42,090 nucleotides of DNA from contig JAQUZO010000005.1 of assembly GCA_028691285.1 (NCBI GenBank), positions 1 to 42,090 of the forward strand, read 5' to 3'. The notes under the pieces are model-generated. The model did no database searches and was not told the DNA's origin. It was given only the letters and a program-made list of their open reading frames with translations. Below are positions 1-42,090 of this stretch, piece by piece. Both the position numbers and the translations under genes were made by a program. How positions within the stretch are numbered: position 1 is the first letter of the stretch; every line of letters starts with the position of its first letter. The stretch is from Anaerovibrio sp. (GTDB taxonomy: Bacteria; Bacillota; Negativicutes; Selenomonadales; Selenomonadaceae).

Positions 1-1237
1 TATCCCGCACAATACGGTTCATTTTCTTGAAGGTACCCTCAAGAGGCACCATGCGCAGGGCCATGACACTGTCCTGCAGCTCTCCGTTGATTTTGTGCAG
101 CTGACGGGCTGCCTTTTGGAAATTTTCCAGATTCAGCCCTGATAAATCTGGATTCTGCACGACCATTGCCTCCGCAATCACCAGCTCGCCCACCAAATCC
201 ATCAGTCTGTCCAGCTTGTCCACACGCACACTGATCATCTGCGCGCCATCATGGTGCTGCACCTGGCTTCCTGCTGCCTCTACAGGCGGCGGAGGAGGAG
301 GCAGAGGCTCCTGACGTTCCTGTGCAGGCAGCTCCGGCCTGATCGGGTCGGTATTTTCCAGCGCATTGATGGACACAATCTCCGGTGTTGGCCAATACTC
401 ACACTCCGCCGTGCTTTGCAGCTCCTTCAGCTCCAGCTTCTCCAAAAAGATGGTCTGTTCCAGTTCAGCCTTTATCTCGTCACAATTCAGCCTGGTGGTA
501 AAAAATATCCGGAATCCCATCGCTTTGATGGTATCCACCGCCGAGTCATCCTCCAAAATCTTTTCCGGCAGATTGTGGATTTCAAGCACCTTTTCCTTGA
601 GATTGTTCAACACCCCGAAGGCACGAACCTCCTCCATTTCGCAGCCCTCCTGGAAAAAAATGGTCGCTGCAAAAATATGTACATTTTCTCCGCCTGTCCC
701 CTGCTCTGCTTCGGCAGCAGCAGCTTCCGGCTTTGCCATGCCTATATAATACTGCTTGGGCTTGGATTTGCCGGCACCGTTGGCGTTTCTGGCCTTTCTC
801 AGGTCGATATCCGGGTCGTCACCATTGGCGAGCTTCATCTCCCGCAAAAAATTGCCTGTATATTCCCTCAGCTCCTGACTGCTTAAATCAGGCTGCCCGC
901 CATTGTCCAGCTTGTCCATTTCAATGCGGATAAAATCCACGGCATTCAGAACGATATCCGTAATGGCAGTCGCATCAACCTTCTGTGGGTGCAGCTCACG
1001 GATATAGTAAAAAATATCCTCCACTGCATGGGCAAGGGTCGACACATCGTCAAACATCATCATGGCTGCTGAACCTTTTATTGTGTGCATGGCACGGAAT
1101 ATTTCATTCACATCCTCTGTACTGAAACCGCCATGCTCCTCACTGCCCAAGGAAATCTGCTCCAACTGCTCCAGGAACTGTCTGGTTTCGTATATGAACA
1201 CTTCCACCATCGGTTCTGCCACACAATCATCCCCCAT
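1..1237 (-). CDS. cheA: Chemotaxis histidine kinase CheA, N-terminal part (truncated by window edge)
   Basis: Reverse-strand translation from ATG at 1237: MGDDCVAEPMVEVFIYETRQFLEQLEQ...FRAMHTIKGSAAMM (HPt domain with phospho-His motif) ...QMISVRVDKLDRLMDLVGELVIAEAMV...NGELQDSVMALRMVPLEGTFKKMNRIVRD. No stop before position 1. Confidence 0.93.
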   Translation of the reverse strand, partial: MGDDCVAEPMVEVFIYETRQFLEQLEQISLGSEEHGGFSTEDVNEIFRAMHTIKGSAAMMMFDDVSTLAHAVEDIFYYIRELHPQKVDATAITDIVLNAVDFIRIEMDKLDNGGQPDLSSQELREYTGNFLREMKLANGDDPDIDLRKARNANGAGKSKPKQYYIGMAKPEAAAAEAEQGTGGENVHIFAATIFFQEGCEMEEVRAFGVLNNLKEKVLEIHNLPEKILEDDSAVDTIKAMGFRIFFTTRLNCDEIKAELEQTIFLEKLELKELQSTAECEYWPTPEIVSINALENTDPIRPELPAQERQEPLPPPPPPVEAAGSQVQHHDGAQMISVRVDKLDRLMDLVGELVIAEAMVVQNPDLSGLNLENFQKAARQLHKINGELQDSVMALRMVPLEGTFKKMNRIVRD

Positions 1238-1331
1238 CTAAAAAGTACGCCTATTATCCCAATGCCGTTATATATATGAATATTGCTTTAATAATCTGCT
1301 GTTCTTTTTAAAATTCAACACATGAGATAAA

Positions 1332-1350
1332 TTTCCTGCTTTTCAGGAAA
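1332..1350 (-). terminator. Putative terminator after sbcC
   Basis: TTTCCTG-CTTTT-CAGGAAA, 7-bp stem just after the sbcC stop; on the minus strand followed by TTTATC. Confidence 0.45.
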
Positions 1351-1354
1351 ATAT

Positions 1355-3904
1355 TCAATGTACAATTTTCAGGCTGCTGCCATTACGGGTTTTAATCACC
1401 CTCAGCTGCTGGCTTATGGCTTCCATCAGCTCCTCACGATGGCTGATGACAGCTACCAGTTTGTTGCTGTCCGAAAGTCCCAGTAAAATTTCCATAGCCT
1501 TTTCAATAGATTTCTTATCAAGGGTACCGAACCCCTCATCAATAAACAGCGCATCCATGCAGATGCCCCCCAATTCTGAGGATACCTTGTCAGACAGTCC
1601 CAGGGCCAGGCTGAGGGAAGCCTTGAAGCTCTCACCCCCGGAAAGATTCCTGACAGAACGGCGATGCCCTGTGTAATTGTCCAGCACCTCCAAATCCAGA
1701 TAAGTATGGCTCTTGTTGCCCAGGCTTTTTTCCTGGCGGTACAGCTCATATCTGCCATCGCTCATCGGGCCGAGACGCCTGTTGGCCGCCCTGATGATGC
1801 TGTCAAAGCCAGCCGCCTGAACATACTGCTCCAGGGTCAGCTTGCCATTGCCAGTCTGTCCGCTGACCAGATTGAACAATCTGGTCATGATGTGAGACTC
1901 ATGAGACGCCTCGGCGAACTCCTTTTGCTGCTCAGCAATTTTTTTCCGGCAGGCGCTGTTGTTTTTTTTGCGGTAGCCAATCTGCCCCTGCCGTCTCTGC
2001 GCATCCTCCAGCAGTTTGGTATTTTCCCTGAGCTTCTGCTGCAGCAGCTCCTTGTATGCCCCTGCTTCCTGCGGCGTGGTACCGCTCTCCTTTACCAGCT
2101 GCTCCAAAAGCGCCAGCTGCCCCTCTTTATCCGCCAAAGCAGCTTTGGCTTTGGCCAGTTCCACAGCAAAGCTCTGCTTCCTCTGCTCCAGCTGCTCAGT
2201 TTCGCTGCCCCGGGCAGCCGCCAGCTCTCTGTCAATTTTCAGCAGCTCGTTTTTCTTATGCACCAATGCCCCGGCCTGGCTTTTTCTCGCCTCAATCACC
2301 TCTGCCAGCTGCTTTGCCTGCATCAACAGCAGCTCATAAAGCTCCTGCAGACCGCAGGAGGCCGGCAGCTTCGTCTCAGGAAGCTCCTCAGCCCGCAGGG
2401 CTGCTGCCCAGCTTCTGCTTTCCAGGCACTCCTTCATATTCCTGCCGATTGCCTGAGCCATGGTATCCAGCTCTGCTTTGCCTGCCGCCGCCTCAGCCGC
2501 CGCCCTCGCCTTTGCTTCGCTCCGCCTTTTTTCCTCCTGCCGAAGCATCCTGACCTCTGCCTCAGTTGCAGCTTTCTGCGGCAGAGCTGCCGGGCTGGGA
2601 TGCTGCACAGCGCCGCATACAGGACATGGCTCCCCTGCCCGGAGTTTCTGCGCCAGAATCCCCGCCCGATTGCGCTCCAGCTGATTTTCCCCGGCAATTT
2701 TCCTTTGCATGGCCTGCTCATAAAGCGCCTGCGCCTCGACCAGCTTCCCCTGCAGCTCCTCCAGCCTTTTCCCGGCCTCGCCATAGCGGGGCATTTCCCT
2801 GCGGAACAGACCGGCAATCCTCTGCTGCAGCTCCTGCAGTTCCTTCAGCTCCTGCTGGCAAAGCAGCAGCTGTTCAGGCACTTCCCGAAGCTCTTCCCTG
2901 CTGCTGCCCAGCCTGGAAATTTTTGCCGACAGCTCCGCAGTCTCCCGCTCAAAAGCCCCTTCCTGCTGTACCTGCCTGTCAAGCTCTTCCCGCAGCAGGC
3001 TTACTGCCTTTGTCAGCTCCTCATACCGCCGCAGATTATGCGCGCTGCTTTCCGCCAGGGTCAGATCCTTTTGAAACTGCAGGCTTTCCTCACCAAGTCT
3101 GGCAAGCCGGGCTGCTGCCACTGCTTCCAGCCCCTCATCCTCAGCCTGCAGCCTGTCCAAAAGCTCCAGCATTTCCTCAGCACCGTGCAGTCCGCCGCTC
3201 TGCCGCAGTCCCGCCTGCACCGCGTCCAGCTCTGCCGCCAGCTCAGTCCCAGGCTCCGCCTCTGCTTCATTGAAATACTGGATAATGCTTCTTTCCAGCT
3301 CCGCAGCCCTCCTGCTGCTTTTGCTCTTTAGGTCACGCAGCTGCTGTTCCATGCTTTTATAGCCGTCCGTCTGGAAAATATTCCGCAAAATATCCGTTCT
3401 CGCCTCGGTTTTGGCATTCAAAAGCCCCCAAAACTCTCCCTGGGCAATCATTGCCAGCTGCTTGAACTGCTTTTCATCTACATGGAGCAGCTCTCTGACC
3501 GCAGTATTTACCGCCTTGATTCCCTCAATGGGCACTTCCCCCTCCTGATAAAAAACGGCCTTCTCCTTCTCCAGCTTGAAGCCCGCCTTATTCCTCGCCG
3601 GCCTTATGTAAGACGGCTGCCTGTATACATGGTAATTCCTGCCCTGATGAGAAAAATAAAAATCCACATAGCTTTCCGTGCCGGGCTGGGCATATTCACT
3701 GCGGAGATTATCCGTGCCCCGGTAGCTGCCGCTGGCAGTATCAAAAAGCGCAAAGCAGATTGCATCAAAAATCATGGTTTTGCCGGCACCGGTTTCCCCG
3801 GCAATCAGCAGCGGCTTATTTTTTTCAAATTGCCGGAAATCTATCTCCGGCATCGTATCTGCATAAGGCCCGATGGCACTCAGCAGCAGCTTAATCGGTT
3901 TCAT
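1355..3904 (-). CDS. sbcC: Exonuclease SbcC-like SMC-family ATPase subunit
   Basis: ORF of 852 aa with Walker A GETGAGKTM, zinc hook PCPVCGAVQHP, coiled coils, C-terminal LSGGESFKASLSLALGLSD signature and DALFIDEGFGTLD Walker B. Likely start MKPIKLLL at 3904 (ORF track starts at 3913). Overlaps sbcD. Confidence 0.95.
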   Translation of the reverse strand: MKPIKLLLSAIGPYADTMPEIDFRQFEKNKPLLIAGETGAGKTMIFDAICFALFDTASGSYRGTDNLRSEYAQPGTESYVDFYFSHQGRNYHVYRQPSYIRPARNKAGFKLEKEKAVFYQEGEVPIEGIKAVNTAVRELLHVDEKQFKQLAMIAQGEFWGLLNAKTEARTDILRNIFQTDGYKSMEQQLRDLKSKSSRRAAELERSIIQYFNEAEAEPGTELAAELDAVQAGLRQSGGLHGAEEMLELLDRLQAEDEGLEAVAAARLARLGEESLQFQKDLTLAESSAHNLRRYEELTKAVSLLREELDRQVQQEGAFERETAELSAKISRLGSSREELREVPEQLLLCQQELKELQELQQRIAGLFRREMPRYGEAGKRLEELQGKLVEAQALYEQAMQRKIAGENQLERNRAGILAQKLRAGEPCPVCGAVQHPSPAALPQKAATEAEVRMLRQEEKRRSEAKARAAAEAAAGKAELDTMAQAIGRNMKECLESRSWAAALRAEELPETKLPASCGLQELYELLLMQAKQLAEVIEARKSQAGALVHKKNELLKIDRELAAARGSETEQLEQRKQSFAVELAKAKAALADKEGQLALLEQLVKESGTTPQEAGAYKELLQQKLRENTKLLEDAQRRQGQIGYRKKNNSACRKKIAEQQKEFAEASHESHIMTRLFNLVSGQTGNGKLTLEQYVQAAGFDSIIRAANRRLGPMSDGRYELYRQEKSLGNKSHTYLDLEVLDNYTGHRRSVRNLSGGESFKASLSLALGLSDKVSSELGGICMDALFIDEGFGTLDKKSIEKAMEILLGLSDSNKLVAVISHREELMEAISQQLRVIKTRNGSSLKIVH

Positions 3905-5066
3905 CTGCCACACCCGCCTTTACACCAATCTTCCGCAGCACAGAACGCTCCTCCGCGCTTATTTCCTGCCCATAGACAAGCTGATAGAAGCTGCCGAGCA
4001 GCTCATCAAAGGAACGCACCTCTGCCGCTTCAAGGGCATCAGCCTGCCCCATAGACATCGTATGGGAATTCCTGTAATCCAGCTTCACCGTATTGGGATA
4101 ATAATTTTGAATGATATTCATGGCATTATCCTGAGGTTCCTCATCCGTCAGAGTAACATAAATATAATCATCCGTTTCCTCCACATTTTCCCTGCGCAAA
4201 AGCTGTTCCAGCCTGCCGGTCAGATGTCTCAGATCGCGCCGCGGTCTCAGCGGAACGAGCTCCACCCTGACCTGTCCCTTCGCTCCCAGATCGATCACAG
4301 GCACACTCTTGGTATCATGGCACTCACTCAGGGAATATTTCAGGGGCGAGCCTGCATAGCGCACGGTTTCGCGCTCCAGCTGCTGGGCACGATGGATATG
4401 CCCCAGCGCCACATAATCGAAAGCATCAAAATTGTCTGTGCCTACCTGTTCTGTCAGCCCCACCATCTGGGAGGCCACGCTTTCTGACCCTGCCAGCTCC
4501 GGCAGCAGGCTGCGCCCAGCCACGAACTGATGGGCAAGCAGGACATTGCGCTCCTGCAGATTGAAATCCGTCTGTGCCAAAACCACCTTGACGGCCTGGT
4601 CATAACTGGTGATTTCCGCCTCCGGATGGAAATGCCGTACCTGCGAAGCCTTGACGAAGGGCAGCAAATAAAAATTCACAGCCCCGTCAGCATCCTCCAG
4701 TCTTTTATGATAAAGCTCTCCCTGGTACTTGGAGGCTATATAGATACCCCTGTCCGCAAAAAATCTGCTGCCAAAATTCAGCCTTTCATCAGAATCATGA
4801 TTGCCGCTGATGATAAACACCTTGGTCCCCAGCTCTGCCAGCCCCTGAAGGAAAAAATCCAAAAGCCGCACCGCCCCCTCACTGGGAACAGGACGGTCAT
4901 AAATGTCTCCTGCCAGCATCGCCGCATCTACGGCCTTTTCTTTTATAAGTGCCAAAATCTGCTGAAGGATATACTTTTGGTCCTCCAGCAGGTCAAAATC
5001 TCCCAGGGATTTTCCGATGTGCAGATCTCCCAAATGCAGCAATCTCATGCCGTTCCTCCCTTTCAA
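3891..5066 (-). CDS. sbcD: Exonuclease SbcD, metallophosphoesterase subunit
   Basis: 391 aa; MRLLHLGDLHIGKSLG, AGDIYDRPVPS, ISGNHDS, ALGHIHRAQ metallophosphatase motifs; immediately upstream of sbcC. Confidence 0.95.
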   Translation of the reverse strand: MKGRNGMRLLHLGDLHIGKSLGDFDLLEDQKYILQQILALIKEKAVDAAMLAGDIYDRPVPSEGAVRLLDFFLQGLAELGTKVFIISGNHDSDERLNFGSRFFADRGIYIASKYQGELYHKRLEDADGAVNFYLLPFVKASQVRHFHPEAEITSYDQAVKVVLAQTDFNLQERNVLLAHQFVAGRSLLPELAGSESVASQMVGLTEQVGTDNFDAFDYVALGHIHRAQQLERETVRYAGSPLKYSLSECHDTKSVPVIDLGAKGQVRVELVPLRPRRDLRHLTGRLEQLLRRENVEETDDYIYVTLTDEEPQDNAMNIIQNYYPNTVKLDYRNSHTMSMGQADALEAAEVRSFDELLGSFYQLVYGQEISAEERSVLRKIGVKAGVADETD

Positions 5067-5090
5067 TATACGAGCCTATGCTTACGCAGC

Positions 5091-5144
5091 AAAAAAAGCT
5101 GACGGCACATTACCAAAATGTTCTTTTGGATGATGTCATCAGCT
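5091..5144 (-). terminator. Long hairpin plus U-run terminator after the DHH phosphoesterase gene
   Basis: AGCTGA (5097-5102)/TCAGCT (5139-5144) outer stem, CCAAAA (5113-5118)/TTTTGG (5124-5129) inner stem, and a 7-A run at 5091-5097 (U-run on the minus transcript). Confidence 0.75.
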
Positions 5145-5156
5145 CCTATGCACATT

Positions 5157-6182
5157 CTATAGCGGCACATCTTTTTCTTCCTTCGCCAGATGTATCTGAC
5201 GGCGGAAATTGTCCTTCAGGAGCTGCTCCAGCTGTATAAGCTCCTCCCTGCTGCCTGTAAACGGCACAAAGCCGCCCGCCATCACCTGATGGCCGCCGCC
5301 GCTGCCAAACCCGGCCAAGGCTCTTGCCGTAATCATGCCTGCATCCAGCCCGCTGCTGCAGCGCACCGATAACTTCAGCCCCAGCTCCTTCCTGGAATAC
5401 ACCACTGAAAAGGATACTGTGATGAGGCTGAGCAGGAAATCAGAAATAGACGCCACCAAAGCCTCCGGGCAATTTTCCCCTGCAAAAGCGAAGGTAGTAT
5501 CTCCGTCATAAAGCTCGATGCTTTCGATAGCCTTGGCAAACGCCTTTAAGTCGTTGAACTCCAGCTCCGAGTTTTCCAGATAATAGATGGTATCACCATC
5601 ACACAGGGAAAACAGCCTGCACAGCATATCCATGTCCAGCTGGCTCACCCCTCTGGACAGCTTGGCTGTATCGCTGCGTATGCCAAAGCTCAAAACCAGC
5701 GCAGTTTTGCTGTCCATAGGAATATCGTTGTCAAAAAAATAGCTGGCAATGATGCTGGCACACGCCCCCACCTCCGGACGAATATCCGAAAAACGGTAAT
5801 CTGCCTGGAAATAAGTAGGATGGTGGTCGATGCTGGCAATCTCCACGCCCTTGATATTTTCCACATTGGCATTGAATTTCTGTGCATCCACCAGAATAAT
5901 CTCATCATCATCCTGCAGTGCATCATCAATATCTACCAGATTCATAAAGGATATGCCCAGCCGTTCCATGATGCAGTTGGTGTTGAACCGCTCAATTCTT
6001 CCCTGATAACAAACCGTAGCCTCTATCTCACAATATTTGAGCAGCTGCTGTAAAGCGTACGCAGAAGCAATCGCATCCGGGTCAGGAAAATTATGAGTTT
6101 GGATGTAAACATGCTTCTTCTGTATAGCCTGCAAAAGCTTGGTTAAATATTCAGTCACAAAATCACTCCTGTCATATAGCAA
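5157..6182 (-). CDS. DHH-family phosphoesterase (NrnA/RecJ-like)
   Basis: 341 aa; THNFPDPDAIAS, LVDAQ, SIDHHP (DHH motif), C-terminal DHHA1-type GSGGGHQVMAGG. Confidence 0.88.
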   Translation of the reverse strand: MLYDRSDFVTEYLTKLLQAIQKKHVYIQTHNFPDPDAIASAYALQQLLKYCEIEATVCYQGRIERFNTNCIMERLGISFMNLVDIDDALQDDDEIILVDAQKFNANVENIKGVEIASIDHHPTYFQADYRFSDIRPEVGACASIIASYFFDNDIPMDSKTALVLSFGIRSDTAKLSRGVSQLDMDMLCRLFSLCDGDTIYYLENSELEFNDLKAFAKAIESIELYDGDTTFAFAGENCPEALVASISDFLLSLITVSFSVVYSRKELGLKLSVRCSSGLDAGMITARALAGFGSGGGHQVMAGGFVPFTGSREELIQLEQLLKDNFRRQIHLAKEEKDVPL

Positions 6183-6264
6183 TAGTATAATCTACTTCTG
6201 TAAAATATGCACCGTATTTTTCTGAAAATATCTCTCTGCCTGCGGGACCAAAAGCGAAAAGGGA

Positions 6265-6293
6265 TTTTCAAACAGATATAAATTTGTTATAAT
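6265..6293 (+). promoter_or_regulatory. Sigma-A-like promoter of the Nif11-leader-like ORF
   Basis: TTTTCA (6265-6270), 17-nt spacer, TATAAT (6288-6293). Confidence 0.6.
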
Positions 6294-6333
6294 GCCTATA
6301 GCTGATAAAATAACTTTGAAGGAATGTGATTTG

Positions 6334-6609
6334 ATGATACCTGAGAAATTTATGCAAATTGGTGCAATGATTATGCAAAATCCGGAAATGCTGCAGAAGC
6401 TGGCTGCCGCAAAAAATCCCCAGGAGGCTTACGAGATTGTCAAGCCTGCCCTGGGCGAGATGCCTCTGGAGGAATTCCTGGCTGCCGCAGCTACTTTGGC
6501 GCCGATGATTCCAGCTGACCTGACCGATGAGCAGCTGGACGCAATGCCTGCCGGCAATATTATTCGCGCCTTCAAAGGCTGGGTAAAGGATTTGCCGCCT
6601 ATCCAGTAA
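6334..6609 (+). CDS. Small hypothetical protein resembling a Nif11-type leader domain
   Basis: 91 aa from ATG at 6334 preceded by GAAGGAA. The track start at 6292 lies inside the -10 element. MIPEKFMQIGAMIMQNPEMLQKLAAAKNPQEAYEIVKPALGEMPLEEFLAAAATLAPMIPADLTDEQLDAMPAGNIIRAFKGWVKDLPPIQ. Confidence 0.7.
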   Translation: MIPEKFMQIGAMIMQNPEMLQKLAAAKNPQEAYEIVKPALGEMPLEEFLAAAATLAPMIPADLTDEQLDAMPAGNIIRAFKGWVKDLPPIQ

Positions 6610-6622
6610 AAATTTCTTTGAG

Positions 6623-6694
6623 AGAACCGTCCGTTGAGCTTTCCCGTCAGCCCTGGCTGATACAGTGGGAAGGATATTCAATGCTGCCGGTTCT
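6623..6694. terminator. Multi-stem structured element / bidirectional terminator between convergent genes
   Basis: Nested pairs: AGAACCG (6623-6629)/CGGTTCT (6688-6694); TTCCC (6641-6645)/GGGAA (6667-6671); TCAGC-CCTG-GCTGA (6647-6660). Followed on + by TTTATTTT. Confidence 0.6.
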
Positions 6695-6800
6695 TTTATT
6701 TTGCCTGAATTCACTGCCGCCATAAAATTCTCCAAACAAAAATTTCGAGAAACAATCACAGATCGCTCCTCGAAATCAATATACATGAATATTCTCCGGC

Positions 6801-7670
6801 TCAATAAAACATTTTCAGCGCACGAGGCACCGTTTCAATCTTCAGCGGAAGCTGCGGCCCCAGCTCACCATCCAAATCACTGGTCAGTTCCGTATCACAG
6901 GACACCTCAAAATTTGCCGCCTGGCGGTAAACGACCTCCTTGCGGTCGGTGATATCCTTGCCTGCCAAAAGCTCAGCCAGCATAGTCATCAGCTCGGCAA
7001 TATTGCACTGCTTCATCACCAGCAGATCCAGCTTGCCATCCTGCACACTGGCCTGTGTGGCTGCATTTTTGAAGCTGGCTACCACACTGCTGTTGACAAT
7101 CAGAAAAAGAAATGCCTTCTCCCTGATTTCCTCACCGTCTGCCCTGATGAGCATATCCAGTGCCTTGAACTGAGGCAGGGTCTTCAGACCCTGCACATAA
7201 TAAGCGAGCTTGCCGAAGGTATTCTTCAGCCTGGTATCAACCTCATGTGCTATTGAGGTCACCATACCTGCACTTACTACATTGATGAAGTATTCATCGC
7301 CTACCCGTCCCAAATCCACAGGCATGATTTTTCCCTGCGCGATGCGGTCAAAATACGCATCCGTGTCCAGGCGCAGATAGGTGGCAAAATCATTGGAGGT
7401 ACCGCTGCCGATGATGCCTACCGGCAGCTCCAGCCCCTCATGCATCAGCAGATTTACCACCTCGTGCACTGTGCCGTCTCCGCCGGCTGCAATAATCCCC
7501 TCAGGATCTGCCTGCCGGATGAACTCAGCCAAATCTTTGTTTTCCGGCGTAGTGCGGTAAGGAATCACCATACAGCCGCGCTGCTGCAGCTTTGCCACGA
7601 TACTGTCCAGGTCGTGCTTGAATCGTGCTTTGCCGGACACCGGATTATATACCAATACAATCTTTTTCAT
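6801..7670 (-). CDS. Diacylglycerol/lipid kinase family protein (YegS/DagK-like)
   Basis: 289 aa; KKIVLVYNPVSGKARF, GGDGTVHEVVNLL, GIIGSGTSNDFA, C-terminal DLDGELGPQLPLKIE. Confidence 0.92.
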   Translation of the reverse strand: MKKIVLVYNPVSGKARFKHDLDSIVAKLQQRGCMVIPYRTTPENKDLAEFIRQADPEGIIAAGGDGTVHEVVNLLMHEGLELPVGIIGSGTSNDFATYLRLDTDAYFDRIAQGKIMPVDLGRVGDEYFINVVSAGMVTSIAHEVDTRLKNTFGKLAYYVQGLKTLPQFKALDMLIRADGEEIREKAFLFLIVNSSVVASFKNAATQASVQDGKLDLLVMKQCNIAELMTMLAELLAGKDITDRKEVVYRQAANFEVSCDTELTSDLDGELGPQLPLKIETVPRALKMFY

Positions 7671-7675
7671 GGAAA

Positions 7676-9343
7676 TCAGCCTTCCTCCTTTTCAGCAGGC
7701 GGCTTGAAAACGCCTATGCGGCGCAAAGCCCGGATACTGCAGCTGCCGATCATCGGAATCCTGGCAATATCTTCCTCCAGCATCCCGCCGATCATCAGCA
7801 GTACGATAATATACACAATGCACCCCACAGGCACAGCGCCAAAGGTGGACAGTACATTGCTGCCGAACTGTTCCATAGTGCAGCCGTAGAAGAAATACAC
7901 AGCCGCCGCCATGGCAGCCGCTGCCAGCATAGTCTTGACCAGCTGCCCCAGCTCAATCCGGTAGCCGATATATCGGTGAATGAAATACATATTGACAATG
8001 GCTGCCACACCCATATCAGCTGCGGTAGCCCAGGCTGCACCCATGATGCCAAAGGCTGGCTGCGCGGTCAGCACCCAGTTCAGCACAACCTTGACGCCTG
8101 CCGCCACAATCATGTTGATCATGGGAATCGAAGGATGTCCCAGCCCCTGGAGCACGGCCGTGGAAACCTGATGCAGCCCCAGAAGCACAATGCTGAAGGA
8201 TGATACCAGCACCGCAGGGCCTGCCCCCGGTGCATTATAAATCAAAGAGGAAATCGGCGTTGCCAGAACCAGCACAATCACAAATGCCGGAAAGCAGACA
8301 AAATTGGAAATGCGCACGCCGGAAGCAGTTTGCGCAAATACCAGCTTGTCATCCTTCAGGGCACGAGCCTTGGAGATGGCCGGCACCAGGCTCACCGCCA
8401 GAGATGCCGTCAGGATAGTCGACAGATTGACCAGCGGCACCGCCATGCCGGTAAGGTAACCGAACAGCTCAGTTGCCTCGTTGATGGAATAGCCTGCCGC
8501 CTCCAGACGCTGCGGCACAATGGCCAGATCAAGATTCGACACTACCGGCAGCATGATGCTGGCAGCAGATACAGGAAGCGACAAGGCAAAGATCCTTTTG
8601 ATTATTGTCCAGGTAGAGGAACGCTCTGCACCTGGCAGCGGCCTGATATCCGAGCCATATTCGCTCCTGATATCCCTTTCCAGCTTCCAGTGGAAATATA
8701 CCAGCACCAAAAGCCCTGCCACCGCACCGGCAAAGGCCCCCAGACTGGCACCGGCTGCAGCAAAATCAATTCCCCAGGGCAAAAACAGGCTGGCAAAGAG
8801 AATCATGGTCACAACCCGGAAAATCTGCTCTGCTATCTGCGACACTGCCGTAGGCGTCATGCGCTGCCACCCCTGCAGATAGCCGCGGGAGCTTGCCAGC
8901 AGCGTCACGAAGAAAATCGCCGGAGCCAAAGCCACTACCGACCAATAGGCCCTGGGATCTCTGATGAAATGCCAGTCAATGAGCCACTGGGCACCAAAAT
9001 AGGTAAGTGCCGTAAAAACAAGCCCTGTCACCAGCATCAACGACATGGATATTTTAAAAATTCTTTTTGCCCCAAAAATATCCCTCAGTGCCACCCGTTC
9101 CGCGGTAATGATCGAAATTGCCACCGGCACGCCCGCTGTCGACACACTAAGGGCAAAAAAATAGATAGGAAAGGCCATCTGATAAAGGCCAATGCCTTCT
9201 CCGCCCAAAATCCTGGATACGAAAATCCAGTTCAGGGAGCCAATAACCTTGACTACCACACCTGCTACCGTAAGAATCAGTGTCCCTCTTAAGAAGGACT
9301 CCGCCTTGCCGGATTTTTTCCTGTTTGCTGCTTCTTCCTGCAT
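7676..9343 (-). CDS. Polysaccharide biosynthesis / SpoVB-like MOP flippase (MurJ superfamily)
   Basis: 555 aa multi-TM protein; SFLRGTLILTVAGVVVKVIGSLNWIFVSRILGGEGIGLYQMAFPIYFF is typical of SpoVB/YtgP-type proteins. Confidence 0.9.
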   Translation of the reverse strand: MQEEAANRKKSGKAESFLRGTLILTVAGVVVKVIGSLNWIFVSRILGGEGIGLYQMAFPIYFFALSVSTAGVPVAISIITAERVALRDIFGAKRIFKISMSLMLVTGLVFTALTYFGAQWLIDWHFIRDPRAYWSVVALAPAIFFVTLLASSRGYLQGWQRMTPTAVSQIAEQIFRVVTMILFASLFLPWGIDFAAAGASLGAFAGAVAGLLVLVYFHWKLERDIRSEYGSDIRPLPGAERSSTWTIIKRIFALSLPVSAASIMLPVVSNLDLAIVPQRLEAAGYSINEATELFGYLTGMAVPLVNLSTILTASLAVSLVPAISKARALKDDKLVFAQTASGVRISNFVCFPAFVIVLVLATPISSLIYNAPGAGPAVLVSSFSIVLLGLHQVSTAVLQGLGHPSIPMINMIVAAGVKVVLNWVLTAQPAFGIMGAAWATAADMGVAAIVNMYFIHRYIGYRIELGQLVKTMLAAAAMAAAVYFFYGCTMEQFGSNVLSTFGAVPVGCIVYIIVLLMIGGMLEEDIARIPMIGSCSIRALRRIGVFKPPAEKEEG

Positions 9344-9525
9344 ACTGAAAGCTTCACCGCCTTTTCAGCTGAATCTGCCTTATTTGCAAATCCATCCTAA
9401 TCTAGCTATAATTAAGAGAAAGCTATTAGACAAGCTCTTCTGCATTACACTATAACAGCAAAATTATATCATTTAAAACAAAACTCTGCAAGCATAGCAG
9501 CATTCTGAGAGGAGTCCCGTAGATT

Positions 9526-10362
9526 ATGCGTGTAAACTTGATTGACTTTAACATTGCTGTCGGCAAACACAAGCCCCGCACCTTTCAGGGCATGCCCAAC
9601 CAAAGCTCCTGCCCCTTCTGTGATGTCAAAAATCTCACAGGCATTCTGGCAACGGAAGGAAATATCATCCTGCTCAAAAATAAATACAATGTCATGGAGC
9701 CTTCCGATCAGCTTGTACTGATTGAAACGGACCAGTGCCGCAGCGATATTCCCGAATATTCCAGGGAACACATGCGCAGACTGGTACGCTTCGGTCTCAG
9801 CCACTGGCTGACCATGGTAAATTCAGGTGATTATCAGAGCGTTGTTTTCTTCAAAAATTTCGGTCCGTTGTCTGGAGGCACCCTGCGCCACCCTCACATG
9901 CAGATCATCGGCTTTCCCAAGATAAATCCTGCACTGATGTATGAGCCGGAAGAATTCCAGGGCGTGCCTGTCATCACCCAAAACGGTGTCGAGGTCAATA
10001 TCTCTACTCAGCCGAGAGTAGGCTTTACAGAAATCAATCTCAATCTCACCGCGGCGGCTTATTCCAGCAAGGTTGCCTTTGCAGAGGAAAAGGTACAGTC
10101 CCCTGCTCCCCTTCCTCTGCCCGGGGCAATGGACACCTTGGCGGATTACATCCAGGGAGCAGTAGCTTTTTTAAAGGAAATCCATCAGCGGGAAAATTTC
10201 AGCTACAACCTGTTCTTTTACATCTATCAGGGACGCGTCCATGTACGGCTGATGCCCCGCTATCCTACTTCTCCTCTCTTTATCGGCTACAGCATCCACC
10301 TCAACCCCACCAATCGGGAACAGACAGCTAAACAGCTCAGGGAAAAGCTGGCACTGATCTAA
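9526..10362 (+). CDS. DUF4931-type protein with GalT/HIT-like fold
   Basis: 278 aa; SCPFCDVKNLTG, HPHMQIIGFPKINP (GalT-like HPHxQ motif), RMLVRF..LMPRY. Confidence 0.75.
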   Translation: MRVNLIDFNIAVGKHKPRTFQGMPNQSSCPFCDVKNLTGILATEGNIILLKNKYNVMEPSDQLVLIETDQCRSDIPEYSREHMRRLVRFGLSHWLTMVNSGDYQSVVFFKNFGPLSGGTLRHPHMQIIGFPKINPALMYEPEEFQGVPVITQNGVEVNISTQPRVGFTEINLNLTAAAYSSKVAFAEEKVQSPAPLPLPGAMDTLADYIQGAVAFLKEIHQRENFSYNLFFYIYQGRVHVRLMPRYPTSPLFIGYSIHLNPTNREQTAKQLREKLALI

Positions 10363-10390
10363 AAACAGTCTGAAAAAATATCTCCAACTA

Positions 10391-10432
10391 AAAAATTCTG
10401 AGAAATGCCGCCCGGCCTTTCTCAGAATTTTT
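10391..10432. terminator. Bidirectional terminator between convergent DUF4931 and transporter genes
   Basis: AAAAATTCTGAGAAA-tgccgcccggcc-TTTCTCAGAATTTTT, 15-bp perfect stem with flanking A/T runs. Confidence 0.92.
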
Positions 10433-10458
10433 ATTTTCCTATATTCAATGACCGAAAG

Positions 10459-11814
10459 CTAAATCAGCCCCCTGGCAAAAATAAAGAACAGCAGCAATGG
10501 CAGCACCAGCTGCAAATACGGCTTCAGCTTTCGGGAAAGCTTCATACCGCTGCCGGTATTGACCTCCGCGAGGTAATTGTCAAAGCCCCAGCCCCAGCGA
10601 GTGACGCAGAACAGCAGATAAACCAGCGAACCGCCCGGCAGCAGGATATTGCTGACAATGAAGTCCTCGCTGTCCAGAATTCCCCTGCCGCCAATCAGAG
10701 TGACATCGCTCCATTCATTGAAGCCCAGCACGCACGGCAGGCTCCCCAGCAAAATCAGTGCGCCATTGAAAAAAACAGCCTTTTTGCGGCTCCAGCCAAA
10801 GGTATCGATAAAGAGGGCAATGATATTCTCAAAAACTGCCAACACCGTAGAAAGGCTGGCAAAGGTCATGAACAGGAAAAACAGCGTTCCCCACAGCTGT
10901 CCGCCGGACATATTGACAAATACATTCGGCAGGGTGACAAAAATCAGGGAAGGCCCCGCATCCGGCTGCAGCCCAAAGGAAAAACACGCCGGAAAGATAA
11001 TGATGCCCGCCATCACTGCCACAAAGGTATCCAGAATACATATCCGCACAGCCTCTCCTGTCAATGCCTGACTCTTGTCCATATAGCTGCCGAAGATCTC
11101 CATGGCGGCAATACCCAGGGAAAGCGTAAAAAACGCCTGATTCATTGCAGCAGTAATGACATTTCCCAGGCCAATGGCACTGACCGCCTCAAAATCCGGC
11201 AGCAGAAAAAACCGCATTCCCTCGGCAGCCCGCTCCAGGGTCAGAGAATGTACTGCCAAAATGACAATCAAGCCCAGCAGGGCTGCCATCATGAACTTGG
11301 TAACCCGCTCAAGCCCCTTCTGCAGGCCAAAGCTGCACACAAAAAAGCCCAATACAACGGTCAGCACTGTCCAAAATCCCATATATACGGGATCTGAAAG
11401 CAGGCTGCCAAAAACATCCCCCACCTGGCTAACAGACATTCCGGGAATAAACTCTCCCGTTAAAAATTTGACGAAGTATGACAGCATCCAGCCTGAAACC
11501 GTAGTATAATACAGCATCAGGATAATGCAGCCTGCCAGGGCAGCCCATCCATGCAGCTGCCAAATACTGTTCCCCGGCTTCAGCATACGGTACGCACTGA
11601 CCGCACTTTTGCGGGTGCTTCGTCCCACTGCCAATTCCATGGTCAGCACCGGCAGCCCCATAATCAGCAGAAACAACAAATACAGCAATACAAAAAGACC
11701 GCCGCCGTTCTCACCTGCAACAAAGGGAAAACGCCAGACATTACCAATACCAATAGCACAGCCCGCACTGACAAGAATAAAGCCTATACGGGAATTAAAG
11801 GACTCACGCGGCAT
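10459..11814 (-). CDS. Sodium-dependent transporter (NSS/SNF family)
   Basis: 451 aa; FNSRIGFILVSAGCAIGIGNVWRFPFVAGENGGGLFVLLYLLFLLIMGLPVLTMELAVGR. Confidence 0.95.
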   Translation of the reverse strand: MPRESFNSRIGFILVSAGCAIGIGNVWRFPFVAGENGGGLFVLLYLLFLLIMGLPVLTMELAVGRSTRKSAVSAYRMLKPGNSIWQLHGWAALAGCIILMLYYTTVSGWMLSYFVKFLTGEFIPGMSVSQVGDVFGSLLSDPVYMGFWTVLTVVLGFFVCSFGLQKGLERVTKFMMAALLGLIVILAVHSLTLERAAEGMRFFLLPDFEAVSAIGLGNVITAAMNQAFFTLSLGIAAMEIFGSYMDKSQALTGEAVRICILDTFVAVMAGIIIFPACFSFGLQPDAGPSLIFVTLPNVFVNMSGGQLWGTLFFLFMTFASLSTVLAVFENIIALFIDTFGWSRKKAVFFNGALILLGSLPCVLGFNEWSDVTLIGGRGILDSEDFIVSNILLPGGSLVYLLFCVTRWGWGFDNYLAEVNTGSGMKLSRKLKPYLQLVLPLLLFFIFARGLI

Positions 11815-11896
11815 AAAATCCTCCTGATTCTCTCAATAAAAATATTCACAGTTCACCATTCTAATATAAATAATGGCAAGATGCAAATAAATCATT

Positions 11897-12094
11897 TCAT
11901 ACACCTGGAGCCTCCAAAACATCCAGACAATCCTGAAAATCCACATATTCCCCTTTTACTGCCAAAATATTTCCCTCTGCTAGAAAATTTTCCAGCCAGG
12001 CATAAAATTCCTCTGTACCTTCAAATTTCCAGGATTTGCTCTCCAGCCACTCCCTGAGCCGGTGCTTGCTGGTAAAATCCTTTTCAAAACGCAT
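11897..12094 (-). CDS. Small hypothetical protein (65 aa)
   Basis: MRFEKDFTSKHRLREWLESKSWKFEGTEEFYAWLENFLAEGNILAVKGEYVDFQDCLDVLEAPGV, preceded by GGGAGGGGG purine-rich RBS-like sequence. Confidence 0.6.
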   Translation of the reverse strand: MRFEKDFTSKHRLREWLESKSWKFEGTEEFYAWLENFLAEGNILAVKGEYVDFQDCLDVLEAPGV

Positions 12095-12250
12095 AAAATC
12101 CCCCTCCCTGCGGCTCCGCAGACAACACGGCAGGCATTGTGCCCCAGGCTGTCCGTACCAATTTTGATAAAACCATTATAAGCCTTTAGAGAATATTTTT
12201 GAAGGGGAATTCTCACTGCCGGACATCACCGCGTATTTTTTTGCACACAA

Positions 12251-12276
12251 AAAAGCCCGGCCGAAGCCAGGCTTTT
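12251..12276 (-). terminator. Terminator of the glutamine synthetase gene
   Basis: Minus strand AAAAGCCTGGC-TTCG-GCCGGGCTTTTTT; UUCG tetraloop and U-run. Confidence 0.93.
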
Positions 12277-12298
12277 CATAAAAATCAGATTATCCCAA

Positions 12299-14185
12299 TC
12301 AAATCATGTTCTTCTGATAAGCATCATAGAGGTTTTTCAGCTCCTCCATCTTATCATACATCTCAACCTGCAGACCGGAAGCTGTTTCATAATCCTCCTC
12401 CAGCAGAGCTGTCTTCAGGAGAGTGAACAGAGACTTCTCATCAATGCTGTCCTTGGCCAAATAGCAGCGCAGGCCATTGATTTTGTTCCAGTTGTAGGAA
12501 TCCTGGTCAGTGATATAATCAGAAACGATTTCCTTGCAGGCACGCACAATATCACGGTTCTCAGGAATGATGCGGCTGATGAGCTCAGTCTTCCAGCGCA
12601 GCAGAGCACCGGACTTGAAGGCATCAAGAATCGCATCAGTGAAGGCACCGGCAGCACATACGGCAGCACGCTTCTCCGGATAGCTGTCCAGGCTGGACAG
12701 ATTCTCCCAAACTGTAGCAGGCGGAGCACCGAAGAGACGATTGCGCTCCTCGTCCGTATAATCCTCAAACACATCCTTCTCAGAGCGATAAGCACGGTCC
12801 TTCTCCAGATAGCCGGTCTCTACACCAGGCTCCTTGGAAAGCTCTGCCAAAAGCTCTGCGGTAGTCCTGCCGGCAGCATACTTGACACCGTCGAGGACAG
12901 CAGAGTAAATAGCAGCCAGCACCAGGTAAGTGTTGGTATAAGGGTTGCAGGCACGCAGCTCGAAACGGGTAGCAGCAGGATTGTGGATATCGCGCACCAG
13001 ACCGGCCAAAATAGTACGGTTACGGGACGGAATCTCAGGTGTATGGCCCAGGGAGGTAACGATACATACCGGAGCCTCAAAGCCAGGCTTCAGGCGGTTC
13101 AGGGAATCGTTGGTGGCAGATACGAAAGGATTGATAACCTCATAGTTCTTCAAAAGACCCATGATGGCACCATAGCCGACAGAGCTCATGAAATCAGCAG
13201 TCATGTTCTTTGGTGCAAACAGGTTGACGAACCTGCCGTCCTTCAATATTGCACCCATACCGATATGGGTATGCTCACCATTGCCTGCCAGGCCAATCAT
13301 CGGCTTAGCCTTGAAGGAAACCTCCAATCCGTTCATGCGGAATACCTCACGGATCAGAGTGCGTACCAGCAGCTCGTTGTCGGCAGCCTGCAGGGCATCT
13401 GCAAACTTCCAGTCAACCTCAATCTGCTCGCAGACACTGACCATGCGTCCAGCCTCGTCCAAATGAGCCTTGATGCCGCCTACCTCTTTATGTCCCATCT
13501 CGACATTCAGACCGTATTTGTCCAAAACCAGGACTGCCTGCTCCAGAGCGTTGCGGACAACACCGTGGGTACGCTGCCAATACTGCTCCTGCATAACCTG
13601 AGAAGCGGACATTTCCTCAATGTTGGCATCCTCCAGCGGCGTCTTTACCCAGAACTCCAGCTCAGTGGCAGAGGTAAAGCAGATATCCTCTACTTCGGCG
13701 CCCTTGATATGCTCCAGCCCGGAAAGCGTACCAGTGGTATGGAAAATATCCAGAATCTCTTTCTTGACATATTCCAGGGTATCCTTCAAAACAGCTCGGG
13801 AATCCACGCGCTTGCCTTCATGGATAAGAAAAGCAGGTACACGGAGAGTACCGATAGGCTTCTCGGTCTCCTCGTCGTAATTTTCAAAATTGTAGTCTAC
13901 ATACCAATTCACAGATGGGTCAATCGGCATATCAACCTTGGCATTGTTCAGAGTTGCAATACCGGAGAGCACTACAGAAGAACCGTCAGTCTGTACTGCG
14001 GAGCCTGCATAAAAGTCATCCATATCCTTCAAGAAGATACGGATTGGAATCTTCTCATCGGTATCGTTGCCGGCATGGTCAATGCCTACCAGAGAAACAA
14101 ATTTAATCTCCGGATGAGCCTCCAACATCTCGGCAATTGCCTTTTTTTCAGAGTTCGCAGGAATGACATACAGTAAATCTTCCAT
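12299..14185 (-). CDS. Glutamine synthetase (GSI-like core with long C-terminal helical extension)
   Basis: 628 aa; N-terminal beta-grasp with QTDGSSV...VDMPIDPS, catalytic GLAGNGEHTHIGMGA, ELRACNPYTNTYLVLAA; ~150 aa C-terminal extension. Confidence 0.85.
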   Translation of the reverse strand: MEDLLYVIPANSEKKAIAEMLEAHPEIKFVSLVGIDHAGNDTDEKIPIRIFLKDMDDFYAGSAVQTDGSSVVLSGIATLNNAKVDMPIDPSVNWYVDYNFENYDEETEKPIGTLRVPAFLIHEGKRVDSRAVLKDTLEYVKKEILDIFHTTGTLSGLEHIKGAEVEDICFTSATELEFWVKTPLEDANIEEMSASQVMQEQYWQRTHGVVRNALEQAVLVLDKYGLNVEMGHKEVGGIKAHLDEAGRMVSVCEQIEVDWKFADALQAADNELLVRTLIREVFRMNGLEVSFKAKPMIGLAGNGEHTHIGMGAILKDGRFVNLFAPKNMTADFMSSVGYGAIMGLLKNYEVINPFVSATNDSLNRLKPGFEAPVCIVTSLGHTPEIPSRNRTILAGLVRDIHNPAATRFELRACNPYTNTYLVLAAIYSAVLDGVKYAAGRTTAELLAELSKEPGVETGYLEKDRAYRSEKDVFEDYTDEERNRLFGAPPATVWENLSSLDSYPEKRAAVCAAGAFTDAILDAFKSGALLRWKTELISRIIPENRDIVRACKEIVSDYITDQDSYNWNKINGLRCYLAKDSIDEKSLFTLLKTALLEEDYETASGLQVEMYDKMEELKNLYDAYQKNMI

Positions 14186-14227
14186 TTTAAAACCACCTTT
14201 TCTTAATTATATTCAGCTAATTTTGAC

Positions 14228-14274
14228 AAAAAAACAGCCACATAGGACAGAACCATACTGTGCACTATGCGGCT
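14228..14274 (-). terminator. Leader terminator/attenuator upstream of the glutamine synthetase
   Basis: Minus strand AGCCGCATAG...CTATGTGGCT, 10-bp stem (one G-U), then G plus 7 U. Located between a promoter (14312-14340) and the ATG at 14185. Confidence 0.7.
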
Positions 14275-14311
14275 TCATTGCCTTAGAAATATTCAACTTG
14301 CTTACGCGATT

Positions 14312-14340
14312 ATATTATCATATAAGCCAACTTTTAGCAA
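14312..14340 (-). promoter_or_regulatory. Sigma-A-like promoter of the glutamine synthetase
   Basis: Minus strand TTGCTA (14335-14340), 17-nt spacer, TAATAT (14312-14317). Confidence 0.55.
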
Positions 14341-14369
14341 GTATTTTTTTATATTTTTCTGCAGAAAAC

Positions 14370-15398
14370 TCAGCCTTTCTGCAGAAATCTTACTTCTGCC
14401 GGCTCGCCGAATTTCACCTTGTCCTGCACCCCGGGGGAAATGGAAATCTTAATGACCAGCTTGCTGCTTTGCGGCAGCTCTCCGCCCTCCGTATTTGCCT
14501 GCCCGCCGTCTGCTTCCTGCGACGGCTCGACAATTTCCATCACCAGTCCTTCATATTTCACTCTGTCAATATAATAATCAGCAACCTGTCCCAATCGGAT
14601 ATTTTCCCGTTGTTCTTCCTCCAGACAGGCTTCTATCCACATATTGTCGGAATTTCCCACGCTGGCAACAGTCTGCCCTGCCTGTATCTCGCTTCCCTCT
14701 GCTATATCACCCACATAGACGGTTCCATCCACAGGGGCCGTAATCTCCGCAGCTGCGGCACTTCCCCTGGCGTTCTCCAGAGCAGCCTGAGCCTGCCTGA
14801 CCTGCAGCTCGGCCTTCTTGAGAACCTCGGGACTGGCTGGCTGCACCACAGTATCATAGGAAACCGCAGACTGAACAGGCGCGCTGGCTGCCGCCAGAGC
14901 CTGATAATCAGCTGCCGCTTCATCCCGTTTTACAGCACTTATCGCTCCCATTTCAAAAAGCTGATTCATGCGCTCCATACGGCTTCTGGCTCTTTCCACC
15001 TCGGCACTGGAAACACCCCCTGCACTGGTGGTGGCTGCCCGGGGAGTCCTGACGGTAACGCCCTTTTTGAGCTGCTCCAGATTGCGCTGAGACAGCTCTA
15101 CTGTCTGCTGCAGCTGTTTGAGCTGCTCCTCTGTCACATTTACCCTGATACGGGCAAGCACATCACCGGCCTTCACCTGATCTCCATCCTTGACGGCAAT
15201 CTCTGTCACAGTCCCAGCTGCCCGTGCCCTTACCGATACCATATTGCTGGAAACCCTGGCATCCCTGACTACAATATCACCGGTTCCGTACATGGCATAC
15301 CACACCACGCTGGCTGCTGCCACCGTAAGCACCAGCACCGACGGCAGCCCAAATTTGATCAGCCTTTTTACCTTGTCGCTAATATCTATCTCACGCAA
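14370..15398 (-). CDS. HlyD/EmrA-family periplasmic adaptor protein
   Basis: 342 aa; N-terminal TM anchor, VSVRARAAGTVTEIAVKDGDQVKAGDVLARI (biotinyl-lipoyl-like), coiled coil, ITAPVDGTVYVGDIAEGSEIQAGQTV. Confidence 0.9.
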   Translation of the reverse strand: MREIDISDKVKRLIKFGLPSVLVLTVAAASVVWYAMYGTGDIVVRDARVSSNMVSVRARAAGTVTEIAVKDGDQVKAGDVLARIRVNVTEEQLKQLQQTVELSQRNLEQLKKGVTVRTPRAATTSAGGVSSAEVERARSRMERMNQLFEMGAISAVKRDEAAADYQALAAASAPVQSAVSYDTVVQPASPEVLKKAELQVRQAQAALENARGSAAAAEITAPVDGTVYVGDIAEGSEIQAGQTVASVGNSDNMWIEACLEEEQRENIRLGQVADYYIDRVKYEGLVMEIVEPSQEADGGQANTEGGELPQSSKLVIKISISPGVQDKVKFGEPAEVRFLQKG

Positions 15399-15475
15399 AA
15401 TTTTCCCTCACAATCATCATGTATTACAAATGACAATTATATCCCTATAATATGAAAATTTCAAGAAAAAAGAAA

Positions 15476-15499
15476 ACGGCCAGCTCAAATGCCGGCCAT
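15476..15499 (-). terminator. Terminator of the secreted repeat protein gene
   Basis: Minus strand ATGGCCGGC-ATTTGA-GCTGGCCGT followed by TTTCTTTTTTC. Confidence 0.9.
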
Positions 15500-15550
15500 T
15501 TCCCCTGCCTGTCTGCGCAGCCCGGGCTGTACAGATACCAATATATTCAT

Positions 15551-16300
15551 TTACCTGACAGGACAGTTAGCTGCCGGGCCGCTGCCATCGCCTGGGCCAA
15601 AACCGGGACCGTAGCCTCCCTGTCCATGATGTCTGCCGTCATTCCAGCGGTTGTGATGCCGGCCATTTCCCGGAGGATTGCAGCCGGGAACAGCCTGCAG
15701 GACACTTTCCTCCACACCCAGCTCCCTGCCCACATCATACCAGCTGTTATTGAGCTTTTTCAGCGCCAGTACATCCCGGACATCCTTGTTGGCAGCCTTG
15801 GCAACAGCAGCAGCAGTTTCTACATCAAAGCCTCTGTAGCCCTCCTGCAAAAGCTGCAGTGCCTCATTTTCACTGATATTTCCCTGCTCGGCAATCCAGC
15901 CTGCCATAAAAGTGCACCTGTCTGCCCTGAGCATCTCCTGTGTCACGCCCAGTCCCTCTGCTACCTGCTCCCAGGTGTTGCTGTCAGACTTTGCCTGCAC
16001 CACTGTCTCAAAGGACTTCCCGCTCAGCTTGGCAATGTGAGCGGCGTAGCAGGCCTCGTGGAAACGACCGCCATTGTTGCAGTAGCTTACCACCTGGGCT
16101 GAGTCCACATTGCAGTCAGCTGCCAGCCTGGAGGCTGCAGTATTCAGATTGAATCTCGGCGGCATATTCCGGCCTGACGCAGCACCCGGAGCTGCAGGCT
16201 GATCTGCTGCCTGGGCAGAATCCAGCAGCAGGGCAGAGCCGGCAAAAACCATCACACCAGCTAAAATACCGGCAAGCGTTTTTTTGTTGAAATCTTTCAT
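15551..16300 (-). CDS. Secreted hypothetical protein with a duplicated helical repeat and His/Gly-rich C-terminus
   Basis: 249 aa from ATG at 16300 (AAGGAGATG RBS). Signal peptide MKDFNKKTLAGILAGVMVFAGSALLLDSAQA; two ~60-aa repeats ending NTWEQVAEGLGVTQEMLRA and NSWYDVGRELGVEESVLQA; tail GNGRHHNRWNDGRHHGQGGYGPGFGPGDG. Confidence 0.85.
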   Translation of the reverse strand: MKDFNKKTLAGILAGVMVFAGSALLLDSAQAADQPAAPGAASGRNMPPRFNLNTAASRLAADCNVDSAQVVSYCNNGGRFHEACYAAHIAKLSGKSFETVVQAKSDSNTWEQVAEGLGVTQEMLRADRCTFMAGWIAEQGNISENEALQLLQEGYRGFDVETAAAVAKAANKDVRDVLALKKLNNSWYDVGRELGVEESVLQAVPGCNPPGNGRHHNRWNDGRHHGQGGYGPGFGPGDGSGPAANCPVR

Positions 16301-16348
16301 AATGAACATCTCCTTATAAACATGAAGCAATATTTACCTTATGCCTGT

Positions 16349-16381
16349 ATTATAGGAAAACACCCTTAAAACCACCTTAAA
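16349..16381 (-). promoter_or_regulatory. Promoter with tandem OmpR/PmrA-like response-regulator box
   Basis: Minus strand TTTAAG-GTGGT-TTTAAG (16365-16381, 11-bp period), 10 nt, then TATAAT (16349-16354). Confidence 0.65.
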
Positions 16382-16405
16382 CCATTATTAAAAACAGATT
16401 AGAAT

Positions 16406-17401
16406 TCATCCCACCTCAAAGCAGGAGCCGCCAATGAATTCCCGCAGGATAGATGTATTGGGAATATCCTTTTCATCAGCAATAATTTTAAAGTACCGGC
16501 AAAAAGCCAAAAGCTCCTGTGCCTTGGCATAGGCTTCATCCTCCGGCGGAATTTCTGAAAGTATGTACATGGCGTACTTTTTCAGCACGCCCAGCTCATA
16601 GAGCAGGGCACTGTTGAAGGCTGCATCCACCTCATCCTGGAATGGATAGATGTTTTTTTCTTCACCCTCCAGCACATTGGGCCAGCGCTGAATCGTCGCT
16701 GCGGCAGAGATGCCTCTGGTACGGTAATCCCGTACCATGCGCCGGAAAAGCCTGGCCTGTGTCGTGGAAAGCCGCACCTCCGGCGTCATATAAAGCGGTG
16801 TCAGGGAACTGACATATATCTTGAATTTCCGTTCTCTGGCAATCATTCTGGTCACACGCTCATTGAGAGCATGGATGCCCTCAATGATTACAGGCTGATC
16901 CGCCGCCAGAGTCAATATCTGAGAAGTCTTGTCCTCTCTGGCCCCCTTCTTGAAATTGAACTTGGGAACATAAACCTTTTCCCCATTCAGCAGCTTCTGC
17001 ATGTGCTCATTGAATAATGGCAGATCCAGCGCCCCCAGACATTCAAAATCATATTCACCATTCGGCTTTTTCGGCGTATCCTCTCTGTTGCAAAAATAAT
17101 CATCCATGGAAATAGATACCGGTTCCAGTCCCAGTACCCGCAGCTGCACCCGCAGCCGCTGAGCAAAGCTGGTTTTTCCTGAAGAGCTCGGTCCGGCAAT
17201 CAATACCAGCCGTCTGGTGCTGATTTTGCGGGCAATTTCATCAGCGATATTGCCAATCCTTTTTTCATGCAAAGCCTCTGAAACCCGAATCAGCTCACCG
17301 AGGTTGCCATGCTCTGCAATTTCATTCAAATCCTTTACAGATGAGCAATGCAAAATCCTTGCCCACTCCTGGCTTGCCTCTAAAGTCTTTTGAAATGTCA
17401 T
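16406..17401 (-). CDS. Nucleoside (uridine) kinase, short form lacking the N-terminal TGS region
   Basis: 331 aa; EALHEKRIGNIADEIARK..RLVLIAGPSSSGKTSFAQRL, SMDDYFCNREDTPKKPNGEYDFE, VIIEGIHALNE, SILREFIGGSCFEV. Confidence 0.88.
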   Translation of the reverse strand: MTFQKTLEASQEWARILHCSSVKDLNEIAEHGNLGELIRVSEALHEKRIGNIADEIARKISTRRLVLIAGPSSSGKTSFAQRLRVQLRVLGLEPVSISMDDYFCNREDTPKKPNGEYDFECLGALDLPLFNEHMQKLLNGEKVYVPKFNFKKGAREDKTSQILTLAADQPVIIEGIHALNERVTRMIARERKFKIYVSSLTPLYMTPEVRLSTTQARLFRRMVRDYRTRGISAAATIQRWPNVLEGEEKNIYPFQDEVDAAFNSALLYELGVLKKYAMYILSEIPPEDEAYAKAQELLAFCRYFKIIADEKDIPNTSILREFIGGSCFEVG

Positions 17402-17469
17402 ATTCCCACCTCACCTTTGTTAATTATTACATATATAATACTACAGCTTTCTGCAAAAAACCTGCAAAA

Positions 17470-17501
17470 AAATACAGGAAAGCCAAAACTCTCCTGTATT
17501 T
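17470..17501 (-). terminator. Terminator of the pit operon
   Basis: AAATACAGGA...TCCTGTATTT 10-bp stem; U-run on the minus transcript. Confidence 0.88.
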
Positions 17502-17533
17502 GCAAATCTTTATCCATACCCGGCAGTTAAAAC

Positions 17534-18526
17534 TCAAAAAAGCGACATCACAATCACATAGGACAGAGCTCCCATAGCAGCGGTGCATGGAATGGTCAGA
17601 ACCCACGCCATCACCATCTGCTGGGCAACGCCCCAGCGCACGGCACGAATCCGTTTGGCCGCGCCTACACCCATGATAGAGCCGGAAACAACATGTGTCG
17701 TACTGACCGGCAGATGCAGCATGGTTGCTACAAAAACCGTGATTGATGAATTCAGGTCAGCTGCAAAGCCATTGACCGGCTCCAGCTTGAAAATCTTGCC
17801 GCCTACAGTCTTGATGATGCTCCATCCTCCCAGGGAGGTTCCCAAAGCCATGGCTGTCGCAGCCAGGAGCTTTACGATGGTCGGCACCTCGAACTCCGTC
17901 AGAACTCCGCCTGAAAACAAAGCCAGGGTAATGATACCCATGGATTTCTGGGCATCGTTGGAGCCATGGGAAAACGCCATAGTCGCAGCGGTGATGATCT
18001 GCATCTTTTTAAAACGGTGATTCAGCTTGGACGGGCTGGCATTGGCAAAAATCCTGAAAATGATTGTCATAATAATGTAACCCATCACCATGCCCGCCAA
18101 AGGAGATATCACAAGAGCGGCCACAATTTTGCCGATACCGGTGAAATTGAGTCCTGCCACACCCATATCTGACATGAGCACACCGCCAATCATGCCTCCT
18201 ACCAGGGCATGAGAGGATGAGCTCGGGAGTCCTACCTTCCAGGTCAGCAGGTTCCACACAATGGCACCGATCAATGAGGCAATGATAATCGGCTGCTCTA
18301 TATGCCCCACGACAATATCTCCGCCAATGGTCTTTGCGACGCCTGTGCTGATCATTGCTCCCAAAAAATTCAGTACGGCAGCCATAATGATTGCCTTGCT
18401 TGGCGAAATAGCCCTGGTCGAAACCGAGGTGGCAATGGCATTGGCCGTATCATGGAATCCATTGATGAAATCAAATATCAAAGCCAGGACAACTACGATA
18501 ATGATAAGAGGATGAATATCAAGCAT
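17534..18526 (-). CDS. pit: Inorganic phosphate transporter, PiT family
   Basis: 330 aa; FINGFHDTANAIATSVSTRA, MAFSHGSNDAQKSMGII, LPVSTTHVVSGSIMGVG. Confidence 0.95.
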   Translation of the reverse strand: MLDIHPLIIIVVVLALIFDFINGFHDTANAIATSVSTRAISPSKAIIMAAVLNFLGAMISTGVAKTIGGDIVVGHIEQPIIIASLIGAIVWNLLTWKVGLPSSSSHALVGGMIGGVLMSDMGVAGLNFTGIGKIVAALVISPLAGMVMGYIIMTIIFRIFANASPSKLNHRFKKMQIITAATMAFSHGSNDAQKSMGIITLALFSGGVLTEFEVPTIVKLLAATAMALGTSLGGWSIIKTVGGKIFKLEPVNGFAADLNSSITVFVATMLHLPVSTTHVVSGSIMGVGAAKRIRAVRWGVAQQMVMAWVLTIPCTAAMGALSYVIVMSLF

Positions 18527-19151
18527 ACTTCATTACCACACCTTTTAATAAATCTGCCATTCTTTCACAATGATCCAGAGTATCCTCCAGCCCCTCCAGC
18601 AAATCCTTTAATTTGATGACCTCAATCGGGTCTTTGACATACTCAAATAAATATGCCAATTCATTGCGGAAAACGTGGTCACCCTCGCTCTCCAGCTTGT
18701 CAATCTTGGAAGTAATCGCCAAAAGTTCTGCCTGATTCTTGGAAATCGCATGCAGCAGAGTCGAAGCCCTCTTTATTTCAGCTGTAGATTCAATCAAAAG
18801 CTTGGTAAGGCGCAGGGTTCCCTCATGTGCCTCACCTGTATGGTAAATCACGATGCGCTGCAGGATTCCCTGAAGCTGGTCTACACCGTCATCCATGCCA
18901 TTGGCGATTGAATAGATATCCTCTCGGTCTATAGGAGTAATAAAGGTCTGGTTCAGTTTGTCGATGATATTATCATTGACCTTATCAGCTCTGTGTTCAA
19001 GATCATTAATTTCCTTGACCTTGATATCAGCCTTGCGATGGTCCATCATAACTTCATCCAGCAGCAATGCGCCCTGATAAAAATAATCTGCGCTTTCTTC
19101 AAACAGTTCAAAAAACTCATTGCTTTTTTTCTTTGGTTTCAAATCAATCAT
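18519..19151 (-). CDS. DUF47 (PhoU-like) protein, presumed Pit accessory regulator
   Basis: 210 aa; EFFELFEESADYFYQGALLLDEVM...DLEHRADKVNDNIIDKLNQTFITPIDREDIYSIANGMDDGVDQL; overlaps pit by 8 nt. Confidence 0.93.
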   Translation of the reverse strand: MIDLKPKKKSNEFFELFEESADYFYQGALLLDEVMMDHRKADIKVKEINDLEHRADKVNDNIIDKLNQTFITPIDREDIYSIANGMDDGVDQLQGILQRIVIYHTGEAHEGTLRLTKLLIESTAEIKRASTLLHAISKNQAELLAITSKIDKLESEGDHVFRNELAYLFEYVKDPIEVIKLKDLLEGLEDTLDHCERMADLLKGVVMKYA

Positions 19152-19250
19152 GAGCAGCCTCCTTTTAAGGATAAATTATACTTATTCCGTAAACATTTTA
19201 ACATTAATCAGAAGCCTATGCAATAAAAAGCTCTCTCACCTGTAAACAAA

Positions 19251-19284
19251 AAAGATGACTGAAATTGTGCTTTCAGTCATCTTT
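19251..19284 (-). terminator. Terminator of the aminotransferase gene
   Basis: AAAGATGACTGAAA-ttgtgc-TTTCAGTCATCTTT, 14-bp perfect stem with U-run on the minus strand. Confidence 0.93.
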
Positions 19285-19323
19285 CTGTACAGCTTCCGCA
19301 GGAATGCTGCTGTTATATCAAAT

Positions 19324-20565
19324 TCAGCCCTCGACTGCCTTCAATGCTTTGAGGACCTTGGCTGCCATACCATACATTTTCTTCTTTGGTACAGAGCAGA
19401 CAGCGATACGGACACCGGCCTTCAGCGGCACCGCAAAAATCAGCTCCTTGTGCAGCTCATCACATACTGCCTTGGAATCCCGGGCAGGAATGGAAAGGAA
19501 AAAGCCAGCCTTGTACGGCAGGGCATTCAGTCCACATTCTGCAGCCTCCTCCATAAAGATGGCTGCGCGGTCACGGATGACCTCATAGAGGTCAGCCCGC
19601 TCCTGCTCAAAGGTATCCAGCAGCCCTGCGTCCTGCTGAATGGCATTCAGCACAGACATGGCACCGCGGTTGATGTTGGACCAGGTTGCACGGCTGGAAT
19701 ACTTTGCAACATTGACAAATTCCTCTACCAGCTCCCTGCTGGCAGACAGGCCGATGATAGCACCGGTACGCTGCCCGTACATGGTGTAGCCCTTGGACAT
19801 AGAGAAGGCAAACATCGTAAAGATGTTCTCCGGCAGATTGCTGAACTGCTTCATGAATCTGCGGCTCTCATTCTTTTCCCCGGCATAATCAATATAGGCA
19901 ATATCAACCAGCAGGTTGACCTTCTTGCCCTTGGCTGCGTAGGACCTGCACAGCTCCAGCACCCCCTGCCAGTCGGACTCGGACAGGCTGTAGCCGGTAG
20001 GATTGTGCGCCGGTGTATTGATAATCAGCAGCAGCGAATCCTGCTTGGCAAAAAGCTCCTCCAGCTTGGCAGCCAGCGCCTTGAGGTTGTAGTTCTGATT
20101 TTCATCAAAAAGCTCATAGGTGGTAAGGCTGCGTCCCTGCTCCTGGCAAAGTACATTGTAGGTACCCCAGAACCAGTCAGAGGTAAGCACCTGGTCGCCA
20201 TGCTCTGTATAATTGACAATCGCATGATGGATGGCACCTGTGCCGCCTGCAGTGGCAACTGCTGCCAGACAGCCCTCAGGCCTGCTGTCAGCAAAGGTCA
20301 AATCAATGACAGTATTCAAATAACCTGGCAGACCAGCTATCGGAGCATAAGCTATCGCATCCGCAATCGGCAGATTGCGGAATACCTTTTCCATAGTTGG
20401 AATACAGGCAAGCTTCTCATCCTCACCCATAATCGCACCGATAGTTGCATTGGTTACCTTATCAGCGCCATGCTCCTTCACAGCCTCTGCACAAGCAGCA
20501 CTGGCTCCAAAAATGACATCTACCAGCTTTTTCCCTACACGATGAGATGCAACCTGAGAACTCAT
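19324..20565 (-). CDS. PLP-dependent class I/II aminotransferase (aspartate/aromatic type)
   Basis: 413 aa; TAGGTGAIHHAI, INTPAHNPTGYSL, AFSMSKGYTMYGQRTGAIIG (PLP-Lys motif), C-terminal GVRIAVCSVP. Confidence 0.88.
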   Translation of the reverse strand: MSSQVASHRVGKKLVDVIFGASAACAEAVKEHGADKVTNATIGAIMGEDEKLACIPTMEKVFRNLPIADAIAYAPIAGLPGYLNTVIDLTFADSRPEGCLAAVATAGGTGAIHHAIVNYTEHGDQVLTSDWFWGTYNVLCQEQGRSLTTYELFDENQNYNLKALAAKLEELFAKQDSLLLIINTPAHNPTGYSLSESDWQGVLELCRSYAAKGKKVNLLVDIAYIDYAGEKNESRRFMKQFSNLPENIFTMFAFSMSKGYTMYGQRTGAIIGLSASRELVEEFVNVAKYSSRATWSNINRGAMSVLNAIQQDAGLLDTFEQERADLYEVIRDRAAIFMEEAAECGLNALPYKAGFFLSIPARDSKAVCDELHKELIFAVPLKAGVRIAVCSVPKKKMYGMAAKVLKALKAVEG

Positions 20566-20601
20566 AAGATTTTTCCTCCTATTTTATCCAAAACACACTG
20601 C

Positions 20602-20657
20602 AGCAGAGGACAGCACACGCCGCTTCCTTTCAGTGCGCCGTACACACATCCTCTGCT
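20602..20657 (-). other. Two-tier intergenic hairpin between lysC and the aminotransferase
   Basis: AGCAGAGGA (20602-20610)/TCCTCTGCT (20649-20657), inner GCACAC (20613-20618)/GTGCGC (20633-20638). No U-run directly after. Confidence 0.65.
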
Positions 20658-20679
20658 CCATATCATCATACACGCTTAA

Positions 20680-21909
20680 TTATTTTGCCGGAAAAAATTC
20701 CTTGTGGATGGCATTGGCGGCATCCTTCAGCTGAGAGCCCTTGATCAGGCAGGAAATACTGATTTCGGAGGTGCTGATAGCGTCAATGTTCACCTTGGCT
20801 TCGGCCAGGGCACCGAACATCCTGGTAGCAATACCAGGGTTGCCCAGCATACCTGCACCAACGATGGAAACCTTGGCAACATCCTCCTCAATGAGAACTG
20901 CTACCGCATGCAGCTTGTCAGCTACCCCGTCCACAATCTGCTTTGCTTCGGACAAATCATCCTGAGCAATTGTGAATACCATATCAGTTACATTTTTCTC
21001 AATGTTCCTGATACTCTGGACAATCATATCTACGGCAATATTCTTATCAGACAAGGCAGAAAAAATCGCATGTGCCACACCTGGATCATTTGGAACACCC
21101 AGAACTGCCACCTTTGCTACATTGCTGTCATGGGCAACGCCACGAATCAAGAAATCCTTCTCTTCCATTGTATAAGCCTCCCTAATCATTGTACCTGATT
21201 TGTTGGTAAAGGTTGAACGAACATGAATCGGAATATTGAAATACATCCCCATCTCGACAGAACGCGGCTGCATGACGCCGGCTCCCAGACGCGCCATTTC
21301 CAGCATTTCGTCATAGGTGATTTCCTTCATTCTGCGGGCATCAGGTACCAAACGGGGATCTGCTGAATACACACCATCCACATCGGTATAAATCTCACAG
21401 GAATCCGCCTTCAGGGCACCTGCCAAGGCTACCGCAGAGGTATCTGAACCGCCGCGGCCCAATGTCACCGGATCACCCTTTTCGTCAGCTCCCTGGAAGC
21501 CTGCCACTACGACAATCTTGCCCTTCTCCAGCTCCTTGCGGACACGGGACGGCTTGATATCAACTATTTTACCCTTTGTATGCACAGAATTTGTACGCAT
21601 GCCGACCATCGGGCCAGTCAGGGAAATCGCCTTCTGTCCCAGGCTCTTGAAGGCCATAGTCAAAAGTGCAATAGATACCTGCTCACCGGTAGTCAGCAGC
21701 ATATCCATCTCACGGGTATACTGATATGGGTTGTTATTAATGCCCTTGGCCAGCTCAATCAGGTTATCTGTCGTATCTCCCATAGCAGATACAACCATGA
21801 CAATCTGGTCACCAGGCTTTTTCTCTTCAATAATTCTCTTGGCAACATTCATGATTTTCTCAGTAGAGCCTACTGAGCTACCGCCAAATTTTTTTACAAT
21901 TAAAGCCAT
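20680..21909 (-). CDS. lysC: Aspartate kinase
   Basis: MALIVKKFGGSSVGSTEKI, FQGADEKGDPVTLGRGGSDTSAVALA, two ACT-like C-terminal domains. Start set at MALIVKK (21909), not the upstream 21969. Confidence 0.95.
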   Translation of the reverse strand: MALIVKKFGGSSVGSTEKIMNVAKRIIEEKKPGDQIVMVVSAMGDTTDNLIELAKGINNNPYQYTREMDMLLTTGEQVSIALLTMAFKSLGQKAISLTGPMVGMRTNSVHTKGKIVDIKPSRVRKELEKGKIVVVAGFQGADEKGDPVTLGRGGSDTSAVALAGALKADSCEIYTDVDGVYSADPRLVPDARRMKEITYDEMLEMARLGAGVMQPRSVEMGMYFNIPIHVRSTFTNKSGTMIREAYTMEEKDFLIRGVAHDSNVAKVAVLGVPNDPGVAHAIFSALSDKNIAVDMIVQSIRNIEKNVTDMVFTIAQDDLSEAKQIVDGVADKLHAVAVLIEEDVAKVSIVGAGMLGNPGIATRMFGALAEAKVNIDAISTSEISISCLIKGSQLKDAANAIHKEFFPAK

Positions 21910-22158
21910 GTCTCTCCCCCTAAAATACACAAATTCCTCACAAATTTCATATCTGAGAAAATTTGCCATTTGTTAGCCTGAACTCATATCAAACGAATAA
22001 CATTATAATATAAAAAAAATCATTCGTCTACCCCAAATACACAAAAATTCACTCCTGGGGCCATGTATACATGAATACATCCCGTTCAGACAGATCATAC
22101 ATCCGAAAAGTGCCCGGCAAAATACCCGCAATGCCCTTCTGTACCGCCATAAGCATAT

Positions 22159-22653
22159 CTACAGCCTGTTCCGAAAGGCAAAGCTGTTCATCATGTGAGA
22201 GGTGCAGATAGCCACTGCCAGAGCATCCGCTACATCGTCAGGCCTGGGCGGCTTGGGCAAATTCAGTATTTTCGTTACCATATAGATAACCTGCTCCTTG
22301 GTCGCCTTGCCGTAGCCTGTAACAGACTGCTTTACCTGCAGCGGCGTCCTCTCCAGCAGCTGCAGGTTGTTTTTCGCAGCAGTCAGCAAAATAATGCCTC
22401 TTGCCTGGCCTACCGGGATTGCAGTATCAACATTCCGGTTGAAAAAAAGCTGCTCCACGCCCATGGCATCCGGCCGGTATTCCTTTATCAGTCCATCCAG
22501 ACCGTCATATATCTTCATCAGGCGTTCCTGCATGGGCGCTTTGGGGCTTGTCGTAATTGCCCCATAGCTGTGCGCAATCAGCTTGCTGCCTCTTGACTCC
22601 ACAAAGCCATAGCCGCAAATGGCCGTTCCCGGATCGATTCCCAATGCCAGCAT
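22159..22653 (-). CDS. ruvC: Holliday junction endodeoxyribonuclease RuvC
   Basis: 164 aa; MLALGIDPGTAICGYGFVE, GVEQLFFNRNVDTAIPVGQARG, RPDDVADALAVAICTSH. Confidence 0.96.
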   Translation of the reverse strand: MLALGIDPGTAICGYGFVESRGSKLIAHSYGAITTSPKAPMQERLMKIYDGLDGLIKEYRPDAMGVEQLFFNRNVDTAIPVGQARGIILLTAAKNNLQLLERTPLQVKQSVTGYGKATKEQVIYMVTKILNLPKPPRPDDVADALAVAICTSHMMNSFAFRNRL

Positions 22654-22664
22654 AGCCTCACCTT

Positions 22665-22702
22665 TCCCTATAGAAAGGGAGTTAGGCAGCAGCCTAACCC
22701 CC
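22665..22702 (-). other. Two overlapping, mutually exclusive hairpins upstream of ruvC
   Basis: GGGAGTTAGGC-AGCA-GCCTAACCCCC (22677-22702, + strand) and, on the minus strand, TCCCT-TTCTAT-AGGGA (22665-22680), which share bases. Confidence 0.6.
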
Positions 22703-22735
22703 GGTAATCATCTTCTTATATAGCAGGGGGAGCAA

Positions 22736-23470
22736 TCACTCCTCCTCGTCCATTTCGTAGTTGCCGTATACCTCCTGGACATCATCATTCTCGTCCAGTG
22801 CATCCAGCATTTTCTGCATCTTGACAGCAGCATCCCCTTCAACCTTGACTGTAGTATCAGGAACCATTGTCACCTCAGCAGAAACGGTTTCAATACCCTT
22901 TTCTCCCAGGGCTGCTTCAATAGCATCAAAGCTCTCCGGCTCAGCGATGATTTCAAAGATGTCATCCTCGTTCTTTAAATCCTCGGCACCAGCCTCAAGC
23001 ACCAGCTCCAGCAAAGCATCCTCGTCACCAAAGGTTTCCTTTTCCACAACAAAGACAGCCTTCTTCTGGAACATCCAGCCCACACAGCCAGTCTCGCCCA
23101 GATTGCCGCCATGCTTGGCAAAGATATGACGGACATCTGCCGCTGTACGGTTGCGGTTATCAGTCAGAATATCCAGCATGATAGCCGTGCCCCCCGGGCC
23201 ATAGCCTTCATAGGTCAGCTCCTCATAGCTGCTGCCGTCCGCTGCGCCCATGCCCTTCTGGATAGCACGGTTGATATTATCCTTGGGAATATTGTTGGAC
23301 TTGGCCTTGCTCAGTGCCAGCTTCAAACGCATATTGCCGGTAGGGTCTGCACCGCCCATCCGTACCGCAATGGTGATTTCGCGGCCGATTTTTGTGGTAA
23401 TCTTGCCTCTGATAGCATCATTTGCGCCTTTTTTCCTTTTAATATTCGCCCATTTAGAATGTCCTGACAT
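22736..23470 (-). CDS. YebC/PmpR-family transcriptional/translational regulator
   Basis: 244 aa; MSGHSKWANIKRKKGANDAIRGKITTKIGREI...YEGYGPGGTAIMLDILTDNRNRTAADVRHIFAKHGGNLGETG. Confidence 0.96.
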   Translation of the reverse strand: MSGHSKWANIKRKKGANDAIRGKITTKIGREITIAVRMGGADPTGNMRLKLALSKAKSNNIPKDNINRAIQKGMGAADGSSYEELTYEGYGPGGTAIMLDILTDNRNRTAADVRHIFAKHGGNLGETGCVGWMFQKKAVFVVEKETFGDEDALLELVLEAGAEDLKNEDDIFEIIAEPESFDAIEAALGEKGIETVSAEVTMVPDTTVKVEGDAAVKMQKMLDALDENDDVQEVYGNYEMDEEE

Positions 23471-23497
23471 GATATATACTCCTTTGCAATGAAATTT

Positions 23498-24718
23498 TTA
23501 TTTAACCAGTCTGTAGAATTTTTTCTTGCCTTTTTTCACCAGGGCTTCACCGTCTGTCAAATTCTCCTCTGTCAGAAGGCAATCCGGATCTGTGACCTTG
23601 GCATCATTCAGAGAAAGCCCATTCTGCTGAATCAAACGGCGTCCTTCGCCCTTGGAAGCAAAGACACCGCCTGCCACCAGGATATCCAGCAGCCGGCTGC
23701 CCATATCCCCGTCAGCCAGCTGGATGGTTGGCATATTTTCACTGGAGCCTGCCCCGCCAAAAACCGCCTCCGCTGCACTCTGTGCCTTATCGGCTTCCTC
23801 CTGGCCATGCACCAGCCTGGTCACCTCATAGGCAAGAATCTTCTTGGCCTCATTGATGGCGGCATCCTGCAGGCTGCCCAAGCGATGGACCTCCTCCATA
23901 GGGAGGAAGGTAAGAAGTGCCAGACATTTCTCAACATCCGCATCATCGACATTGCGCCAATACTGATAGAAGTCATAGACAGGCGTCTTTTCCTTATCCA
24001 GCCAAAGAGCACCGCCGGCAGTCTTGCCCATCTTCTGTCCATCGCTCTTGGTAAGCAGGGTAAAAGTCAGGCCATATACGGCATCACCCGTCTTGCGCCT
24101 GGTCAGCTCTACACCGCCGATGATGTTTGACCACTGGTCATCGCCGCCCATTTCCAGCTTCAGGCCATAACGGCGATGCAGCTCCAGAAAATCATAGGAC
24201 TGCATGATCATATAGTTGAATTCCAGGAAGGTAAGCCCCTTCTCCATGCGATTCTTGTAGCATTCTGCCGCCAGCATGCGGTTGACGGTAAAATGAGCAC
24301 CCACATCCCGCAGCAGCTCAATGTAGTTCAGCTTGCGGAGCCAATCCCCGTTGTTCACAACCAGAGCCTTGTCCTCACCAAAATCAATGAAGCGTGCCAT
24401 CTGCTCCTTGAAGCGGTTGCAGTTATGCTCGATATCAGCATCAGTCAGCATTTTGCGCATATCGGTGCGTCCGGAGGGATCTCCCACCGTACCGGTGCCG
24501 CCGCCCACCAGACAGATGGGACGGTGTCCTGCCCGCTGCATGTGAGCCATCACCATCAAACCGAGAAAATGTCCCACATGAAGGCTGTCCGCAGTAGGAT
24601 CAAAGCCAACATAAAAGGTTACCTTTTCGTTGGCAAGCATGCCGCGAACCTCTTCCTCATTGGTACATTGGGCAATATAGCCTCTTTCCTTTAAAACATC
24701 AAAAATACTACTAGTCAC
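23498..24718 (-). CDS. tyrS: Tyrosyl-tRNA synthetase
   Basis: 406 aa; [18 protein letters not shown] (HIGH region), [20 protein letters not shown] (KMSKS-like), C-terminal S4 domain. GTG start at 24718. Confidence 0.96.
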
Positions 24719-24753
24719 TTGAATCTATCTCTCCTTATGCTGGATTAATCAAA

Positions 24754-26844
24754 TTAATTGGCCTTTTTGCCGCCGCCTCCCGGAACCGGTGACGGCGCGG
24801 CAGGTGCCGGTACTGCATCCTGGGCAGCAGGCGCTTCCTGCGCACTGCCGCTGTCAGCAGCTTTGGTCTTGGCAGCATTCCCATCGGCCTTTTTATTCTT
24901 CTTGTCCTTCTCCTTCGCGTCCTTGTCCTCCTCGGACTTGACCGGAGCATCAGCAGAAGTCGTGAGATATGCCCCGTTGAAGTTTTTGTTCGGCAGGCCC
25001 TGGACGACCTTGCTCATGAACGCCTTCCAGATAGTCGCCGGAGTGGTGCCGCCTGTCATGCTGCCCATACGGGAATTGTCATCGCAGCCAACCCACACAC
25101 CAGCTACCAGATCCGGCACATAGCCCACAAACCAGGCATCCTGATAATTGTCGGTCGTACCGGTCTTGCCGGCCGCCGGCCTGCCTATGTTCGCCCCGGT
25201 ACCTGTACCGCGTGCAATGACACCCATCAGCATGCCTGTCAGATCATTAGCTGTGGATTTCTTCAATACCTGCTCAGAGCTGATATGGTTCTCCTCCAGC
25301 ACATCGCCCTTCTGGTTGACAACCCTGACGATAGCTACCGGCTTCACATGAACGCCGGCATTGGCAAAGGTTCCATAGGCACTGGTCATTTCCAGAGGCG
25401 TTACGCCCTTGGTCATGCCGCCGATGGTCACAGCATAGTTCATATCATTGACACTGCCTTCCTTGACGAAGGTGCTGATGCCCATTTTTTCAGCCAGATA
25501 AATAATCTTTTCCATGCCTACTTCCTGCGCAATACGCACGGTCGGCACATTCAGGGAATTTTCTGCCACATAGCGCATGGTAACAGAACCGCTGAATCTG
25601 CGGCTGTAATTCTGAGGCTCCCAGCCGGCAATATTGATAGGCTTGTCCTCCACAACGGATGACGGTGTGAGGCCATTTTCCAGGGCTGCCGCAAACACAA
25701 ACGGCTTAAAGGCTGAGCCTGGCTGTCTTTCTGCCATCGTAGCGCGGTTGAACTGATCTGTCCCCCGGCCACCGACCAAAGCCTTGATATAGCCTGTGGA
25801 CGGCTCAATTGCCACCAATGCTCCCTGAGGCTGCTTGTTGCCGCTGCCGTCTGTCGAATAACTCGGCAGGTTCTGCATGGCTGCCTCGGCACTTTTCTGC
25901 ATATCTATATCCAGGGTAGTATAAATCTTCAGCCCTTCCTGATAAACCGCATCTGCACCGTATTTTTCAATCATCAGCTGAGTTACATAGTCTATAAAGT
26001 AAGAAGCAAAGCCTTTCTCTGCCTGTGTCTCTCCCTTTACCAGCTTCAGCTCCTCCGCCTTGGTCTTGGAAGCGGTAGAGCTGCTGATATAGCCGTATTT
26101 GGCCATCTGATCCAGCACAACGCCCTTTCTTTCCCTGGCAGCCTGGATATTGTTCAAAGGTGAAAAGTAATTGGGACTTTTAGGTATACCAGCCAGCATG
26201 GCACATTCGTTCAGATCCAGATCCTCAACATCCTTGCCGAAATAGGTTCTGGCCGCTGCCTGCACGCCATAGGCTCCCTGTCCGAAATAGATCTGGTTCA
26301 GATAAAGCTCCAGTATTTCATCCTTGGTATATTTTCGTTCCAGCTGCAGAGCCAGGAACACCTCCTGTATCTTGCGCTTATAGGTCCTGTCCTGAGTCAG
26401 ATACGCATTCTTTGCCAGCTGCTGCGTAATCGTCGAGCCGCCCTCCGCTACTCCCTGATTGGTTATATTGGAAAAAACGGCCCGCAGGATTCCCTTTGGG
26501 TCGACACCTGCGTGATCATAAAACCGCACATCCTCGACAGCTATGAATGCATCCTTCAAATGCTCAGGTATCTGGCTGATCTTTACCGGAACGCGATTCT
26601 GTTCTGCATGGACACTTGCCAGCTCATTGCCGTTGATATCATAAATCTGGGACGACGCCGCCGGCCTGACATCCTCCAGGTCCTGCTTGGTATTCAAGGT
26701 GGCTGTCAAAAAACCGCAGCCCACACCAAAAATCATCACTGCTGCTACAACAGCTAAAATTATCAATATCCGGCTTCCACTAGTCTTCTGCGGTGACTTG
26801 TGAGCCTGCCGTGATTTCTGGGCCGCTCCTGTACGCTTCTCCAT
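24754..26844 (-). CDS. Class A penicillin-binding protein (PBP1A family)
   Basis: 696 aa; transglycosylase AVEDVRFYDHAGVDPKGILRA, GGSTITQQLAKNAYLTQDRT; transpeptidase QPGSAFKPFVFAAAL, KTGTTDNYQDAWFVGY; Lys/Glu then Ala/Pro-rich tail. Confidence 0.96.
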   Translation of the reverse strand: MEKRTGAAQKSRQAHKSPQKTSGSRILIILAVVAAVMIFGVGCGFLTATLNTKQDLEDVRPAASSQIYDINGNELASVHAEQNRVPVKISQIPEHLKDAFIAVEDVRFYDHAGVDPKGILRAVFSNITNQGVAEGGSTITQQLAKNAYLTQDRTYKRKIQEVFLALQLERKYTKDEILELYLNQIYFGQGAYGVQAAARTYFGKDVEDLDLNECAMLAGIPKSPNYFSPLNNIQAARERKGVVLDQMAKYGYISSSTASKTKAEELKLVKGETQAEKGFASYFIDYVTQLMIEKYGADAVYQEGLKIYTTLDIDMQKSAEAAMQNLPSYSTDGSGNKQPQGALVAIEPSTGYIKALVGGRGTDQFNRATMAERQPGSAFKPFVFAAALENGLTPSSVVEDKPINIAGWEPQNYSRRFSGSVTMRYVAENSLNVPTVRIAQEVGMEKIIYLAEKMGISTFVKEGSVNDMNYAVTIGGMTKGVTPLEMTSAYGTFANAGVHVKPVAIVRVVNQKGDVLEENHISSEQVLKKSTANDLTGMLMGVIARGTGTGANIGRPAAGKTGTTDNYQDAWFVGYVPDLVAGVWVGCDDNSRMGSMTGGTTPATIWKAFMSKVVQGLPNKNFNGAYLTTSADAPVKSEEDKDAKEKDKKNKKADGNAAKTKAADSGSAQEAPAAQDAVPAPAAPSPVPGGGGKKAN

Positions 26845-26934
26845 GTGATGCCTCCTTAGTTCCTGTAATAGCCTGTCTGATTACACACAAATACAGAATA
26901 TATTTTACCACAAAATTCTGTTCTTGTGTAGCAA

Positions 26935-29301
26935 TTATTGCAGCTCAGCCAAAGTAGCCCCTGTGCCGCCCTCACTCATATCAGCAAAATTGAAGGCCGC
27001 CACATTGCGGTGCCGCTTTAAATACTCATGGACTCCCTTGCGGAGGGCACCTGTACCCTTGCCATGAATGATCAGCACCTGGCTGAGCCCTGCCATCACT
27101 GAATCATCAATGAACTTGCCCAAAACCACCTCTGCTTCATCTACCATCATGCCGCGGATGTCAATGTCCCGATGAGCCTGCTGCGTTTTACTGATAAAGC
27201 TGCTGCTTTTTCCTGGTGCGCCGCCGCCTGTTCTCTCCTTATGCGCCTTTTCCACAAATTTACAGTCCCTGACCTTGACATTGGTTTTGAGGCTGCCCAG
27301 CTGCAGCTCCAGCTCCCTGCCCCTGATAGAAAGCACAGTTCCCTTCTGGTCCAACCGGGTGACATATACGATATCTCCCGGTTCCAAAGTCTGCAGGTCA
27401 ATCGGCTTGCGGAATGCCTTGACCGAAACAATGCCCTGTCTGACCTTGCCGGCGGCCTCATTGATTTGCTCACGAGCTGCCTGGATAGCCGCCTGACGCT
27501 TCTGTATTCCCTGATCATTGAACTGCTCCTTCAGCTCCTTGATGACAGCCTCCGATTCACGCCGCATACGCCGTACCAGAGCCGCTCCCTCATCCTTGGC
27601 CTTGCGGATGATGTCTGCCTTTTTCTGGTTCAGCTCCACCCGCATGGCCTCTGCCTTGGCTTCCATCTGCTCTGCCCTGCGAAGCCTTGTTTCAATATCC
27701 GCATTCATCTGCTCATAAAGCATCTTCTCTTTTTCCAGCTGATTGATGACCTGCTCAAACTGTGCATGGTCAGCCTGGATAAGCTGTCTGGCTCGAATGA
27801 TCAGGGCTTCGCTCAGCCCCAGCCGACGGCTGATGGCAAAGGCATTGCTGGCACCAGGTATGCCAATCAGCAGACGGTAGGTAGGACGCAGCGTTGCCAC
27901 ATCAAACTCCACACAGGCATTCTCAATACCATCCCGCCCGAAAGCAAAGGTCTTCAGTTCGGAATAATGGGTAGTCGCCACCACAGAAGCCTTGATATCC
28001 AGCAAACGCTCCAAAATTGCCATTGCCAGTGCAGCGCCCTCCTCCGGGTCTGTGCCTGCCCCCAGCTCATCCAAAAGCAGCAGATCATCAGGTTCGGCCT
28101 GCTCTAAAATAGCAACCAGGTGGGTCATGTGGGCTGAAAATGTGCTCAGGCTCTGCTCAATGCTCTGTTCGTCACCGATATCCGCATAAATATTGTTGTA
28201 AACAGCAATTTCCGAACCAGATTCCACCGGCAGGAACAAACCAGACTGAGCCATCAGCACCAGCAGCCCCAGAGTCTTCATTGTAACGGTCTTGCCGCCG
28301 GTATTCGGTCCGGTCACCAGCAGCATGCTGTATTTGTCCCCGATGGCAATATCAATCGGCACTACCTTGTCCTCAGGCAGCAGCGGATGACGAGCTGACA
28401 GGAGCCTGGTCACCCCGGCCTCATTGATTATCGGCTCAGCCCCCTTCATCTCAAAGCTCAGGGCAGCCTTGGCAAAAACAAAATCGATTTCCGCCATGAT
28501 TTCACAGTTATCCATCAGCTGGCTGTCATTTTTGCGTATCTGCGAAGAGGCCTCCCGCAGAATGCGTTCCACCTCATGGCGTTCCGCCGCCATAAGCTGC
28601 TTGATGTCATTGTTGAGGTTCACCACGGCCATAGGCTCTACAAAGAGCGTTGAACCGGTAGCTGACTGGTCATGCACGATGCCTGGAAAATACTGGCGGT
28701 ATTCCTGCTTGACAGGGAGCACATAGCGGTCACCGCGCATCGTGACAATGGTATCCTGAAAATACTTCTGATATTCATTGTTATGCAGGAGACCTGACAG
28801 ATGCTCCTTGATCTTGACCTGACTGCCCTTGATTTCCCGGCGTATCCTGCGCAGCTCCACGCTGGCATCATCCCGCAGGCTGCCGTGCTCATCGACAATG
28901 TGCTCCAGGCTGCGCTCCAGCTGACCCAAAATTTCCAGATTTCTGGCCCAGCTTTTCAAGCTTGGTGCTTCTGCCTCCAATTCCTTGAAAAATTTCTTTA
29001 TCTCCCGCATAGCGTACATAGTGGTCAGGACATCCCAGAGCTCATCCGGAGCCAATACGGCACCCAGCCCTGTTTTTTTCAGGCTTTCACGAATATCCTT
29101 GATGCCCCCCAAAGGAGGATGAGCAGCTGACGCAACCTGCACAGCCTCAGCAGTCTGCCTGAGCCTTTCTCTGACCTCCTCCGGGTCATTCACCGGCACC
29201 AGCCCCTGCGCAAGCTCCCTGCCCAGCGTTGTCCCGGTCTTTTCACTGAGCCTGGACAAAATCCTCTTATATTCCAAAACCTTAAACGATTCTTTTTTCA
29301 C
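26935..29301 (-). CDS. mutS2: Endonuclease MutS2
   Basis: 788 aa; TGPNTGGKTVTMKTLGLLVLMAQSGLFLPV, LLLDELGAGTDPEEGAALA, C-terminal Smr domain DIRGMMVDEAEVVLGKFIDD..VLIIHGKGTGALRKGV. Confidence 0.97.
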   Translation of the reverse strand: MKKESFKVLEYKRILSRLSEKTGTTLGRELAQGLVPVNDPEEVRERLRQTAEAVQVASAAHPPLGGIKDIRESLKKTGLGAVLAPDELWDVLTTMYAMREIKKFFKELEAEAPSLKSWARNLEILGQLERSLEHIVDEHGSLRDDASVELRRIRREIKGSQVKIKEHLSGLLHNNEYQKYFQDTIVTMRGDRYVLPVKQEYRQYFPGIVHDQSATGSTLFVEPMAVVNLNNDIKQLMAAERHEVERILREASSQIRKNDSQLMDNCEIMAEIDFVFAKAALSFEMKGAEPIINEAGVTRLLSARHPLLPEDKVVPIDIAIGDKYSMLLVTGPNTGGKTVTMKTLGLLVLMAQSGLFLPVESGSEIAVYNNIYADIGDEQSIEQSLSTFSAHMTHLVAILEQAEPDDLLLLDELGAGTDPEEGAALAMAILERLLDIKASVVATTHYSELKTFAFGRDGIENACVEFDVATLRPTYRLLIGIPGASNAFAISRRLGLSEALIIRARQLIQADHAQFEQVINQLEKEKMLYEQMNADIETRLRRAEQMEAKAEAMRVELNQKKADIIRKAKDEGAALVRRMRRESEAVIKELKEQFNDQGIQKRQAAIQAAREQINEAAGKVRQGIVSVKAFRKPIDLQTLEPGDIVYVTRLDQKGTVLSIRGRELELQLGSLKTNVKVRDCKFVEKAHKERTGGGAPGKSSSFISKTQQAHRDIDIRGMMVDEAEVVLGKFIDDSVMAGLSQVLIIHGKGTGALRKGVHEYLKRHRNVAAFNFADMSEGGTGATLAELQ

Positions 29302-29304
29302 TGC

Positions 29305-31932
29305 TTATAAAACTCCTCTGAAATAATGTCCTCTGGTGATGCCGCTGCCTTCCAGCCGCTCTGCCTCAGCACGCTCGAACTCATCAAGCTCCCCCCTGCA
29401 GGACATATATCTGATATAATTTTTGATGGTATTCTTCAGCTGGCTGCTGTCCATGTACCTGCCGTCAATCCTCAGCCCTTTGATGCCCATAGCTTTGAAT
29501 TTCATGGCATGGGGCAGCATACTCAGACGGTTGGCGTTCAGCAGATGAGTATGGCAGAACTGGTCCATGACCAGAGGGAATCTGACATTTTTACGGTCCT
29601 TAAGGAAAAACTGCCTGCCGCCGGTGCTGCATGGCGCACTGCAGCTCCCGGTATCCAAGCCGCCCAGAAAGCTCCCCGGGCAGCAGTATTCAGAAACCAT
29701 CAGCTCCAGATTGCCATCCACAAGGCACTCCAATGGCAGCGGTGCTTCTCCAGACAGCCTCGCCAGTTGAGTGAAATTCAGCTCTGGCGAAAGAACCGCC
29801 CGGCTGACCCCCAGCTCCTGCAAATGACGCAATGCCTCGCAGTTATAGCTGACAAGCGAATAATCCGCCTCTATCGGCAGGCCGGTCAGCTTTGCGGCTG
29901 CATACAGGCTGCCAATATTGTGTACATTGATGCCGTCGCCGCCGCAGCCGTTGATTTCCACCAGCCATTTATGAAAGGACGCCAGCTCACTGTCCCGTAT
30001 AATCCTCGGTGTATTGTAAATCAGTCTGGCCCCTGCTGCATGAGCCAGTCCCGCTGCTTCTCTGCAGTCCGCCATGGCAACAGGCTGATGATTATATGTC
30101 TCTCCGCCAAAGACAATCCCTTCGGCGCCGGCCTCCAAAGCCGCCCGCAGCTTCTCAAGTGTATCTGCAACAACCGTGATGCCTGCCCCCTTCCTGCCGC
30201 TGCTGTGCAGTCCGCCCGGCTCGGCCAGCTTCTGCTGTCTCAGCTCATTGTGTGCCTTGACTGCTTCAATGCCGCTCCTGAGTGCTTCGCCTGCTGACCT
30301 GCCGAATTCTCCTGCCCTCTGATTGAATTTCGCCAGTCTCTCCGCCTCAAGCATCTCCACGCATCTGCGGCGAACCTCGTTCAGCTCACTGACAGGCACC
30401 ATGACCTCGCCCTCTATCTCTGTTTCCAGCTCTTTAAGTTCAAAAATACTGGTTCCTAAACGGGAAATCTGTTTGGCGACAGTCTCTTTGGTCAAAGGAC
30501 GCTTCAGCGCAGCTTGTCCCACAAAATCTGTTGCCGCAGCCGCTTTATTTCCTTCCGCATCCTCCATGAAAACAGTAAGAGGCTCTCCCACGGCAGCCCT
30601 GACCACGGCACGCAGTCCAATGCGCCGCACCGGCGCACCTGTATTGTACAGAGCCCGGGCGTTTTCCATCAAAGCTCCATCGTAAACCTTGAAGGCCCGG
30701 TCACCGCCAAATACTCTGCCTTCAACGGCAAAAGCTGCTGTCATACCCGGTTCAGCGGCCTTGACGGAAACCAAATCCTGCTGATTGATGCCCCCGGCGG
30801 ACCTTGCCTGCGTCCTGCCCTTTTTGCCGCCCGGCTTTTGCCCCTTCACAACATAGAGCTGGTGCACGGTTGCTGTCAGCCTGCCGCCAATCTTGACCCA
30901 AAAATCCACCTGATCGCCCACGGCCAGTCCAGCAGTCAGCTTCATAACAGCCAGTCCGGCTGCCTCATCATATTCCAGCACCCTGCCCAGCATCAGGCCC
31001 CGGTTATTCGGACGCTTATCGCTCATCATGCTGCGTCCCTGCTTTTTTTCCAGATAGGCCGTGGTAAAATCTCTGTTGAAAATCTGCGCCAGAGCCATCT
31101 TATCCGCCTCAGCCTCTGTCCTCTGCCCTGACAGAAAGCTGTCTACAGCCCGCCGATAGCAGCCTACTGCCACCGCAACATACTCAGGCTTTTTCATGCG
31201 CCCTTCTATTTTAAGCGAAGCGACCCCTGCCGCCAAAAGCTCCGGCAGAAGCTCAAGGGTATTCAGATCTCTTGGACTGAGCAGATATTTGCCTGCACTG
31301 TCTCTCAGCAGATCATGGTCCTGTTCATCCACCAGCGTATACGGAAGACGGCACGGCTGAGCACACCGCCCGCGATTGCCGGAGCGGCCGCCTATCATAC
31401 TGCTCATCAGGCATTGACCGGAATAGCAGACACATAATGCACCATGGACAAAGACCTCGATTTCAGCCTTGGCATGGGCACAAATATGGCGTACTGCCTC
31501 CAGGCTGACCTCACGGGACAGTACCACCCGGCTGAAGCCCAGGGCCTCCAGGGCCTGTACACCATCCAGATTGTGGACTGTCATCTGAGTGCTGGCGTGA
31601 AGGGGCAGCTCCGGTACAGTTTCCCGCACCAGGCGCGCCACGCCCAAATCCTGTACCAGCACGGCATCCGCTCCCGCCTCAGACAAAAAGCGCAGGTAGC
31701 TTTTCACCGATGCCAGCTCCTGATCATCTACAATCGTATTTACTGTAACATGGACCTGCACACCTCTGAGATGTGCAAAGCGGATTGCTTCCCTCATCCC
31801 CTGCTCATCAAAATTGTCCGCATAGGCGCGGGCTCCGAACATGCTTCCTGCCAAATATACTGCATTGGCTCCACTTTCTACCGCTGCTATAAATGCCTCC
31901 CGGCTTCCCGCCGGTGCCAAAAGCTCAACCAC
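29305..31932 (-). CDS. U32-family peptidase / RNA-modification-associated protein
   Basis: VVELLAPAGSREAFIAAVESGANAVYLAG, EVFVHGALCVCYSGQCLMSSMIGGRSGNRGRCAQPCRLPY. GTG start at 31932 preceded by GGAGG at 7-nt spacing is more plausible than ATG 31977. Confidence 0.92.
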   Translation of the reverse strand: MVELLAPAGSREAFIAAVESGANAVYLAGSMFGARAYADNFDEQGMREAIRFAHLRGVQVHVTVNTIVDDQELASVKSYLRFLSEAGADAVLVQDLGVARLVRETVPELPLHASTQMTVHNLDGVQALEALGFSRVVLSREVSLEAVRHICAHAKAEIEVFVHGALCVCYSGQCLMSSMIGGRSGNRGRCAQPCRLPYTLVDEQDHDLLRDSAGKYLLSPRDLNTLELLPELLAAGVASLKIEGRMKKPEYVAVAVGCYRRAVDSFLSGQRTEAEADKMALAQIFNRDFTTAYLEKKQGRSMMSDKRPNNRGLMLGRVLEYDEAAGLAVMKLTAGLAVGDQVDFWVKIGGRLTATVHQLYVVKGQKPGGKKGRTQARSAGGINQQDLVSVKAAEPGMTAAFAVEGRVFGGDRAFKVYDGALMENARALYNTGAPVRRIGLRAVVRAAVGEPLTVFMEDAEGNKAAAATDFVGQAALKRPLTKETVAKQISRLGTSIFELKELETEIEGEVMVPVSELNEVRRRCVEMLEAERLAKFNQRAGEFGRSAGEALRSGIEAVKAHNELRQQKLAEPGGLHSSGRKGAGITVVADTLEKLRAALEAGAEGIVFGGETYNHQPVAMADCREAAGLAHAAGARLIYNTPRIIRDSELASFHKWLVEINGCGGDGINVHNIGSLYAAAKLTGLPIEADYSLVSYNCEALRHLQELGVSRAVLSPELNFTQLARLSGEAPLPLECLVDGNLELMVSEYCCPGSFLGGLDTGSCSAPCSTGGRQFFLKDRKNVRFPLVMDQFCHTHLLNANRLSMLPHAMKFKAMGIKGLRIDGRYMDSSQLKNTIKNYIRYMSCRGELDEFERAEAERLEGSGITRGHYFRGVL

Positions 31933-32084
31933 AACAAAACCTCCGAATCTATTCCAAACCAACCGACTCATCATCAAAATATAATCATCAGATTATTATA
32001 TCAAAAAACAAACATAAAAAAAAGAACTGCCCGCGCTAAGCTGACAGTCCGTCCATCAAATTGCCATACTCCATCTGTTGTATA

Positions 32085-33620
32085 TCATAAAATATCAGCC
32101 TTCAGCTGCAGAGCTTCTCCCACCTGCTCCTCAGTGATCACCCCGCTGCCCCCAAGGTCGGCAATAGTCTGCGCTACCTTGAGGATGCGGTCATAGGAGC
32201 GGGCTGACAGCTTCTTTTCACTGAATGCCATTTTCAGCAGATCCTGTGCCTCTGCGGTCAAATGGCTGCACCGCTGCAAAATCCCGTGGTTCATCTGTGC
32301 ATTGCAAAACAGGCCCAGCTTTGCAAAGCGTGCCAGCTGGATTTTTCTGGCTGCTTCCACCCGCTGGCGGATTGAAGCCGAATTTTCTGTTTGCCTGGAT
32401 GAAGTGAGCTCCTGATAGGACACCCTGGGCACCCGGATGCGGATATCAAATCTGTCCAGCAAAGGACCGGATAATTTACGGGTATACTTCTTTATCTGAG
32501 GCGGTGTGCACTCGCAGCTATGGTCAGGCTCGCCGTAATAGCCGCAGGGGCATGGATTGAGTGCGGCAATCAGCATAATCCTGGAGGGAAAGCTCAAAGT
32601 ACTGTTGACTCTTGCTACAGTTACACAGCCGTCCTCCAAGGGCTGCCGCAGGCTTTCCAGCACATTTTTGCTGAACTCCGGCAGCTCATCCAAAAACAGC
32701 ACACCATTGTGGCTCAGGGTCACCTCACCCGGCCGCGGTATGGTACCGCCGCCAATCATGGCAGCAGCAGATACAGTATGATGCGGGCTTCGGAAGGGGC
32801 GCGCACGGAGCAGTCCGCTGTCTTTCGGCAGAAGCCCGGCAATGCTGTAAATCTTGGTCACTTCAAGGGCTTCATGCCTGGCCATCTGAGGCAGGATACT
32901 GCTCATGCGCCGAGCCAGCATGGTTTTGCCGGCTCCCGGGCTGCCTGCCAAAAGAACATTATGTCCGCCTGCCGCTGCTATCTCAAAAGCCCTTTTGGCA
33001 AAGAACTGCCCCTGCACATCCGCAAAATCCCCCTGGCTGTCCTCATCGCAGGCAGCTTCATGCTGCCTGGACGAAGGCTGCAGAACAGTCCTGCCATTCA
33101 GGAAAGCTACCAGCTCCGCCAGATTTTGGATGCCATAAACGGTAATTTCTTCCGCCAGTAAAGCCTCATTGACATTTTCTTCGGCAGTTACCACAAATTT
33201 CATACCGGCTTTAGCTGCCTGTATGACCATGGGCAGCACCCCCTTTACTCTGCGGCATTCGCCCTCCAGAGAAAGCTCCCCGATAAAAATATACTCGCTG
33301 ATACGCTCAGAAGGCACCATGCCGTAAGCTGCCAAAAGAGCCACTGCAATAGGCAGATCCAGTCCGGCACTGTCCTTCCGCATACCGGCCGGAGCCAAAT
33401 TGACGGTTATCTTATCCTGCTGCAGACTGATACCGGAATTCTTGATGGCCGTCCTGACCCGCTCCTTGGCCTCCCGCACCATGGCATCCGGCATGCCCAC
33501 CATTTCAAAGCCGGGCAGCCCATTGGCCACATCGACCTCCACATCAATTAAAACGCCATCTACTCCCAAGGTGGTAGCACCGCAGGACCTTGCATACATA
33601 TTCCTCACCTCATTCATCAC
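32085..33620 (-). CDS. YifB/ComM-family Mg-chelatase-like AAA ATPase
   Basis: 511 aa; GVDGVLIDVEVDVANGLPGFEMVGMPDAMVREAKERVRTAIKNSG, AGSPGAGKTMLARRM, CPCGYYGEPDHSCECTPPQIKKYTRKLSGPLLDRFDI. Confidence 0.95.
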   Translation of the reverse strand: MMNEVRNMYARSCGATTLGVDGVLIDVEVDVANGLPGFEMVGMPDAMVREAKERVRTAIKNSGISLQQDKITVNLAPAGMRKDSAGLDLPIAVALLAAYGMVPSERISEYIFIGELSLEGECRRVKGVLPMVIQAAKAGMKFVVTAEENVNEALLAEEITVYGIQNLAELVAFLNGRTVLQPSSRQHEAACDEDSQGDFADVQGQFFAKRAFEIAAAGGHNVLLAGSPGAGKTMLARRMSSILPQMARHEALEVTKIYSIAGLLPKDSGLLRARPFRSPHHTVSAAAMIGGGTIPRPGEVTLSHNGVLFLDELPEFSKNVLESLRQPLEDGCVTVARVNSTLSFPSRIMLIAALNPCPCGYYGEPDHSCECTPPQIKKYTRKLSGPLLDRFDIRIRVPRVSYQELTSSRQTENSASIRQRVEAARKIQLARFAKLGLFCNAQMNHGILQRCSHLTAEAQDLLKMAFSEKKLSARSYDRILKVAQTIADLGGSGVITEEQVGEALQLKADIL

Positions 33621-33845
33621 TTTTGTGTAATTATATTACCTGCAATGCCTTATGTAAAGAATATTTTTCGTTATATTGCCATTTATTCCGAATAATATAA
33701 ATATATAATATTGGCTGCCGTATTTTCTCTGCCGAACGCGGCCTGCAAAAAATTTCCCTGCGGCCAGGCTTCGATATGTCATTTTATGAAAAATATCTGC
33801 GGCAAATATGTTATAATGATAAAAAACTGCAAGGGAGCAAAGATT

Positions 33846-34703
33846 ATGATTACAGGCAAAACAACTAATTTCGGCGTCATCGGCAACCCTATCGGGCATT
33901 CCCTTTCCCCTGCCATGCAGAATGCAGGCATCCGGGCGGCAGGGCTTGATTATGTCTATATCGCCATGCCGGTATTGAACGAGGAGCTTGCCCAGGCGGT
34001 CACAGGCCTGAAAGCTTTGGGCTTCAGAGGCTTTAATGTTACCATTCCCCACAAACAGGCCATCATGCCCTATCTTGACGAAATCCATGAGGATGCCCAA
34101 ATCATCGGTGCCGTCAACGCCGTACTCAATGACAACGGCCATCTTATAGGCTACAATACAGATGTTATCGGCTTCATTCAGGGCATGAAGGACCGCGGCT
34201 TCCAACCGGCAGGCAGGCAGGCACTTCTCCTGGGCGCAGGCGGAGCTGCCCGGGCCATCATCTGGGGACTGATCAAGGAAAATGTCAAAAGCCTCACCAT
34301 TGGAGTACGCAATGCAGCCAAAGCACAACAGGTGGCAGAATACTTCGGCAAATATATGGACATACATATTTTGGATTGGCACAGCGCTGAATTTGCGGCT
34401 GCTCTTGGCCAGGCCGAGCTTTTGATCAATTCCACCCCCCTCGGCATGGTTCCCAGGACTGATGCAATGCCGCCGGTCGACTGGTCAAGGGTTGATCCGC
34501 AAGCCTTCGTTTATGATATCATTTATACCCCCGCCGAAACGCTTTTCCTCAAGGCTGCCCGCCAGCACGGCTGCCGAACGCTCAACGGAGAAGCGATGCT
34601 GGTAGGCCAGGGAGCAGAGGCCTTCCGGCTGTGGACAGGGAATACACTCCCGCCAGTGCCGATGGCAGAAGCCCTGCGTGCAGCCTTGCAGCAGCAAAAA
34701 TAA
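33846..34703 (+). CDS. aroE: Shikimate dehydrogenase
   Basis: MITGKTTNFGVIGNPIGHSLSPAMQNAGIRAAGLDYVY..FNVTIPHKQAIMPYLDE..GAGGAARAIIWGL..INSTPLGM. Start corrected from track 33711 to ATG 33846 (AGGGAGC RBS upstream). Confidence 0.95.
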   Translation: MITGKTTNFGVIGNPIGHSLSPAMQNAGIRAAGLDYVYIAMPVLNEELAQAVTGLKALGFRGFNVTIPHKQAIMPYLDEIHEDAQIIGAVNAVLNDNGHLIGYNTDVIGFIQGMKDRGFQPAGRQALLLGAGGAARAIIWGLIKENVKSLTIGVRNAAKAQQVAEYFGKYMDIHILDWHSAEFAAALGQAELLINSTPLGMVPRTDAMPPVDWSRVDPQAFVYDIIYTPAETLFLKAARQHGCRTLNGEAMLVGQGAEAFRLWTGNTLPPVPMAEALRAALQQQK

Positions 34704-34722
34704 ACCTTCCATACCATACAGG

Positions 34723-34764
34723 AACAGGGCCGGACATGAAGTTCACTTCACATCCGGCCCTGTT
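34723..34764. terminator. Bidirectional terminator between aroE and ubiX
   Basis: AACAGGGCCGGA...TCCGGCCCTGTT 12-bp perfect stem between convergent genes. Confidence 0.9.
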
Positions 34765-34765
34765 T

Positions 34766-35338
34766 TCATTTCAAATCATCCATACCGCCCTGCCAACGGG
34801 CAAACAGATTATTTTTGACCCCCAGATTATCGCATATCTTACCAACCAGCATATTGACCAAATCCATAATCGTGTCAGGACGATGATAAAATCCCGGACT
34901 GGCCGGAATGATCACCGCCCCCATGCGGCACAGCTTCAGCAGATTTTCCAAATGCCCGGCGTGCATGGGTGTCTCCCGCGGCACGATGATCAGCCTGCGC
35001 CCTTCCTTCAGCATGACATCAGCCGCCCTCGTCAGCAGGTTGCCGGTTATCCCATTGGCAAGACAGCCGCAGGTGTTCATGGAGCAGGGGGCAATCACCA
35101 TCGCATCTGCCTGAAAGGAGCCGCTGGCAATCGCCTCCCCCACATTATGCACATTGTAGATTTTGTCTGCCACCGCAGCAATATCCTCCAGCGTGGTATC
35201 GCACTCATAGCGGATAACGCCTACGCCGCTGTCAGAAATTACTACATGAACCTGATGACCGGCATTTTTCAGCACCTCTATCAGCTTCAGCCCATAAATG
35301 CTGCCGCTCGCTCCCGTAATACCCACAACAATCTTCAT
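34766..35338 (-). CDS. ubiX: Flavin prenyltransferase UbiX
   Basis: 190 aa; MKIVVGITGASGSIYGLKLIEVL, VIAPCSMNTCGCLANGITGNLLTRAADVMLKEGRRLIIVPRETP, ASPGFYHRP. Confidence 0.94.
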   Translation of the reverse strand: MKIVVGITGASGSIYGLKLIEVLKNAGHQVHVVISDSGVGVIRYECDTTLEDIAAVADKIYNVHNVGEAIASGSFQADAMVIAPCSMNTCGCLANGITGNLLTRAADVMLKEGRRLIIVPRETPMHAGHLENLLKLCRMGAVIIPASPGFYHRPDTIMDLVNMLVGKICDNLGVKNNLFARWQGGMDDLK

Positions 35339-35365
35339 CAGCTGTGAACCTCCTAAAATTATTCT

Positions 35366-35734
35366 TCATACCCATACAGCCTCAAAGGCGTTCTTGATAT
35401 GATTGAGACTCATCTGCCCTGCCGGGCTGCGTAAAATTTCCAGCACATCAAAGCGAAAATGACAGTTATCCAGCTTTTTGCCATGAATGTACCAGGCAGC
35501 CGTCCTGGTGATTTTTCGCTGCTTGCAAAAGTCCACAGCCTCGCCCGGCCGCCCAAAGCGCAGGGAACGCCTGGTTTTGACCTCCGCAAAGACCAGCAGA
35601 TCACCGCGGCTGGCAATAATGTCTATCTCGCCGAACTGGCAGCGATAATTGGTCTCCACAATCCTATAGCCGTGAGAACCAAGATACTCCGCTGCCAGCC
35701 GTTCCCCCTTATTTCCCAATGTCTTATTGTCCAT
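35366..35734 (-). CDS. YraN family (UPF0102) nuclease-like protein
   Basis: 122 aa; NKGERLAAEYLGSHGYRIVETNYRCQFGEIDIIASRGDLLVFAEVKTRRSLRFG. Confidence 0.93.
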   Translation of the reverse strand: MDNKTLGNKGERLAAEYLGSHGYRIVETNYRCQFGEIDIIASRGDLLVFAEVKTRRSLRFGRPGEAVDFCKQRKITRTAAWYIHGKKLDNCHFRFDVLEILRSPAGQMSLNHIKNAFEAVWV

Positions 35735-35740
35735 AGCAGC

Positions 35741-36076
35741 CTAATCCGTTGCTTCCTTCATCTCTGTCTTCCCATGGCGCTTGTCAATCCGGTATACATA
35801 GGCAAGGATTTCTGCCACTGTAGTATACAGCTCAGTGGGGATTTCCTTGTCCAGCTCAAGAGCCATCAGCATATTGACCAGTGACTTATTCTGATACACA
35901 GGCACCTGCCCCTTACGGGCCGCTTCCAGGATATTTTCTGCGACATGCCCCTTCCCCTTTGCCACCAGCTTAGGCGCCTGATTTTTTTCTATATCGTATT
36001 TTAAGGCAACTGCCTTTTTTTCCGCCTGAGGGTCAAGCTCCGGTTCCTCCTGAGGCTTTCGTCTGTCCCTGAGCAA
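35741..36076 (-). CDS. FlhB C-terminal-like protein (EscU/YscU/HrcU switch domain, YlqH-like)
   Basis: 111 aa, TTG start; AVALKYDIEKNQAPKLVAKGKGHVAENILEAARKGQVPVYQNKSLVNMLMALELDKEIPTELYTTVAEILAYVYRID. Confidence 0.88.
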   Translation of the reverse strand: MLRDRRKPQEEPELDPQAEKKAVALKYDIEKNQAPKLVAKGKGHVAENILEAARKGQVPVYQNKSLVNMLMALELDKEIPTELYTTVAEILAYVYRIDKRHGKTEMKEATD

Positions 36077-38146
36077 TTAATTCACCGTCCCCACCTTCAA
36101 GTCATTCAAATGAATCGATGTATCATACAGTGCCCTGCGCACCTCCGGCAGATATTCACTGAAGGCCTGCACAGCATCCTGGCTGGAAAAGCTCACCCGC
36201 AAATTCAGGTTGTTCCCTTCAAACAGCTGGCAGACAATATCTACCGCGCCTATATTGTCCGTCAGCACACATACTCTGAACCATGTGTCCTTCCTGACCC
36301 TTCCAGCTTCATCCTCATGAGGCGGCTCATCATAAATATTGATATAAGCAGGATAGCTTTGTTCGTTTTCTCCAATATACAGCGGCATGACGAAGCTGAT
36401 GGACTTCTGGCCGTCCGTCCTGAAGCTGCCCTCACTGGTAATGGCCCCCTTCATTGAGGATACCATCGTCTTGATTTCCTTGTTGGCATTTTTCAGATCC
36501 CTGGCCTTGATGTCCCTCAGAGTTCCCAACTCCGCCAACTGCAGGAAAGCCCACAGCTTCGGCAGTCCCTCCATGCCCTGCTGCTGCCCTGCCTGCTGCA
36601 CGGCAGCTGGAATATTCGCCTGCACCATGCGCAGCAGCAGGTTGAGCTGCTTGGCATCCTGCTGACTCAAAAGCTCCTGCCTACCATTGACAAAATTCTG
36701 CAGCAGCTGTGTATCCTTGGCGGACAGGCTGCTGTCCTTCAGCAGCAGCTGTGCCATATCCCTGAGAGCATCCGCGGCCTGCTGACTGTTCAACGGCTGT
36801 GCCTGAGGCTGTACCGCCTGCTGCGGAGCCGGCCTGACCACACCTGTTTCCTGGCTGTAGCCGTAACGGCTGAAAATCTGCCGGAACAACGGATTATTCT
36901 CCAGCTCCCTGGCATGGTTCATCAAGGTTCTGCCTCCCTGGTCAGGCTGTGCCGTATTGGACTGAACATTCTTTCCCGTCTGATTCTGCCGCCCATCGGC
37001 TGACACGGCACCGCTGCCGTCAGACTGCCCCCTGAGCTGCTCCGCCCCACTTGGGCTGCTTGCGCCGCCCGCTGTCTGTCCCTTCTGGACCTGGGCCCCG
37101 GTCATCTGACTGTCCGGCACGGCTGCTTTGTTCTCTGTGACTTCCTGACCCATTCCATTGCCCGCAGCGGCGGCTGCCATATTGACAGCCGGCTGCCCCT
37201 GCGCTGCCGGAGCGCCGGTCTGTATCATCCCATTGCCGCCGGTATTGGCCGCTGCACCATTGCTTCCATTGGCAGTCCCAGGGAGATTTGCCCGGTTCCC
37301 AGCGGCAGCAGCGCCTTGAGCCGTATCGCCCGGAGCCTGTGCTAAGCCGGCCTGGCTGCCTGCTGCCTGGGATCCACTCTGGCCTGCCTGCTGTTCTCCG
37401 ACGGTATTCTGGACCGGCTGCCCTGCATTATCAGCTGCCAAAGGCTTGGGAAACAGGACATCAATCAGCTGCTTCAAAGCCGTCAGCTGCTCATTGCCCT
37501 GAGCCGTTCCCTGTCCGGCTGTCCCCTGCACGGCTAAAAACTGCAGAAGCTGCACAAAATCCTCAGGCAGCTTCTCTGAACTGCCGTCATTCAAAAGCTG
37601 GAAGGCCAGCTTATTGAGCTGTACCAGCTCCAAGCTTGAGCTTTTGCTCACAAGTCCGGCTTCCCCAATGATATTTTTAATGTTTGCCATCAATACCTGC
37701 AGCTCGTCGGACAGCTCACCAGCCTGCTGCTCTCCGGTCAGCTGCTCGGCAGTGACGCTATGAGCGTCAGCAAAATTGCCCAGCTGCTGAAAAATACGAC
37801 TCAAGGTGGTCAGCTGTTCGATGGAATAGCGTTCACTCGCCATGGCACTGCCCAACCCCTCACCCAGGGAGCTGTCCAGAGAAAAAGCATTTTTCACTAC
37901 ATTGTTTATCATTTCCTTCAGCTGCTCAGGCAGAGCTGCATCTGCCCCCAATTTGCCGGCAGAAACCTTTTCCAATACGGCAGACATATTATCAACCGAG
38001 TTGGTGAATTTTACATCTGTCTGCTTGGCAAAACCTGAGCCTGAGCCGCCATCCCTGCTGACCGCAATACGGTCGGTCCTGGTCTCTGAGGTACGAGAGG
38101 CAGGCTGTATGGACGGAGCTCCTGCTGCATTGACATTTGTTGGCAT
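36077..38146 (-). CDS. Gln/Ala/Gly-rich hypothetical protein, FliK-like (YlqG-position)
   Basis: 689 aa; long low-complexity middle; conserved-looking C-terminus KSISFVMPLYIGENEQSYPAYINIYDEPP...NIGAVDIVCQLFEGNNLNLRVSFSSQDAVQAFSEYLPEVRRAL; directly abuts the FlhB-C-like gene. Confidence 0.7.
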   Translation of the reverse strand: MPTNVNAAGAPSIQPASRTSETRTDRIAVSRDGGSGSGFAKQTDVKFTNSVDNMSAVLEKVSAGKLGADAALPEQLKEMINNVVKNAFSLDSSLGEGLGSAMASERYSIEQLTTLSRIFQQLGNFADAHSVTAEQLTGEQQAGELSDELQVLMANIKNIIGEAGLVSKSSSLELVQLNKLAFQLLNDGSSEKLPEDFVQLLQFLAVQGTAGQGTAQGNEQLTALKQLIDVLFPKPLAADNAGQPVQNTVGEQQAGQSGSQAAGSQAGLAQAPGDTAQGAAAAGNRANLPGTANGSNGAAANTGGNGMIQTGAPAAQGQPAVNMAAAAAGNGMGQEVTENKAAVPDSQMTGAQVQKGQTAGGASSPSGAEQLRGQSDGSGAVSADGRQNQTGKNVQSNTAQPDQGGRTLMNHARELENNPLFRQIFSRYGYSQETGVVRPAPQQAVQPQAQPLNSQQAADALRDMAQLLLKDSSLSAKDTQLLQNFVNGRQELLSQQDAKQLNLLLRMVQANIPAAVQQAGQQQGMEGLPKLWAFLQLAELGTLRDIKARDLKNANKEIKTMVSSMKGAITSEGSFRTDGQKSISFVMPLYIGENEQSYPAYINIYDEPPHEDEAGRVRKDTWFRVCVLTDNIGAVDIVCQLFEGNNLNLRVSFSSQDAVQAFSEYLPEVRRALYDTSIHLNDLKVGTVN

Positions 38147-38180
38147 ACTGCACCTCCTAAAACAACTGAAATCCTTATCC

Positions 38181-38963
38181 TTACGGCTGTGCCGCTATTG
38201 ACCTTACCGGCTCAAAGGACATACGGTGAATAGGGCATGGACCATATCTTCTGAGCGCGGCAATATGCTCGGCTGTACCATAGCCCTTGTGGGCGGCAAA
38301 GCCATATTCCGGATATGCTTTATCATATTCGTCCATCAGGCGATCCCTGGCTACCTTGGCAATGATGGAAGCTGCCGCAATGGAAGCTGATCTGGCATCT
38401 CCCTTTATCAGGGAGAGCTGGGGAACGGTCAGCTCCTTCAGATGCACCGCGTCTATCAGAACCTGCTCCGGCTGCGGCTCCAGTCCGGCAAGGGCCTCAT
38501 ACATCCCCTGCATAGTCGCCTGCAGGATATTGATTCTGTCTATCAGCTCCGGCTGGATAAAGACCTGCCTGACAGACACTGCCTGCGCCAAAATTTTCTC
38601 GTAAAGCTCCTCACGCACTCCGGCGCTGAGCTTTTTGGAATCATTCAGCCTGGACAGCAGCAAATTAGGAGGCAAAATCACCGCCGCAACAGAAACAGGG
38701 CCCGCCAGAGGCCCTCTGCCGGCTTCATCCACGCCGGCAACGATTTTTCGCCCGCGGCTGTACGCTTCATTTTCGTACTGATACATTGCCGACAGCCGCA
38801 GCCTTTCGACCTGCCGCCTCGCCTGCTGCTTTTCATAGCGCTCTGCCAGCTTTTGTGCCGCAATGCGTCCATCCTGACGGCAGGCAGCCGCCAGAGCTTC
38901 ATCGGCCTGTTCTGACTTAAACAGCCGCTCTAATTCTTTTATCGTAAACTTTTCTATATTCAT
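38181..38963 (-). CDS. rnhB: Ribonuclease HII
   Basis: 260 aa; IVAGVDEAGRGPLAGPVSVAAVILP, LNDSKKLSAGVREELYEKI, SIAAASIIAKVARDRLMDEYDKAYPEYGFAAHKGYGT. Confidence 0.96.
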   Translation of the reverse strand: MNIEKFTIKELERLFKSEQADEALAAACRQDGRIAAQKLAERYEKQQARRQVERLRLSAMYQYENEAYSRGRKIVAGVDEAGRGPLAGPVSVAAVILPPNLLLSRLNDSKKLSAGVREELYEKILAQAVSVRQVFIQPELIDRINILQATMQGMYEALAGLEPQPEQVLIDAVHLKELTVPQLSLIKGDARSASIAAASIIAKVARDRLMDEYDKAYPEYGFAAHKGYGTAEHIAALRRYGPCPIHRMSFEPVRSIAAQP

Positions 38964-38999
38964 ATAGTATTTCTCCCCAGATTTCAGGGTTTATATCGG

Positions 39000-39926
39000 T
39001 CATGCCATGCTCTGCACCGTCTCCGGCGGCATATCCAGGCTGACCGTCCCCAGCTTGCCGCTGCGAAAATCTGTCAGTACGATGCGCTGCGCCTTTTCCG
39101 TATCTATGATGCCTCCCCGTACAAGACAGCCGCGCTTCCTGCCAATCAGCTCCAGCAGCTCATGCGGCTCCGCCGGCAGCTCACCTGTCAACTTGTAGCG
39201 CTCCCGCAGTCTTTCCGGATACATGGCTGCCATCGTCTGCAGGAATACACCCGTAATCAGCTCACGATCAACCACCTCATCATTGATGGCACCTGTAAAG
39301 GCCAGCTTCAGACCGGCCGTCATGTCCTCAAACTTTGGCCACAGGATGCCCGGCGTATCCAAAAGCTCCAAACTGCCGCCCAGGCGAATCCATTGCTTGG
39401 CACGGGTAACGCCCGGACGGTCGGCAGTCTTTGTTTTATTCGCTCCCGCCAGACGATTTATCAGAGATGATTTGCCCACATTAGGAATACCCAGAATCAT
39501 CACTCTGGCCGCCCGCGCCTTTGCTCCCCTAGCTACCAGCTTCTCCGTCATCGGCCTGGCCAGATTCTCCGTCAGGCTCACAAGCTGCTTGATGCCCTGC
39601 CCCTGGGTCGCATCCACCGCCACCGCAGGAGTCCCCTGCTGGCGGAAATAGCTTATCCATTGCCTGGTGATCTGGCTATCCGCCAGATCCGCTTTGTTCA
39701 GCGCAACCAGGCGCGGCTTGCCCGCTATAATCTCCTTGAGCATGGGGTTGGCACTGCTGTAAGGAATGCGGGCATCCAAAAGCTCGATTACCACATCCAC
39801 CAGCTTAAGATTGTCCGTAATTATATCCCTTGCCTTCTTCATATGCCCTGGAAACCACTGTACATTCGGCAGTACCTGTTCCAGGGCAGGTTCTGCCTGC
39901 TCCCTTGACGCTCTGTAATCCTTCAT
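39000..39926 (-). CDS. rbgA: Ribosome biogenesis GTPase RbgA/YlqF
   Basis: 308 aa; VQWFPGHMKKARDIITDNLKLVDVVIELLDARIPYSSANPML, LNKADLAD, GIPNVGKSSLINRL (circularly permuted GTPase), DTPGILWPKFE. Confidence 0.96.
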   Translation of the reverse strand: MKDYRASREQAEPALEQVLPNVQWFPGHMKKARDIITDNLKLVDVVIELLDARIPYSSANPMLKEIIAGKPRLVALNKADLADSQITRQWISYFRQQGTPAVAVDATQGQGIKQLVSLTENLARPMTEKLVARGAKARAARVMILGIPNVGKSSLINRLAGANKTKTADRPGVTRAKQWIRLGGSLELLDTPGILWPKFEDMTAGLKLAFTGAINDEVVDRELITGVFLQTMAAMYPERLRERYKLTGELPAEPHELLELIGRKRGCLVRGGIIDTEKAQRIVLTDFRSGKLGTVSLDMPPETVQSMA

Positions 39927-40167
39927 ATACTAAAACACTCCCGTTCATCATCATTGATCTGAAATCCTGCTTCACATATCCGGTTCTTCACGCTGCAGCA
40001 CCTGACACGCAACGCTGCTTCAGCTGTCAGGACCACTGCCCAATATCCATATTATATAAATATAAAGAAAATAAGTTCTCTAAATGAATTATATCATAAA
40101 CCAACTAAATGTAAAGATATTTAATTCGCCTGCAGCCCTTATATTGACAGGAATTTTAAACAAAACA

Positions 40168-40187
40168 GGCTGGGACGAAGCCCAGCC
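40168..40187 (-). terminator. Terminator of the MFS transporter gene
   Basis: GGCTGGG-ACGAAG-CCCAGCC with flanking A-run/U-run (minus transcript ...CCCAGCCTGTTTTG). Confidence 0.88.
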
Positions 40188-40200
40188 GCTTTTCCGTTTT

Positions 40201-41352
40201 TCACAAAACCTTGCTGTATACATATCTGGCAATCACGGCCTGACTGAATACCAAAACAGCCAGCATACCGAATGACACATACAAGCTGGTGCCATTCGCA
40301 ACAAAACCAATCACCGCCGGTCCCATCAGGATACCCAGATAACCAAAGGTACTGACTGCCGATACAGCCTGGCTGACAGGCATTACCTTCTGCCGTCCCA
40401 TCAGGGAGAAAAACACCGGCACCATGTTGGCGCTGCCAATGCCAATGAGGAAAAATCCCAGATACAGCATCCATTCAAAGGGAGAAGCAATCAGCAGCAC
40501 AAAGCCTCCGGCCGCCAGACAGGCTCCGCCAATAGTCACTGCAGGACTGCCCAGCTTCGTAACCGCCCAGTCCCCTGTCAGCCGCATAATCAGCATGGCC
40601 GCTGAAAATACCGTAAAGCCTACACCAGCCATGCTCATATCAAAATGCTTCACCTCTGTGAGGAAAACGCCGCTCCAGTCCATGACAGCCCCCTCTGTCA
40701 AAAAGGAAACAAAGGCAATCATGGCGATAAACACAATAATCCCCCTGGGAAACGCCAGCAGGGAGCCCTGGCGTTGTTCACCGCCATTGTTCAGGAGGTG
40801 CCTGTAAAAGACCAGCAGCACACCGCCGATAATGCCGCCGGCAATCAAAGTGGCCTGCAGATGGTTAAGACCAAGATTCAGCCAGAGACTGAAAATGCCT
40901 GCTCCCACAAAACCACCAACGCTCCAAAAGGCGTGCATGCCTGACATCAGGCGCCTGCCGGATTCTCTTTCCACAATCACCGCCAGGACATTTACTACAA
41001 CATCCACTGCCCCCATCAAGGCGCCCAGAAGCAAGATCAGCAGTGCTGCCAGCCAAAGATCATTCGCCTGAGTGAGCAGGATCAGAACCAGTGCATAGCC
41101 GATGCCTGCCACTGTCAGTACCTTGCGGCAGCCCCATTTTGACGAAGCTGCACCGGAAAATGGCATCGTAAAAAGTGAGCCAATGCCCACGCATAAAAGG
41201 AGCAGTCCCAGTATATCCTCTGAGAGCTGCAGTCTCATCTTGATCAGGGGCACAAGCGGAGCCCAGGTAGCCGCCCCAAAGCCGCCTACAAAAAACAACG
41301 CCTTGGCTGCCCACTGCTGCCATTTTTGTTCCTTTTTGCCGCTGTTCAGCAT
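40201..41352 (-). CDS. MFS transporter
   Basis: Hydrophobic 12-TM-like protein; FVGGFGAATWAPLVPLIKMRLQLSEDILGLLLLCVGIGSLFTMPFSGAASSKWGCRKVLTVAG. Start probably MLNSGKK (41352), avoiding overlap with the upstream CDS. Confidence 0.9.
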   Translation of the reverse strand: MLNSGKKEQKWQQWAAKALFFVGGFGAATWAPLVPLIKMRLQLSEDILGLLLLCVGIGSLFTMPFSGAASSKWGCRKVLTVAGIGYALVLILLTQANDLWLAALLILLLGALMGAVDVVVNVLAVIVERESGRRLMSGMHAFWSVGGFVGAGIFSLWLNLGLNHLQATLIAGGIIGGVLLVFYRHLLNNGGEQRQGSLLAFPRGIIVFIAMIAFVSFLTEGAVMDWSGVFLTEVKHFDMSMAGVGFTVFSAAMLIMRLTGDWAVTKLGSPAVTIGGACLAAGGFVLLIASPFEWMLYLGFFLIGIGSANMVPVFFSLMGRQKVMPVSQAVSAVSTFGYLGILMGPAVIGFVANGTSLYVSFGMLAVLVFSQAVIARYVYSKVL

Positions 41353-41366
41353 AATATTTTCTTTCA

Positions 41367-42090
41367 CTATTCTTTTTCCTGTTCCTGTAATGTACAAATA
41401 ATTTTATTGATACGGTATTTATCCAAGCCTTCGATGCGGAAAATAAACTGTTCCCACTGAACACTTTCATCCTTTTTAGGTATATAGCCGAACAGTGCCG
41501 TCACAAAACCGCCCATGGTCTGATAATGGTCCTGGTCCTCGTCCGGCAGCTCATCTATGTCAAACTTATCCTTGAAGTCGTCAATAGAACACAAGCCATC
41601 AATATTCCAGGAATTGTCATCCCTGGAGGTAATCTGAGCCAGCTCCGGTTCGTTGATATTGTTGGTATCCCCTATCAGCTCCAGCAGAATATCCTGCAGG
41701 GTGATGAACCCTATGACACCGCCATATTCATCCAATACAGCAGCCTCATGGATGCCTGTCTCCTGGAACTGCTCCAAAATGCGGAAGCTCTCCATAGAGC
41801 GCGGGATGACCATCGGCTTTCTGATAAATTTGGTCAGGTCCAGCGGCTGGTTATCCAAAGCCGCATTGAAAACATCCTTTATATAGATTACGCCGCAGAA
41901 ATCATCCAGACTCTCCCTGCCTACCGGAATAATCGCTTCCGAAGTCGCACGAATAAGCGTCATATTCTGCTCAAGACTGTCCGTCAGGTCAATCCACATC
42001 ACCTGCGTACGGGGTGTCATCAGAGAATATGCCGTCTGATCACTCATGTGGAAAACCCGATCAACAAGATTCTGCTCCTTTTTTTCAAAG
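41367..42090 (-). CDS. CBS-domain hemolysin/CorC-HlyC family protein, C-terminal part (truncated by window edge)
   Basis: Reading frame stays open to 42090 (FEKKEQNLVDRVFHMSDQTAYSLMTPRTQVMWID...). CBS pair ..AAVLDEYGGVIGFITLQDILLELIG.. and CorC_HlyC tail. Confidence 0.92.
   Translation of the reverse strand, partial: FEKKEQNLVDRVFHMSDQTAYSLMTPRTQVMWIDLTDSLEQNMTLIRATSEAIIPVGRESLDDFCGVIYIKDVFNAALDNQPLDLTKFIRKPMVIPRSMESFRILEQFQETGIHEAAVLDEYGGVIGFITLQDILLELIGDTNNINEPELAQITSRDDNSWNIDGLCSIDDFKDKFDIDELPDEDQDHYQTMGGFVTALFGYIPKKDESVQWEQFIFRIEGLDKYRINKIICTLQEQEKE

Follow-up and report, generated by a model that had tools for sequence, protein, structure and literature searches.

The window analysed here is a 42,090-nucleotide stretch of Anaerovibrio DNA in which the gene for a 249-aa exported protein is preceded by a consensus TATAAT hexamer without a −35 element, raising the question of what takes the place of the −35. 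The preliminary description had pointed to a direct repeat, TTTAAG-N5-TTTAAG, with an 11-bp period and 10 nt from TATAAT, and this pair is present exactly as described (16365-16381, minus strand). However, it is the promoter-proximal half of a longer array, since two more upstream boxes in the same register had been overlooked. Positions 16403 to 16349 of the minus strand read TCTAAT-CTGTT-TTTAAT-AATGG-TTTAAG-GTGGT-TTTAAG-GGTGTTTTCC-TATAAT and contain four YTAA boxes (16365-16403) with an exact 11-bp period (N5 between hexamers), or about one box per helical turn. The features of the promoter and its gene are as follows.

16398..16403, minus strand: box 1, TCTAAT, the distal box, in the same 11-bp register
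16387..16392, minus strand: box 2, TTTAAT
16376..16381, minus strand: box 3, TTTAAG
16365..16370, minus strand: box 4, TTTAAG
16349..16354, minus strand: −10 hexamer TATAAT, 10 nt after box 4, without a −35 hexamer
15551..16300, minus strand: gene under this promoter, for an exported alpha-helical repeat protein of 249 aa (from its sequence and a structural model)

No −35 hexamer was found upstream of TATAAT at spacings of 15-19 nt, and the best candidate there matched TTGACA at 2/6 positions, in agreement with the earlier remark that no good −35 existed. The ATG start codon is at 16300 with an AAGGAG ribosome site 5′ of it. The array has two marks of an operator of the OmpR family, namely tandem half-sites (at least two) in the same orientation 10-11 bp apart, and a position overlapping or replacing the −35 element (N10 to TATAAT, −35 absent). 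Judging from the sequence, the array is most probably an operator that replaces the −35 and through which a response regulator of the OmpR/PhoB family activates the exported-protein gene.

We then asked how often such a pattern occurs. In the window, the two-box pattern with at most one mismatch was found twice versus 0.14 expected, and 0 of 100 shuffles gave two. The exact two-box pattern has one occurrence in the whole 1.67-Mb assembly, and searching for two boxes plus the −10 returned the same single exact match; therefore, the regulon is not visible from the Anaerovibrio genome alone. The pattern with at most one mismatch was not enriched across the assembly (11 places versus 24 for a reversed control), and thus the hexamer word alone is uninformative genome-wide. 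The genome-wide scan proposed in the preliminary description gave only this one site in the assembly of the window; in relatives, the array recurs before exported-protein genes.

Orthologues of the exported protein were found in 118 of 151 genomes of Selenomonadaceae. Their promoters were scored for three YTAA boxes and a −10 at fixed phase, with a register shift of one period permitted, and significance was set at p ≤ 0.02 against dinucleotide shuffles for 88 orthologous loci from 24 Selenomonadaceae genera. The array was present in 72 of the 88 promoters and in 18 of the 24 genera at this threshold, species not being independent samples. Relatives keep the YTAA core, the period of 11 bp, and the N10 spacer, and TATAMT is retained at equal spacing from the boxes. 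The exact word TTTAAG, including its final G, is not conserved among the orthologous promoters, where the boxes read approximately YYTAAW, NYTAAA, and NYTAAN. Among 58 distinct well-scoring promoters, YTAA lies 15, 26, and 37 nt before the −10 (the offsets of boxes 4, 3, and 2) in 42, 49, and 50 cases, respectively, and other offsets are rare, a profile that is descriptive and not a test because these promoters were selected on the same score. YTAA at the offset of box 1 occurs in only 4 of the 58, and it is frequent in array sites that are not orthologous. Over the 151 genomes, the three-box pattern with the correct spacer was found at 75 places in 60 genomes (this orthologue accounting for roughly half of the places), versus 11 places in 9 genomes for a phase control with one base added to the spacer. 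Within the Anaerovibrio genus, several members (L096-L101) keep two boxes only, 11 bp further from the −10 and with the phase unchanged.

The other array sites in relatives precede genes for exported proteins of several kinds.

L152-L154, L161, L218, downstream of an array: small, charged proteins whose tail resembles a glycine zipper
L155-L157, L168, L169, L222, downstream of an array: large repetitive exported proteins
L158-L160, downstream of an array: proline/lysine-rich proteins
L167, L219, downstream of an array: short His/Pro-rich proteins

A signal peptide was called in 22 of 28 callable genes behind these sites versus a background of 24% (binomial p ~1e-9, which overstates independence because several of the sites are orthologous to one another). 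The calls followed a crude rule, and the background was drawn from these loci as well, counting every gene preceded by a TATAMT-like hexamer. L212, L213, and L214 are doubtful start choices among the positives, and without them the count is 19 of 25. None of five representative downstream proteins had a match in Pfam, and no lipid A modification gene was among the downstream genes read. The preliminary description had made its proposal depend on conservation of the box in orthologous promoters and on enrichment before a coherent regulon; the first was observed at the 72 promoters above, and the second in relatives, where the enrichment is before exported-protein genes. A search of the literature on response-regulator repeats in Negativicutes did not yield a description of this regulon. 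Selenomonadaceae are rumen and gut bacteria with an outer membrane despite belonging to the Firmicutes, and the array, with its three or four YTAA boxes, period of 11 bp, and N10 to the −10, offers a sequence handle on a regulon in this family whose exported proteins are uncharacterised.

Some array-like sites were rejected. Those in A+T-rich genomes (g8, g1) had no exported product or no nearby gene and are probably due to chance or another signal, as are, on the same grounds, several g13 and g17 sites (L162-L166, L212-L217, L220, L221, L225). Four g13 genomes (L162-L165) have a conserved box-like array and TATAAT ahead of a leader, CGCCACAGTGCCGG...CCCCGCAG, resembling a cobalamin-type riboswitch; at these loci, the match to the boxes may be fortuitous. 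Unnamed membrane or small-protein genes of Selenomonas (genus g17; L212-L215) are preceded by conserved arrays of TTAAG type together with TATAAT or TAAAAT, and these arrays may be a second target class or sites of another regulator.

We propose that phosphorylated regulator dimers, arranged head to tail, would bind the tandem YTAA boxes with a half-site at each helical turn, and that two dimers would occupy the four boxes. The bound dimers would cover the missing −35 and recruit RNA polymerase to TATAAT, and cells would produce the exported helical-repeat protein while the cognate sensor kinase is switched on, presumably by a cell-envelope signal. In relatives, the same operator would drive a few further exported proteins. 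An operator of this type in place of the −35 was what the preliminary description had suggested, and the tandem boxes, the absent −35, and the conservation in relatives support it; activation, the sign that it assumed, is likely. Since the −35 hexamer is absent, the promoter should require an activator, which argues against the reading that the array is a repressor site where a response regulator or another tandem-binding protein blocks the promoter over the −35 region. The boxes do occupy the region that RNA polymerase would contact, and the streptococcal regulator CiaR represses one target, manLMN (PMC8317062), but the fixed N10 phase across 18 genera suits contact with polymerase better than simple occlusion, and we consider repression unlikely. 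A reading in which no cognate regulator exists, and the array is an A+T-rich repeat arisen by chance or a set of UP-like A+T tracts, is very improbable. The Anaerovibrio genome itself would agree with chance, as its one-mismatch pair is not above the reversed control. However, the exact period and phase are conserved in 18 genera under the shuffle test, the signal is lost with the control shifted by one base, and A+T tracts alone would not yield 11-bp YTAA words at fixed spacing.

If the array is an activator operator, its regulator would be encoded elsewhere, as had been supposed, and all five OmpR-family regulators in the Anaerovibrio genome are outside the window.

Contig 46: L211, OmpR-family regulator with a kinase, CiaR-like by reading only
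Contig 103: L207, OmpR-family regulator, member of a pair
Contig 150: L208, OmpR-family regulator
Contig 122: L209, PhoB-like, beside a polyphosphate-kinase-like gene
Contig 144: L210, KdpE, behind a KdpD-like kinase

Our leading, if tentative, candidate for the cognate regulator belongs to the CiaR-like pair on contig 46, and quite possibly the regulator is other than L211 or L207. The L211 regulator was found in 141 of the 151 genomes, and its recognition helix, SSNNIDSY[VM]K, is near-invariant in the 30 best loci. In three species of one genus (G027, G050, G065), only two small genes separate the orthologue from an L211-type pair upstream of it; this linkage, seen in one genus, could be chance (a rough estimate is 7%). 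A relative of L211 in the Pectinatus genus, 45% identical, has the helix SSNALDALIK, and the orthologue promoter there is without the array. No array was found upstream of the L211 regulator in 30 loci, and thus autoregulation is not visible. In genera g10, g14, g18, and g24, the L211 regulator is present and the array is absent at the orthologue, and in three draft genomes (G093 and G028 at the orthologue, G011 at another gene), arrays occur without a detectable L211 regulator. These three genomes have L207, which is present in 136 of the 151, and the operator might belong to this contig-103 type of regulator rather than to the contig-46 pair. We regard this as rather unlikely, since L207 was not found in G015 and G026, which both have good arrays, it is present in the closed genome G019, where the orthologue is without an array, and no linkage to the target gene was seen. 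Presence and absence over the 151 genomes did not separate L211 from L207. L208 was dropped because it is in only 48 of the 151 genomes and is not in the array-bearing G047, and KdpE (L210) and the PhoB-like L209 were set aside on gene neighbourhood alone.

By word and position, the closest known boxes are those of CiaR and PmrA, and CiaR is the closer of the two. The box of the Streptococcus CiaRH system is TTTAAG-N5-TTTAAG, revised to NTTAAG-N5-TTTAAG, upstream of the −10, and CiaR mostly activates (PMC3091779, PMC8317062). The final G is invariant in CiaR boxes (PMC3091779). The window has the identical word pair with N5, likewise directly upstream of the −10, but its host belongs to the Negativicutes and not to the streptococci, the Selenomonadaceae array has three to four boxes and not two, and the final G is not kept in Selenomonadaceae relatives. 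None of the 25 best NCBIfam matches was a CiaR model, the CiaR likeness of the contig-46 pair being by reading only. The PmrA/BasR box of Enterobacteriaceae, CTTAAG-N5-XTTAAT, has in common with the array the TTAA core, the tandem repeat of one turn, and the OmpR family (PMC3973317). Here the first half is TTTAAG and not CTTAAG, and an XTTAAT-like box, TTTAAT, is present upstream, not downstream, of TTTAAG. Neither L211 (162.6 bits) nor L207 (158.5 bits) reached the NCBIfam PmrA cut-off of 330 bits. With these scores, a G that is not conserved, and CiaR as the closer box, the link to PmrA/BasR or metal stress made in the preliminary description was not upheld. Since membership of neither the CiaR nor the PmrA class is established, we count the array, as far as its sequence indicates, as a new operator, with a new regulon, within the familiar OmpR-family kind. 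The Pho box of PhoB consists of TGTCAT-type tandem repeats that replace the −35. The array shares this geometry, and the word TGTCAT is shared by Sporomusaceae-type relatives, whose recognition helix DDRTVDATIKRLR presumably resembles that of PhoB, whereas the Selenomonadaceae word is YTAA and the PhoB-like L209 of the Anaerovibrio genome is a separate system.

Outside the family, in relatives of the Sporomusaceae type, the orthologue lies directly behind a regulator-kinase pair at nine loci: four in Pelosinus, one each in Propionispora and Lucifera, and three in Selenomonadales bins. The promoters of these loci all (9/9) read NGTCAT-N5-TGTCAT-N10-TATAMT, which is GTCA-N7-GTCA-N11-(−10), and the pair there differs from the Selenomonadaceae candidates. 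In Sporomusa, a regulator-kinase pair is directly downstream of the orthologue. Because the nine loci and Sporomusa have the gene beside such pairs, two-component control of the exported-protein gene seems to predate any one operator word or regulator. We suggest, with some reserve, that the exported protein might be a conserved accessory partner of its own two-component system across Selenomonadales, and that the regulator might have been exchanged between Sporomusaceae-type and Selenomonadaceae lineages. The word would then have switched between TGTCAT and YTAA, with the 6-N5-6-N10-minus 10 geometry fixed and other exported proteins under the YTAA array. If true, this would be a clean natural rewiring, with promoter words swapped within a frozen architecture, and the word switch with conserved geometry would open the regulator exchange to a direct test, Pelosinus versus Selenomonas. 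In Pectinatus (L344, L348), the orthologue promoters are without YTAA boxes and have TTTTG-type repeats about 11 bp apart, perhaps a third operator word.

The exported protein had no Pfam or NCBIfam family above cut-off. Weak Pfam matches to Cas9_a, Death, and HTH differed between members and were rejected as spurious helical similarity. In named genomes, a single-protein query found 0 relatives and an alignment query found 80. AlphaFold2 predicted a confident helical-repeat domain at about residues 50-210 (pLDDT of at least 90 for 149 residues), preceded by a signal peptide and a linker. In a fold search against solved structures, no match reached E ≤ 0.001, and designed alpha-toroids came closest. 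CpxP of CpxRA (PMC4160245) and DbfQ of DbfRS (PMC12714742) are accessory periplasmic proteins, and what they have in common with the protein here is that a small exported protein is beside, or controlled by, its two-component system. This linkage suggests, by analogy only, a similar accessory role, although no sequence or fold relation to CpxP or DbfQ was found and the protein here is a helical repeat without a known domain. The Anaerovibrio proteins (window and L013) carry additional cysteines (DCNVDSAQVVSYCNNGGRFHEAC) in place of the FGVDE...DFRDIGQAA of the other aligned genera, and these might form disulfides specific to the lineage or bind metal. The region 15398-15560, which separates the exported-protein gene from an HlyD-type gene (14370-15398), contains a hairpin-like stretch with T's after it (about 15465-15500) as well as a promoter, TTGAAA-N17-TATAAT, and thus the HlyD-type gene is probably a separate transcription unit.
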